Below, one piece after another: positions 1-64,000 of a stretch of 64,000 bases of DNA; position 1 is the first letter of the stretch; the number at the start of each line of letters is the position of its first letter. The stretch comes from Aradus depressus (taxonomy: Eukaryota > Arthropoda > Insecta > Hemiptera > Aradidae): positions 99,844,115 through 99,908,114 of the forward strand of contig OY759214.1 of the NCBI GenBank assembly GCA_963662175.1, in the 5' to 3' direction. A program made the position numbers and the translations under genes. The notes below the pieces were generated by a model that saw only the letters and a list, made by a program, of their open reading frames with translations, had not been told where the DNA came from and ran no database searches.

Positions 1-180
1 GCGTTCTAATAATACATTAATTTTTAGCTCTTAACTAGAGAACAGTTGATCGGATTTTCATGAAATTTCACATAGCATTATTATAAGTCCTGTACAAAGA
101 TGGCCTTTTGACCTGGTGGGGCGTTATGGGCGAGGCCGAAAGACCCGAACAGTTACTAACCGGGCAACGCCGGGTGAACC
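1..180. repeat. Possible end of an unclassified dispersed element
   Basis: Bases 41-180 read like the boilerplate end of a dispersed repeat: a stretch resembling 'gatcggattttcatgaaatt' is followed by GC-rich text ending in cgggcaacgccgggtgaacc near 162-181. Phrases of this style, with CCGGGC-AACG-CCGGGT symmetry, are common at the ends of old transposons in insect genomes. The element has no visible second end because it meets the window edge. No coding sequence is present. The assignment rests on style and composition only. Confidence 0.3.
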
Positions 181-1789
181 TTAATTTAAAAAGTAGTAAG
201 TAGAATGAGAGCACCTGAGATATTTAATTGAACTGCGAGGACTCTTTACTTACCAAAGCCCACTTCTGGCTCTATGGAAATGTTCCATGCAGCTCACATC
301 TAATTATTTCTTTATTTAATTTTGTTTCCTTACTAATAAATTTGAAATTTTAATGTTGTTTTTAACGTAAGTGAATCAATAAATATACACAAACTATTCA
401 AAATATTTCTGTATTAGAATGTCTGTGAATAAGGTGTAAAACCAAAAAATAAATGGGAAAATATAATCGCTGCCAAAAATATATTATTGTGAATTCAATA
501 TCTCCTTACACAATCCAGCAATGGAATTATGGTCAAATCTCAGTATAGAATTTTTGACCGATTAGATAAGTTCTGTTTGTATTCTCCAAAACTCGTGTCT
601 GCCTATGGCGAAATCTGTTAGAGTGAAGCAGGCAGAGAGAGAGATATAGGAGAGAAAACAAACGGTTCCGATTTAGGGAGATAATTCAATTTGGAGGTGT
701 ACAAGACTGGGGAGCTTGTAAAAGCAGACATGGGAGTGGGAGGTCGGCGGCCTAATGCCTAATTCGGGATTTGAGTTTGGTAAAGTGAACAGAGGGCTAG
801 TGACCAATTGGACCAACGGAGGGGGGGGGCTCTCATTATCTCCACTGTGTTCGGCCAAAACCAGGACCTAAACCATCCAATATCTACCTCTCTTAGCGGT
901 AAATTTAGAATAAGGGTTACCTTTTTGATATGGGTCCCTGCTTTTAGGATTTTTGTTTCCTCGTATATGCGAAGTCAGTTATTCGACGTTGAGTTTTTGC
1001 TGAATGTTCCTTTCATGTTCCCCTGATTCCAAAAACGAATAAAAAAAAAACATTCAGGCGTCCGCCGGTCCACGCCGTAGATTTTCCGTGAAAATGTCGG
1101 GATAAAGTCATTTTTCATTTTCTTTTCGATGCTGCCGTAGCTCTTGCATTTGCTCGGCACTAGACTTTTTAGGTTTTTACAATTCCTTTTGATGCGAGCT
1201 TTCCTCTGATTTACGTTTTCTATAATTCCGCGCATATTTACGATTTATATAAGACGACATCTTTAATTTTTTTGCAATTTTCAATTTAATACCGATTTTT
1301 ACATATATTTCGGCGAATATTTTTATTGTTTCACTTTGAGTCCTAGCTCGTCAAGCTCTTCACAATGACACCCGAATCAACGTCCTATCTAAACGCGTTA
1401 TCACGCTACACTAATTTCTAATTTTTCACAACGCTAATACGCAACAATCATCCGCCGGCGCCCACACTAGCCCGATAACATCACAGGCAAAACAAACACT
1501 GCACAACAAAGCAGACATGCTCTATCCATTGTGACCTCAACCGTTGTTATCGCATTATTAGTCTTGTAGTTATTTTCGATTGAAATCTGACGGTATTTTG
1601 TAACACAAGAAAGTTTGACCGGCTATCACTGTGCTTAACGAGCGAATAGACGTTTTCACGTCAAAAAAGTCCCTTACTATTTTTGTGTGTGTGACTATTA
1701 TTAACTAATAATTCCTGATATACATAAAATTTCTTGTCGATAGAATGGCTAAATAATTAAGTAATTTTATGTATAACAGATCCATATAA
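181..1789. other. AT-rich sequence without a recognisable gene
   Basis: I see no coding region, RNA gene or clear repeat boundary here. Short open frames on both strands (for example around 673-1235) have no recognisable domain and overlap one another antisense. An A-tract lies at 1041-1051 and a short G-run near 821-829. Composition is uniformly AT-rich with scattered GC-richer patches near 1350-1550. Confidence 0.4.
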
Positions 1790-2700
1790 AGACGACAATA
1801 GTTGATTTTCAGCCGAATCGACCAAAGGGGAGGATTAGACGGAGTGGGGAGGGCTCAGCCCAATAAGATTTCAGTTTTAATCTGGCTTGACTGAAAATTA
1901 ATAGATATCGTCCTCACTCTCATGAGGGTTTTGGGTGAAAACTTAACGTCAAATTGACCGATTAATTAACTTCCTCTATACTTTGCATAGCTGTGAAAGA
2001 AAAACTGTTTTTGTTGAAAATATAATTTTTAGCTTTTAGAAATAATTATCTCAAGATGATGTGCATTATCATCCTTGTCACTAAAATGTAAATTATTACT
2101 GCATTAAAAGTTATGTAATATTGAAACTGTCCATTAAGTTTCCTCTCTGCCCAACGTCCGACGCTAGATATAGTATAGATAGATATCTTAATTAAAATAA
2201 GAGAAAACATTGATAAAACTTGAATTATGCATAAAACGTTTAATGTTCGTTTGGCTAAAACATAAGATTAGGTACCTATCTAAAACAAAAAGAAAGTCAT
2301 CGGCGAACCACCGGACAGGTACTTCTCCAAAAAAAATTAATCAAATAATTTTTCGCTCCCCCTCAAAAATCAGTCGACTGGTTTGAGTTAATATTCAACA
2401 GTAGACTTACGTAGTGGCTCCTAAATCCTCATAAATTCATTACAACGGCAGTTTATATAATTTTTTATGTTAATCCTCTCCTCTAACCACCCCTTCCATT
2501 TGGTCGATTTGTCTGAAAAACCATAGGTGTCGTGGTTAAAGGGTTCTGGATTCACTCATAAAATTTCGTGTCTACATTCATTCTATTGTGTGCACAGACA
2601 GCCACAGAGATTTTTTTCCCAAATCTGGAATCTAGAGGTTGGAAAACATGAAATTACTTTGAAAACTTCGCATCGAATTTTTGACCGCTGGTGAAGAAAA
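1790..2700 (-). repeat. Family G interspersed repeat, decayed copies
   Basis: Family G is the most abundant repeat in this window. Its recognisable phrases are 'gattttcagccaaatcgacc', 'ataaggacgacacctattga', 'ttttcaacggaatttcatg' and 'cattgccggtgattcat'. At 1790-1990 there are mixed-orientation pieces. At 2275-2700 an almost complete copy lies on the minus strand, running from the 'caccggacaggtacttctcc' end through 'ggtcgatttgtctgaaa' to 'gaaacttcgcatcgaatttt'. No long open frame survives. It may be an old non-autonomous transposon family; its class cannot be decided from these copies. Confidence 0.6.
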
Positions 2701-3564
2701 AAGAAAGATGTGTAAATTTTCTACTAGAAACAAATAAATGATTAGACTTCAAATTCTATAAAATTTAAAATATCAATTTAAGAATTGATCTAATTTTCCT
2801 GGACGACGGTTCAGTTGTCGAACATTTCAAGCTGCTTCTCTCCCCCAGATCCAACATCTCTTCATTATTATTCTTCATTAAGTGGTTATTAGCCTCAACA
2901 TTTTATTACCCCCTCAGGGTTTTTTTTTTTTCTGTTCTTTTGATACTAAATATTTTTAATAAGCATCTTATGTTAATGGTTTTCCTTAATTTATTATTAT
3001 TTTTTTCTCCTGAAAAAGTGAAGTCTTTTGTATATTACAATAACAAAATGGAATATCTCTTAAATTATTAAAATTCGTATAGTTGATCCTGAGCCCAATA
3101 CCAGCTGAAAAAGTGTATTTGTATTTGGAAAAAGCTAATTACATTGATAAATAAATATAAACAGCACGTAATTATACCGATATCAGAATACATAGATTGA
3201 TCCACATTTTGTGGTATCTGCCGATATGCCTCAGTATAAGGTCGTAACGCGAAAAAAAAAAATTGAACCAAGTTTCCAAAAGTTGGAAATTCAATGTCAC
3301 CTTGTACATGTAATGCGGTCAAATGTCTTCTCAAGATAAACTCAGGAAGACAACACACCTTCAAAATTAGTTCTTCTATTTCTCCCTTAAAAAAATCAAC
3401 CTAACGACCTCTCTTATTATAGAAGGGATCCAATGATACCGATTACATGACTATCCGATTAACCGTCTTTGCAGGAAACATCGAGAGAGGCAACACCTTC
3501 AAAATTGCATAAAAACAGCCTTTTCCAAAATTATTCTTTGTAGTGAAAAAAAAAAAAAAAAAAA
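2701..3564. other. AT-rich spacer, nothing recognised
   Basis: Only short unsupported open frames occur (the longest, 98 codons, is at 3068-3364 minus and resembles no known domain). Poly-T is found at 2919-2930 and a 20-base A-tract at 3548-3566. The 3470-3500 phrase 'ggcaacaccttcaaaattgc' repeats an earlier one near 3350, suggesting a local duplication. Confidence 0.35.
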
Positions 3565-3830
3565 ATCAAAAGGGAAAAAAGACAGATGAATCACCGGCAA
3601 TGTACTTCCCCAGAACGAATTATTCAATTAATCCCCCCTCCCCCACCCTCCAAAAGTGATGTCTTTCTTGTGCTGTAATTTATGTACAAAATGTTTAGTA
3701 GTTTCATTCTATCGGGAGATATTGTGTTCACACACACACACAAATTTTTTGTTTTTAATTTTTTGCATTTGGGCGTCGGAAAACATTAAGTTCCTTTGAA
3801 AAAGTCGGGGAACTAAAAAGAGAGGTTACA
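3565..3830 (-). repeat. Family G interspersed repeat copy
   Basis: This is a minus-strand copy of family G. It opens with the 'gatgaatcaccggcaatgtacttcccc' end, which is shared with 2300, 37260 and 56300, continues through a C-rich stretch (3633-3650) and a (CA)n run (3729-3744), and ends in the 'gtcggaaaacatta...aaaaagtcg' part. The C-rich stretch occupies the same position as long homopolymeric G/C runs in other copies. Confidence 0.6.
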
Positions 3831-4375
3831 TGTAGATATTAGTTGGTGCTCTAGGTTATTAAGGGTAGGTATTTGTCCACCTTAAACATCTCATAGGGTT
3901 TGCTACTTATCAAACATCATTAAATCATCCCTAATATCATAGGTTGCTTTCCCAGGGATTTTTCCGATGTGGTCCAACGTTTTCCTTCAGTTTTTCTCAG
4001 GTGCATTACACCCACTTTCTTGACTTGTATAGTCCTGGCAAGACTGAACCCCCTTCTCTTCTTCGGATAGGAGTCCTATTCCATTTTTCATTTTTTAGTG
4101 TTTTATGTCTGTACAAGACCTAATACTAACATTTTTTTCTCTTCTTTGAGTTATCAGCGGCAAAATGAGATATCTATCATTCTATCTATTTCTATTTATC
4201 TTGAAATAGATATTTTAGATACACAATAATTGATTGATTACCTTATCTTAAGAAAGTTGTTTTCGTAATTTTTGAAACTATGGGTGATCTAAATCATTTT
4301 TAATTTGAAACCAAAATTCAGCTATTACTATTGTACAAACTATAGGGAAAATTATTTAATCTGTCAGAACTTGGA
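3831..4375. other. AT-rich spacer
   Basis: No gene or repeat boundary is recognised. A short LINE-like phrase cannot be supported. The 61-codon open frame starting at 4305 is discussed with the tandem repeat that fills its second half. Confidence 0.35.
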
Positions 4376-4455
4376 GAGAGCATTCTATCTGGAAGAGAGA
4401 TCATTCTATCGAGCGGAGAGATCATTCTATCGAGCGGAGAGATCATTCTATCCTT
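4376..4455. repeat. 21-bp tandem repeat (about 3.5 units)
   Basis: The unit 'cattctatcgagcggagagat' is repeated in near-identical form from about 4381 to 4450, with a degenerate first unit. Because 21 is a multiple of three, the 61-codon plus-strand open frame through it (4305-4490) gains a seven-residue repeat, AERSFYR. That frame has no recognisable domain and lies among repeats, so I treat the peptide repeat as incidental. Confidence 0.75.
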
Positions 4456-4555
4456 TTCGGGTTTTGGATACATATATAAAATTTGATTGATCGATTCAAG
4501 CTATCTGGGATTCACTGGCTCCTGTTTTTTTTATACGCCCTCCAAGTAGTTAACT

Positions 4556-5034
4556 TTGTTTTATTATTTTTTTTTTTTTTGCATTGGAGGGGGAAATGCT
4601 GTGACGCACATCCAGGGAAGGTAGCCCTGGATAGTGTGGGACTCGAGACGTTTCACCATCACCATACCCACTAAAACCCCCTCCTTGCCGATCCTGATTC
4701 CCTTCCGCGGAATTGACGGTCTGTCATTACTTCGCGGAAGGGAGGAAGGGTGGCTGGTAACGCCCCTTCTTCTGTTTTATTACCGCTACTGTTCCTTGTC
4801 AGCCCTCTCCTGAAGGGCCAACCCGCCCATGATGAGCGCTGCAAAATCGCAGCCTTCATCCCACGACTCCTGGGAGCGCAGCATAGCGTCCACGTAACTG
4901 GTAGCAGTCAGCGGGGCGCCCATGCTGCACTCCAGATTTTTCCTTCCCTCCTCAAATCTGGGGCATTTGAGGAGGACATGCTCCGCCGACTCCGTCTCAC
5001 CAAGGCACGCGGGGCAGTCTGGTGTTGTTTTATT
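4556..5034 (-). mobile_element. R1-like LINE 3' fragment with 10-bp TSD
   Basis: A 5'-truncated non-LTR retrotransposon is inserted on the minus strand. Its poly-A tail reads as T14 at 4567-4580 on the plus strand. The 10-bp direct repeat ttgttttatt flanks it at 4556-4565 and 5025-5034. The 3' untranslated part (4581-4785) contains a 'gggttttagtgggta'-type phrase and 'cgagtcccacactatcc', typical of R1-clade tails. The coding remnant is annotated separately at 4786-5028. Truncation, poly-A tail and TSD together are the signature of target-primed reverse transcription. Confidence 0.85.
4786..5028 (-). pseudogene. R1-like LINE reverse transcriptase C-terminus (5'-truncated)
   Basis: About 80 minus-strand codons encode the zinc-knuckle-like end of a LINE ORF2. 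The visible motif is CLGETESAEHVLLKCPRFEE, the CxxC...H....C pattern found after the reverse transcriptase domain of R1/Jockey-type elements, where it is thought to help bind RNA or DNA. The frame stays open to a TAG stop at 4786-4788 and ends at the insertion junction near 5028. The catalytic reverse transcriptase and endonuclease are absent, so it is dead on arrival rather than decayed in place. It is GC-richer than its surroundings, as expected of recently arrived coding sequence. Confidence 0.85.
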
Positions 5035-7011
5035 TATATAAAGATATAATAAACTATTATATATATATTTTTTTAAATCTTTTTCAGGTATGTTGGTTGA
5101 TTTTCCGCCTGTTATTCAACATTATTTATGGTATGAATATTTTTCTTGTTTTCTTTAAATTGTTTATTACTCATTCTTTCATTCGTCCGTAAAATTGTGG
5201 ATTTATTTAAGAAGTATTTTCCTGGAAATTCAACATCTTTCATGAATTATCGATTTTTTTTTTAAATCAATTTTATTATTATATTATGACAATAATTAAT
5301 TAGTTATTTATTTTAAAAGAACAAAATATTTATGACTTAAGTGGTTAAATAAATTTAATTCACTTATCATAGCATTCAACTTTATGTTTCTTTGTATAAA
5401 ACACCTGGATAAGCCACAATACAGTTGTTTTACCTCTCGGATAATCAGGAATAGTGTATATTTGAGTGCACCATGCCCCCAAAAAAATAAATCTATGTAG
5501 CCTATCCACTTTCCTCTGTTCATATCGAAATTAACTTAAATTTCATGAATAGAGCAAAGGAGAATAAATATGGGGGCTCTTTTATTGATCATAATTACAA
5601 TCGGTAAAATAGAACCATTAGTAAAGATGACAGTGATGTAAAATAATATTAAAATAATGATTAAAAAAAAATGTATATATAAATAATAAAATATAAAGAT
5701 AAATAAAAATGTCTACAAAATGGTGAAGGATACAAAATAATAGATAATGTGTATAGAGTAAATAAAATATATACAAAAGGGTAATAATAACAATTAAATA
5801 AAAAGTACAGAATAATAAATAACGAAATTCAGCTCGCATACTCCAAAGTTAGACTTCAAAAACACATAATTCACCACTTTTGATGATATTATCATTCGAC
5901 AGGTTTCATTGTTACTTGGATGCATATCATCCAACGTAATACTTTCAGAATGTGCTCTGTTTGTGATGGATACTATTGAAGATTGACGTTCGCAAACGTC
6001 TGTAGGTTGATGTAGTAGTAAAAGGTAGGTATATATAATTTTAGTCGAAATATTGTTTGTACAGTTGTGTCAATATTGCGTTGGTAACGAGTTGAACCTT
6101 GTCGAGGGAATTCTATATTGTTTCAAAAAACAGAAACATGTCTACCTACCTGAAGCAGTAGAACATCCACAAGTTGGTTGCCGCCCATTTTGGCAAAATA
6201 TATACTTTAGAAATGGCGCTTCAAAGCAAAAGTATGCATAGAAAATGTTTTTTTTAGGCCCTTATTATAAGTTTCATACAACACAGAGATACAGAGTTCT
6301 TCCTGCATTTAAGGAAGTGGTAAAGGTCGTCATTTTTTATTTATTTTCTCTTCTTTGCTAAATCCCGTTTTTTAAATAAAAATATTACTGTCGAGTGTGC
6401 TCAATGCAGTGTTTTTTAGATCAATTTTGTATTTATTTTATTTTATTTTTTTATTTTTCGTCCTGTAATATGTTTTGGTTAATAGCGACAGGCTATCTAC
6501 AGGTTGCCATCTAGTCCCAAATATTCATGGGAAGTTGGAAGAAATATATAAAGTTTTACTTATATTGATGTCGGTGGACCCACCCGGACGACTAAACGTT
6601 CGGTTGGTATCCAGACGTACTATGCACCCCCCGTTAGGTATGTATGTGAACATACTCTATAAAGTACCACTAAACATTTTTTAACAAATATCCCTCTATC
6701 ATGAAAACATAACATATCAGTAAGTCTGCCTTCTTTCATTTTTCTGCGCCATTACGATAGTTAAAATTACATGAGAATTCTGAAAAGTGGAGTTTTGATA
6801 ACGTAAGGTACTCTCTAAATCCTTTAAATTGATATCCCACGACTAGACAGTTTCATATTTTAACGCTGCGCGAACGCTACTTTGTCAATGATAGAAGTCT
6901 TTTCTACATTTTCAATTTTTTTTTTTCATACGTTACAATTTTTGGAAAATTTGTGAAAAAAAATTCGCTTGCTCCTCGAAAAAAACGGAATCTCAGTTGT
7001 TTAGAGAGAGC
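5035..7011. other. AT-rich stretch without genes
   Basis: Very AT-rich sequence, especially 5560-5840, where a 73-codon minus-strand open frame consists mostly of Tyr, Leu, Ile and Phe and is a composition artefact. Nothing from 5850 to 7000 resembles a known protein or RNA. Short T-runs and (TTTTA)n-like text lie near 6430-6450. Confidence 0.4.
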
Positions 7012-7196
7012 TAGTTATTATGAGTCACGCCTGGGCTTCAACTATCAGGCCATATCGAGTACAATGAGTCCTACTGTACTATAGAAGTCGTAAATGTTGC
7101 CTAACCTAAATTTTTATTCACATAAGATAGAGGTTTTATTGAGTACAAGATCGGGACCATCGTTCAAGCATACATCCGAAGGACAGCGTGCTCTAG
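7012..7196 (-). mobile_element. tRNA-derived SINE, partial copy
   Basis: This is the first of 19 recognisable copies of one SINE family. Reading the minus strand it retains the body and 3' part: the 'ctttcgtcgctc/cctac' region is decayed, but 'gggaccatcgttcaa', 'atccgaaggacagcgtgct' and the terminal 'gggcttcaactatcaggcca' match other copies. The tRNA head is missing, and the tail is of the older AACTAA type. Confidence 0.75.
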
Positions 7197-8240
7197 GGGT
7201 TATATTTATGTTTTATGCATTCATGAATTAGGAGGTGGGGGGACACTACATAGCAACGGGTTTGAGATGCTACAGCCCAAGCTGTAATGGCTCCAAAATG
7301 ATCTAAAAAAATATATACATGCCTTACTTTTTTCATATTTTTAACAACGATTATAGTGGGGGGAGGGGGGGGGGGGGGCGCGTGCACAGAGACGATAAAA
7401 TATAACTATACCATTATGCGAAAAGTATTTCCTAAAAATTGCACATCTATTATTCTTATTTTTTATTATTATATAGTATTAAATATAGGACAGGAAGAAG
7501 TAAGGGCCCTCCTGGGATCGGGGGCCTGGGGCAAATTGCCCCATTTGCCCTCCCCTCCCTCTGGTCGACCCTGCTGGTTACAACGGAGCCAGGGTGCCTC
7601 CCTTGATGATGTACTTTGAAGAACCTTTCAAGAAGCATCCTCTGCTATTACCCTTTCAGTTTCCATTAAGAGTCTCAGTTTTGATTCCATTCAAAGGCAA
7701 AATAAGAAGATTCATTTACCATTCATTAATTATCTAATATTGTTTCATCCCATTTCTTTGGCCATTTTCTTTTGGAGTTATCCTATTGGCAGGTAAGCAG
7801 CATTAGTCCAATAATCCTTTTCATTTTTTTTTTTTTTTTTTTTTCAAGAAGTCTTATGATTAATGAAATTATAAACTCTAGGTTGTCTTGTTGATCAGAT
7901 TGAGAGTACATTATTCTCTTCAGGGCAAAATTGAGAGGATTTGATAAATGCAGTCTATGGTAATTTCAGCAAATAGTCGACTTGGAACTATTCTGAGGTA
8001 GGATTATTATTAGTATTATGTTTTTAGAAACAGGGAAATAGTTGAACAGTATGTTGTCTGGTTATATTGAACCTCTCAAAGGATTACGAGGAAGAATCTT
8101 CTCCTACAGCGAAGCACTGGGCAGAGTCCAAGTACTTGAAAATGTAGAAATACGAGTAAAACCGAAACGTGCACTAGATTAATCTATAGACCAATAAAAC
8201 AGTAGGGCACTGCTACGTTCCTAAATACTCGGGGATTTAA
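7197..8240. other. Spacer with homopolymer runs
   Basis: A G-rich tract (GGGGGGAGGGG followed by a long G-run) lies at 7357-7377 and a T-run at 7827-7844. A GC-richer patch at 7500-7580 has short overlapping open frames on both strands but no recognisable domain. The rest is AT-rich and featureless. Confidence 0.35.
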
Positions 8241-8444
8241 GAAAACGAATTGGGAAACAGGTTAGCCAAGTTGGCCGTATCTACTGGGCATTTCCAGGAT
8301 ATTAAGGATTCAAGGACACCTATTATTATGGATGTCAAGGATAGATTCGAAGAAGGAGACAAGAAGGTGGCACTTAACTCCCTGTGCGTACGGCCAAAGG
8401 ATATTGGAAAATATGTGAACACGGGAGAAGATTGCAGAACTTAA
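8241..8444 (+). pseudogene. Possible LINE RNase H remnant
   Basis: A short plus-strand frame bounded by a stop at 8238 reads ENELGNRLAKLAVSTG and onward. This resembles the 'GNExADxLAKxA' segment near the end of the RNase H domain carried by I-like and R1-like LINEs. It has no ATG at its start and no second motif to confirm it. The call is tentative; chance similarity of a short peptide is possible. Confidence 0.3.
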
Positions 8445-9059
8445 GGGCTTTGGGAGTATAATGTAAGCTGTGGGAGCTTAGATCCCCCTGGTGGAAACCA
8501 TAACGGACGTTGCACACGTTCTGCTAGGGGAAACGGTTGGTAGAAGATGTATCTGTATCTGAAGCTCACCAGTTCTCCTAGTTGTCTGTCTGCCAGCCTC
8601 TAGGGTCCCTTCAGAAGGAGCCTACCCTGAAATTTACATTTTATAAGCGGTCAAGAGAACACCTCGGATCAGGTTCTCTTCACACTTGCACTGGGACCGT
8701 CCCTGGAATTTATACAGCCCTGTCGAAACTTCATTCAGAATTGTAATCGTTCCGTGACTACTCAATCTCAATGATTTATAATTATCACTAAAATCCCCTT
8801 CATTAACTATCTTTCTTTTTATGATTTTATTAATTTACCATGTATAATTTTATTTACCACTAGTTGGCAGCTAAACTTTAATGTTGTCAACCAAAGCACT
8901 CACAAAGATTTTTCAACTGTGACGATTGTGATCCATTTTTACTGGATCACATAGTATGCAGTGTACAGGAAGTTATGTATAATTTCCTACCTTAATCAAA
9001 AAATTAAGAAAAAAATAAATGTCTGACTCAGTTAGGGTGTACACGATAATTCCTGATTG
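8445..9059. other. AT-rich spacer with a small hairpin
   Basis: No gene is recognised. A small perfect inverted repeat, gtgatcca...tggatcac, lies at about 8929-8951 with a 7-nt loop. It is too short and isolated to be assigned a role. Confidence 0.35.
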
Positions 9060-9062
9060 AAA

Positions 9063-9141
<79 letters not shown>
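9063..9141. repeat. Compound (AT)n(GT)n microsatellite
   Basis: About 54 bases of alternating AT run directly into about 26 bases of alternating GT at 9116-9141. Open frames here on either strand encode only Ile-Tyr or Thr-His repeats and are artefacts. Confidence 0.97.
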
Positions 9142-9259
9142 GAAAAAAAACCCATAAGGATGTTAATATGAAGATGGCTGATGTAGTGAGAAGTGATTAT
9201 TTCACAGGTTGTCAAATAAGATATGGTCTGACCTTTCACAGATTTTTATTTATATTAAC

Positions 9260-9295
9260 TAGCCGGCTTTCAAGGTTTCCCTCTTCATCAGGCAG
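9260..9295 (-). ncRNA. Hammerhead ribozyme-like motif (type I), left arm
   Basis: On the minus strand, CTGATGA (plus 9285-9291) is followed by stem II GAGG-GAAA-CCTT, which pairs with one G-U wobble around a GNRA loop. Next come GAAA (9268-9271), a minimal stem III of GCCGGC closed by A-U, and the TA that would hold the cleavage site. Stem I pairs for only about two bases, so self-cleavage is doubtful. Confidence 0.6.
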
Positions 9296-9433
9296 TTTAC
9301 AAAAGTAACCATCCTTAAGCAACAAAAAACAGGTTCTGTTGTTAACACTTATAAAGGCAACACAAATTTAAAATATATATAACTACATTAAATTATAAAA
9401 CATAACAAAAAATGGTGATGGTTTCTTTTGTAG

Positions 9434-9470
9434 ACTGCCTGATGATGAGGGCAACCTCGAAAGCCGACTA
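9434..9470 (+). ncRNA. Hammerhead ribozyme-like motif (type I), right arm
   Basis: CTGATGA lies at 9439-9445. Stem II is a perfect GAGG-GCAA-CCTC with a GNRA tetraloop (9447-9458), then GAAA (9459-9462), a short GCCGAC stem III closed by A62-T69, and A at the position before cleavage. Flanking bases do not form a convincing stem I. The core is intact; activity is uncertain. Confidence 0.6.
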
Positions 9471-9551
9471 ACTAATACAAATACAAATCTGTGAAAGGTC
9501 AGACTATATCTTATTTGACAACCTGTCCCATAAGGATTATCACCTATTGAA

Positions 9552-9815
9552 GGAAAAATCGGGCGAACGGAAGGGGAGGATAAAGATGGGGGCTCAACTG
9601 AAAAACCTTGATAACTGCTATGTAATAAATAATACAGAAATATTGTATGTATTCCGAAGTCCTTGCATAAGACACATATTGATCAATTAGTTGAATATTT
9701 TCATTCAAATCAGTTCATTGGTTTTAGAGGGAAGAAAACATGAAATTCCGATAGATTTCGGCATCGAAATTTTGACTGATACGTAATTTCCTGTATACTT
9801 AGCTGGGGAAGTAAA
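9552..9815. repeat. Family G repeat pieces in opposite orientations
   Basis: 9552-9665 carries the plus-orientation phrase 'gggggctcaactgaaaaacc ttgataactgc'. 9685-9815 carries the minus-orientation end with 'gaaattccgatagatttcgg' and the boundary palindrome 'ttcctgtatacttagctggggaag'. Two decayed copies therefore meet here. Confidence 0.55.
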
Positions 9816-9819
9816 ACTA

Positions 9820-10112
9820 GAAACAACAAATATAATAATAACAATAATTGTATTTATTGTTTATAGAGATCACCTCCCTACAATTGAGTCAGTGACCATT
9901 ACTTTTACAATATTAACATAATAATGACACATATAAAGGAATACACATATAAAACAATAATGTGACATATAAAGGAACCTTTAACAAACTAAATAAATAA
10001 AAAAGTATAAATAAAATAAGTAATTACAAATTAATAATAATGTAACAAAGACAGTAAATATGGAGTGGGGATGTAGGTATTGAATATAATATAATATAGA
10101 AGTTGAAGTACA
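9820..10112 (-). mobile_element. 3' untranslated tail of the following LINE, ending in (ATT)n
   Basis: Downstream of the minus-strand LINE coding remnant at 10113-10440, about 290 bp of AT-rich sequence ends in an (ATT)n-like run (plus 9827-9843). I-type and related LINEs often end in such trinucleotide repeats instead of poly-A. No target-site duplication could be identified. Confidence 0.5.
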
Positions 10113-10440
10113 TTATTCGTTAACAATGAATGATATAAGTTTCAGAGCGTTGATCAAATAATAGAAAATGTTTGAGATATTATTTTTATTATGGGCCAGG
10201 AGTAATGTATGAAAGTTGGTTCGGTCTATGCTGATATTCTGAGGCAGGAAGTGGCTTCTAATGGGGGAGTATATCGGACAGGTTAATAACAGGTGGTATA
10301 CATCTTCCAATTCATTTTTATTGCAAGTTCTTGGGGATTTAGGGTGTATACATTATTTTTTTTACTTATTTTAAGATAGTACTTGCCAGATAGACAGAGT
10401 TGAGCCAGTGCTTTCAGGTTTAGGTTGGGAAGGAGCATTC
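10113..10440 (-). pseudogene. LINE ORF2 C-terminus, frameshifted
   Basis: On the minus strand the residues LKALAQLCLSGKYYLKIS (about 10412-10365) and, after a frame change near 10365, CIHPKSPRTCNKNE followed by LEDVYHLLLTCPIYSPIR are readable. This is the C-terminal zinc-knuckle-like region of a non-LTR retrotransposon, with the usual 'E(D/N)xxHxLxxCPxYxxxR' signature. It ends at a stop near 10113. The fragment lacks any reverse transcriptase catalytic motif. The clade is uncertain; I- or Jockey-like is reasonable. Confidence 0.7.
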
Positions 10441-11264
10441 AGGTTTAGGTTGGAGTTGATCTGGGTTGTAAATGTTGGGATAAAAGGTGTTGTATCGGCA
10501 TTCTAAACATTAAATATATTTAATCATGCAACATTTTACCAATCGATAGTATTTTTCAACTCAGGCTTTGAATGGGTTGGAGAAGTCTGAATATAATTTT
10601 CTATAAAACCTATATAACTTTCTTAGTTCTGTACGAACCTTGTTGATAAACTGCATGAGCTATGGGTGACTTAAGCTTCTATCTTATCAAAGGACAAGAC
10701 AATAGACAGAAGAAAAAGTGGCTCAACTAGAAAACAATGGAACTCTCTTCAACTTCCGACTTACCACTTGACCGCATTATTTTTTTTTCCTTGAACTTCA
10801 TGTACGAATTATGAATAATTAAGTCTTGGCATTAGATCTAATCTTGTTTATAAATATTATTTTACATAAACTGGACTCCGGATTTTCCGAGTGCGGCATC
10901 ACTGGGGGTATTTTTGTATTCATGGAAAATTTTAAAATCAATAAGATATATAAAGGGAAACTACCTCACGCAAATGAAGAAAACTCCGCAAAAAATCTGT
11001 GAAAGTTGTAATCATCCGATGAAGAATAGCGTACCATACTTGTCACAAGAAGGGAAGAATGCGTGGGGAGAAAACGTGGTGTATTATTCTAGTACGAGCA
11101 ATGTTCAGTTAATGAACCTCAGCCGTGGATTGTGAGTCGTTATAATTTAACCTCATTAACCTACATTTCTAGAGAAAAACATACGTGCTTACTTTAAACT
11201 TTGGGTTATCCGTGATTTTGCTTTATCCATGGTACACCCCTGCTGATCGGGAGCAGCATATATA
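10441..11264. other. AT-rich spacer
   Basis: A short direct repeat, 'tcaggtttaggttggga' (10416-10432 and 10439-10455), lies beside the LINE remnant. The rest shows no gene. A 73-codon open frame at 10914-11135 has no recognisable motif. Confidence 0.35.
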
Positions 11265-11800
11265 TATGAAGTATAAGAGAAGTTATCTAATCGATGTTGA
11301 GTTTTCAACGGAATTCATGTTTTCTGACCTCCAGATTTAAAAAAAAAAAAAAAATGCTATTTGTTAATGTGTTTGTCTCTGTGAACACTATAACTAGACA
11401 CTAGAATACTTTTTTTTAAATTTATTTATTTATTTATTTGCAATCTATATACATTTTATATAATGAGCAAATATCTTAACTCTATACTATAAGTGTCTAT
11501 CCACATGTTGGGAGAGGCCAGCCAGCGCTGACACTCCCTAGAAACTAGTACAATGTTTAGATTTCCCTTAGAAGAGCTCGAGGCCACCTCCTATTCAGAC
11601 GGCATGGAGGATTGTCAGGATGGGATTGAGAGGATATGACTTGTGCAAATGGAATACTTTAAAATTTAGGAGCCCCTATAATAAGTCAACTATTGATTAT
11701 TAGCGCAAACAGTCGACTGGTTTTGGAGGGGGAGCGACAAGTTAATTAATTAATTCGTTCTGGGGAAGTACATTGCCGGTGATTCATCAATTCTTTTTGA
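11265..11800 (+). repeat. Family G repeat, two partial copies
   Basis: 11265-11395 shows the 5' part of family G, including 'atcgatgttgagttttcaac' and 'catgttttctgacctcc'. 11700-11800 shows the opposite end, 'cagtcgactggttttggagg' followed by 'gaagtacattgccggtgatt'. The middle (11400-11690) is unrelated and includes a (TTTA)n run near 11417-11440. Confidence 0.6.
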
Positions 11801-12114
11801 CGACTGAATTTACTATGTTTGAAGAGAGAATGCGAACATTCATCTATATTGTATGATGTAAGAAGGATGGACCTTTTTAAGTGTGTTCAGTCGTGGTTAC
11901 GACATCATCAACGTACGGTTACGATTTGTTATTGTCTTGTACAGTACTTTCGTGTTACTTAAGTCCATATAATATATATTTTTTACAAATCCGTGGTATT
12001 TTGGATTATAAGACATTAAGGAAGATAGTCTTTCTATGTTCCCTCGAAGAACGCTGATCCCTTTAAATGCAGGAGTATTGGTCACATAGAACAAATTTCA
12101 AATATTTGATTATT

Positions 12115-12409
12115 ATTAAAATTCATCATCATCCTCGGCTCTACAGCTCCATTCGAGCTTTGGCCTCCTCCAGAGACTTCCCCCAAGATTCCTGTCCAGC
12201 GCAAGCGTTCTCCAGTTTTGCAGCCGAATGTTCCTTGCGTCCTCATCGACTGCGTCCATCCATCTCTTCCTGGGTCTTTCTCGTCCTCTGTTTCCCTCCG
12301 GGATCACTACCATCAGTCTTCGTGGGGTTTCACCCTCCTGGATCCTTTGCTCATGGTCTGCCCATCGAAGCCTCGCCAGTCTTATCACGTCTGTGACCAT
12401 ATTAAAATT
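12115..12409 (-). mobile_element. RTE-like LINE fragment with 9-bp TSD
   Basis: The direct repeat attaaaatt flanks the insertion at 12115-12123 and 12401-12409. The element (12124-12400) is severely 5'-truncated and ends on the minus strand in a gatgatgatg run rather than poly-A, as is usual for RTE-type LINEs. It is GC-richer than the flanks and almost entirely coding. Confidence 0.85.
12124..12400 (-). pseudogene. RTE-like LINE reverse transcriptase C-terminus
   Basis: The minus-strand frame is uninterrupted from the truncation point and contains RLRWADHEQRI, then RGRERPRKRWMDAVDEDA and WRTLALDRN. This is the conserved C-terminal block that follows the reverse transcriptase of many insect LINEs ('LRWxGHVxRM ... 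RGRPRKRWxDxVxxD ... A.DR..WR'). It has no catalytic residues and cannot be functional. The ATG at its start is a coincidence of the truncation site. Confidence 0.85.
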
Positions 12410-12550
12410 ATATGTGTATATTTTGTATGAATATCAGCATATCAGCTATACAGTGTAGGTGAGAGGTAATGTGTTCGCTTTTCGAGAGGGGAACCGAACA
12501 TATATTGAAACATTTTTGCCAGATGTCTTGTGTTTATTTGTTTGTTTAAG
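12410..12550. other. Short spacer
   Basis: AT-rich sequence between the LINE fragment and the next SINE; nothing recognised. Confidence 0.3.
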
Positions 12551-12735
12551 CTGTTATTGTGACTCATGCCTGGGTTTTAACTCAAGGTCATATCGGCTAC
12601 TACGAGAGTGCTCTTTCGTCGCTCTAGTAGACATGAGACAGTCTCTACTGTGGGAGTGCTAAATTGTTTCCCGCCCAGGTTGGGTTTATTTAACGAGTAT
12701 CTGACATCGCAAAGGCTTGGGACCATCGATAAAAA
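12551..12735 (-). mobile_element. tRNA-derived SINE, partial copy
   Basis: The 3' two-thirds of the SINE is on the minus strand. The plus strand shows 'tgactcatgcctgggtttta', a degenerate 'ctttcgtcgctctagtagac' and 'gcttgggaccatcgat'. The tRNA-like head is absent. Several small deletions indicate an old copy. Confidence 0.8.
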
Positions 12736-13461
12736 TATCTTGTGCAAGTTCATGTCGTAAAAACTTTTATATAAGAAGAACACAAAGTAGAGATGTTTCA
12801 GTTTATTTTTAAAAGAACACAACTTACTTCGCTGGTCACATTATCGTTTGTAGTTCCACTCTTGACAATGTTGTAACCAGTTGAATCTATTGTTCTTGTA
12901 AAAATAAAACTGAATATGACATATCTATGGTCACAGGGGATAAGTTGTTAAGTCGTAAAATGGCCAAAATGATTCAAGTGTACTGTGATCATCTCCCAAG
13001 CCATCTGCGCACTGTGAAGAAGTTGGCAGCTCAGGACTGGAATTATAAAAAGATGTGGGTTTCAACTTAATCTACTTCTTTGAGAAATCATTCACGAGAT
13101 AACTGCATTTAACCATTTATTCACTACAGCAGACTATTCCAAGTGAAGAGGGCGTTTTCGGTTAAATCAACTTTAGAGAGGCAACATTCACGAGTATTTC
13201 AAAAAGTATGGTTAATAATTAAGTAAATGACGGGGAATGATTAGGTAACTAAGGGAAAATCCAAGAAAGGATTAACAATATTCATTTTCATTCCCTCCTA
13301 TAGATTTAGAAGGTATATTATTAATAATGATGCAAACATAATTTATTTATTCCAAAAACTGGATATTACGATTATTGCAAAAGTAAAAAAGTGCTACTCT
13401 GAAAATTTACGAATTTAGACTCACCAATTTATTCCCTGTGACCACAGATATATGTTGTTTG
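12736..13461. other. AT-rich spacer
   Basis: No coding or repeat boundary is recognised. The stretch contains only short open frames without motifs. Confidence 0.35.
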
Positions 13462-13736
13462 TGGTTCACGGCTCTTTCGTCACTGGAGGACTTGAGCCCG
13501 ACTCTACTCTGGGAATCCTAAAGTTTGCCCACTTAGCTTTATTCACTTAGGGAGCCTTTAACGAGTACCTGACATGGCACGGGCTCAGGACCATCGCTTA
13601 ACGTCCCATCCATAGGACGGCGTGCTCAGGGTTTTTTCATCTCTTGAGTTAAAAAAAAAACCTAAATCCGGGTTTCGAACCCATCATCTCGAGCTTAGTA
13701 GGCTAGCACTCTACTTCTGAGCTACCGGCCGGCGCC
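13462..13736 (-). mobile_element. tRNA-derived SINE with head, older subfamily
   Basis: Reading the minus strand, the copy begins with a tRNA-like head (ggcgccggccggtagctcag, then a B-box-like 'gggtttcgaacc' in complement at about 13670-13682). It continues through the body with 'ggacgttaagcgatggtcc' and stops before the last part of the tail. The poly-A run in the body (plus 13651-13660) replaces the 'ttattttatctgggaggtaaaat' stem seen in younger copies. Confidence 0.85.
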
Positions 13737-13856
13737 TTCACCTATATGTTGTGATTTTATTTAGTAGAGTTGGCGTATTTTCCGCGGACGGTTGGCTGTG
13801 AAGATCTCTAAAATGTTTTTAATATTGAACATTAATTTAGAAGAAGGGATTTACAC
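13737..13856. other. Short spacer
   Basis: Nothing recognised between the SINE and the LINE poly-A tract. Confidence 0.3.
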
Positions 13857-14290
13857 TTTTTTTTTTTTTTCTTTAAGGCATTTTGACCTCGAGGGTCATG
13901 GATGCCTGATGGATGCAGGTCTCTGGGGATCCTAGCGGGCTAATTTGGATAGGCACAGATTAATAATAATAAAGGAGATTGCTGCATACGGAATAGAAAG
14001 GCTACCTGAAGAAGACAATTTTGTTTTATAATTAAGATAAGAGGTTTGTGAATTGTAAGGAATGAAATAGTTGGGTAATTTGGGAGCTATTATTGGATAG
14101 AATTTCGGAAATATCCACCGCAAGGTTGCAATTTTCACGCTAGGGACTATATGCCATGCATTCAGTTAGAATGTGTCTGTCAGACAGTTCGACCCCGCAG
14201 CACTGACACAGAGAAGGGGGTTCCTGAGCCATCAGATATCCATGGGTCAGCCTGGTGTGCCCTATAAGTAACCGAGTTGAAATTACTTCT
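13857..14290 (-). mobile_element. I/R1-like LINE 3' end with poly-A
   Basis: The plus-strand T14 at 13857-13870 is the poly-A tail of a minus-strand element. Its 3' untranslated segment includes 'gaccctcgaggtcaaaatgc' in minus orientation. Coding sequence lies at 14032-14282. No clear target-site duplication was found. The 5' truncation falls near a T-tract at 14287. Confidence 0.75.
14032..14282 (-). pseudogene. LINE RNase H C-terminal fragment with internal stop
   Basis: The minus strand encodes IGHTRLTHGYLMAQEPPSLC, then CCGVELSDRHILTECMAY. This is the conserved 'GHtrlTHgyL ... C..C...LTV.HILxEC' end of the RNase H domain in I-like and related LINEs. An in-frame TAG at 14140-14142 interrupts the protein; it then continues as RENCNLAVDISEIL to a TAA at 14032-14034. 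The single stop and otherwise preserved frame suggest a moderately young copy. It lacks all catalytic domains. Confidence 0.88.
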
Positions 14291-15108
14291 TTTTTTTTTT
14301 TCTTATTGAAGTCTTCAATTTCTTTTTTACACCTTTAAATGGCCTCTATAATATACTATCTATTATATAGATGAACAGCAACCACTGATTTAGGCCATAA
14401 CTGAGAAAAAAAAAAAAAACACTGATTTCACTGCAAATACAATTTTCGACCCTTCTTACAATTTGGCCGATAGGACGTTCACAGGATAGGAAGGAAGCCA
14501 GGCTGTGAAGCCAACTTTAGAATTTTCTATGGAGTTTCTGATTTTCTTTTTATTAAAAAGTGCTCTAATATTTAGATCATTCTAATATATTTTAATTTCA
14601 TTTCGTATTTTTTCCCCTCAATATCTCCTGAATTCTGGGAAACATCTCTGTTTATGACAGCTATGGATTGTTTTTTTTGTTGTTGTTTTTTCCCTTCTTT
14701 TATTGAAATATTGCTTTAGGCTTTTCATTTAGTCCCAATAATCCGAAGTAAATCATTTCTCAGTTTAGTATTCTCGTTAATTGAATGGCTTCTCCACATA
14801 ATTTCACCTAATATTGGTGAAATATATATACATATATTTTGGTAGCAATCACTATGGTAAAATCGCTCCCCTGATCTCGGGTCATAGGGGATGGGGGAGG
14901 CCACTGAACTAGAAGGGAGAGTCCAGGATGAGGCTGTTCCTGAGGTGAGGGAGGTGCGAAGCGGCGGTAAAGATCAAAGAAGCCGAACACTATCTTAACC
15001 CTAGTCCTATTATAGTTCTAATTAATGTCTGTTCTTATATGAATAGTCCCCATAAGAAATTTCATGTCTGATGATGTCATTCTTGAGGTTATGTTTCTTA
15101 AACTTCTC
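14291..15108. other. AT-rich spacer
   Basis: Homopolymer tracts lie at 14287-14298 (T) and 14407-14420 (A). A GC-richer patch at 14870-14970 has a short minus-strand frame rich in Pro and Ser with no recognised domain. No gene is supported. Confidence 0.35.
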
Positions 15109-15775
15109 TGGGATATTGAGTTGTTGGTTTTTCCGGAATTTCTTCAGAAAAAAGAAAAAAGAAGACACCTGTTGCCGCCAATTAAGTTAAGTTTTGGTGG
15201 CGTCACCTGTGGGATTTTTGGCGAACCAATTTCACTAGTTTTCGCCACTTGACCGCTAGATAGGGCTTATCTATCTACCTAGACTCCCTTTCGCCCCCAC
15301 TTTCTCTCCTTTATGCCTCCAGCTTCCAGACCAACAGGTTCTCCTGTCTCCCGATTTCGGACCGATAAGGTCCTTCTTAGCTTCCAGTATTTTGTCTCAC
15401 AGTTGCCAGTGTTTTCATAGTTTCCTAAGATATTTGACACCCTATGAGAACTTGCACCAGCTTCCAGGCCATGCAGATCAGGTAAGTAGCTTTTCCGACT
15501 GATTGGGGAATTCTTTGGCCATTGCATTCTCTTTCAGCTCGGAGAGCACCCTGACCTGTGTGGGACGTTCTTCTCATCTCACCATTGGGTAAGTTCTCTA
15601 GATTCCTTAATTATACAGTCCACTTTATATTGCCAGACGTTGAATTTATGCTTTGCCATAGATTCGCCTCCACACAATCTTGTCACTGGCCATTTGTGGG
15701 GCCACAGGTTTAGAACTTTTGGCGTATACAACACCTCTGGAAGAAATGCCGGAAAAACCAACAATTCTTGAGGAT
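15109..15775. repeat. Inverted-repeat pair enclosing about 0.6 kb
   Basis: The left arm at about 15116-15146 (gttgttggtttttccggaat...) and the right arm at about 15741-15768 are reverse complements with three mismatches (gttggtttttccgg-atttcttc). The enclosed sequence is GC-richer (15270-15560) and contains a 61-codon minus-strand frame (15579-15764) with no recognised domain. This could be a non-autonomous transposon with internal terminal repeats or a chance pair of related fragments. No TSD is evident. Confidence 0.4.
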
Positions 15776-15930
15776 CTCGATGAAAACATGAAATTTTGTG
15801 TCGGTTTCAGACTGACATAAATTTATTTTCCATTTTTGGATTCAGGAGTTGGAAAACATCGGATTTCTCAAAAATTACGTAACTTCCCCTATACCACATT
15901 TAACTGGGGAAATAAAAGTGGCCGATTTAT
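15776..15930 (-). repeat. Family G repeat copy
   Basis: Minus-orientation family G, ending at the boundary palindrome 'acttcccctataccac...actggggaaat' (15874-15912). Upstream is the 'ggagttggaaaacatcggat' phrase shared by the other copies. Confidence 0.65.
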
Positions 15931-16404
15931 AACGATCCTTTACTGCTTGGTTATTTAACTGGGAAATCTTCATGTTGCCAGAAAATATGTAAGAATTCCC
16001 TTTCCTTTTATCGAAAGAAAAGACAGAATCTGTGAGAGTAATGAACCGTGAATTGTTTTTTTTTTCTTTTATTTCTGCAAATAAATAGTCTCGAAAGTTG
16101 GGAGTTCCGACAAAATAATATTTTCTTTTATTCTTTACCTTAATAACAGTTTAGATATTGAAATAACAAAAGAAAATTGTTAGAATTATCATTTTAAATG
16201 TATGTGGAGATGTTTTATTAGTGGGCCTAATATGAGTCAACGTAAAGAATAACATCCAATTATGTAAAAAGATGTATTTTCCTGAGCAAATCATTATTCC
16301 ATCCTTATGTATTCTCAAGAGCTTGCAAAATTCAAAATTCTCATGTTTTGTCTATCTTATTCGAGTTTTATTCTTTTTAATCTAGTAGGTTTACATTTTG
16401 CGAT
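15931..16404. other. AT-rich spacer
   Basis: Nothing recognised; strongly AT-rich with a T-run near 16059-16067. Confidence 0.3.
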
Positions 16405-16633
16405 ATACCCGGGCACTAACTAAAAGGTCATATCACCCACTACCAAAGCGCTCTTTCGTCGCTGTAGTGGACTTGAATCCGACTCTAATGTCGGACCACA
16501 TAGGCTTGCGTCCATCAGTTAACGTCCCTATCCGAAGGACGGCGTGCTCACAGTTTGTTTACCTTCCAGATAAAAAAATCTAAGGGGAATCTTGAGTAGT
16601 CAAGCAAGCCATCTCTTTGCTACCCGCGCCCTC
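16405..16633 (-). mobile_element. tRNA-derived SINE, older copy with internal deletion
   Basis: A minus-strand copy with both ends recognisable. The plus strand starts with 'ccgggcactaactaaaaggt' and ends with 'ctacccgcgccctct', the complement of the tRNA-like acceptor end. About 60 bp of the body is deleted and the B-box region is decayed, so it cannot be transcribed as a tRNA-like RNA. Confidence 0.8.
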
Positions 16634-17519
16634 TGATTACTATTTTCCCCCAGAAAATAAGAAATCCCGAAATGTTCACGTCCTAATTCTGGGATTTTTG
16701 GAACTGCGCATACTTGGGCACCAGTAAAGGTAGGTGAGGACCACCCCGGGGCTCGGGCCTTTCCGTTCTAAAGCCTCCTCACTGACACATGACCCGGTCG
16801 GAGCAGTTAAACCCTCCCAACTCCCTGTCTCGACTGCTCCTCCCACAAACCTGTTTTGCTCCAATAGCATCCATCCTTCCTCTTCATTGGTTCTCTGTCT
16901 TTCTTCAGCCTCCATCTAAATGGCTTCTCTCATCCACCCCTACAGAATGCTAACCCCCCGACTGGGTAGAGATGTTACGAACATCCCCTCTCTGTACCTC
17001 TGTACTCTCTAGTGCGAGGGTTCTACAAGCTCTTCTACTGATTAATCTTCTTCTAGCTGTTGAAGTTGGTGTATCAAGAAAGGAGAAGAGGTTGAACCCA
17101 GGAATACGGATCACAACTCCATCATCTTGTCGGCTGTTATGCTAAACACGTAAATATAAAACAGACTCTGTGACGTGCATTGATCGTACTCTCTAATTTT
17201 TACCTGTCAAAGAGGTGATTAGTTGTTTCCTAGCTCATTTTTTCTCTTCAAATATCGAATATTAGTGACTATCATCTTCTGTTGGGACTTCTACATGATA
17301 AATATCAGTAAAAACCTTTTACTTAAGTGTGACACTAATCAAAACGTTTTGGTAAAGAAAATAGGGAAAACTCAGGGAGGAAAACACAAAAATATCCGTT
17401 CACGATTTTAAGTTATAATCTCTGTTATTGAATGTTTATTAATTTATTTTCTATTAATTTCATTTTCTTTGTATTTTCTTTTTTCTTTAAGAGTTTTTTA
17501 AAATTTACTCTTAAGCTGT
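16634..17519. other. Spacer with a GC-richer block
   Basis: 16730-16920 is GC-richer than its neighbours and has overlapping open frames on both strands (79 codons minus, 61 plus). Neither carries a recognised motif. Single-sequence inspection cannot exclude an ancient retroelement 3' untranslated region. Confidence 0.35.
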
Positions 17520-18157
17520 ATTTTAATGATAATTTAAAGATTGAAGATGTTAGCTGGATATTTAAAATAAGAACGGAGTTATTAAATTTGAATTATAAAA
17601 AGGCACTACAAAGAGGATCAACAAATATGTTCATTGTGTGCTGCAGATGAAGTAGAATCAGTTTTTCATTTTATGTGCAGTTGTCCGGCCTTGCGAAATA
17701 TAGGATTATATATTTTAGTCATGATTATTTGCAAAATGTGAATTGTTGCGGTATTTAAATGGTGAAAGCTGGTCCGTTGTTCTGAAGTATTGTAAAGTAT
17801 TGATGGTCATTTAGACTAAGTCTTAGTTTTTAACTAAAAATAATATTATTGAAATACCTACTCTACTCATAATTTTATACTTTAGATTAATTAGTAAATT
17901 TAAGTTTTAATTATTTTTTGTATTTAAAATGTAAAGGCAGGGATTATTTTTATTATTATTTATTTACTTTCTTATTTTTTTTTTAATTTTGCTACTTGAA
18001 TCTTTTGTTATATATATAGAAAATAAAGTAAAAATTATAGCCTTTGAACTTCCCCCGATGGTATGTACCAGGGGTATCTGTCAAAATGTTATCCAAAATT
18101 TTGAATTGTAGTTGTATTTTTGGCAAAGTAATAAAGAAAGTTTATTATTATTATTAA
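17520..18157 (+). pseudogene. I-like LINE ORF2 C-terminus and (TTA)n tail
   Basis: Plus-strand residues FKIRTELLNLNYK (about 17560-17600) and, after a +1 shift, CSLCAADEVESVFHFMCSCP (from 17628) form the C-terminal zinc-knuckle-like block of a LINE. A further frameshift separates 'YFSHDYLQNVN' and 'LNGESWSVVLKY', matching the usual 'yLng..w..l..f' end. The element ends in a tttattattattatta run at 18143-18157, the trinucleotide tail expected of I-type LINEs. At least two frameshifts make it a pseudogene. Confidence 0.75.
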
Positions 18158-18822
18158 TCTGTAGCATTGTTTTTAATTTAACTGATTATTTTCGATTTGT
18201 ATTTAGTGTATAAGGGTAATGTTAAGGAACCTTATTGTATATATGTATTGTAAATATTATAATAAACTCTTCTTCTTCTGTTGGGCTCTAGCGGACTTGT
18301 GAATTATTTTTCATAACTTTTCTTATGTATTGTGCCTCTCCAATCATTTGTTGTTCTCTTCTCCATTCCGAAATAAATGTGACACCCTTCACAAACGTTC
18401 TGGTGATCTCCCTCCACTAAAACCACACACTAATAGTCATTATAGTCTTTGCTACTAAAATTACATCAGCTCGCCAGTAATAAATAAATAGAACAGTAAA
18501 CTCAACCAGGACAAGATTTACAATTATAATTACAAGAAAATAATTAGGAGAGGATGCATTGTGAAGAGGATGGGATGGAGATGTGTTGTTCTTTTGAAGG
18601 ATGAATGTTGGAAGGCGGACTTGAGAAAAATACATGAGAAACTCTCACAGACAGACAATCAGAACAAACAGGTCATTCTTCCCTCGTGAACCCAATCCTT
18701 CATTTTGTTAAAAGTTATGTGCGAATGAGTTCTTTTTTCAATTTACTGATGAGTCCAGTCTTGGCCTTCACGAATAATTTAACATACAAATTTCCCCTCC
18801 AACACTTCAGTATTGCCAACCT
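18158..18822. other. AT-rich spacer
   Basis: No gene is supported; the open frames at 18417-18635 and 18686-18868 have no recognisable domain. Confidence 0.35.
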
Positions 18823-18872
18823 TCCCCAGCTATATGACATAGAGGGGAAGTTATGTAATCTGTCATAATGCT
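18823..18872 (+). repeat. Family G boundary palindrome fragment
   Basis: The short stretch 'ttccccagctatatgacata' followed by 'gaggggaagttatgtaatct' is the hairpin-like 5' boundary of family G. The copy is truncated immediately afterwards. Confidence 0.6.
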
Positions 18873-18892
18873 GTCTTTGTTTGTTTGCTTGG

Positions 18893-19277
18893 GGATAATA
18901 ATGATAATAATAATAATAATAAATTTATTTCCGTTAAACCAATACATGGTAATAGGATACGTCAAAAGAATTTATATATTAAGATAGCTTATAAATTAGA
19001 TTTATAACTACTTGAGTCTAACATACATGTGATTAGTAGTAATAACAAAATTATTAAAAAAAGTAAAATGAAATTAATAAAAACTGAATAAAAAAATACT
19101 TAAAAATATATGAGTATAAAAAAATACATAGAAACATTTATAAGTTGACACATTTTTCAATTTAATAAAAATTAAGATAATTATTTTTCAAAAAACTCTT
19201 CGGAAGTGTCTTTATGCCAACGATGTATCGGGACGTTCTTATGTCCCTTCATCAGGTCCCAATGTGCGAGATATAGA
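18893..19277 (-). mobile_element. Family E retroposon, full copy
   Basis: Family E has three copies here: this one, 51563-51893 and 57785-58155. On the minus strand it starts with 'tatctcgcacattgggacc', then a hammerhead-like core, then about 280 bp of AT-rich sequence. It ends with 'cgtatcctattaccatgtat', 'tggtttaacggaaataaatt' and a (TTA)n run (plus 18898-18922). The 3' trinucleotide tail suggests a retroposon copied from RNA. There is no open frame. It could be a SINE-like or Penelope-derived non-autonomous element. Confidence 0.65.
19218..19255 (-). ncRNA. Hammerhead-like core, decayed
   Basis: Minus strand: CTGATGA (plus 19249-19255), stem II of agggacataagaacgtccc type (GGGAC/GTCCC pairing) and then GATA where GAAA is required. 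Loss of that invariant A predicts an inactive ribozyme. The intact sister core is at 57810-57846. Confidence 0.5.
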
Positions 19278-19440
19278 AGAGAAAAAAGAAAACAATGTAA
19301 CTGCAACAATATATGAAAAAATATATATATTAATCAATTATAAATGAATAAATAAAAAATATATAAATGAATAAATAAAACAATAACGTATAGATTCACA
19401 AACTTTTTTTTACCGACTGAATAATTTTAGAAATTTAACA
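19278..19440. other. AT-rich spacer
   Basis: AT-rich with a duplicated 'tatataaatgaataaataaaa' type phrase near 19340-19382; nothing else recognised. Confidence 0.3.
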
Positions 19441-19703
19441 AAAGAGTGTAGATATCAGAATACATTTCTGCGATTTGTGCCGGTATGATGGAAAGATAAT
19501 AAAATAAATAAAAACACAACTTGTTTAACTATTCTATTGTCTACTTCCATGAAGGGTACAGGTTTCGGTTTTCGCTATCGTTTCAAACTTTGTACTGACG
19601 ATGGCATAAACCGAAACCGGCACACTTTATGTATATTTGTTTGTGCAATTAGACAATATACAAATTAAACAAGTTCTTTGTGTTTTATTTATTTTTAAAG
19701 AGT
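19441..19703. mobile_element. Family C inverted-repeat element with hammerhead-like cores
   Basis: The left arm (about 19500-19586) and right arm (about 19602-19696) are diverged reverse complements: aaaacacaacttgtttaa versus ttaaacaagttctttgtgttt. The cores face outward. The right one (plus) is CTGACGA-TGGCATAAACC-GAAA at 19600-19621; the left one is decayed. A 7-bp direct repeat, aaagagt, at 19441-19447 and 19697-19703 could be the TSD, leaving a one-sided extension (19448-19496) as in the 9-kb and 62-kb elements. The layout is the same but the sequence is unrelated. Confidence 0.5.
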
Positions 19704-20290
19704 ACAGTCGTATGTAAAGAAGGAGATATGTGTAAGTGTACCCTGTAATGTAATTATGTGTTCTCGTTTCCTTTACTTATGTTGTATCCCACTTTTTTAG
19801 TTAGTTTTGATTGTTTTAAGCCCATCTGACTAAAACTGTCACAATCTAATAAAATATTAATTATTTATCCTAGTAATTATAAATATACAAATATGTCTAA
19901 TAAGACTGCATGGAAGAATCATGACTGTACACTTAGAAATTCGTCGAATAGAACTATTAAGTCTAACCACGTCTTCAATGCTCCTAAATGTGATTGAACG
20001 AGTGGTTATCCCATAATACTGTCGTTTCCACAACGTCGATCATAGCAGAGATGGAACTGTACCCAATTTTAGATTGTAAATCTGGGAAGCTTTGTTTTCG
20101 TAATTGCAAAAAATACTATGCAAATTTTTGTTGTTTTGTGTTTTAACACTTTTTTTTTTATTTTATGCAAAATACTATTATTATTTTGTTAGTCTCTATC
20201 ATGTTTGGCGCCCGAAAAAAAATAGTAAATAAGCGGTTCGTCACAGGACGGGCTCGAATATATCGAATCGAATATTCCTGAAAATTATTG
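19704..20290. other. AT-rich spacer
   Basis: No gene or repeat boundary recognised; T-run near 20151-20160. Confidence 0.3.
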
Positions 20291-20965
20291 TACTATAGAA
20301 CCTCTATAAGTCGAACATCAAGGGAGACGCCAAAAAATTCGAGTTATAGAGTTTTCGACTTATGGAGGATTTCGACTTAATCAAATTTTGATTCGACTTA
20401 CAAGTTGGGGTTAAGATTCATTCTAACTAATTTTGAGTTAGAGAGGTGAAATAAATAAAAATTCACGTTACAGAGGTATTTATATTTATTATAAATCAAC
20501 ATTATTTCAAAACATCCTTAAAATAAAAAATACGTAGTACATATAGGTATTAAAAAAAGTCAGTAATTTTTTTTTGCTTTAGATAATTGGTAGTCCTATT
20601 TATTGTATACTCCTAAATTGTTTTCTAAGAAACAATGGTGTACATTGTCGGCAAATTCTTTAAGTCGGTAACTTATTTTTCTTCGAGCTATAGAGGTAAT
20701 AAGTTTCAAATAATCGAGTTGTAAAGGTTGTAAAATAAAACATTGCTATGTTCGAGGTACAGAGGTCCAATTTATTTTTCCGAGTTATAGAGGGATAATA
20801 TGTACCAAAATGGCTTGTAGGGACTCACTGATTATTTCGACTAATAGAGGGTTGAGATTTCGAGTAATGGAGGTTTTGGGGCTTGAAGGGAAAGGAACAA
20901 AACTTTTTTTCGAGTTTTGGAGGTTTTCGACTTATCGAGGTTCGACTTAAAGAGGTTCTACTGTA
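20291..20965. mobile_element. pogo-type MITE with repeated subterminal motif
   Basis: Terminal inverted repeats of about 25 bp (ctatagaacctctataagtc on the left; gacttaaagaggttctactg on the right) are flanked by TA at 20291-20292 and 20964-20965. The 'AGAACCTC' start and TA duplication are typical of pogo/Tigger elements. Inside, at least ten degenerate copies of 'ttcgagttatagaggt' occur, mostly in the right half (20680-20955). There is no transposase frame, so mobilisation would need an enzyme from elsewhere. About 671 bp. Confidence 0.8.
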
Positions 20966-21559
20966 TCTTAGTTTCTTTCAGAGCTCTGAAAATTCATATG
21001 AAATGTTGGTTCGATATTTTCATTCTGTCGGCAGTTATGGTACCCACAGTGACTTAGAATTGTTGAGGGATTACAAAACTTCCCCTATACTAAGTATACT
21101 TAGCTACAACTGGGGAAGTAACGCCGTGGTTTTAGGCAGATAAATATTTGAGAAATAAAACAACTGAGTACTACAGCAGCTTGGTAGCTATTGAATTTTA
21201 ATTAAATGAGCTGCTTCAGCTTTTAATCTCTTGTGCATAACAAGACTCTAATTAAAGTTTAAATAGGAACCTAACCAGGAAATCTCTATTTAATTATTTT
21301 AATTTTACCACTATTTGGGACTCATGATGAAACTCTACCAATTGTAAGACATTAGTCGGTTCATTGTTCCCCACAAAGTATATTTAAATCTAAAACATTG
21401 GATTACAATATGGCTTAGATAGGTGATTCGTGATATGAAGGTTCCCAGATCGATTCCCGGCAGCCCCAGTTATTTTATATTTAATTTCAATACCATCACA
21501 TATCAGAGCTATAAAGGGACGGCAACCTGTAGGGTGCTCATTCTTATTCTAATTAATAG
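20966..21559. repeat. Family G fragment and AT-rich spacer
   Basis: 20980-21125 is a minus-orientation family G piece ending in the boundary palindrome 'acttcccctatactaagtat' ... 'ctggggaagtaac'. The remainder to 21559 is AT-rich without recognised features. Confidence 0.55.
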
Positions 21560-21855
21560 TTAATTATTATGATTCATGCCTGGGCTTTAACTATGAGATC
21601 ATATCGCCTACTACCAGAGCACTCTTTCGTCGCTCTTGGGCATAAGCACGACTCTACTATGGGAACCCAAAATTTTGCCTACCCAGGTCTAGTTATCTAA
21701 GGTAAAGAGGGTCATTAACCAGTGCCTAACATCACACAATCTCGGGACCACCGTTTAACGTTCCTTCCGAAGGACAGCGTGCTCAATTTTTTTTTCCAAT
21801 CCCCAGATAAAAAACCCAAGGGCCTCTGCCTCAGTAGATTCTGTGCTACCGGCAT
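21560..21855 (-). mobile_element. tRNA-derived SINE, nearly complete but decayed
   Basis: Plus-strand text runs from 'ttattatgattcatgcctgg' through 'gggaccaccgtttaacg' and 'ccgaaggacagcgtgctca' to 'gtgctaccggca' at the head. Most of the tRNA-like anticodon and B-box region is deleted. Older AACTAA-tail subfamily. Confidence 0.85.
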
Positions 21856-21892
21856 CTATAAAAGTTTCCTCAGACTAGATATTATATTTTCT

Positions 21893-22025
21893 TCTTTTAC
21901 TTCCCCTCATGAGAAGTATGAGGGAAGTTATGTAATTTGTCAGATTTTCGATGTTGTATTCACTGGAGGTTTTCCGACCCCCTGATATTGCCGGAGATTC
22001 ACTGACAATTTTTTTAAAATTCTGT
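21893..22025 (+). repeat. Family G repeat, 5' part
   Basis: The boundary palindrome 'acttcccctcatgagaagta' ... 'gagggaagttatgtaattt' is followed by 'tcgatgttgtattcactgga' and 'ttttccgaccccctgatatt'. It is truncated after 'ccggagattcactgac'. Confidence 0.65.
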
Positions 22026-23513
22026 TCGTAAGGTATATGAATGAATAACTTTATTGCTTGTAAAGAATTATCTTACAGCAAGGAGTTCGATACAGAATTA
22101 TAAATACATAGCTAAAAGGTTAAATTAAAATAAAGCCACAGGTAACATTAGTAGTCTTTTAGAGTTTTTCTTAACTTGAAGCTTGTTAGGACAAACAAAT
22201 AAATATGATGAAGCTTCTGTTCATCTGAAACTAATAGTAAGTTGTGGAGATGTGCCCTCTGCTGGGAGACATTTACCGTAACGTAACCTCGATAGATGTA
22301 GTATAATACAGATTATAGAAATATTATTAATACATAATACACATCCGACAAGTGGTATAGTGACTGTTCGGTTTTCACAATGTCCGGATTGTGTGGAAGT
22401 TTCCTGGACGGAAGGAAGAAATAGTGGGATCGTCCTTTTTGTTGGTCCCTGATAGACAATGAGAGTGTCAGCCAGCCCCACCAAAATAACACTGAAGAAA
22501 AACTGACCCACAAAAAATACCTTCAAATTGTCCAATGAAAAGTGGAACAGTGTTTTTTTTTTTTCTCAAAAGTTCTTGAAATAAATGGGCAAACTAGAAC
22601 TACATGAAATTTCAGTTGCTGGGTACACTACTTCAAGACCATTATTTAGAAAGGGCATTTTTGCTATCTTATGAATTCTCTAGCAGTTTGTGTACAGAAG
22701 TTCATAAGTCAATTAAACTTTTTAGGGATGTTATAGAGGTTAAAATCTCGATTGAGTTAGAAAAAAACGTGTTCTGGCAAAGGGGTCGTATTTCTTAATT
22801 TTTTAGGATGATTAAGGAAATAAAATAGTTTATACAATAGCACGAGTTTGCCGATTGGGCACGCACGTATTATTATAGCCTTATTCTCAAACAAATAGGT
22901 ACGTTAATATAACCCAATTTTTACCCACAGTCTCATCGTTTTATGGACAAAATATTTAGAGAATTGAAGCAGTCATTAAAATATGACGAGCTAGAATTTT
23001 ATTTTTATTTTTGATATGGAATGGATCACAGTTTTATATCAATGGAAAGGATTACTGAATGGTAAGTGATCATTGATGAGATCATTATGGATGAAGGATG
23101 AATGGATGATGCTAATCAGATTTGTGTGTGATCTTCTTTGTTTGACCTCAACTGAGCCACCTCATCAGGCTCATGGCATGCCTCCTGCCAGTACGCTGGG
23201 CTAAACGGATCAACGGGGCCTCATTTGTTGGTTGCTTCTCTCTCTAAATCTCAACAAAATCATTTCATCCGGCTAATGGCTAATACCTAAATTCGGAAAA
23301 TTAATTTTTGGGTTTTTAACATTTTCTGGAGAGAGCCTGAAGCCAGTCAGGGGTATCGGCAATAGAAAAGTAGTGTTTCTTTTAGACTCCATACCATATG
23401 AGTGAGATGTGCCACAGATGATTCCTCAGCTAAACGTTTTACGAAGTGTTTTAGGTTGTTAGGTCAGAAATTGTTGAGTTTTCTTCGGAATTTCCGACCA
23501 CCTGATTCAATAT
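22026..23513. other. Spacer, possible LINE 3' tail at its left edge
   Basis: 22036-22100 (minus strand) ends in 'gcaataaagttattcattcat', a phrase typical of LINE 3' ends. The 104-codon minus frame at 22221-22535 starts like a signal or membrane segment but has no recognised domain and could be a decayed LINE end. The rest is featureless. Fragments of family G lie near 23460-23510. Confidence 0.35.
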
Positions 23514-24420
23514 ATAAAATGATATAAATAAAATAATTAAATAAACAAAATAATAATAATTAAAACAAAAATAATAAATAATAAATATTACCACATTTTC
23601 TGTAGAAATTGTAGCTGGTCTATTAAATTTTGATTTCTACAGTAGTTTCCAAAAAGGGCTCTAAAGAAATATCGAAAGTTCAAAAGGTGCAATTTTGAAG
23701 AAAGTGCACGTATTTAAAAAAAATTTCAATTAACAAATTTTTCATTTGGATTTCTTCTAAATTTACTAAAGAGATGCCATCTTATTATTTTTTTTTTGTT
23801 TAATGTTAAATCTAATCCGAAGGTATAAATTATCTTACTGGGTTAACAGAGAAAATGAATAGCATAGAATAAGAGAACAAATATTGGGTTTATTTACTTT
23901 AACCTACATTATAAATAAAAAAAACCAAAGTAAAATCAAAATATCAATATCAAATAAAAAAATCAAATTATTTACAATAAAAATCTTACAAACTAATTTC
24001 TACATCTACTTTAGTCTCTTTTCTTTTTAAATATTGTGGTTATTCTTTAATTCAATGTTATTTTGGGCGTATTAACTTATAAATAAATAAAAGAACCTTT
24101 GCGCATCTACTTCACTGTTAATTTCACACCTTCATGGTTCACTACACCTTAACCCTAAAAACACTTCTCTCTCTAGCCTGCCCACCTCCACATCTCTCCT
24201 TAGACTGTCTCTCTCTATTCGAACATCTGATCGCCTTTTGTCTCCATTCATTGGTTGTTCGCATTTCGTTTTAAAACAAAATGTGACTAGTCCATCTTTG
24301 TATATTTATTTCACTAATTAAGTTACTTCACTCCTAACAGCTGTTTTAATACAAATAATAATAATTGATTTTATAATATATTAATAATCTTAATGTGTGT
24401 TAATTTTTTACACCACAGTA
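23514..24420 (+). repeat. Dispersed repeat H, copy 1 (about 0.9 kb)
   Basis: This block recurs at 32335-33183 with high similarity. Shared phrases include 'aataaatattaccacatttt', 'tttttcatttggatttcttct', 'aagagatgccatctt', 'cacttctctctctagcctgc' and 'cttaatgtgtgttaatttttt'. Copy 1 is about 60-100 bp longer because copy 2 lacks the segment around 23650-23730. No long open frame is present. Non-autonomous transposon or retroposon; class unknown. Confidence 0.75.
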
Positions 24421-24700
24421 TCCAAAACCCCTTGAATATGACACCATTGATTTTCAACTAAATCGGTCCATGGATAAGATGGGATCAGAACGGGGGTTTA
24501 ACTAAAAAAAACCTTAATTACTGCCGATGTAATTTTGTATGAGGATGGAAAAGTCCCTGAGTGCCGGATTGTCGGTAAAGGAAAACAGTGAAAACAGTTG
24601 ATTACAAATAATTTTTTGAGGAAGTATATTGCAGGTGCATCCATCGACAACTTTTATTCTGTTTCCTTGTATAATTTAGTTATATGCACTTTTCTTCACA
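24421..24700 (+). repeat. Family G repeat copy (3' two-thirds)
   Basis: Contains 'gattttcaactaaatcggtcc', 'aaccttaattactgccgatg' and 'gaagtatattgcaggtgc', matching the order in other plus-orientation copies. Confidence 0.6.
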
Positions 24701-25451
24701 ATTCATATTATATTAGTTAGTAGTGCAAACACTACAAACCGGGCATTATTTTTACAAATTCTAGAAAAAAATAATAATTTTATAGCTAGTGTGTTTAAAA
24801 ATGATATATGCATTCGAAAATGGTAGGAGTTGCACTAGTTGCAGTTTGTATCACTTCTTTTTTTTCATCTAATAAAGAAAAACTTTAATCAACCACTTTC
24901 TCTTTCGAGCTTTACATATTATGTAATGAATGAATGATTTTTTTTTCTCTTTGTAAGCCAATACCATTATCATTATGATATTATAATTTACAAATAATTT
25001 GTGTTCATAAATCCTAATAAATGTCGATGTAACAAATACATTAACATGAAATAGAGAGTAAAACACCTATTGATATTCAGTCAAATCGATGAAGTGGTTT
25101 CAGAGGGGTAGCGAAAACGTATTGATGATTGCGCACTGGGAAAATACATTGCTGATGATTCAACAAGGTCTTTTTATTTCTATTTTTTTACTTATTTCCT
25201 ATTATTTTTGTAGTCGAATCACAAAAATCTTCACAGAAATCTTTGTACAGGAGAAAAAAAAATTGTACAGAATATCCGTGAGGAAGCACGGTTTAAAAAA
25301 CAAAAAATGAGTGTCTGTAACGGGATCACTATAAGAGAGATACTTCTTCAGGATTGGCCAGTAGACTTTCACTTGTTCGGTTCTCTTATTGTTTGAGGCG
25401 ATAAAAAAGTATTTAGCTTCAGGACAGTAGAGAAAACGTTAATATGGAGAG
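24701..25451. repeat. AT-rich spacer with a second family G fragment
   Basis: 25060-25265 repeats the family G 3' phrases ('gatattcagtcaaatcgatg', 'aagtggtttcagaggggtag', 'attgctgatgattcaacaag'). The remaining sequence shows no gene. Confidence 0.5.
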
Positions 25452-25706
25452 GAGCATGGGTAGCTCAGAGGTAGCATGCTACCTTACTGAGCTCAAGATC
25501 GCGGGTTCGAAGCCCATTCAAGATCCTTAGGTTTTTTTATCTGGGAGGTTAAAAAACCTTATAGCATACCGTTTATCGGGCTGGACGTTAAGCGATGATC
25601 TCGAGCAGACAAAATTCAGGACTCCCACAGTAGAGTCGGGCTCATGTCCACCCGAGTGACAAAAGAGGGCTCTAGTAGTAGGCGATATGACCTTGTAGTT
25701 CAGCCT
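25452..25706 (+). mobile_element. tRNA-derived SINE, older subfamily with intact promoter boxes
   Basis: Plus-strand copy with the tRNA-like head: A-box-like 'tagctcagaggtagcatgc' at 25461-25479 and B-box 'gggttcgaagccc' at 25501-25513, correctly spaced for RNA polymerase III. The body follows ('cttatagcataccgtttatc', 'acgttaagcgatgatctcga', 'ccacagtagagtcgggctca') and ends near 25706 without the usual tail. Head variant 'gagcatgggtagctcagagg' differs from the younger 'gagggcgccggtagctcag' type. Confidence 0.88.
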
Positions 25707-26566
25707 TTTAGATAAAACAATCTTGAGTTATTATGGTGTATAGATGTTGGAAAAAGGGCGATAGAAGAACGAGCGTTGTATCATTTTAAAGCTGTATGTA
25801 GACCTTTAATTTGATTTTGTTTGCCACAAAAGTCTATGATCCAAAAAGTGTTGTGCCCACCTCAACATTTAACTTCAATTTCGTCCTTACTCACTACTTA
25901 AAGTATGTGTTCTTTTCATAAATTATGCTTTTATATGCAGAATATACACATTAAAATTCAAGGTGGAGTCAACGTAGTCCCTAGATAAAAACAATTAATA
26001 AAAAAAAACACCACTGTTTGTCTCATTTCTTATTCATATACATCTCAAATTATACATTTTTTATTTCCCTCTTTCTTCATTGTGAAGATTTTTTTTGTAT
26101 CGAGATGTTTTTTGGCAGTCTGTTTTGAAACTGTGTGTTGTAAAGACAGATGTTCTTTAACAATAAAAATTTGTTGAGTGCTCTTCATGCTGTTAGTGAA
26201 CTAACTATATTGTCAAGTTTTTGTGGTTAAATTTGGGTTCACCATGGCAGACATAACAATTGATGCTTCAAAATTTTTAAGAACTATCCTCACAAAAAAA
26301 TAATGTATTTTTATTTTTTCTCGGAATTACGAGTTTCCCCACCTTGAATTTTCATGTGAATGTTCTGTACCAGCGAGGATGAGGACTGGCAAGGCCAGCT
26401 CGACCTGGGTTCTAATCCTCAAATGAATGATTTGGCAATGCAGCAATAACTGGAACAATTCTCTAGTGTAATTTATATTTTATCTCTGTACGACATGGCA
26501 ACCTGTGAATAGTCTGTTGTTGAGGCGAAAGGGACACTGCAATTTCGAACGTTCGTTTACGTGTGT
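25707..26566. other. AT-rich spacer
   Basis: No gene is supported. Small poly-T tracts only. Confidence 0.3.
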
Positions 26567-26690
26567 TAAATAGGACCATCGGCATCTTTCGCACAAAATT
26601 AAACAATGAAGTAGGTTGATTCATTGGAATTTGGCTGCGAGGACTACCCTCCTTCCGACCTCCCGACAAATTCGTGCTAAAGTATAGCGG
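26567..26690. repeat. Dispersed repeat I, copy 1
   Basis: The phrase 'aggaccatcggcatctttcg' and the following 'cacaaaattaaacaatgaag' recur at 40400-40525 in the same orientation, with GC-richer text after it (cggaaggaggg-like on the minus strand). Boundaries and class are unknown. Confidence 0.55.
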
Positions 26691-27501
26691 TGTGTCGTTT
26701 TGTTAATTTCAACATGGTGATGACCACCTCCATTCTTTGTGAAGCGGAGCGGGGGATGGATGTTTTCTGCTACGCTACTCTAGAATTGGCATTATCTTTT
26801 GTGGTCTGGAAATGGACTCTACGACTACCCCTTTCGCCGTAACAACCACACCACTCCAACTCATTTAGTGATTTGATTTATCTTAGTTCAGACCATTAAT
26901 ATGTTGTTATTGAGTAAAGAATGCCAGGCCTCTGCCCAGGCTGCGCCTATGATATTGAGAATTAGATATCATACGATAAGGACGAGACGTGCTCTAGGAT
27001 TTACGAGAGTATTGGTTTCAGTTCTCAGGTCGCCTCAATATCAGATACCTAATTCTGTGTTGAACAAGGTATTACGTGGGCCTTGTCGAAGGTCATTCGT
27101 TTGTGTCGTTCCTCAGCTATTGTCTTGATAAAATTCACAACGTTGATAAAATATACCTCTTCTACTTAGAACCCACATTGCAACTGCACCTATGCATTCT
27201 TAGCCATGATCGAAGCAATTAGCCTTACTATATATATAATAGGAATAAGTGACAACAAATACAATGTTAAGGATGAATTGCTAGCGTTTTTATCATACTT
27301 AATAATTTCCAAAAAGCTTCTCCAATGCCGCTTATGGCCTACCATAATTTTCAAAAGTTAATCCTGGACACTGGAGAAACGATTTAAAATAAAGTATATA
27401 TCAAATTTCGGAAAGAAAAAAAAAATTTGTACATCATCTCTAGCTACATATCTGAAAATAATTAGAGTTTTTTATTTCGAAATAAGAATAAGTTATCGAT
27501 A
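26691..27501. other. Spacer
   Basis: A 75-codon plus frame at 26901-27128 has no recognised domain. No repeat boundary seen. Confidence 0.3.
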
Positions 27502-27908
27502 TACAGGGTGTCCCAGCATGGAGGTAAAAAACGTTGAGGTCTTAAAGGAAATTTAATTTTGAACAAAAAATTTCCTATAAACATAGGTCCGATTCGGAAT
27601 TACACAGTCCTTCGGTTTATGCTGCCTATAAACTGTCAAATTCTTGTAATTGTAATAATAAAGCTAACTTATTTTAAAGGCAATTTACCGCTCTTTATGA
27701 TGGTATAATTAACTTTGTGTTAGCTCTTATACTTAAGGAGGAATAAGAGATTTTATGCAAAAAAAAGTGCTAAGTACAAAAATTGGAAGATGTTGAATAT
27801 TTCTGAAAACGGTTGAATCGGGCCTATGTTTATAGGAAATTTTTTGTTCAAAATTAAATTACCTTTAAGACCTCTAAGTTTTTTACCTCCATGCTGGGAC
27901 ACCCTGTA
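27502..27908. mobile_element. mariner-type MITE, 403 bp, long terminal inverted repeats
   Basis: Inverted repeats of about 92 bp (27504-27595 and 27815-27906) begin with cagggtgtcccagcatgg and are flanked by TA on both sides. The arms differ by only a few bases, so the insertion is fairly recent. The 219-bp centre has no open frame. TA duplication and the 'CAGGGTGTCCC' terminus suit a Tc1/mariner-class non-autonomous element; the transposase source is not in this window. Confidence 0.88.
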
Positions 27909-28333
27909 TAAGGAAATTTTTATTCTGACATATTGTACACAATAAAGTTGAAATAAATACAATGCGCAACTCGCACTCTATTGCTGTGTCTATAATTTAC
28001 TGTTGGAATAATTACTGATTGACGCAAGTGATGAGCGAGAGAGACAGCTCCCACCACCTGCCGCCCTACTCCGTCACCAACCGCGCCACTGCTGCTTGTA
28101 CTCGCGCTATGTGGATTTATATATTTATAATACCTTTATTTTGTTTATATGGTTTATATTTTGTAAGTTTAGTACCTATTAAAAATTTTAGCAAACCCGG
28201 ACATTTTTCAATCCGGACAGAAACCCAGACCAAGACTCAAAACCCGGACTGTCAAGGCGAAAACCGGACTTATGACAGTAGTCCTACGCTTATGAAACCC
28301 ATAAAGGAAGTCTGTTTTCAATATTTTACAATA
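27909..28333. other. Spacer
   Basis: The 106-codon plus frame at 28019-28339 has a hydrophobic stretch but no recognised domain, and its end runs into the SINE. Not supported as a gene. Confidence 0.35.
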
Positions 28334-28617
28334 GGTTAGGTGAGTTTTATGGCTCATGCCCGGGCTTTAACTACAAGGTCATATCGCCTACTACCAGAGC
28401 GCTCTTTCGTCACTCTGGTGGACGTAAGCCCGAGTCTACTGTGGGAGTCCTAAATTTTGTCTACCCTAAATTTTTATTCACCTAGGGCAGGGGTGTTTAA
28501 CGAGTACCTGACATCGTACAGGCTCGGGGCCATCGCTTAACGTCCCATCCGAAGGACGGCGTGCTTAAATTTATTTTACCTCCCAGATAAAATAAACTAA
28601 GGGCCTCGGCCGGGTTT
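28334..28617 (-). mobile_element. tRNA-derived SINE lacking its head
   Basis: The body and 3' end are well preserved (plus: 'ttttatggctcatgcccggg' to 'ctaagggcctcggccggg'), but the copy stops just before the tRNA-like region, replaced by a T-run. The tail 'aggttagg' belongs to the CCTAA-tailed younger subfamily. 5' truncation of a SINE is consistent with incomplete reverse transcription. Confidence 0.9.
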
Positions 28618-30344
28618 TTTTTACAATATATTTGTAATTAAATATTACTTAACAATGAAGAGTAATTAGACCCGTTTACATAACATACTTAATTTAATGA
28701 GTTTAAACAAGGCAGTGAACCTGGCTTCCAAAGAAAAGAAAAACAAAGCTTTTAGCATAATGGAAATTAACAGGCATTTAACGTTGGAACATATGAGAAC
28801 AGAATGAGTCTAAAAGTGTCACTTTAGGACATTAACAATGTCTATAAACAAAAAAAAAAAAGTAAAAGGATGTTTGTCAGTTGATCGAGACTCGAGGTGG
28901 GGGGGGGGGGGGGGGGGGGGACAAAAAAAAGAGTATTTGGAAAGGCGAGGAGGGGGGGGGGGGGGGATTTCCATAAAAGTGATGTCGGTGGTGGCCATTA
29001 GGAGCAATCTACCAGACGTCCTCGACTGCTCATCAGGAGGGGAGAACAAACAATCAGTGGACGAACCCACACTACTTCACTCAAACAAACAACAGATCCA
29101 ACTCAACTTACCATAAGACATCCCCCCCTCGGCAAAACATACAACCGGCCAGCTTAGAGCTTATATAGTCTGCCAAAGAAGGCAAACAACTCTACTACTT
29201 CTGTTTGGTTGAGAATATATCCAGGTTTTTTATACCTATAAAGTTCCACTGGAACCTGGAGGAACCTTGTATATCCATCCCTTTACCCCCTCAATTCGAT
29301 CCAGTGGTCGTCAAACTTTTTCTTAGTGAGGAAGCAACTGATTTTTTAGATCCTCTTTAAGAGCGAAATCTCCCCTCCCCCCCCCCCCCCCCCCTCCTCT
29401 CTTCTCTCTTCTCATTTATTTATTCTCTACTAGTAGGTTCAAGCGGCGTTGTCTGCAGTAACATTGGGCCTAATAATTAAAATTTAATTAATTAATTAAA
29501 ATTTAAATTTAAATCCACTCAAATCAATATTTTAAGATTTCACATAGCCTTTATAAATATAATATGTGATAGAAGGGATTTATCACAGAAATAAAAGACG
29601 TCTTTCCACTAGTAACTAGAAGGGGAAGATGTATACAGGGCTCATTCACGCACTCTACATACTCCTAACAAATTCATAATAAATTTATGAAAATTCACTC
29701 GCCTTTGAGCTACTAGTCAGTGTTCCGTTAGACACCACACCAACTAAACTGGTGGTGGTAAGCTAGTGTTATTTTATTTTTTGCTCTATTATTTATTACT
29801 CTGTCCCCGGATGTTTTAATAATATTGCTAGTCACTTGTGTATCTGCTATTTACATTTATATATTTATATGTATTCATCGTTGTACCTTGATGTTGAAGC
29901 AGTTGCATTTCTGGAGGTTGGAGGACAACAGCGGGAAGAGAACGTCTTCTATTTCCTCGACAGAGAAGTAGCAACAGAGCATTCTCCTGTAGATCACCCG
30001 GAGCTTGGAGATTCAATAAGTCCGTATGCATCTTTTACAGAAATGCTCGTTTCTCCCTAGAGAATACAGCCCCCACTTGGGTATGCAGGGGGCGGCGCGA
30101 AACAGTGCATCCTGTGTCTCTTAGAGGATATATATCGAACGTTTTCCATGCACCCGCAACTATGCATCCTATTGATTCTGAAACTGAAGTAAAACACTCG
30201 CCGTAAGTTTTTTTACGGTCTTCTATTTCATAGAATCATAAAATCAGTTGAAAATTTAAGATCTTTGGCTTGAAGTCGCAACCACTTTAACCTATCTCGG
30301 ACATTTTTGACTTGAGAAACCGCTCAGTGGGTCCTCTAGGCTCT
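28618..30344. other. Spacer with long G and C homopolymers
   Basis: G22 at 28899-28920, G15 at 28952-28966 and C18 at 29377-29394. The open frames spanning them encode poly-Gly or poly-Pro and are artefacts. An aattaattaatt/aaatttaaattt stretch lies at 29478-29515. The opposed frames near 29828-30060 show no recognised domain. No gene is supported. Confidence 0.45.
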
Positions 30345-30405
30345 TGTTCCTACAAGTCTTGTAGGGTCTAGTTCCTTCCTACAAGTCTTGTAGGGTCTAG
30401 TTGGG
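30345..30405. repeat. 29-bp tandem duplication containing a small palindrome
   Basis: 'cctacaagtcttgtagggtc' plus 'tagtt' occurs at 30349 and again at 30378. Each unit contains the palindrome ctacaag-t-cttgtag. Two units only. Confidence 0.8.
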
Positions 30406-30832
30406 TGTGGTTCCTTTTAGCGCCATGCTACACCGGTTCACCTTGAACATTATGCCATCATATGCCAGCGGAGAGTACATAAGATACCTACAATGAAATG
30501 TTGAAGAATCCTATTGTTTTCCTAACATATTTCTGTTTCTGTTTTTGTATTGTGTTAAATTTTATTTTTGTTTTCCAACAATAGGAAGACTGAAAGGATT
30601 GAAAGACAATGTGAGGTCTACTAGAATAGCCAACATAGCCCATTATGACACGGCGCGACCCCTCAAAACGTGACTCCGCTTCACGCTAATATCTCTTCAA
30701 TTCATGCCATATACATTTTTGTTTAGATTCGATTCACATTTCTCAGTTTAGAAAACATTTTAAACTATATTTTATTTTTTGCTATTATTTGAACTATTTT
30801 TATTTCTTGCAATTTTCTTGTCTATTTGTTTT
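30406..30832. other. Spacer
   Basis: No recognised feature. Confidence 0.3.
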
Positions 30833-31030
30833 TGTAATTCATGGCCGGGCTTTGATTGGTTACATCGCCTACTACCAGAGCGCTCTTTCGGACATGAGGG
30901 CCGCCCCTACTATCCTAAGTTTTGCCTACCTAGATTTCGTTATGGTGCGGATCTTTAACGAGTACCTGACATCATAGGCGTTTCGTCCGAAGGTCGGCGT
31001 TCTCAAGGTTTTTTGATTTCCTAGATAAAA
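30833..31030 (-). mobile_element. tRNA-derived SINE, internally deleted
   Basis: Plus-strand order 'atggccgggctttgattggt', 'cgcctactaccagagcgctc', 'tttaacgagtacctgacatc', 'gtccgaaggtcggcgttctc', 'tttcctagataaaaatatcg' matches the SINE 3' two-thirds with several deletions. The head is absent. Confidence 0.8.
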
Positions 31031-31196
31031 ATATCGTGTGGAATTTCATGATGTAAAAGCTACACATAAAAAATGATTGTCCTACATCCCATCTCCTGCA
31101 GCCAAACCTTTGAAAAGATCGCTGATCTCTTTAAGTACTTGGTAAATACTGGTCACTCTTCTCTGAGAGTTCTAAGTATCGTTTACACAGGTTCAG

Positions 31197-31296
31197 TTAG
31201 GGTAGGGGTCTTTAAGGAGTACCTGACATCATACAGAATTGGTACCACCACTGAACGTCCCATCCGAAGGACGGCGTGCTATCTACCAGATAAAAC
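31197..31296 (-). mobile_element. tRNA-derived SINE fragment
   Basis: About 100 bp of SINE body ('gggtctttaaggagtacctg', 'aacgtcccatccgaaggacg', 'ctaccagataaaact'). It lies only 166 bp from the preceding fragment in the same orientation, so the two could derive from neighbouring insertions. Confidence 0.75.
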
Positions 31297-32334
31297 TATA
31301 TGTGATATGGCCATATCTTATACGAACCATGTTTTTACAGATCACAACAGCTCACCTTCTCTGGCCTCCGGAGCCGGTGACTCTCCACCAATCCTTACCT
31401 CTTTCTTGACACGAAGATGATAGAAGAGCCATACTTTTTCAGTTAAGAAGCAAGTTGTCTATTCCAGGCTGCCAGTTTAACATAATCTGTTAGTTCCAAA
31501 GTTTGGTCCATTCACCAGGGAAGCCTCCAAGAAGCCCAGATGCCATTATTTTTAGTGTATTAGCTGAGTTATGGGAGGGAAAACTTAACCCCCTCCCCAC
31601 TTCACTTTCCTTGGTGGTGGAAAGGTTATTAAAACTTTTCTAAATAACGTAACTTCCTTCATATTATTTTCGGACTTCATAATCTCTTTCCTCTTTAAAC
31701 TGCCTTAAGTTTGAGGTGGAAAATTCGTTTTTACTTTCAAAGAATCAAGAGAGTGATTCTTGAATTTATGTTTCCCATTCAATTTCCATAACTTTTATTT
31801 CTATTCAGATTTCATTATATTACTTTACAAAGATTCTCTGCCCCCCACCCTACCCCCCCTCCCCCCATTGCCAAAATCTTGAAATGTTTAAAATATTGCT
31901 ATAAAAACTGAAAACCTTTATATGAAAGTATATATATAAAATTGGCTGAAGGTACGGTGAGGCAATGGTTGGACTCCCATCTATTCGCGACTCTCATTCC
32001 TTTCACAAGTAACACCAATTTCATCCCCTTCATATTTTCTTCGTCACCAGCCACAGTTGGATATGTCTTGTTGCTCAACTCTGTTTGACAAGTCAACAAA
32101 TTGTTTTCAACTTTGAAACATAGTCTCTCAGTCGTTTGCTTCAGCCTTATGAAAGACTTCTTTTCATGGTCCAGCCTCTGTTCGACTAATCTCTGCTCAT
32201 TCCTCCCAGGCCAGCCTAATCTCATACGTCAAATCTCACCATCTTAAACAAACAAGGCGAAATGTTTCCCGGGTTCCACGCCATAGTTTATCACCTCTCT
32301 AAACCGCAATGAATAGATTGTGATAATATGAATA
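31297..32334. other. Spacer
   Basis: A C-rich stretch lies at 31841-31866. The 108-codon minus frame at 31899-32225 shows no recognised domain. Nothing else supported. Confidence 0.35.
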
Positions 32335-33183
32335 AAATGAATTGTTAAATAAAAATAAAAATATAAATAATAATTGAATTAATAAAATTAGTAGGTAATA
32401 ATTAAAACAAAAAGAATAAATAGTAAATATTACCACATTTCCTGTAGTAATTATAGCCGGTCTTCTACTAAATTTTGATTTCTACAGTTCAAAAATTTAA
32501 ATTAAAAATTTTTCATTTGGATTTCTTCTTTCACTAAAGAGATGCCATCTTGTTTCTTTTTTTAAAATGTTCAATCTAATCCAAAGGTATATACAGGGAA
32601 ATGAATAGCATAGAATAAGAGAACAAATATTGAGTTTATTTACTTAAACCTACATTATGAATAAAATCAAAAAAATAATATGAAATAAAAAATCAAATTA
32701 CTTAAAATAAAAATCTTACAGACTAATTTCTACATCTACTTGAGTCTCTTTTCTTTTTAAATATTGTGGCTATTCTTCTTTAATTCAATGTTATTTTGAG
32801 CATATAAACATATAAATAAATAAAAGTACCTTTGCGCATTTACGTCACTGGTAATTTCACTCCTACATGGTTCACTACCTTAACCCTAAAAACACTTCTC
32901 TCTCTAGACTGTCCACCTCCACAACACAACTTAGACTGTTATTACTTAGACTCCTCTATTACTTAGACTCCTTATTTAAAACAGCTGATCATCGTATTTT
33001 GTACTCCATTCATTGTTTGTTCACATTTCGTTTTAAAACAAAATGCGATTAGTCCATCTCTGTATATTTATTCACTATTTAATTTACTTCTCAACTCCTA
33101 ACAGCTGTTTTTATACATATAATAATAATTGATTCTATAATATTTTAATAATCTTAATGTGTGTAAATTTTTTACATCACAAG
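32335..33183 (+). repeat. Dispersed repeat H, copy 2
   Basis: Direct-orientation partner of 23514-24420, about 8.8 kb away. Same order of blocks, with a deletion in the first third and numerous substitutions, so the copies are not recent duplicates of each other. Confidence 0.75.
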
Positions 33184-34639
33184 ATATTGTGAATATCAAC
33201 ACGGCAAAATTTCTAAAAGAAGCCCCTGGGGTTGCTTGAAGCTCACTCAAGATGTCTTTTAACGTTTATGGGGAATAGAAAGTATAGATGTTGTAAAATT
33301 CGGCAGTTTTTAAAATAATTTTAGATACACTACCTTTTAAAATTAAATTTCCGGAATTTCCTAATGCTAGTTTTCTTAGGGCATGCAGATACTAAATCTC
33401 ATTCAAATCTAACCACATTTTCTGGATTGAAACGTCTCTGAGTAGAATATGTGATTAATTTTTAGTCAAATTGGTCGATTGCTGTAAGAGGTAATGGGAA
33501 CTTTAGCTGATCAGTTGGCGCTGGGGAAGTAGATTGCTAGAGAATAAAGAACGATTCAATTATTTTTTCCTTTCTTTCATTTTTTGATTCATGTAGTGGA
33601 AAAAAATGGAATTTTTGACAGGGTTACATAACTTCATTTATACCTAGGAAGGTGGATACCTCCAAAACTATTATTTAATGTTATGAAATCCCATATAATT
33701 TATAAGATAAACACATAATACATCACTTCTCACATAATTATTTTAGTGTATTTACTACTTGTGATGTCTCTCCAGCAGTTATTATTTCATTATTGTTATT
33801 ATATCCCAGATCATTAATAAGATAAATACATATCTCACTTATTTGAGCTCCTTGAGAACGGTGTTGTTACGGGATCTTCACTAGATCTTTCAAGGTTAGC
33901 TAGGATGGATGGATTCGTATTGGTAACTGGCATGGCGTTGATAGGCAATCTTGTCTATCAATATGAAGTAGAGGAGGTAATCTCACTTATCCGTTCTGAC
34001 TATGACAAAACATTAGTATTTGAATGTATTTTTTATATTTATTTTTTTTCTAAATCAAGGAAATGTGTTAAGAGAGATAATGGCAATGTCAAGAGGGAAG
34101 AAATCACCCAGTGGTGACACTCCCTAGTCACTGGGTTACTCTCATTTTTAAATAATCACTGTCACTGTTTCTGCTAAGGAGATCTCTAGGCCATTGACGC
34201 TTAAGCCGTCGTTGGGGAAGTATGGCAGAATGGAGGGCACGGACTAGAGGATTACGAGTATTGTGGGAACTAAAAAGGTGAATTGTTGGAGTCTATTTTT
34301 TCTAAACTGATGTAGTGGGGAAACCCGAAGATTAAGAAGAAAACAAGAAAAAAAAAGGTACTTTCTCACCAAGATATTTATTTAGGGTGAGCGCTTTCGG
34401 TTGTTCCAGCACCCTCAGACCCTTAAAAAGTACAAGAATATATGTGATTTGGCCATGTCATGTCTTTTTTATACCAACCACTTTTGTACAGATTACTCTT
34501 CCTTCCCCCCTCTCTCTCTCCCCTCAGTTCTGTTACGGCTTATCACATGTATTTCACTCTCCCTTTACTTATATCCTTATTATTTTATTATAAATTTATT
34601 TATAAATTTTCCGATGAGACTATCAGTGACGTCAATCAA
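33184..34639. repeat. Spacer with decayed family G pieces
   Basis: 33465-33665 contains broken family G phrases ('tagtcaaattggtcgattgc', 'gcgctggggaagtagattgc', 'acataacttcatttatac'). The 68-141 codon frames at 34387-34826 overlap each other and run into the family F repeat. No gene is supported. Confidence 0.45.
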
Positions 34640-35085
34640 GCAAACGTTAAAAAATGGGTTTCAAAACGAAATTTTTAAACAGTTTTCGGCATGTATCTCG
34701 CAAACGGTCGACCTTCGAAAAATTGTATCTTATATAAAATGTGGTGCTTTGTATTCTCTACAACATTTATTTGAAAATTATCCATACGGTGATACATATA
34801 AGCGGTATCTTGTAGAATCTACTTAGGTGCTACAGTAAAGTCTTATTTTTAGTTCGATTTTGGCTAATCTTATCAGATCTAGGTTAGCACATGTTTATTG
34901 AAAATTTCAAGTTCATAGCTGCAATTATTGTTTCTGAGTTAAAGCGCTTACTAAGTTCTAATCACAGCCAGACAGAAGACATCATGGCGAAAATGGTCAA
35001 AACGTAGTTAGGGGCTCATGAAACGTGAAAATTCGTTGAAAACTCGTATTTTTGCACAATTTCAATACTCTCTTAAGGTAAAAAA
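34640..35085 (-). repeat. Family F interspersed repeat, minus copy
   Basis: Reverse-complement copy of the family found at 38930, 41716 and 42291. Shared phrases in sense orientation: 'acgttttgaccattttcgcc', 'atgatgtct', 'atgaacttgaaatttt', 'tctacaagataccgcttata' and 'atgccgaaaactgttt'. It covers the second half of the longest open frame in the window (34401-34826), which argues against that frame being a gene. Confidence 0.65.
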
Positions 35086-35680
35086 ATGTAAACATTTGTG
35101 ACTCAAACTGTTAATTCATTAACCAATTTGTATTTACTTATGTATTTAAAAAATACAAATAAATGGTTACATTGTTAGTCCATTTTAGGGTCTGAGTGTG
35201 GTGTAACAACCGAAAGCGCACAATCTGGAAAGGATTACTTTTTTTTTTTTTTTCGTAATATACGTTAAAGTAAATTTATGTCTGGTTGTGCACACGTTAA
35301 TTCGGAGTAGAATGTATACATTAACGCGAAATTTTGTGTGTGTTGATGAAGACATTTAACCACTTTCAGGTATTACGGCTAAAAAGAGAGGATTTAGCTG
35401 GAGAGCGCAAACTTACTTTATAACAGTTATTTCCAGTTAAAGTTGAGGAATGGTGTCTTTCTTTGTTTGAATAGTTTAACTACAAGATTGTTTGTTCAAC
35501 TTTCAAGTTTCCAAGTCAACTTTTCAATTTCTGTTTAACTAGATTGGCTGGAGGACAGGTATTTTTCTCTGTCTATGCTATTTCCTTTTGAATTCTGTTC
35601 AGTTTTACCGCTCCACTGATCGGTGATGTCGTTGTTTGATCAATAAACCTTCCACGTTACTAGAGGAAAACATAGGTTCT
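35086..35680. other. AT-rich spacer
   Basis: T-run at 35240-35254; no recognised feature. Confidence 0.3.
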
Positions 35681-35702
35681 CCCCCCCCCCCCCCCCCCCC
35701 CC
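35681..35702. repeat. C22 homopolymer
   Basis: Twenty-two consecutive C residues followed by t and a further C-run, immediately before a family G copy. Confidence 0.95.
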
Positions 35703-35716
35703 TCCCCCCCCTTTCC

Positions 35717-35960
35717 ACTTCTTTTACTTTCCCCAGCTATACGAAGTATACGGGAAGTTATGTAATATGTTAGAAATTCGATGCGGAGTTTTCAACGGAA
35801 TTTCATGATTTTCGACCTCCGGATTCCAAAAGTGAAAAAAAAGTCAGTCTGTGGACATAACTTCTGATAGAATCTAAACGAAATTTTATATGTATCCAGA
35901 ATCTAAGGATAATACCTATTGATTTTCAGCCAAATCTACCAAAGGGATATGTAACAACTA
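35717..35960 (+). repeat. Family G repeat, well-preserved 5' part
   Basis: The boundary hairpin 'ctttccccagctatacgaag' / 'tatacgggaagttatg' opens the copy. Then follow 'aaattcgatgcggagttttc', 'aacggaatttcatgattttc', 'aatctaaacgaaattttata' and 'cctattgattttcagcc'. It is cut by the palindromic rearrangement at 35931. Confidence 0.75.
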
Positions 35961-36088
35961 CAGTATATTATACTATATATCCCTTGTTACATATCCCTTT
36001 GGTAGATTTGGTAGTTAGTCCACTACATCTGCCTACCACCAAGTAGTATAATATACAGGCAGATGTAGTGGACTAACTACAGTATATG
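35931..36088. repeat. Two consecutive perfect inverted repeats
   Basis: The first pair is 35931-35957 and 35984-36010 (27 bp, perfect, caaatctaccaaagggatat...). The second pair is 36011-36034 and 36057-36080 (24 bp, perfect, gtagttagtccactacatct...). In addition 'aactacagtatat' occurs directly at 35955-35967 and 36076-36088. Perfect short arms next to each other suggest a recent replication template switch within a family G copy. Confidence 0.9.
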
Positions 36089-36206
36089 TTCGAAGAGTGG
36101 CATGTTTGCTTTACGTAAATGAGTAACTAATTTGCCTTCTATCTTTCAGCTCAGAAAAAAAACAAAAGTCTCGTAGTAATTATAATTAACAATTATTAAT
36201 TAGGAT

Positions 36207-36212
<6 letters not shown>

Positions 36213-36256
<44 letters not shown>
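36213..36256. repeat. (AT)n microsatellite
   Basis: About 44 bases of alternating AT. Open frames extending through it gain Ile-Tyr runs and are artefacts. Confidence 0.97.
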
Positions 36257-36259
<3 letters not shown>

Positions 36260-36500
36260 ATGTTGAGTTGGCTTCACATAATTCATTTTTTGAGGCGAGC
36301 CTCGATTCACTATCAGAACTTCTTCCTGGAGTTGTGGGCTCTCCCCACAGTGGAGATGTGTCAGACCGGGTACTCATGGTTCCTTTCCTTGGGGTCTGTT
36401 ATGCTTCTGTCTACCCGGTCAAGTCTGCCCAGAGTCAGCTCCTCTTTTCTCTCTGTCTAACTAGTTAAATTTGGCTGTAGTTATTTAGAAAGTCTTCAGT
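36257..36500. other. GC-richer island of unknown origin
   Basis: This block is visibly less AT-rich than its neighbours and has open frames on both strands. The minus frame (36186-36377) reads as a Ser/Thr/Pro-rich peptide, the plus frame (36268-36468) as a Val/Leu/Ser-rich one. No domain is recognised. It could be retroelement-derived or an isolated exon; neither can be supported. Confidence 0.3.
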
Positions 36501-37650
36501 GAATCACATATAGTGTACTTCCCATAATCAATAATGTTATCGCTCTTCCTCTAAACCCTTCAAAAATCAATAGGTGTCCTTATGGGCTTAAGGATCCAAA
36601 TATACAATTTCCATCGGTAATTGTCTTGTTCAAGGACATAGAGACAATCTTTTGGTTTTTTCGTCATTTCTTGGATTCTTTGTGTATAAAAAAAATGAAA
36701 TTCTGATGATATAGAGTTTGTGCACATAGTTAGCAAGATCTATGATTCCTTTAATGACCTAGTTCTGTCGTATCTCCCCGATGGGTAACTATCTGAAAAA
36801 AACAAAAAAAAACAGAGAGGTAGAGAGAAAGAGATGGGAGAGGGCGAAGGTAATGTTTTGTCCGGACCCCTCTAAATGCTCTGAAGGTTAGTGACCGGTG
36901 AAATTGGGATAGATAGTACGGTCCTCACTCCTTCCTACACACCAGTGCCATAGGTAGCATGGGGAGATTTTTTTCGGGGTGAACTATCTGTACAATAATT
37001 TCTGTACTAAATGTATATCCGAAAAGAAAACTATTTAAATTTGTTTTTACTTTTATTGAAATGAAACTTTTTTAGCGAGACTAGTGAATCGGAATGACCT
37101 CGACATAAAAAATCAATCATGAAACGCTAAGGAAAGAGGGATGAATTGTTCTTCCCTTTTTTTTGAGTCTATCCCATTTAATAAATAATTTTAAGAAGTA
37201 TCCGAAAAATTATACTGTCTTTTTTTTTTAGGATCTACATACAAAGAAACAGCATGACTGAATCACCAGCAATATACTTCCCCAGTGCGAATTAATTGTC
37301 GATCTCCTTCTGAAACCAGTTCATCGATTTGATTGAATGGAAATTAAGTCTTTTTCAGTTCTCTGCTTCCCCCCTCCCCCCCTTTGAGTGAATGCGACTG
37401 AAAAAATTATAGCTCTTTATAGGTTTTTGAATATATACATTAAATTTCATGTTGATTTGTTCATTACTTCGGTAGTTATTGGATTTTTGTATTAGTCTCC
37501 ACCATGTAATCCCTTTGGCTAAAAATCTATAGGTGTCGTCCTTATCGAGTTCTATAGAGCATTTTTTTTTTTTTTTTTCATTTTGGAATCAGGTGTTTGA
37601 AAAACGTGAAATTCCTGTGAATTTTTAAACTAGGTGTGCAATACATTCTG
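36501..37650 (-). repeat. Family G repeats, two minus copies in tandem
   Basis: 36501-36930 and 37235-37650 each show minus-orientation family G. The second is the more complete: it starts with 'ctgaatcaccagcaatatac', passes 'ctgaaaccagttcatcgat', a C-rich tract at 37371-37382, 'ctaaaaatctataggtgtcg', and ends in 'ggtgtttgaaaaacgtgaaa'. The stretch between (36931-37234) is AT-rich. Confidence 0.6.
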
Positions 37651-38058
37651 CTGTTTGCAAAAACTGAGCTCTAAATTTATTGAATCATACGGTTAATGTG
37701 ATCGTTGAGGTTAACGTACAAGTAATGCATTTGAAATGGGGCATATGAGCCGGTTTGTGATCACTGGATGAAATCGTAGGGTGTTTTTTTTTTCTTCCGG
37801 ATTTTTACATTTGAAATTGAAAAATTATATTTTGCGCGAGAATTTTGTCTCTCAATTGATTTCAATGGGAATTTCGTTTTTCGGTGATTATTCCTCCGTG
37901 GTATGTTCGATTTCAGATTTGTTTAGTAGTAAACCATCGTCACCGTGTCCACTACCATCGTGGCAAATTTCAATGTGATCGGTAAAGGGGTTTAGGAGGA
38001 GTACGAGTACAACGAAATACATGACTCGCCTAAGAAAGAGCTTCGTAAACTCAGCTCA
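37625..38058 (+). repeat. Dispersed repeat J, copy 1
   Basis: Two blocks, 37625-37667 ('ggtgtgcaatacattctgct') and 37790-38058, recur in the same order at 43132-43173 and 43413-43679. The longer block includes 'tttgcgcgagaattttgtct', 'gtggcaaatttcaatgtgat' and 'aggaggagtacgagtacaac'. Over about 270 bp the copies differ at roughly a dozen positions. The 'caaatttcaatgtgatcggt' phrase resembles terminal boilerplate of many insect transposons. Confidence 0.75.
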
Positions 38059-38929
38059 ATAATCCCCTGTAGTTTGTATAGCTATGGAAATAAAAATATA
38101 CTACTAATTCTGCCTCCTTATGCTGTAGAATGAAGTGTTTTAATAACGTAAAGTTTTTTTTGATCATAGATACAATTATTAAAGGGTCAGTATCAGGACA
38201 GATCTTAGCTTAAAGAAACTTCTTTACTTTTCGTATCTTCTTATTAATTATTATAAAAAGTTTGCTTGGAGTGGAAGGTTACAAAGCTGTTTTCGTGAAC
38301 TTGACGCAGCGAGTGGGGGCTCCCTCCGTACCTCCTTACTCTTTCTCTCCTGGTGATATTACTTCTTTGAGTTAAGTTTTTTAATCAGTCTTTTCAAGTG
38401 TTAATTGGAAGAGTTACTTACTTATAAAAGTTTATTATGAATCGGCCAGTCGGGGCAGAGGAATGAAAACTTTATCTAGCTGTTTTCTTCTTTTTCTTAC
38501 TCTGCAAATGTTGGTCTTACTTGTTTTTTTACTCAGATAAAACCCCCCATCTGTCTAAACAGTATTATGTGAGGAACCTTGAAAAAAAAAAAAAAAAAAA
38601 AAATGGATTATTGATCATTTCACTTCTCCAGCTATACGCAGTATAGAACAATTTTTCAATTAAAAATTGTATTCATACATTGATTTATTTATGCATTTAT
38701 TTTTTTTGTTTCAGGTGAGTGCTTTCTGAAATCTTCGTGAATTCAAACAATATGCAGCATACCTTGGATAAGTAATTTTTTTCCCCCATTACATAGTGTA
38801 AATTTAATTATACTTAATAATTAACTGGGAATATAAATAATTGATGAATCAGAATTTACATAACATTTTCTACTCATGATGTGAAGGTTCTTCTCGTATA
38901 GATAGATATATAGATATTTTTTTTTTTTT
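38059..38929. other. AT-rich spacer
   Basis: A23 tract at 38581-38603, directly followed by a family G boundary fragment at 38625-38650. No gene. Confidence 0.35.
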
Positions 38930-39360
38930 TAACTTCTTATACCCATGATATAAAGAAGTATTGTAATCATGCGAAAATCCGAAAACGATTGTAGTTATGA
39001 ACTTGAAATTTGGAATGAAGGGGTTAGATGTTCTAACTTAGGTCTGGTCAGATTTTGGGCGAAATAAGACGAAAATTGTAACCACTTTACCCCGGGACCT
39101 AAGTACATTTTACAAGATATCGCTTATGTATAACCTAATTAAAAAAAAATTAAGTAATACGTGTGGATACATGCCGAAAACTGTCTTGAAAGGTAGTTTT
39201 GAAACCCATATTTTTAAAGGTTTCCTTGATTTACCCGAAAACAGTTAGTTATATCGAAAAATTGATTCCAACTAAAATTGTTCCTTACAAAGTTTTCAAT
39301 CGCTAATAAGTCCTCAGATTTGAGATAGGATCAATCCAACAAAAATTAGCTCCCCGTGGA
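38930..39360 (+). repeat. Family F interspersed repeat copy
   Basis: Begins with the boundary hairpin 'cttcttatacccatgatata' / 'aagaag' and continues through 'tattgtaatcatgcgaaaat', 'tgaacttgaaatttggaatg', 'aagatatcgcttatgtataa' and 'atgccgaaaactgtcttgaa' to a 'gctccccgtggagtgta' end. The early 'ttttgaccattttcgc' part present in other copies is missing. Confidence 0.65.
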
Positions 39361-39509
39361 GTGTAAACTAAATGTCTATAAGAAATAAACGAACTTTAAA
39401 ATATGGTTTATGTATTGGTAATTGTTTTTTGAAAAATTATAAATATGAAGAAAATAATGAAATATATGTTATATGGCCATACCTACCACTCTTACTTATA
39501 AGTATGAAT

Positions 39510-39637
39510 TCCCCCTACCCATTCTCAAAATCATTTCATTTTCTCAGAGGAGATGGACAGAGAGTGATCTATAAATAGATCACTCTCTGTCCATCTCCTC
39601 TGAGAAAATGAAATGATTTTGAGAATGGGTAGGGGGA
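39510..39637. repeat. Perfect 63-bp palindrome with 2-nt centre
   Basis: Arms 39510-39572 and 39575-39637 are exact reverse complements, centred on gtgatctat-aa-atagatcac. The left arm is unique-looking sequence, so the right arm is a local inverted copy. The zero-divergence arms and near-zero spacer indicate a very recent inversion or a library/assembly foldback. Confidence 0.95.
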
Positions 39638-40399
39638 GAGATGTAATGACCACATCTCAAATGAAGGGGAAAATGAGAAAATTGCACTTTAACGATGTCC
39701 ATTGTAGTGCTAGAAAAGATCAGCAGTCTGTAGCGAGCTCATCTTTTCTGCCCATATTGGGAGTACAGGGAGACGTTAAATTAATCTTTAAACAATTCAA
39801 TTTACCTGAAGTTAACAAATATTCGCATTAGGGCTTAACAGTTGAAAGTAAATTATGAAAATGTAATAAAAGGGATACTTATTTTCTAACTTTACTCCAA
39901 TCTTCGTCTTCAAGAAATAATTGAATTTGGAATATACTAATGAATTATGTATCTAGATTTTTTTCTGCAAAAAAATGTGCTTTTAAATGTTAAGTGGTTC
40001 ATGGGGAAGGTTAAGAGATGAAGAAGTTCATTGAGGCTAATCAGATTAGGAGGAATAAGGGGAAGGCTGGCTAATCAAGACAGATGACTGCCTTCATTTG
40101 ATTAATCGATATTAAGTTATGGAAGTAGGGTTGACTGTCGATTATCATGGAGTTGATAAGACATTCCGTGGATGTTAAGGCGAAAGGGGGACATAGTCGA
40201 AAAGTCATGTATTCCTAGAATCCATTTCTTGGCAATCCAGATTTTTGTTTTTAACTCTGAAAAATGCATTGGATCAAGAATCTATGTTGGAAGTGTGGAT
40301 TGTTTATGTGATCAGTTGGCAACAAATCTCAGAAAATTAGACGCGGGTAGTTGTCATTTTATAGACAACGTTGTTCTTGAAGAGAATATATGAAATATG
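39638..40399. other. Spacer
   Basis: Open frames at 39613-39831 and 40172-40393 have no recognised domain. No repeat boundary seen. Confidence 0.35.
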
Positions 40400-40525
40400 T
40401 GTCAAATAGGATCATCGGCATCTTTCGCACAAAATAAGACAATGGGAAAAGGTTGATTTTGTGGAACCGGGCTGTGAGAACCCCTCTCCACCCCCTTCCC
40501 GCCAGTCTCTGTTCGTGTGCCTGGT
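40400..40525. repeat. Dispersed repeat I, copy 2
   Basis: Direct partner of 26567-26690: 'caaataggatcatcggcatc', 'tttcgcacaaaataagacaa', then a GC-richer 'ctctccacccccttcccg' where copy 1 has 'ccctccttccgacctccc'. Confidence 0.55.
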
Positions 40526-40937
40526 TGGTTAGATAGGATTAGAACTAACTTTTATAAGTCAACTATCAGCCGGCATATTGGAAGAAGAGTTGAATCTTCC
40601 CTACCCTCTTTCTCAGAAAAAATTAATAAATAACGTAAATTCACAAATAATACACAGTTTTTCGTTATTTTCGTTATGTTTTGATTAATTTATCCCTAAT
40701 TGTGTATACAGTTGTAAAGAAAAAAAATGTATATGAATAACAAGCATTATCTAATAAAAAATAAAAAAATGTACAAAAATCATTGTAATAAAGAAAATGT
40801 ATTTGAATAGAAAATTTAGTCAAATGGCAAATTTATTCGCGATTGAACAAATATTTTCAAGGGAACCGAAATTATTTATTAATTTAATTACATAAACATG
40901 ATAATTATTGCACAGTATAATGAAAATTTCTAGTAAG
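40526..40937. other. AT-rich spacer
   Basis: Nothing recognised. Confidence 0.3.
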
Positions 40938-41254
40938 TTATGACTCCTGGCCGGGCTTTAACTACGAGGTCATATCGCCTACTACCAGAGCGCTCTTTCA
41001 TTACTCTGGTGGACATGAGCCCGACTCTAGTATGGGAGTTCTAAATTTTTATTCATCTAGGGTAGTAGGGAGTTTTTAACGAGTACCTGACAGCGTACAG
41101 GCTCAGGACCATCGCTCAACGTCCCATCCGAAGAACGGCGTGCTTGAGTTTTTTTTTACTTCCCTGATAAAATAAACTAAGGGCGGGTTTCGAACGCACG
41201 ATCTTGAGCTGCGTAACAAACAAGCACGCATACCACTGAGTTACCGTCGCCCTC
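40938..41254 (-). mobile_element. tRNA-derived SINE, nearly full length
   Basis: The minus-strand copy has all parts: the acceptor-like 'gagggcgacggtaactcagtgg' head at the right end, the complement of the B-box near 41186-41196 ('gggtttcgaacgc', one base off consensus), the body, and the tail 'aaagcccggccaggagtcat' at the left end. The CCTAA tail and flanking duplications are not visible. Confidence 0.92.
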
Positions 41255-41715
41255 TTTTTCAAGAACCCCTACAAAATATAGAAATTATTTTAATTTTTAT
41301 TATCTCCAAATTACAAAATTGTTATTCAATAAACTCCTTCTAATATATATTGCAACTTGTGCTGTTTCTTTGTTGTTACATGAGATAGTCCCTATTGACT
41401 GTAATTAGTAAGTAGTGATGTGATATAATTGGTGGGTGTTGAGGCCGGGGTTGCATTGGATTGGTCCGTTTCGGTTTGTGAAATATTGCCTTGTAACACT
41501 TACCCTCTCCATGTCGTCTCTCTTTTGAAACTAACGACACCATTGTGTTTTGTTTCTGTAATTCTTTTTCTGATTGAAGATTAAAAATATAATAAAAAAA
41601 ATTGTATTAATTTTAGAAAGCAACAGAATTTTGAAAAAAGTTAATTTTGTATAGTACTGATTCCGATTTTATTATCATTCGTCCTTTTTATCGAAATACA
41701 TACTTATACTTTACT
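41255..41715. other. AT-rich spacer
   Basis: Nothing recognised. Confidence 0.3.
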
Positions 41716-42290
41716 TTCTTATACCTATAGTGTAAGAAATTATTGTAATCGTACGAAAATCGGAGATATAATTTTCAACAGAATTCACCTTTTAAGGTTC
41801 CCTGAATACGTTTTGACCATTTTCGCGATGATGTCTGTGCTTGTGTATGTATGTGGTTGGAACGTTGAGAACGCAATACCACAATAGCGATTTTAGTTAT
41901 GCACTTGGAATTTGGAATGTAGAAGTCACATGAGCCAACTTAAATCTGATTAGATTTTGGCCGAAATCGGACAAAAATTGAGTTCGGGGTCTAGTAAATT
42001 TTACAAGATACCGCTTATATTTATGATCTAAGCAAAACTGTTTTCAAGTAAAAGTTGTAGAGAAAGCGATTTTTCGCAGGTCGTTCGATTTTCGAGACCC
42101 ATGCCGAAAACCATTTTGAAATGTTTTGAAACGTTTTCAGATGTTTCCTTAATTTACTCAAATACTAATGTTTGTTCTATAGAAGAATTGGTTCTAACCA
42201 AAAATGTTTCTTATTAAATTTTCAATCCCTTTAAAGATATTCAGATTTGCTATAAGAATGTTTTTTTTTTTAAATATTCTCGCGTTTTTA
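41716..42290 (+). repeat. Family F interspersed repeat, first of two tandem copies
   Basis: Starts with the boundary hairpin 'ttcttatacctatagtgtaa' / 'gaa', then 'attgtaatcgtacgaaaatc', 'ttttcaacagaattcacctt', 'acgttttgaccattttcgcg', 'gcacttggaatttggaatgt', 'ttacaagataccgcttatat', 'gccgaaaaccattttgaaat'. It is the best-preserved copy. Its opening (AATTCGA...GTTTTCAACGGAATT) closely parallels that of family G. Confidence 0.7.
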
Positions 42291-42950
42291 GTTTCTTATA
42301 TTTCAGTATAAGAAGCTATTGTAATCGTTCAAAAAATTCGAGGTGGAAGTTTTCAACGGAATGTAACTTTTCAAGGTCCTTTGAACACGAATTGACCATC
42401 TTCGCTTCTGTCTGTGTATTGGTAATTGCTCTCATTATTTTGTAAGTACTCTAACACAGAAACGATTGTAGCAATGAAATTGAAATTTGATATAAAGATG
42501 TCACATGTCCTAACTAAGATATGATCAGATTTTTGCCAAAATTGGACTAAAATTGGGACTTTCTAAGTTGAGGAACGCGGACATATTGTGGAATTTGTAA
42601 TAAATAAATAAAACAAACTTATTTTTTAAAATATTGTCTATTCCATTAAAGATATTTATAAAACTACCGTTTCCGGCCTTACACCATCGTCAGGTGACCT
42701 ATGTTTAAATCAAAAATCTCTTCAGATAAAACATAATGGCACATATGAAATATTTTTTTATTTATTTGCCGAATACCGTATTAAAATGTCAACACAATTC
42801 ACACTTTTTCTGCATGTTTGCTTGATTTACGCGAAAACTGTTAGTATTATCGAAAAATTGGTCCCCACATAAAATGTTCCTATGAAATGTTCTCAAATTT
42901 GAGTGAGGACTAATAGGAACCAAGTTAAAGCGCCCCAAAGAATGTACCAT
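42291..42950 (+). repeat. Family F repeat, second copy interrupted by a hammerhead-type fragment
   Basis: Same start hairpin ('tttcttatatttcagtataa'), then 'gttttcaacggaatgtaact' and 'gatatgatcagatttttgcc'. Around 42585-42760 the copy is interrupted by unrelated sequence carrying a family C-type hammerhead core. It resumes with 'cagaaaaacagttagtatta'-like text and ends with 'agttaaagcgccccaaagaa'. Confidence 0.65.
42600..42740 (-). mobile_element. Family C terminus fragment with hammerhead-like core
   Basis: On the minus strand 'aggtcacCTGACGAtggtgtaagg' is followed by 'ccGGAAACGGTA': a CUGACGA core, a weak GGT/GCC stem II with a GTAA loop, GAAA and a short stem III (42664-42693). Downstream are AT-rich 'aatagacaatattttaaaaa' and 'gtttgttttatttattta', as in the 19.5-kb and 45.4-kb copies. 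It is inserted in family F. Confidence 0.5.
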
Positions 42951-43131
42951 ACATTGCTGTAGGAAATCAAAGTAATCATTAGATTGTTAACGCATCACAA
43001 CAAATTTGGGAATATGTTTTTATTTTTATTAATATTATTGATATTGAGGCTGACTGGGATACTATAGGAGACTAATGGTCCATAATTGTCAAACTCCTCA
43101 ACGAATATGTCAAATAAACGCATATATAAAC
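42951..43131. other. Short spacer
   Basis: Nothing recognised. Confidence 0.3.
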
Positions 43132-43680
43132 TAGATGTGCAATACATTCTGCTGTTTGCAAAAACTGAGCTGAGTCAGGCATATCTGTATAAAAAACTCA
43201 GTTAATGTTTTAATAATTATCAGTAACTTCTCTCCTTGTATGTTCTTTATGAATATATTAATACTTTAAATAGATTTCAATGAATTTTTTCTAGCCTTTT
43301 TATAGACATCAGCTGTGAATATTTTTATCGAAAAAAAGTCGAAGTTTGTACGTTAGAACACTGAAAAAAACGACTCAAAAAAGTGGTGTCCGATGGTAAA
43401 CCGAAAAGGGCTTCGCCCGGATTTTTACATTTGAAATAAAAAAATTCTATTTTGCGCGAGAATTTTGTCTCTCAATTGATTTCAATGGGGATTTCGTTTT
43501 TCGCTGATTATTCCTCCGTGGTATGTTCGATTTCAGATTTTTTTAGTAGTAAACCGTCGTCACCGTGTCCATTACCATCGTGGCAAATTTCAATGTGATC
43601 GGTAAAAGGGTTTAGGAGGAGTACGAGTACAACGAAATACATGAGTCGCCTAAGAAAGAGCTTCGTAAATTCAGCTCAAA
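43132..43680 (+). repeat. Dispersed repeat J, copy 2
   Basis: Carries both conserved blocks of repeat J (43132-43173 and 43413-43679), separated by about 240 bp that differs from the 120-bp separator in copy 1. The second block is preceded by 'cgaaaagggcttcgcccgg', a small palindrome that may mark the element boundary. Confidence 0.75.
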
Positions 43681-44170
43681 AACATATGAGTTGCAATCAC
43701 CACGCTTTTACAGATCACCTGTCATTTCTGCCTCTTTTCAATTTTTTTTTCTCCTAATGGAAGTGTGTTAGGATATAGAGGTAATTGGAGGGATGAAGTG
43801 TGGTCTATGTTGAATCCAATGTCCACAAGACTAGGACGAAGGGAGAGAGAAGAGAGAAGCAGACCTCCTCCCCAAGACGTGCCACCCACACGTGACCTGC
43901 ATTCTGTTGGACACCTCCTTCCGGACCGACCATGCGACACCATACATAGCACGCTTTTGGCCCTCCTACCTCCCTCACTAACCCTCTTTATGGCTACAGG
44001 ATCTTAACCTACTGAATTAAATATAGGTGTGTGTGTATCCTTTTGTAGAAGTTAGGGAGCTGCTGTCTTTAGAATGTTCATTATTTATTATTTGAAGGAC
44101 TGATAGAAAATAGCGATACTTCATATATTCAAAAACATTATTAAATACATAGCTTTTAATTTCTTTTTGA
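43681..44170. other. Spacer with a GC-richer block
   Basis: 43790-43990 is GC-richer, with opposed open frames lacking recognised domains. No gene supported. Confidence 0.35.
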
Positions 44171-44515
44171 CAGAGTTCCTCCATAGATATTGTCACACTC
44201 CAGTTTCATCTGCCCAGTTTTTTTGCGATTAAATTCATATATAACTCACTATTGTTATTATGTTTTACATTATTATTCATACTTTGTTTTCTTCTTATTT
44301 TTATCATTAATTTTCACCAGTTTTTTATTGTTTTAATCATTGCCTCTCTCTAACATTTTATATTTATTACTAGAGACCTCTTTTCCTTTATTTTTATTCT
44401 GTCTCAATGGGTCGATACTTGTACTCTTTTATCTACTTCTTATGTTATTATTCTTAGGGGACGAAAGTCCCAGAATAAAGATTATTTTTCATTTCATTTC
44501 ATTTCATAGATATTC
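44171..44515 (+). mobile_element. Probable LINE 3' untranslated tail ending in (ATTTC)n
   Basis: The plus strand ends in 'aagattatttttcatttcat' followed by ttcatttcat (44480-44509), a pentanucleotide tail used by several LINE clades. Just before it a perfect hairpin, gggac-gaaa-gtccc, with a GNRA loop lies at 44458-44471. Such a stem-loop next to a short tandem tail is a usual recognition structure for LINE reverse transcriptase. No coding remnant was recognised upstream. Confidence 0.5.
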
Positions 44516-44596
44516 TTTTTAAGTAATTATTTATATACTAATTTATTTTTCTTTTTTATGTATTTTTATTAGCATTTCATTTATTTATTTCATTTA

Positions 44597-44955
44597 TTTA
44601 TGTATATAGGTTAGGTTAGGTTTTATGACTCATGCACGGGCTTTAACTACGAGGTCATATCGCCTACTACCAGAGATCTCTTTCACCACTCTGGTGGACA
44701 TGAGCCCGACTCTACTATGGGAGTCCTAAATTTTGCCTACCCTAAATTTTTATTCACCTAGGGCAGGGGTCTTTAACGAGTACCTGCCATCATACAGACT
44801 CGGGACCATCGCTTAACGTCCCATCCGAAGGACGGCGTGCTTAAGTTTATTTTACCTCCCAGTTAAAATAAACTAAGGTTTCGAACCCATGTTCTAGAAC
44901 TGAGAAGACAAGCACTCATACCACTGAGCCACCGGCACCCTCGTTTATGTATATA
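44597..44955 (-). mobile_element. tRNA-derived SINE, full length, with 12-bp TSD
   Basis: The direct repeat tttatgtatata flanks the copy at 44597-44608 and 44944-44955. The SINE (44609-44943, 335 bp) reads on the minus strand from a tRNA-like head (plus complement 'accactgagccaccggcacc') through the body to a tail of AAAACCTAACCTAACC (plus 44609-44622). The B-box is represented by 'gtttcgaaccc' (44879-44889). Part of the 'ggcctcggccgg' segment is deleted. Confidence 0.95.
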
Positions 44956-45299
44956 TATTTTATAATTGAGAGAAAGGGACGTGAAAACATCCCGAAATGT
45001 CATTGTGAAAAAGTTCCGGAAAAGTTATCAAAAATTATTATTTTAATTGTAATTGTAAATCATACTTTTAAGTATTTATCCATTTCTTTTTACTCTTTAG
45101 TGGTATTGTTAATTCTACTTAATCCATATGTGTCAGCCTGTAGATAGCCCTTCCTACTTCCTAATAACTATTGCAATTGATCCTACCAACCTAAAACGTC
45201 TCAAAATACATTTATAAATGCCCTGAAAACTAAAAAGGAATCATGATAGTCGAGTTGTCTAAAGCTTCCATTTTGTAATTTGGAAGCCTTGGTCTAAAT
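44956..45299. other. AT-rich spacer
   Basis: Nothing recognised. Confidence 0.3.
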
Positions 45300-45440
45300 T
45301 AGAGAAGAAGGTCAACTTATCAAGACAACTAAATACAAAGAGCTTGTTTAAAATTTATATTATACAAAAGTATATACATGTAGGGGACTGGTTTCGGCTT
45401 ACGCCATTGTCAGTACAAAGTTCAAAAATAATAATAACGT
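45300..45440 (-). mobile_element. Family C terminus with hammerhead-like core
   Basis: Minus-strand 'ttttgaactttgtaCTGACAA', stem II GGC-GTAA-GCC with a GNRA loop, GAAA, a CCAG stem III closed by A-T, then C (45386-45413). The G of CUGANGA is A here, which should inactivate it. Downstream 'tttaaacaagctctttgtat' matches the right arm of the 19.5-kb element. A single arm only. Confidence 0.55.
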
Positions 45441-46262
45441 TTGCTAGGTTGGCATATTTATACAACTCACAACAAATTCTTAATAATATGAGGTAAAAAT
45501 AAAGATTTTGAATAAACTGGATGAATGCTATTCATAATAAAGTACATAGTATGTATGTATACTAGATAAGTGAAATAATGGCAATATAAAATAATGAGAA
45601 AATCTATTATAATAAATAAATGTGTAAATAATACATATAGGTAATAATAAAAAAATTATACTCAGTATATTATATTGGAAAAAATGTGTATCAAATAAAA
45701 ACTATGAATATAACCTGCGGAGAGTCTGTACTTTTTGTCTTAATGATACAATTAACAGACGCTACGCCCAATTATCACAGATCAGAAAGCAAGACAAATT
45801 ATAATGATGGTTCTCATTGTCTTCGTCCAAGCTCTCTTCAGCGTCCTTGGTCCCTGTAGAGTCGTGTGATCCATGTAATGCAGGACTTGTCCAGCCGTAA
45901 TATCGTCTGTTGAAAACATACATTTATTGAAATCCCTCTGGAACCAGTATTATTATATAATAGAATTTGATTGCTAAAACAACATGACTTTGCTCAGTTT
46001 TAGGTACTACTCTGACAATGTTGTAGATTTAATTGTGCGTTGAACAGACACATCCAGGAAGGGCGTTGGCAATATCTCAAGAGCCTGAAACTGTAGTGAC
46101 CCGCCACCACTCGAAAGAACGTACTCTATAGCTACAAGATTCAGTTTACATTGTGCGAGGCAATCCCCGGAAAGTTAGGTAAGGATAGACCCTATGTTTT
46201 GAGATTAGAATAAATATCAATAATTATATGTTAAGTTCTTTACATTACATTAACAACCAGCC
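45441..46262. other. AT-rich spacer
   Basis: Short GC-richer text at 46060-46150 has no recognised identity. No gene. Confidence 0.3.
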
Positions 46263-46860
46263 CATTCTTGCATCCGACACTGTTCGATATCTAGGACTTC
46301 ATTTAGACATATTCAACTTGGACAACTCACATCAAACTGAAACTTACAGACCTCAGAAGAAGATTTAGACGTCCGACGATCGACATTATCGCTTGAAAAC
46401 AAACTTCACATATACAACACTATACTAAAACCCATCTGGACTTACGGCATCGAAATATGGGGATCAGGCAAAAAATCAAACATACACCATCTTCAGTCAA
46501 TACAATCTATTATACTACGCCACATTGCCGATGCGCCATTTTACGTTTCCAACCTCACATTACATTATGACCTCAACATCCCATTTGTAACCTCTGTTAT
46601 CACGGTATCAAAATTTTCACGACAAACTCCATCATCACGCCAATCCACTTATACAAGAATTATCCACAAACACCCTCCCCACAAATCCACCACGACGCCT
46701 CAAGCGGATATGGCAGAGAGACCTGCTCCAGGACTAGCCTGGGCTCCTCTTCGGTCACGTACCTCAGCAGTACAGCCAGACATTAGACACTGCCCTAGTT
46801 ATCTTAATTGGTAATAATCGTTGTAAATATGTAAATAAATAAAAAATGCTTTAATTAATC
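46263..46860 (+). pseudogene. Jockey-like LINE reverse transcriptase C-terminus
   Basis: Three reading frames together follow the Jockey C-terminal pattern in order: DTVRYLGLHLD (from about 46268), TWTTHIKLKLTDLRRR, then ENKLHIYNTILKPIWTYGIE and IWGSGKKSNIHHLQSIQS (46395-46500), RHIADAPFYVSNLTLHYDLN and, after a frameshift near 46610, FHDKLHHHANPLIQEL and RRLKRIWQRDLLQD ending at a TAG (46735-46737). The 'LKPIWTYGIxxWG' and 'APWYVxN' blocks are diagnostic of the clade. The catalytic YADD region is missing. An A-rich tail lies near 46835-46850. Confidence 0.9.
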
Positions 46861-47924
46861 AATAATTGTTACTTCAAGTTGTGTTGCCACATCCTTTCAT
46901 CACGACAAATGGGCTGTCAAGGTCAGCCTTAAGTTGTAAGCTATTGTAGTGGAGGGTTGAGTTGGACTAGCTACAGGTTGCCACCCTGGTCTGGTGTCCC
47001 AATACAAAAGATCCACCTTTGTCTGTCAAGGCCAGTCCCATGTTTCCCATCCTACTCTGCTCTCCTGTTATATAACCTCGTCTCGCTCTCCTCTTCTAGT
47101 TACATCACAGTCGCTCCACTTAGTCACCTTCCCAACTTTCCTAGTTCTCTGCAGTGGCGTCTGGGCAAACAGGGCAACCAGCGTTTGCCTTTGTCAAATA
47201 TGGAAATGTTTTAATTAGAAAATTTATTTTGATTACAATTTGCTAAGAATGCTATAATAATCATTTTCATTTTAAATAATAATAATTCTGGATTTATGTT
47301 GGAAAATAATATAATAAAATAAACTGCAATGAACTCGTTTCTTACCCTTGTTTTGGGCTAGCGCGGGAGTGCCGTCAGGCTTCTTTCTCTACTTGAAGGG
47401 GAACTGGCGGGAAACTGGCCTAGAGAAGCTGGCACTTTGCTGGTTCTCTCATTTTGAATATAAAATAATTTAATGATACGCAAGGTAGGTCACCAAATTC
47501 TCCAGAAAGGTATTGATGGGTCGTGAACTAAGCATAGGACTGAAAGCGACTAACGATCAGTGATAAATAGGTTTATAATTGTCCAGGTCGAGTGACTGAT
47601 CGAATGTGCCAGTCTGTTCCGACCAGGAACCACAACCACTAAAGTCGGTCGTCTACGTAAGTAGCCTAAAAATTGGGTTTATTCTTAGGGAAACTTGCTA
47701 TATCAAGTCTCCAGCAAATCCATCTTGTGACCCAGAATACGTAATTACATGACGTATACAAAGTACAATGATCACTGCTTCGAAAGAACTCCTTTAGGAC
47801 CTAGATTTAACTTCTTTCAGGTTACGGAAGGAAAAACTATAAAGAAGAGAACGACCGGCTGTATTCATTTTTTTTATCTTGTTTAATCTAAAATTTTCAT
47901 TAAACTTTATTAAAACTCTCGATG
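46861..47924. other. Spacer
   Basis: Open frames at 46957-47218 overlap in two frames and show no domain. Nothing else recognised. Confidence 0.35.
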
Positions 47925-48090
47925 GCTTCATTTATGAAACCAAAAATTAAACTCTTCGTCGCTTCTCCACATTCTCCGCAGTCTACGTCCACAAGAGTAT
48001 CTTTTCCCATCCGTTTTCAGAATTTACGTAGCCCTTAGTAAAGTCCGGTGGCCACTAAGCTGCCGTGTTACAGCAGTCGACGTTCGACAC
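47925..48090 (-). pseudogene. Probable LINE RNase H C-terminal remnant
   Basis: On the minus strand TRQLSGHRTLLRAT (about 48070-48030) is followed, after a stop and a frame change, by DVDCGECGEATKSLIFGF. This resembles the LINE RNase H end 'LxGHGxFxxYL ... CxxCG..E.txeHlIF.C'. Two defects within 50 codons show it is dead. Alternative: chance similarity, since both halves are short. Confidence 0.5.
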
Positions 48091-48350
48091 AGTATAGTTG
48101 GGATTACTTTTCTGCTCGGATCAACAGAACTTTCTAGCTTAAATAATTGTTTCTCTAGAGAGAAGGACTTTTCGGGTTTCAACCTACGGAAACGTAAAAA
48201 AAATGTCGGTCAATCATAGGGCAAAATACTTTCCTAGCACGAAAAAATAGTAATAGACAATTCGGCTGAAAATCAATAGATGTCTTAGCGACATATAATA
48301 TTCCATAGGTCTTTAGGGTTTTCAAGCCCATCTCTATTCCCGTTTTTTCG
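48091..48350. other. Spacer
   Basis: Nothing recognised beyond a short family G-like phrase ('ttcggctgaaaatcaataga') at 48261-48280. Confidence 0.35.
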
Positions 48351-48359
48351 CTTCAAAAC

Positions 48360-48745
48360 CTTCTTCAGCCGCCCGGGGCTCCCTTAGGGGGAACCTCGTC
48401 TCAGTACCCCATCAGACCAAACCTACTTCAGCCGCCGTGTCTACAGCGTAGCCCGGGGCTCACTTAGGGGGAACCTCGTCTAAGTACCCCACCAGACCAA
48501 ACCTTCTTCAGCCGCCGTGTCTACATCGTAGCCCGGGGCTCACTTAGGGGGATCCTCGTCTCAGTACCCCATCAGACCAAACCTTCTTCAGCCGCCGTGT
48601 CTACATCGTAGCCTGGGGCTCCCTTGGGGGAACCTCGTCTCAGTACCCCACCAGACCAAACCTTCTTCAGCCGCCGTGTCTACAGCGTAGCCCGGGGTTC
48701 GCCGTAACTTCGGCTCGACGTATTCATTCCATGAATTTTATCGCA
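48360..48745. repeat. GC-rich 80-bp tandem repeat (about 4.5 units)
   Basis: The anchor cttcagccgcc occurs at 48363, 48426, 48506, 48586 and 48665, giving periods of 63, 80, 80 and 79 bp. The first interval lacks a 17-bp piece. Each unit includes 'gtgtctacagcgtagcccgg', 'ggctcacttagggggaacct' and 'gtaccccatcagaccaaacc'. Units differ at only a few sites. The block is far more GC-rich than its surroundings. No conserved reading frame is apparent because 80 is not a multiple of three. Confidence 0.93.
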
Positions 48746-49439
48746 AAAGATTTTACCACTTTAAATTTACCATACCCCAAATAATAATTGAGAAGACCAC
48801 AATACATTTAATTTAATTTTCACAATTGTAAATTGTAATCATTGTTCTTACAGTATAAATCATAATGTTCACTGTTATTTGGTAGGTTAGAAACTCTTGA
48901 GCACACCGCCCTTCGGATTGGATGTTAAGCGATGGTTCTCATGCTTGTGCGATGTCATTTGTTAATGGATGGGGCTGAAAATAGATAGGTGTCGATACAT
49001 TCATTGCATTAGTCACGATTTGTTTGATTTTTGGATTGCGGCCGTTAAATAACATGAAATTCCGGTTCAAATTCAATACCAAAGTTCTTGCCGATTACAT
49101 AACTTCCCCTATACAACGTATATCTGAGGAGCGACTTACCTAATACCAATTTCAGGGTTTGGGACACAGCTGACCAGCATCTGTTTCATGTAACTATCTA
49201 CCTACTTAATGAATATAAGATGAGTCCTCTCGTTAACAATGCGCCTCGTCCTTTGTCTCTCCGTCCTTTTGTTTCATAAACAGATTTATCCCTTTTGATA
49301 ACTTTATCAACTCATTATAACCGTGAAATATTAGAATTATTATCCAGTAAAAATGATTTACGTAGGTACCCCTATATTTAATATTTAGGTCAGAATATTC
49401 ATCGTACATGAACGTAAATCATTTCACACAATTATATCA
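48746..49439. repeat. Spacer with SINE and family G fragments
   Basis: 48898-48966 is a plus-strand SINE body fragment ('acaccgcccttcggattgga', 'tgttaagcgatggttctc'). 48968-49110 is a minus-orientation family G piece ('ggctgaaaatagataggtgt', 'gattacataacttcccctat'). The remainder is AT-rich. Confidence 0.65.
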
Positions 49440-49530
49440 CTGACGGCGGCGAAACAGGAAGGTAGACGATTTGATGTTTTGGGATCACATCTACTGATGG
49501 CGGCGAAACAGGAAGACGATTTGGAGTTCT
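49440..49530. repeat. Tandem duplication of about 53 bp
   Basis: 'actgacggcggcgaaacagg' plus 'aaggtagacgatttg' at 49440 is followed by 'actgatggcggcgaaacagg' plus 'aagacgatttgg' at 49493. Two diverged units. Confidence 0.7.
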
Positions 49531-49920
49531 TCACATCTAGTGAAAATCGCTAAAGATGATTTGTTTAGTAGAGATGTGAATAAAATTAATCATTGCCTGA
49601 TTTTGCAGACTTGTGTCATCTTCTTCTTTAGAGTTGTCTCACATATTTCCTTCAGAATATAGACTTTTGAGAAAGTAAGGTTGTTCATTTTTCCAAGTGT
49701 GGACGATCTAGTGTTTGGTAGGACATTGAAGAAACCTCTCTTCTGAGAAGAATCAGAATCTGGAAGGTCAATCAGAACCCAGGATTTTTCTAATTGACAA
49801 TGGACAATACACAAGAAAGTTGCTGAAGACAACTAACAAAAAGTAGATTTAGAAAAGGGGAACGTAAATAAATTATAATTAACTAATAGAAATACGTATT
49901 TTCATGTTTCTCGGACTAAA
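49531..49920. other. Spacer
   Basis: An 80-codon minus frame at 49590-49832 has no recognised domain. Confidence 0.3.
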
Positions 49921-50105
49921 CACTGTCCTTCGGATGGGACGTTAAGCGATAGTCCCGAGCCTGAACGATGTCAGATACTCGTTGAAGAATGGCAAAATTT
50001 AGGACGCCCACTGTAGACTCGGGCTCATGTGTGACGAAAGAGCGCTCTAGTAGTAGGCGATATGACCTCGTAGTTAAAGACCGGGCATGAGTTACAATAA
50101 CTAAC
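49921..50105 (+). mobile_element. tRNA-derived SINE, 5'-truncated
   Basis: Plus-strand body and tail: 'cactgtccttcggatgggac', 'gttaagcgatagtcccgagc', 'agactcgggctcatgtgtga', ending 'gggcatgagttacaataact' plus 'aac'. The head is absent. AACTAAC tail type. Confidence 0.88.
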
Positions 50106-50869
50106 TGTCGATGTTTCATCATTAAAAAATTAAAATAAAATGTCATTGCTCTAGTCGCAATATTATAGGTTATATTTTTGTTTTCACATTGGTTATATGA
50201 TCGGCTAAGTGAATTGATTTATTTAATTTTAAATATTTGAATATTCTTAAATTCTTTTATATCCGTATAAACTATAAACTCTTCATTCAAAAATAAATAA
50301 ATAATTGTGCAAGTTGTCCATTGGCGAGAATCTCCGACACTGCCTTTGACAAGTCTCCAGTGTTCTGATAATAAGAAGATGGTCTCTTTTGTCTTTATTG
50401 AACGTTTTGCGAAATCAGTCATTCCAACATGGGTTTGGCGTTGGGCTAAAGAATTTGAGGTCGTTAAACTTAAAAAAAAAAAAAATAAAAATAAAAGGAA
50501 TCCTGGAAAAAAAAATATATATGCGTTGATTTGTTAATGTGTATGCAAATGTTGAGAGGGGTGTCCTACTAAATAGATCCCATTGAGGATGAATGTTAGT
50601 GTGTATGTGGCAAGTCATGGGGCTATTATGAGAAGTGGGTACTTTGAATAAAGGACTTAGAACGATTAACAATCGCAGTCTAGCCGCTCATCACAGCAGC
50701 TTCCTTTTGGCACTCACTTCCTCTCCACTTCACTATTGTCAACCAAAACATTGTTTAAAAAAAAAAAGTTAATAATAGAACTTCCTTTAAGGTGGGTTCA
50801 TAAAACTATCACTGTTTTCATAACAGAAAACGGTCAATTAAAAATAACGGAGTCCCAGTCATATTGATA
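50106..50869. other. Spacer
   Basis: Two A-rich tracts (50471-50484, 50757-50768). Open frames have no recognised domain. Confidence 0.35.
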
Positions 50870-51045
50870 CTTTTTCAGTAGAGTATTTGTGAAACACTTA
50901 CTTAATAAAAAATACAGAAGAACATAATATGTAGCCACGACTTAACAAATAATTAAAAAACATATTATGTTTTTTAATTATTTGTTAAGTCGTGGCTGAA
51001 GATGGTAGCAGTAAGGACCGAAGATGGTAGCAGTAAGGGATATAT
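50870..51045. mobile_element. Family D element copy with 32-bp palindrome
   Basis: 50933-50964 and 50966-50997 are perfect reverse complements around a single T (agccacgacttaacaaataa...). The right arm continues into 'cgtggCTGAAGAtggtagca', the hammerhead-like part of family D, followed by a local duplication of 'gaagatggtagcagtaagg'. Upstream, 'tttgtgaaacacttacttaa' matches the other end of the family. This is a deleted inverted dimer of the element also seen at 54560 and 59285. Confidence 0.65.
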
Positions 51046-51152
51046 ATATATATAACTAAAAACATAAAAAAAAATTTTTATTTCCTATCACAGTTTAATC
51101 GTTCAAAATTGATAAAAGAGATAATCTAAAAGCATTTTGATAGGTTATGTGA
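51046..51152. other. Short AT-rich spacer
   Basis: Nothing recognised; (TA)n of about 14 bases at 51041-51054. Confidence 0.3.
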
Positions 51153-51511
51153 TATTTTTCCAGTGAGGGCGCCGGTAGCTCAGTGGTATGTGTGCTTGTC
51201 TTCTGAGGTCAAGATCGTGGGTTCGAAACCCGACCGAGGTCTTTAGTTTATTTTATCTGGGAGGTAAAATAAACTTAAGCACGCCGTCCTTCGGATGGGA
51301 CGTTAAGCGATGGTCCCGAGCCTGTACGATGTCAGGTACTCGTTTCCCTACCCTAGGTGAATAAAAATTTAGGGTAGGCAAAATTTAGGACTTCCACACT
51401 AGAGTCGGGCTCATGTCCACCAGAGTGACGAAAGACAGCTCTAGTAGTAGGCGATATGACCTCGTCGTTAAAGCCCGGGCATGAGTCATAAAACTTAACC
51501 TATTTTTCCAG
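51153..51511 (+). mobile_element. tRNA-derived SINE, full length, with 11-bp TSD
   Basis: The direct repeat tatttttccag flanks the copy at 51153-51163 and 51501-51511. The 337-bp SINE (51164-51500) has an A-box 'tagctcagtggt' (51177-51188) and a perfect B-box 'ggttcgaaacc' (51221-51231), so it keeps an RNA polymerase III promoter. The stem 'ttattttatctgggaggtaa' / 'aataaa' follows the head. The tail is cataaaacttaacc. Confidence 0.96.
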
Positions 51512-51562
51512 AATTTTCCGGCTACTTATTACTTCCTCAGCTATACCTAGGTAATCAGACAG
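51512..51562 (+). repeat. Family G boundary fragment
   Basis: 'acttcctcagctatacctag' followed by 'gtaatcagacag' is the start of family G, cut off by the family E copy. Confidence 0.45.
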
Positions 51563-51893
51563 ACATTATATTCATCGTTGGGATAAAGACACTTCCGAAG
51601 AGTTGTTTTGGAAAATAGTTATCTTAATTTTTATTAAATTGAAAAATGTGTCTACTTATTATAAACATCTCTATATATAATTTTTTTTTTATACTCATAC
51701 ATTAAGTATTTATTTATTCAGTTTTTATTAATTTAATTTCACTTTTTTTAATAGTTTTGTTATTACTATTAATCATACGTGTGTTGGACTCACATAGGTA
51801 TAACTCTAATTTATAAGCTATCTTAATGTATACATTCTTTTGACGTAACCTATTACCATGTATTGTTTTAACGGAAATAAATTTATTATTATT
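51563..51893 (+). mobile_element. Family E retroposon, 5'-truncated copy
   Basis: Begins inside the hammerhead region ('catcgttgggataaagacac'), then follows family E to 'cgtaacctattaccatgtat', 'tgttttaacggaaataaatt' and a (TTA)n tail (51880-51896). It lacks CTGATGA. Truncation at the 5' side with an intact 3' tail supports copying from RNA. Confidence 0.65.
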
Positions 51894-52300
51894 ATTATAT
51901 GTTGAATCTTCACTGGAATTTCATGTTTACTGACCCCCTGACTCCAAAAATGACCATACAAAAATTTCATGTCTGTCCTTGTATGTGTCCAGTGGCCACG
52001 ATACGATAACTCTCGATTGAAGGAGTATAATCGACACATAAATTTGTATGGCGCATCCGAAACCCCATAAGGACAACACCTATTTTCAGCGAAATCCGAC
52101 GATGAGATGTGAGGATTGGAGAGGGGGGCTAAAGACAACACAAAAAAACCGTAATAACTGTCGAAGTAGTGTATGTACCGACACGAAATTTTATATGTAA
52201 ATCTAAAAACTCATAAGGACGACCCATCAATTTTTAGATTTACTAAAAAAAAATGCACATGTCTGCAGAAACGACTAAGGAAATAACGCTGATAACTGTT
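51894..52300 (+). repeat. Family G repeat copy
   Basis: Lacks the first boundary but carries 'tgttgaatcttcactggaat', 'ttcatgtttactgaccccct', 'cgataactctcgattgaagg', 'aaaccccataaggacaacac' and 'ggggggctaaagacaaca'. A second internal duplication of 'cgacacgaaattttatatgt' begins near 52178. Confidence 0.65.
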
Positions 52301-52876
52301 GGCTGTGACCTATGATTTCAGACAGTCTGATGACAGCTTCTGCACATATCCCTGTCACAATTTTTGGTTGCTATTATCTATTTAAAAATGGGCATTATTT
52401 TCAATTACGAAAAAAATAATAATTAGGAACCACTTTTAGCAATATGTCATAATAATAACATGACCTATGATTTGAAGCCTTTAGCTCAAGTTTACCCAAA
52501 CTCTTGATGGTTGCACACCGATTAAACAAAAACTATTCTGAACAAAACGTTTTTATCGCATTGTATCGACAAATGTTGTTGTCTCCTTGACGTAAGAGCC
52601 GCTCGCCACTCAAGATCTCAACAAAAACAGCTTTAGACTTGTCCCTAGTTGGGCATTCGTCCCTTGTTTAGACTTTGTTTGGGTTTGACATGGACCGTAT
52701 TTTAAAACATCTCTCACTTTTTCTTCACTTCCTTTTCTGTCTAATATTGCCTTATATTTCCTAGGTGAATATTCATTATATTATTTTTGTTATTATAGAG
52801 TTGTTACATTGAAATCTACTAAGCACGCCCGTGTAGTGTTGCTCAAGTCCGCTATGGCGCCAGCAGTTTATTGTTT
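52301..52876. other. AT-rich spacer
   Basis: Nothing recognised. Confidence 0.3.
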
Positions 52877-52901
52877 GGGGGGGGGGGGGGGGGGAGGGGG
52901 G
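52877..52901. repeat. G18 plus interrupted G-run
   Basis: Eighteen Gs, an A and six to seven more Gs, just upstream of a family G copy. Confidence 0.93.
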
Positions 52902-52919
52902 TCTTAACTAATAAAAATG

Positions 52920-53336
52920 TGTAGACTTGATACAAAAAATGAATGTATCGACACGAAATTTTATATGTAAATTCAAAACCCGATATGGACGACCCAAATG
53001 GTGAGGGGGAGGTTGTAATAAAAACCCTAATAACTGCCTATGTACTACTGCTTACTTATCGATATGAAATATACTGCCTACGTATCGATACGCACGACAA
53101 CTGTCGTTTTTCAGCGAAATCGTTCGGAGGTAAGAACGGTTAGATCGGCTATTTGGGGCTAATATCAAAAACCCTGATAATTGGCGATTTAACAAAATTA
53201 TCAAAACGAAATTTAGTATGAAGTCTCTGAGTAAGAAACGAATTGATTTTCAACCTAATCAGTAAGTTGGTTTCAACGGTGGAGCGAATATTTAGTTGAT
53301 TTCGAGCTGGATAGCTACACTGTCGGTGTTTTGTAG
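52920..53336 (+). repeat. Family G repeat copy
   Basis: 'atcgacacgaaattttatat', 'gtaaattcaaaacccgatat', 'gacgacccaaatggtgaggg', 'taaaaaccctaataactgcc' and 'ttttcagcgaaatcgttcgg' appear in family order, with an internal duplication of the 'taactgcctatgta' segment. Confidence 0.6.
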
Positions 53337-53403
53337 TAGCGCTCTGGTAGTAGGCGATATGACCTCGTAGTTAAAGAGCTGGCATGAGTCATAATAACTA
53401 ACA
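53337..53403 (+). mobile_element. tRNA-derived SINE 3' fragment
   Basis: Only the last 67 bp remain: 'tagcgctctggtagtaggcg', 'atatgacctcgtagttaaag', 'gcatgagtcataataactaa'. Confidence 0.8.
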
Positions 53404-53980
53404 CCCTATGTACGAGTATAGAATAACAAACAGCAATTGGCTAAAAGTTGTATCCTGACTTTTTTTAGAAATACTTTTTTCGATGTGGTATACCAAGGCT
53501 TCCAAAAATTATTTAATTAATTTGAACGTCCCTTCAAAGAAGGAAGCTAGCACGTTTGTGTCAATAAGTGCAAGACAGGATACGCTTGTTAAAATTGCTT
53601 CTCATCATTTCTACAATTTTCTACCATTTGTAAAACAAACGTTTGACCTAATTACTTATCAGAAAGCTCAGTTCTTAACTATCTATTCCTGAGGTCGGTA
53701 ACCTCAGCGACGCGTACGGACCTCATCGTATTTTCGTATGGCAGGTAGTCATAACCTCTTTTTTAAATGATAAAATAGATGTAAATGACTCAAAATCTCG
53801 TCGATATATTCAGACAAATGCTTGTCAAGACGTGTAGTTTATATTTTTATTTTATTATTATTATTTTGGAACATTGGAAGTAAGCATTTGTGGACATCGG
53901 TTTGAAGCAATTATGTCAGAAATCGTACACCGAAAGTGCATACCGAGGGATGACTGTACTTCTAAATATATAGAGAGAAT
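53404..53980. other. AT-rich spacer
   Basis: A 69-codon plus frame at 53483-53692 lacks a recognised domain. Nothing else. Confidence 0.3.
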
Positions 53981-54271
53981 TGTTGAAATATTCGTAAAGT
54001 GGATTAGATATTTATTCTCGTATGGGCTAAATTGGCTGTAACCAAGGGCGGTAAAATTCCAGGGTAATTCCCGGGAGACATATTTTCGATAATAAATTCA
54101 AAGAAAAATTGGTATGTTTCGTGCAGCAAGGATGTATACCAATTTTTCTTTGAATTTATTATCGAATATATGTCACCCGGGAATTATGCTGGAATTTTAC
54201 CACCCTTGGTTTCAGCCAATTTAGCCCATATGAAAATAAATATCTAATCCACTTTACGAATATTTTAACAG
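53981..54271. mobile_element. Foldback element, about 130-bp arms
   Basis: The left arm (53981-54114, tgttgaaatattcgtaaagt...) and right arm (54134-54271, ...actttacgaatattttaaca) are reverse complements with several mismatches, enclosing a 19-bp centre. Inner sequence includes 'ccaagggcggtaaaattcca' and 'ataataaattcaaagaaaaa' on one side and their complements on the other. No coding capacity and no clear TSD. The divergence argues for an older insertion or inverted duplication. Confidence 0.8.
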
Positions 54272-54559
54272 TGTGCGTAAACTTGAAATGTTTATGTAAA
54301 AAATATATTTCTAAATATCCCGATAGTTTGGGTTTTCCCGCTTCTACTAGGTTTTTATTTATTTTTTCTATGATCGCTTCAACTGCTCAAACTTGAATCA
54401 GGAATAAAATAGGCAATTGTTTACGACGATTTGATCTACTTTTAGCAGCTTAGTACAATCGTAATTTTAATAAGAAAAACATGAATTCGTAATTTCATTT
54501 TTTATCTAAGGAATTATTGTGTATTTACATATAGCAATCTTGTTTACAATATTCTCTCT
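54272..54559. other. AT-rich spacer
   Basis: Nothing recognised. Confidence 0.3.
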
Positions 54560-54745
54560 TTATGATACCTAACATTTTTGCAGAGATATTGTGAAGCACT
54601 TAATAAAAAAATTAATAAAAACGTAAAGTCGTGGTTGAAGAGGGCAGCAATACCGAAAGTACTTCAATATATTTTAGAAATTTTGTGAAACAGACAATAT
54701 TTTTTAATAACATACGTTTTTTTATTTTTTTTATTCTCTCTTGAT
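54560..54745. mobile_element. Family D element copy
   Basis: Left part 'atgatacctaacatttttgc' / 'agagatattgtgaagcactt' / 'aataaaaa' is the complement of the right end seen at 59400-59450. The right part begins 'gtaaagtcgtggTTGAAGAg' and continues 'ggcagcaatacc-GAAA-gtacttc', 'aaattttgtgaaacagacaa', 'ttaataacatacgtttttt'. The two half-elements are therefore joined in inverted orientation. The core has T for the first C of CUGAAGA. Confidence 0.55.
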
Positions 54746-55179
54746 TAAATTTTACTCGATCGCTGACATTCCATTAATATAGTCTTGAGCGGCAAATTTC
54801 TGACCGCGCCCCTGGCTAGCGCTGCGGTTTAGAGCAGATCTGTTGCTAGATGATGGCTATTTCTCTATGAGATTGTTATTTGAATGGAAGGTGTTTGTTT
54901 TTGAACTGGGTTACCTAGTGACATTGAGACCACAATGATTCATATCTTTACGTCATTCATCCAGTTTCAAGGCCGATTCATGCAACTATCATCGTAAATA
55001 CCGGATTGACAACTTGGGTGTACCGTTGTCCTGACATTTTAATGTACATATATTTTGTCATAGCAATATTTTAGCCTATTTTTCTAGGAAAAAACTAGAT
55101 TATCCTTCCCCTACTAAGAATCTCTATTAGCTGAGGAAAGTTTCTATCATTTTAATTTTCATCTTGATATATTTATTAA
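54746..55179. other. AT-rich spacer
   Basis: Nothing recognised. Confidence 0.3.
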
Positions 55180-55440
55180 ATCGGCACTTTTTCAGGAGCA
55201 CCTCCTCCTAAACACCTCCAGCCCATTGGCAGATTTAGCTGAAAATCAATGTGTCATTCTTATATCCGCCTAGCTCCACACATCTCGTATCCTATCATAT
55301 TTTAATTTTATCAAGAGTTATCGTGTCCACAGATACCTACATGATACATGCACAGATGAAATTCTTCGTTTTTGCTTTTGGATTCAACGGGTTAGAAAAC
55401 GTGAAATTTCTGATAAAACTCAAACTTTTTTGAGACATCA
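55180..55440 (-). repeat. Family G repeat copy
   Basis: Minus orientation: 'cagatttagctgaaaatcaa', 'ttatcaagagttatcgtgtc', 'tttggattcaacgggttaga' and 'aaacgtgaaatttctgataa'. Both boundaries are lost. Confidence 0.55.
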
Positions 55441-55877
55441 ACCCTCTGATAGACTCAGCTGGAAATGTAAAAATAATAAGATCCTGAGCAACCAAATGTA
55501 TTTTCGAAATGGCAAAAATACCTTGGTGGGCTCTTTTACAATAGACAAATCTTTTCTTTATTGTAAACGAAAAATACAATTTACCATATCAATAATGGTG
55601 GCCTGGTTGAGTATGTGTCTTGTATGTGGGAGTGTGGCAGCTATTGTAACTAGACTGAATATCTAACCAGCTATCGTGAGGCTCGGTACATATTTAGTGA
55701 GGAGTCGTTCACCCTACTTCCTCGTCATTACCATTACCACCACTGCCAGAGATAGCCTATAGCCTAAGCAACAATATCCTATACCTGTGTCCTATACCTC
55801 AAAATGTGTTTTCCGGACAGAAACTGAACCTAAAAATTTTTCTCAAGAAGAACAGTTATAAATCACACATATAAAAG
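55441..55877. other. Spacer
   Basis: A 78-codon plus frame at 55430-55666 ends in a hydrophobic, Val- and Ala-rich stretch but has no recognised domain. Confidence 0.3.
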
Positions 55878-56131
55878 TTATTTTATCTGGGAGGTAAAAT
55901 AAACTTAAGCACGTCGTCCTTCGGACGTTAAGCGATGGTCTCGAGCCTGTACGATGTCAGGTACTCGTTTAAGACCCCTGCCCTTGGATGAATAAAAATT
56001 TAGAGTAGGCAAAATTTAGGATTCCCATAGTAGAGTCATGGGCTCATGTCCACCAGAGTGATGAAAGAGCGCTCTGGTAGTAGGCGATATGACGTCGTAG
56101 TTAAAGCCCGGACATGAGTTATAATAACTAA
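55878..56131 (+). mobile_element. tRNA-derived SINE, 5'-truncated
   Basis: Starts at 'ttattttatctgggaggtaa', just after where the tRNA-like head would be, and runs through 'acgttaagcgatggtctcga' and 'ctcatgtccaccagagtgat' to 'gagttataataacta'. Combines the younger stem with the older AACTA tail, so subfamily boundaries are not sharp. Confidence 0.9.
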
Positions 56132-57116
56132 ATTATGAAAAAAATTAGATATATTAAATTCCTATAGCTGTTATGACAAAATTCAGGTTACTTGCAATCG
56201 AAATCGTTAATATTTTTGTTTGGATGATTTGGCGTGGGATGACCCAGATATATTTATAATTCAATATTAAAAATGGCATTTAAAAAAGAATGTTTTCTGT
56301 GTATCACCGGCAATGTACCCAGCGCGAAATATTGAACTGAATTTTCGCTTCCTCTTAAACCAATCTATCGATTTGTTTTTAAATCAATCGGTTATTAAGG
56401 TTTTTGAGTTGAGCCCTTCCTTCTCTGATATCCTCTTTCTCTATGGTCGATTTGGCTGAGAATCGACATGTGTCGTCCTTATTGGCTCCTGGATTCACAT
56501 ATAACATTTCGTACATATGCTACGTTATTTTTTCACATTGCCTGATTTGACTGAACATCATTAGGTTTCTTACTCAGAGGCTAGCTGGTCGACTCATGAA
56601 ATTCCGTGTCGATATCTCTCATGTCATAGATACTATCGGGAGTTACCTTGTTCACAGATACTTTGTTTTGGATTTTTGTCAGTTTCGTATTCGGGGGGTT
56701 GTCATTTCGGTGGAAACTCAAAATCGAGTTTTCAATTTATTACGTAACGTATATAAATATGTACAGCGGGCGAAGTGATAATAAGTCAGTGCTCATTATT
56801 TTTGTCGAAAATTCATTTTCTTGAAAATCAGGCGGGGAATTTTCGGGATTGCACCACAATATAAATAATTAGTCAATTATTATTTTTTTTAGATTGAGTT
56901 AAACCGAGTGTCTAATCAATAATGTATAGTATAATGAAGTGGATTTCAACACAGTTTCTGTAAAAACTGTGAGAAAAACAGTAGAACTGAATGAAGGAAT
57001 GTTAAATAATGCAAAATTAGTTATGTTTTTCTGGGGAGGGGGTGAATCAATATTTGGTATTCATAAATAACAAGGGCTGTAGGTCATAAACAGAGTATTG
57101 TAGGAAATATTCAGAA
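56132..57116 (-). repeat. Family G repeat copy and AT-rich spacer
   Basis: 56300-56800 carries minus-orientation family G: 'tgtatcaccggcaatgtacc', 'ggtcgatttggctgagaatc', 'gacatgtgtcgtccttattg', 'ctcatgaaattccgtgtcga'. The remainder is AT-rich with no recognised gene. Confidence 0.55.
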
Positions 57117-57140
57117 GGGGGGGGGGGGGGGGGGGGGGGG
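57117..57140. repeat. G24 homopolymer
   Basis: Twenty-four consecutive G residues, the longest homopolymer in the window. Confidence 0.95.
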
Positions 57141-57784
57141 TCTTTTGTGGGAAGGTCTGTTAGTGAATTATGGAATGTGTTGTTTCTAAGTGTCCTGGCG
57201 ACCTAGCCTCACTATTGACAAACCTTCCCTGGTCATCAGGTCCAATCTGCCAATCAGGCCCTCTGTTCATATTTAAATGATAGTTGCTACTAGTTACTGG
57301 CACCACTACATCATAGCCACCACAAGAAAAATATATTTTACTATCATAAGCTAGTTTATTAACTTTTTTTTACTGGAAGGCTTCTCTTTTATAATCGATT
57401 CTATAGCAAACATCAATATTAATATAGTTCATAGTTTCGTGAAAATAATCAGCTGTCTCAGTTAATTCGATTGTGATCCAGTACGTTACTCGTGTTAACA
57501 CACAATACACACAGGCAGACAAATATTTATTTTTTATTTTTGGAATCATGAGGTCGAAAAACATGAATTTCTATTTAAAACTCCGTATCGCATTTTTGAC
57601 CACAGAGACTGGAGGATTATATTATTGTCAATAGAAGGGGTGAATATTTGAGATTGGTCTGTACAATTTCCTTTATATATTTCCAGTTGTTCCAGTGAGT
57701 TGACTAATGTGCCTTTGTCACAAAAATGTAGCAAGTTTTTATGTCAAAATGGTGTTTGTTTTCGTTGATGTGTTCTGCGAAACA
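57141..57784. other. AT-rich spacer with a family G trace
   Basis: 57536-57610 holds a minus family G fragment ('ggaatcatgaggtcgaaaaa', 'aaaactccgtatcgcatttt'). Nothing else recognised. Confidence 0.4.
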
Positions 57785-58160
57785 CTATGTATATCTCGCA
57801 CATTGGGACCTGATGATGGGACGTAAGAACGTTCCGAAACATCGTCGGGATAAAGACACTTCCGAAGTTTTTTGAAAAATAGTTCTCTTAATTTTTATTA
57901 AATTGAAAAATGTGAACTTATTATAAATATATCTATGTATTAATTTTTTTTTATATACCTACTCGTATTTTTAAGTATTTATTTGTTCAGTTTTTATTAA
58001 TTTCATTTTACTTTTTTTAATACTTTTGTTATTAGGTACTACTAGGTGTGTTAGACTCAAGTAGTTATAAATCTAATTTATAAGCTATCTTAATGTATAA
58101 ATTCTTTTGACGTATCCTATTACCATGTATTGGTTTAACGGAACATAAATATATATCCCA
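57785..58160 (+). mobile_element. Family E retroposon, full copy
   Basis: Starts 'tatgtatatctcgcacattg', contains the best family E hammerhead-like core (57810-57846), and continues through 'gataaagacacttccgaagt', the AT-rich body, and 'cgtatcctattaccatgtat' to 'tggtttaacggaacataaat'. The terminal (TTA)n has been lost. It directly abuts the Penelope-like GIY-YIG remnant on the opposite strand. Confidence 0.65.
57810..57846 (+). ncRNA. Hammerhead ribozyme-like core in family E
   Basis: CTGATGA (57810-57816), a 7-bp stem II GGGACGT-AAGA-ACGTTCC with one G-T wobble (57818-57835), GAAA (57836-57839), a minimal stem III closed by A-T and C-G around ATC, and C at the cleavage position (57846). All core residues are present. 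Stem I pairing between 'attgggac' and 'gggataaag' is not evident, so activity is doubtful. Confidence 0.6.
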
Positions 58161-58179
58161 TAAATATTGATTTTACTGA

Positions 58180-58310
58180 TGTTGTGTCAGTGTTTAACCC
58201 TATTTCTGATAATATATTTTCTTTTACCCTGTTTTTAAATGGTCTCCCAGTTTGATCTACATAAACTAAATTGCAAGAACTACTAGCTGGTACACTCCAT
58301 ATTTTTCTTC
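58180..58310 (-). pseudogene. Penelope-like GIY-YIG endonuclease remnant
   Basis: On the minus strand the residues CNLVYVDQTGRPFKNRVKEN follow a poorly aligned SVPASSS segment. In Penelope-like elements the C-terminal GIY-YIG domain has 'GVYxLxCxxCxxxYVGQTGRxFxxRxxEH'. The motif, with D for the usual G and N for the final H, is recognisable. The active element would combine reverse transcriptase with this single-strand-nicking endonuclease; only the endonuclease piece remains. Upstream sequence is carried by the tandem array at 58311-59196. Confidence 0.7.
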
Positions 58311-59196
58311 TGTTTTAGTTTGGCCATTGTTGAGATGATTGAAGTGTATTATTTGTTCTGAAACCTACCCCAAAGTCCTGTTTTAGTTTTAGTTTGGCCA
58401 TTGTTGAGATGATTGAAGTGTATTATTTGTTCTGAAACCTACCCCAAAGTCCTGTTTTAGTTTTAGTTTGGCCATTGTTGAGATGATTGAAGTGTATTAT
58501 TTGTTCTGAAACCTACCCCAAAGTCCTGTTTTAGTTTTAGTTTGGCCATTGTTGAGATGTTTGAAGTGTATTATTTGTTCTGAAACCTACCCCAAAGTCC
58601 TGTTTTAGTTTTAGTTTGGCCATTGTTGAGATGTTTGAAGTGTATTATTTGTTCTGAAACCTACCCCAAAGTCCTGTTTTAGTTTTAGTTTGGCCATTGT
58701 TGAGATGATTGAAGTGTATTATTTGTTCTGAAACCTACCCCAAAGTCCTGTTTTAGTTTTAGTTTGGCCATTGTTGAGATGTTTGAAGTGTATTATTTGT
58801 TCTGAAACCTACCCCAAAGTCCTGTTTTAGTTTTAGTTTGGCCATTGTTGAGATGATTGAAGTGTATTATTTGTTCTGAAACCTACCCCAAAGTCCTGTT
58901 TTAGTTTTAGTTTGGCCATTGTTGAGATGTTTGAAGTGTATTATTTGTTCTGAAACCTACCCCAAAGTCCTGTTTTAGTTTTAGTTTGGCCATTGTTGAG
59001 ATGTTTGAAGTGTATTATTTGTTCTGAAACCTACCCCAAAGTCCTGTTTTAGTTTTAGTTTGGCCATTGTTGAGATGTTTGAAGTGTATTATTTGTTCTG
59101 AAACCTACCCCAAAGTCCTGTTTTAGTTTTAGTTTGGCCATTGTTGAGATGTTTGAAGTGTATTATTTGTTCTGAAACCTACCCCAAAGTCCTGTT
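58311..59196. repeat. 74-bp tandem array, 12 units, derived from Penelope coding sequence
   Basis: 'tttggccatt' recurs every 74 bp from 58319 to 59133 without indels. Units differ almost only at one position, gagatgAtt versus gagatgTtt, in the order A A A T T A T A T T T T. Read on the minus strand each unit contains VGFRTNNTLQSSQQWPN, which resembles the 'xxFRTNNxLxxxL' segment just upstream of the GIY-YIG domain in Penelope-like elements. The array is thus an expansion of a piece of the neighbouring pseudogene. Period 74 destroys any continuous frame. Confidence 0.95.
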
Positions 59197-59284
59197 TTTT
59201 ATATTATATATATTATCAATATATATTGCCTATCTGTTCTGTGTGAAAAAGGAGAAAGTATGGATTGAAAACTGGTTGAACTTC
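59197..59284. other. Short AT-rich spacer
   Basis: Nothing recognised. Confidence 0.3.
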
Positions 59285-59470
59285 CATTAAGTATTTGTTA
59301 AGTCGTGGCTGAAGATGGTAGTAGTACCCAAAGTACTCCCATATATTTTATAAATTTTCTAAAATAGACATTTTTAAAAAACATACGTTTTTCTTTATAT
59401 GTTTTATTAAGTGTTTCACAATATCTCTTCAAAAAATGTTAAGTATCATTAAAAATTTGCAACATTAGTC
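59285..59470 (+). mobile_element. Family D element copy
   Basis: 'ttgttaagtcgtggCTGAAG' with stem II GGTA-GTAG-TACC is followed by CAAA instead of GAAA (59309-59332). Then 'ttataaattttctaaaatag', 'aaaaaacatacgtttttctt', 'tattaagtgtttcacaatat' and 'aaatgttaagtatcattaaa'. It is the most complete single arm of the family, but the core has lost an essential base. Confidence 0.6.
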
Positions 59471-60566
59471 ACTACTTGCAGTTTAGTTTTTTTAACGGAT
59501 TTTTGAAGGTCACATTGTGCAATAAATGTAACATTTAATTGTAATTGTGTACCATTACGTAAGAAAATCAGGTCTCAGTTTGCCTAAGAATTGAATGGAG
59601 TCTCGCCACTGCACGTAATATACTGCTATTAGAGAAAATGTTGTGCTGAATTGCGTTTGTGGTAACCCTTTTTTTTCTGCTGAAAATATGCATGGCATCA
59701 AAATATCCATATAGGTACTCGCAACCTACACAGTCCATTTTTGACAGAAAATTACGAATTCATTCTTTGTACTCGTAGTTACTTCAATGAGATTAGACAA
59801 TTTTCATACAACCTAGCTTTTTTTTTTATATAGTTCTGTTCAACTTCAGAAAAGTCCCAAAAGATGCGAGTTAAACATAACGTATTATAATGCTGCCATC
59901 CGATAAATTTGGCGGCTAATATTAGTTTTTTGCACGTTCCTCGAGTATGGCTGAAATATATATTATATATTAGAAACTGTATTATGAAAATATACGATGG
60001 AAAGAGCTTCATTAATGAGGGGGGTGTACGCCTAATGAAAACGGGGTTCTAAGTATTATTAAATTTTAATTATTGAAATTTATTTATTTTTTCATGTGCA
60101 GTTTTTTTTTTCTCGACACGCTATTGAAGAGGGGGAGGGAGGTAGGCTGGTTTTCGAGGCGTGGATAATGACTGGCTAACGAGGTAAGGGAAGGGACTCC
60201 GGGGGGGGCTCCTGTTTTCTGAAGCCCCCCCCCCCCCCACCACCACCCCTCCTTCCCCTCTTCATCCTCTCAGCCTCCTTCTAACTAGACCTTCCTCTGG
60301 GTATGTTAGTTCAGAAAACATGAAATAATAGTCTATCGATAAGAAATGTGTATAAACCTTTAAAGTAGAGGTTATAGAGATTTAAATATTTACAACTTAC
60401 TGTCTCACGATGCTCCCAACTGAACTGAACTGAACTCTGATACTTATATTGTTCTTCTGGAGTCTGGAGTGTTCGATGAAACCTGATTTGTCAGTTGGTG
60501 AGATTTAATATCGATAATTAGAATATAATAATCGATATTTCTAATGCAAACAAATGTATTGTGTTC
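59471..60566. other. Spacer with homopolymers
   Basis: G-rich and C-rich runs at 60201-60207 and 60226-60238. A 77-codon minus frame at 59779-60012 lacks a recognised domain. No gene. Confidence 0.35.
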
Positions 60567-60850
60567 GTTAGTTATTGTGACACATGCCTAGGCTTTATCT
60601 ACGAGCTCTATTACCTATCGAGGAGGGCTCTTTCGAGGACATAAGTCCGACTATGGGAGTCCTAAATGTTGCCTAGGGGTCTTTAACAAGTAGCTGCTAT
60701 CGTACAGACTCGGGAACATCGCTTAACGTCCCATCCGAAGGACGGTATGATCAAGGTTTTTTCACCTTCCAGATAAAACAATCTCAGAACCTCGGCCAGG
60801 TTTTGAACCCGCGATCTTGAGCTCAGTTAGCACGAGCTACCAGCGCCCTT
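60567..60850 (-). mobile_element. tRNA-derived SINE, full extent, decayed
   Basis: Both ends are present: the tail side 'gttagttattgtgacacatg' and the head side 'gagctaccagcgccctt'. B-box complement 'ggttttgaacccg' at 60799-60811. The body has several deletions ('cctatcgaggagggctcttt'). AACTAA-tail subfamily. Confidence 0.9.
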
Positions 60851-61512
60851 AAAAAAAATAAGAGAAGGATTACAAATGGAACTTATTTCTGGTCATGAGA
60901 TTATCAATTAATACCTGACATCTACATGCCTTTTTTTTGTGGAATAGACAATATTTCAAAAAAGGCAAACATCCCAGATACCTGAAATGTTGGCCGAAAA
61001 ATGAATTGATTTTGGTATTGCATTTTTTTAAACTCTATTGCATACTTTGCATAGAATGCAGCTCTCTAAAAACATTATTTCTCCCCTAATATTTTTACTC
61101 TCTGTCTGGCCTCAACAATATAGCTGTGTGTTTTAGTTGATCTATTTCGTTTGAAATGTGGGTTAATTCAACCCACCCACCCTCCTCCAATTAAAATGCA
61201 ATTATTCTTGCTCAACTCAACTAAACTAGATGTTATCGCTAGTCACTTGCACTAGTGTACCTCTCAACATGGTCTACTGAAAAAAGCAGTGGGTGTTCTT
61301 TGATTTTAATATACAATTTATTTTTGAACAAATTTTAATTTAAATTTAAAAAGAAAAGAAAACTGAGCATTGAGGCGTGCACCGCATTACTACTTTCTTG
61401 TCTGAGTTGAAGTTATTTCAACCGGGGGTAGGTACGCATCCTCCCTGTGAGGTTCGTGGCAGCCTCCTAGAAGTACGCGACAGGTTGTCAAGGGATATAA
61501 TAATAATATTTT
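60851..61512. other. Spacer with a possible hammerhead-type trace
   Basis: 60940-61005 contains 'gaatagacaatatttcaaaa' and 'acctgaaatgttggccgaaa', reminiscent of family C/D termini but with a broken core. No gene is supported. Confidence 0.3.
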
Positions 61513-61891
61513 TCTTCGTTAAACCTGAGGGCGCCGGTAGCTCAGTGGTATGCGTGCTTGACTTCTGAGCTTAAGGTCGTGGGTTCGTAGCCCGACCGAG
61601 GCCCTTAGTTTATTTTATCTGGGAGGTAAAATAAACTTAAGCACGCCGTCCTCCGGATAGGACGTTAAGCGATGGTCCCGAGCCTGTACGATGTCAGGTA
61701 CTCGTTAAAGACCCCTACCCTAGATGAATAAAAATTTAGGGTAGGCAAAATTTAGGACTCCCACAGTAGAGTCGGGCTCATGTCCACCAGAGTGACGAAA
61801 GAGCGCTCTGGTAGTAGGCGATATGACCTCGTAGTTAAAGCCCGGGCATGAGTCATAAAACCTAACCTAACCTAACCTCTTCGTTAAACCT
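61513..61891 (+). mobile_element. tRNA-derived SINE, full length, perfect 14-bp TSD
   Basis: Identical direct repeats tcttcgttaaacct at 61513-61526 and 61878-61891 flank a 351-bp copy (61527-61877). The head carries an A-box 'tagctcagtggt' (61538-61549) and a B-box 'ggttcgtagcc' (61582-61592). The body has the 'ttattttatctgggaggtaa' stem. The tail is four AACCT-type units, 'cctaacctaacctaacc' (61861-61877). The best copy and probably the youngest. A tRNA-derived SINE is transcribed by RNA polymerase III and copied by a partner LINE; the partner is not identifiable here. Confidence 0.97.
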
Positions 61892-62046
61892 TAACATGAT
61901 ACGTCATAAGAATGTATACATTATGATAGTGTATAAATTAGATACTAAACAGATATCAACTCTTAAAGTCTGACACACATGGATTATAATTAACAATACT
62001 ACTAAATAGAAATAAAAGACGTTGTCTTCCCACTGTTTTATTTTAT

Positions 62047-62088
62047 ACCAGAACCGGTTTTCGACGCAACAGCGTCATCATCAGCGGT
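62047..62088 (-). ncRNA. Hammerhead ribozyme motif, left arm
   Basis: On the minus strand: stem I ACCG pairing with TGGT (one G-T), CTGATGA (plus 62078-62084), stem II GACGC-TGTT-GCGTC, GAAA, stem III of A-A around CCGG paired with T-T, then C before the predicted cleavage at plus 62050/62051. All invariant core residues are present. It differs from the right arm by one base in stem I. Confidence 0.78.
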
Positions 62089-62176
62089 TCATCCCACCCA
62101 CACAGCACAGCGGTTGGAAGATAACTGGCCAATTCGCCAGTTATGTTCCAACCGCTGTGCTGTGTGGGTGGGATGA

Positions 62177-62218
62177 ACCACTGATGATGACGCTGTTGCG
62201 TCGAAAACCGGTTCTGGT
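62177..62218 (+). ncRNA. Hammerhead ribozyme motif, right arm, all three stems
   Basis: Stem I ACCA (62177-62180) pairs perfectly with TGGT (62215-62218). CTGATGA occupies 62181-62187, stem II GACGC-TGTT-GCGTC 62189-62202, GAAA 62203-62206. Stem III is only two A-T pairs around CCGG (62206-62213). C62214 is the residue before predicted cleavage. From memory of the family, minimal stem III is typical of Penelope-associated hammerheads and tends to need dimerisation; I cannot test that here. Confidence 0.82.
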
Positions 62219-62307
62219 ATAAAATAAAACAGTGGGAATACAACGTCTTTTATTTCTATTAGAAATCTCGTTCCACAACATCTTACTATCACATATGAAT
62301 ACTACTA

Positions 62308-62665
62308 AAAACAAAATGAAATGAATAAAAATAGAAAAGAGAAAGAAAAACAATAAGCATAATTATATCTATATATAATAAAAATAAATAAAATAATAAT
62401 AAAAATACGTAACAGAAAAAATCAAGAGAAATAAGATAAATTATTATATATTTTATTATAATAAATAATAATTACTAAAAAATAATTACTAAAATAGAGA
62501 TTCGACAGACCTTGAAAGGGATATCTGTGGAGAAAGTCTTTGGAGAAAAAAAAAAAAAAAAAAAAATGAAACGTATGTACCAAATAATGTTTTTGAATAT
62601 TAATTACTATTTATAACAAGGGATAACAAAAAAGAGACCGATTTTCGAAAACGTGCCAATACAAT
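62308..62665. other. AT-rich spacer
   Basis: Very AT-rich; A21 tract at 62546-62567. No gene. Confidence 0.35.
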
Positions 62666-62763
62666 TCCCAGATAAAAAAACCTCAAGACCTCGGCTGGGT
62701 TTCGTACCCGCGATCTTGAGATCAGAGGTAGCATGCTTACCCTCTGCCCTCTAACTTCTCGGC
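62666..62763 (-). mobile_element. tRNA-derived SINE head fragment
   Basis: Only the tRNA-like head and the first body bases remain (plus: 'ttcccagataaaaaaacctc', 'ggtttcgtacccgcgatctt', 'gaggtagcatgcttaccctc'). The 'gaggtagcatgc' variant matches the older subfamily head at 25452. Confidence 0.8.
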
Positions 62764-62940
62764 ACGAATTGTACTGTTAGCTTTGACAACCGAACATGAC
62801 TTTTTTTTTTTTTTTTTTATTTAATGCCTTTAGATAATTACAAATAAAAGATAAATATTACAGGATAAATAGGCTACCTCCTCCCAGAAGACGGAGTCTG
62901 AGTGTGGGAGGGGTCTACAGTCTCATAATTTCTTATGTTG
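62764..62940 (-). mobile_element. Possible LINE 3' tail with poly-A
   Basis: Plus-strand T18 at 62801-62818 followed by 'atttaatgcctttagataat' and GC-richer 'cctcccagaagacggagtct' looks like the reversed poly-A end of a LINE 3' untranslated region. No coding remnant or TSD is visible, so this is tentative. Confidence 0.35.
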
Positions 62941-63893
62941 TTCGTTTGCACTTTAATCATTTGGCTGTATGAGTTATTAAATAGGTTCTCACTGTACTGT
63001 GAGCATTTTGTGATCAAGCGTGAAAGTTTCTTTGCCAGTACCTTAACGAAACCGCTTGAATGGCGCTGTTATAAGGCACTCGAGTTGTCAAATCCCAAGT
63101 TTCTACGATCAGGGGATCTACCCTGGATGATGGAAATTCTAGCCTGAATATTTTGTAGGCCGACTGTCTGTGTTAGCCCCTTAAATAACAGTCCCAGGTC
63201 GGATCTTATGCTCGACAAACTTCTTTTCAGCCGTCTGGAGCTTCTTATAGTTCTTCATTCTGGTCGACTATAGGGACCAACGTTGCTCCCCATCATCACC
63301 CTCCCGTAACTTCGACCCCTTTTTGCCGTCTCTATCATATTTGGACCAAATTCTACAATAATCTACACAGTTTACTCCTTTATAATATCCCTTTTTTTTA
63401 CGGGAAATTAGAGAAATATACAAAATCAATATAAGCCATCAAGTATGAAAGCCTCCTTGAATTGGATAATCCAGGAATCTTCAACAAAAGTCCTTCAAAA
63501 GCTGATCTGATTGCATTCAATACGGGAGCCTCTTGTGGGCGGCTTCTTTCACCTTCTCAGAACTTGCCCTTTAAAAGCCAGACAAGTCCACAACTTTCTT
63601 CAACCATAATCATCCTTCTGCGCATAAAGGCAGAATTAAGACATGCTTCATATTTGAAGGCTGATGATTAGAAACTTGACAAAAATTCAATCGGACGTAC
63701 TTTCAGCTTTAAGATGATGGAACTAGTAGATTTATGTCGTTATTTACGTCATCTGTTATTTGCATGTTTCTAATCTAAATCTACCTAATTAAAATTGAAG
63801 TTGATACGGCAGGGCGTAACATGTATTTTTCTATTCTCTTTCGTGTATGTTGTCGTTTCCCTCATTCTGTTTGAACAAGTGTGTCGTTTGCTT
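62941..63893. other. Spacer
   Basis: Open frames at 62935-63147 and 63462-63671 show no recognised domain. No repeat boundary seen. Confidence 0.35.
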
Positions 63894-64000
63894 CCCAGTT
63901 TGCCCTATGTTGGCTGGGTTGGGTCCCTCCCAGTTTGCCCTATTTAGCTGGCTCCCCCCCTCCAGTTTGCCCTTTGTTAACTCGGCAATGTTTCCCCAAC
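63894..64000. repeat. Short GC-richer tandem repeat at window edge (about 35 bp, 3 units)
   Basis: 'cccagtttgccctatgttgg' at 63894, 'cccagtttgccctatttagc' at 63929 and 'ccagtttgccctttgttaac' at 63962 form three diverged units of 33-35 bp. The array runs to the window end and may continue. Confidence 0.8.

Follow-up and report, generated by a model that had tools for sequence, protein, structure and literature searches.

Structure of a 293-bp palindrome and its flanks

How does a short inverted repeat with a hammerhead-like motif in each arm come to lie between two identical direct repeats, and what was copied to make it? These questions are raised by the 293-bp unit at 62005-62297 of a 64,000-nt stretch of the Aradus depressus genome (contig OY759214.1, positions 99,844,115 to 99,908,114, hereafter the window), which an earlier note had described as a mobile, non-coding palindrome with a one-sided extension and an affinity to Penelope-like elements (PLEs). 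This description is upheld by our analysis: the arms are 97% complementary and gap-free with four mismatched positions, the extension is a 37-bp tail, the unit holds no coding sequence, the kinship with PLEs is right, and the 10-bp AATACTACTA repeats represent a target-site duplication (TSD; Table 1). Folded as a single strand the unit gave -231.8 kcal/mol (z = -31.9), compared with a mean of -66.5 for shuffled sequences, none of which was as good (0/200). It looks like a recent Penelope-type insertion, consisting of two back-to-back copies of a short spliced leader RNA.

Table 1. Positions of features in the window; RT, reverse transcription.
Feature	Position	Strand	Remarks
Left TSD AATACTACTA	61995..62004		10 bp, direct repeat
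Right TSD AATACTACTA	62298..62307		10 bp, direct repeat
Extents of the complementary arms	62005-62132 / 62133-62260	inverted	from self-comparison
Left arm, tail-less PLE leader copied in antisense	62005..62125	-	
Head-to-head joint TGGCCAATTCGCCA	62126..62139		from joint comparison, 40 copies
Right arm, spliced PLE leader in sense orientation	62140..62260	+	
Junction where intron-bearing copies have GTAAGT...ATAG, window unit without intron	62172..62173	+	mirror position 62092/62093
Hammerhead motif of the sense arm	62177..62218	+	read by hand; predicted cleavage 62214^62215
Mirror hammerhead motif of the left arm	62047..62088	-	mismatch 62085/62180 turns one stem I pair into a G-U wobble
One-sided tail, 37 bp	62261..62297	+	would span the gap between the two putative RT start sites
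Second inverted PLE-derived insertion, other family	9162..9526		hammerhead-like arms facing outward, left-hand tail
TSD CCCATAAGGAT of the 9162-9526 insertion	9151-9161 / 9527-9537		11 bp, read by eye

Ends, centres and truncations of genomic copies

Copy number is given here in search candidates only, which amounted to 1,818 with the whole palindrome and 1,532 with the right arm plus tail as the query. The best 40 of the 1,818 candidates (sample 1) were 94-100% identical to the query and 283-306 bp long, and the expectation that genomic copies share the ends 62005 and 62297 was borne out, with 33/40 aligning over positions 1-293 and the remaining 7 falling at most 2 bases short. All 40 were flanked by TSD-like repeats (at least 8 nt with at most one mismatch, compared with 129/7,791 when flanks were shuffled), and exact matches of 8-14 nt were present in 30/40. 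The base preceding the left end was a T in 34 of these 40 copies, which may be copied from the first A of the tail and so gives no clean evidence of target preference, and at the other primer end there was a T in 29/40 and a C in 6/40; the flanks are AT-rich, in a genome that is itself AT-rich. A further copy within the 264 kb around the window (L063) has a left arm that ends inside stem II and a TSD of 9-10 bp. Exact pattern scans of viral and other-genome contig collections, the source organism not being among them, gave no match.

The centres of the palindromes were diverse, with 28 different strings between GATAAC (or AATAAC) and GTTAT among the best 40 of 1,818 copies. TGGCCA formed the centre of 11/40, and a few centres one base off TGGCCA could be later mutations. 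The joint of the window unit was found in none of the other copies among the 40 compared, and several joint fillers repeat GTTATCTTCC. Several left-arm joints have an additional C that is absent from the source DNA; this C may reflect copying of a cap, but it is inseparable from the joint itself and such copying is not claimed here.

The best 40 of the 1,532 right arm plus tail candidates (sample 2) comprised 33 new places at 32 loci and 7 previously examined ones. An inverted partner was present at 34/40, namely in 30 spliced palindromes, in L082 and L098, and at the two L106 places, and none was found within about 400 nt for L099 and L105; L087 is a 5'-truncated single-arm insertion with a 9-bp repeat, lying beside another element, and the remaining places, without assigned partner status, are L091, L093 and L100. 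In the 30 spliced palindromes both arms fell no more than 8 nt short of the full 5' end in 16 (15 if L101, with a left arm short by 6 nt, is counted as left-truncated), the right arm alone was truncated in 8, the left arm alone in 5 (or 6), and both arms in 1. With a looser test that had no shuffle control, a TSD was detected in 30/31 palindromes of sample 2, the exception being L096, and the left arm was tail-less and ended at leader position 124-132 in 30/31, with that of L081 ending at position 79. The earlier proposal that the unit moved as a whole is contradicted by these copies, as centre and arm lengths were set anew in each and the template was spliced.

A spliced template and its parent element

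The intron GTAAGT...ATAG (93 bp in L098) sits between GGGTGG and ATGAACC, and among the best 40 of 1,532 it was kept whole or in part at 8 places (L082, L087, L091, L093, L098, L100 and both L106 places, with L082 and L091 retaining the 3' part alone) and was absent at 32. As this is a GT-AG intron lost on the sense strand, the template was a sense, spliced RNA, and an antisense template is ruled out by the splicing. A mobile DNA palindrome, either a foldback or a MITE-type DNA transposon with a palindromic centre decaying after insertion, would account for the long inverted repeats, the TSDs and the variable centres, but is hardly credible, and was rejected on account of the intron absence at 32/40 places: a splice signature of this kind, with the intron present in some copies and precisely missing in others, argues strongly against it, as do the one-sided tail, the truncation of single arms and the GIY-YIG parent described below. 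For the intronless palindromes, an intronless source transcribed anew could in principle be an alternative.

Judged from its sequence, an apparently autonomous endonuclease-bearing (EN(+)) PLE shares leader and tail with the unit in this genome, which leaves little room for the distinct inverted double-ribozyme family put forward in the earlier note. In L109 the leader, intron, hammerhead and tail are followed by an unbroken open frame (378 aa in the stretch fetched), which includes the tail. Since this frame runs past the tail, copies that finish at the tail end stop within the element, which points to an internal RT start, located 111 nt from the AUG. A 205-aa open frame of L106 has GIY-YIG features, in the form of a partial domain of 17 bits that is below the PF01541 cut-off of 22.6; over 154 aa this EN piece shares 44% identity with a piece from L068 which passes PF01541 (27.9 bits, cut-off 22.6), and a PDB sequence search with the EN piece gave no match at E<=1. 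L069 was rejected as parent, as it is without such a motif in the stretch read, and L106 was rejected as a TSD-less insertion, as L109 shows that the sequence past the right tail of L106 is the parent open frame.

The EN-side 350 bp of L106 gave 394 candidates, of which the best 40 scored 98-100% identical, some of them in tandem at 2,969-bp spacing, with L109 coming from one such tandem. Neighbours within 6 kb, counted by eye, were divergent in 8 cases, on the same strand in 4 and convergent in none in that search (best 40 of 394), and divergent in 13, on the same strand in 5 and convergent in none in a second genome search (best 150 of 1,852). Several features of EN(+) PLEs were found together here, namely a parent ORF with GIY-YIG, an optional tail of 30-40 bp (37 bp here), a variable short TSD, and a tandem or head-to-head arrangement. 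Five hits make up one array of the parent EN region (G000:C1:87026257-87040535): three share a strand, two are on the opposite strand in head-to-head orientation, and the spacing within each strand is 2,969 bp.

The same product from a longer RNA and from other families

L098/L108 is a 1,068-bp palindrome with intron-bearing arms, the same left end and right tail as the short units, and a 12-bp TSD. The layout recurs in two further families of the 264 kb around the window, and for the insertion at 9162-9526 the arm plus tail is an 88% match to the coding-side locus L068, of the same PLE family. A short inverted unit of a third family was seen by eye at about 5,500-5,850 of L065, with the centre ATGAAGTTCAT, a tail of about 40 bp and GTAATATTAAC on both sides. 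The window also contains an inverted pair at 19498-19695, which is 71% complementary over 52 nt and has a CTGACGATGG...CCGAAACC motif; no clear TSD was seen for this pair, and it is perhaps an old PLE insertion.

The hammerhead motif

The unit had been credited with two complete hammerheads, which stands for the cores and for stems I and II, all located in the arms, and fails for stem III, which is loopless, with Rfam being silent as well. Read by hand, the sense-arm motif is ACCA / CUGAUGA / U / GACGC-UGUU-GCGUC / GAA / AACCGGUU / C17 / UGGU, in which ACCA/UGGU forms stem I and GACGC/GCGUC stem II, and the core CUGANGA...GAA...UH is present with one additional nucleotide, the U after A9; the CTGATGA cores are at 62181(+) and 62084(-), each with a downstream GAA. 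The position of stem III is taken by the self-complementary AACCGGUU, which lacks a loop; a helix III would therefore require two RNA molecules. PLE hammerheads are reported as likewise without a proper helix III in the accessible part of PMC6155905, and a helix III between two RNAs is described for them there and in excerpts of PMC6466107 and PMC7761336. The Rfam hammerhead models, which the earlier note had expected to score, listed none for the window at gathering scores, none within 0.6 kb on either side of 62 kb at E<=1 and none at E<=10 for 62165-62235. A miRNA gene was rejected, with the Rfam miRNA hits near 62 kb all under gathering scores.

Stem I pairs summed over six families amounted to 18, compared with a mean of 5.8 for a null with shuffled 5' flanks, in which 18 was reached in 5/5,000, and 13 rows, some of them close kin, gave 38 pairs versus 15.2 in shuffles, with 1/2,000 as high. 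The best cut position was picked alike in data and null, and the rows were collected by hand, the weak ones being A257041 (1 pair) and L073, L068 and 42693 (2 pairs each). Left out were 19595 (U16.1 changed), L071/L072, 9291/9439 (of the family of L068), 19255, 50996, and the motifs at -34875 and 86457 of the 264-kb pattern scan. A simpler and weaker control gave at least 3 pairs in 5/6 families, and also in 4/30 mispaired combinations. The stem I pairing retained in these six families favours a minimal hammerhead of the PLE kind. A scan for CTGANGATG...CGAAA over the 264 kb that surround the window gave 13 occurrences, three of these in the family of the window unit, compared with none in the reversed sequence.

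The extra U belongs to an AUG at A9 that overlaps the hammerhead core, and in the window copy a UAA follows after 11 codons. The motif would belong to the RNA, and the version preserved in the palindromic DNA is probably no more than an inert imprint, because in a transcript of the whole unit the fold would pair it with the other arm. In one of the 31 palindromes of sample 2, L081, the left arm starts precisely at C17, the predicted cleavage site, and not at the usual start, a suggestive hint that the hammerhead may be used in insertion. Further hammerhead-like CTGANGA motifs, of other PLE-type families, are present in the window at 57810(+), 42693(-), 19255(-) and 59309(+). Also in the window, at 58312-59198, is a 74-bp tandem array of twelve copies with 99% matches.

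Proposed insertion by priming on both target strands

It is very likely that the unit is a single insertion by an autonomous endonuclease-bearing PLE, for which both nicked strands primed on the spliced leader RNA and the resulting cDNAs were joined head-to-head. The leader RNA, as the loss of its intron indicates, was spliced before it was copied, and the PLE protein would nick both target strands about 12 bp apart, which is consistent with the TSDs observed. Each 3' end would then prime RT within the RNA and not at the RNA 3' end, and from the observed ends of the copies the one priming site would be the tail end, 111 nt from the AUG, and the other 37 nt upstream. Each cDNA would extend toward the RNA 5' end near GCCAGTTATC, where transcription presumably starts, or would halt early. 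Finally, the two cDNA ends would be fused head-to-head via microhomology or end joining, often with filler, as seen in the joints, with host end joining as the putative activity. Such a fusion of two cDNAs would produce a palindrome that is absent from the template. At the sequence level, the copies display a spliced template, two start sites, a TSD, head-to-head joints with filler, and independent truncation.

A different route to the second arm is snap-back self-priming, in which the first-strand cDNA folds at its 3' end and copies itself, as proposed for rotifer PLEs in the accessible part of PMC3846280. This would explain why the palindromes are head-to-head and why private variants are common to both arms (6 types in 5 copies, and a one-base G deletion in 18 copies, in both arms every time; best 40 of 1,818); mosaics between arms were not found in any of the 40, so the two arms usually come from one source. 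Moreover, at the joints of L076, L085, L089 and L101 the right cDNA end is folded back over a short stretch (AACTGGCCAGTT), which shows that limited snap-back occurs. However, a copied arm should carry the complement of the tail, whereas the left arm is tail-less in 30/31 palindromes, and fold-back of a longer tail-less cDNA cannot yield the truncated tail-bearing arms seen in 8/30. This tail asymmetry, together with the truncated tail-bearing arms, disfavours snap-back as the main route, and we regard it as unlikely. A version with an antisense template, as discussed for self-priming in excerpts of the rotifer PLE work (PMC3846280), conflicts with the removal of the sense GT-AG intron. Variants confined to a single arm numbered 13 in left and 15 in right arms, three of the latter being an alignment artefact in L025. 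An identical change at hammerhead G12, in the right arm only, is present in L019 and L021, which may mean that the two arms can derive from different RNAs.

The constant ends of the many short copies, 283-306 bp long, and the intronless majority in sample 2, are also what could be expected from a self-contained, non-autonomous palindromic retroelement, SINE-like or retrozyme-like, which is driven by a PLE and transcribed from its own copies. Its centres are mostly unshared, though, and its arms are truncated independently, while leader and tail are shared with a PLE locus and other nearby PLE families yield the same product, all of which makes such an element quite improbable. A retrozyme proper was rejected as the arms are inverted and not tandem; no second same-strand copy was found in the fetched flanks, which mostly covered 300-400 nt upstream and 60-300 nt downstream.

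Extending the two-strand priming of a spliced leader RNA beyond the window unit, we consider it somewhat more probable than its opposite that PLEs prime a separate cDNA on each nicked strand, with starts 37 nt apart on the RNA, that host end joining fuses the two, and that hammerhead-cleaved ends serve as an alternative start (L081); the palindrome would then arise de novo at each insertion, and the genome would hold many natural products of this process.

Comparison with other systems

The accessible part of PMC3846280 describes Pen2a and other EN(+) PLEs of the rotifer Adineta vaga with inverted pLTRs and a one-sided tail (31 bp there), TSDs of 8-10 bp, and head-to-head junctions with palindromes, all of which resemble the units described here. 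The solo pLTRs mentioned there are those without a TSD, and the rotifer copies described in that part are coding or gene-capturing, whereas the A. depressus copies are leader-only, derived from a spliced template, with copy-specific joints and independently truncated arms.

For Poseidon PAc of Anolis (PMC11167929), the internal RT start lies 111-118 nt into the ORF, compared with 111 nt from the AUG here, and the tail lies between two start sites, as would be the case here. The ORF of PAc starts at hammerhead stem II, comparable to the AUG at A9 in our copies. Purified PAc protein extends both DNA strands in vitro (PMC11167929). That work was in vitro and has no short natural palindromes in its main text, whereas natural palindromes are described here, and its start sites are alike on both strands, unlike the combination of tail-less left arms and tail-bearing right arms found here. 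The same paper calls the later insertion steps 'yet to be validated experimentally'.

The small PLE hammerheads of Lunse, Weinberg and Breaker, as presented in excerpts of PMC6466107 and PMC7761336, are minimal type I motifs with a palindrome replacing the stem III loop, as in our unit. They cleave as dimers from a tandem arrangement, whereas here the partner arm is inverted, which prevents a hammerhead dimer from arising inside a single transcript of the unit. Metazoan non-LTR retrozymes, in the accessible part of PMC7229834, are likewise small and non-coding with a type I hammerhead and TSDs, but consist of tandem repeats expressed as circular RNA, in contrast to the inverted arms and spliced leader seen here.

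Implications for Penelope-like elements

In kind the unit is known, as a PLE, while for template, start sites and joints the copies tell more than the literature searched; leader-only PLE palindromes whose joints are specific to each copy did not turn up in the open-licence papers covered. PLE insertion is poorly understood, and sister copies within one genome let the insertion be read. A young family with many short, near-identical insertions reveals the template, both start sites and the joints at base resolution, and the copies favour two-strand priming and speak against self-priming on an antisense template. They also indicate that small palindromic repeats which resemble MITEs or foldback elements can be the products of retroelements.
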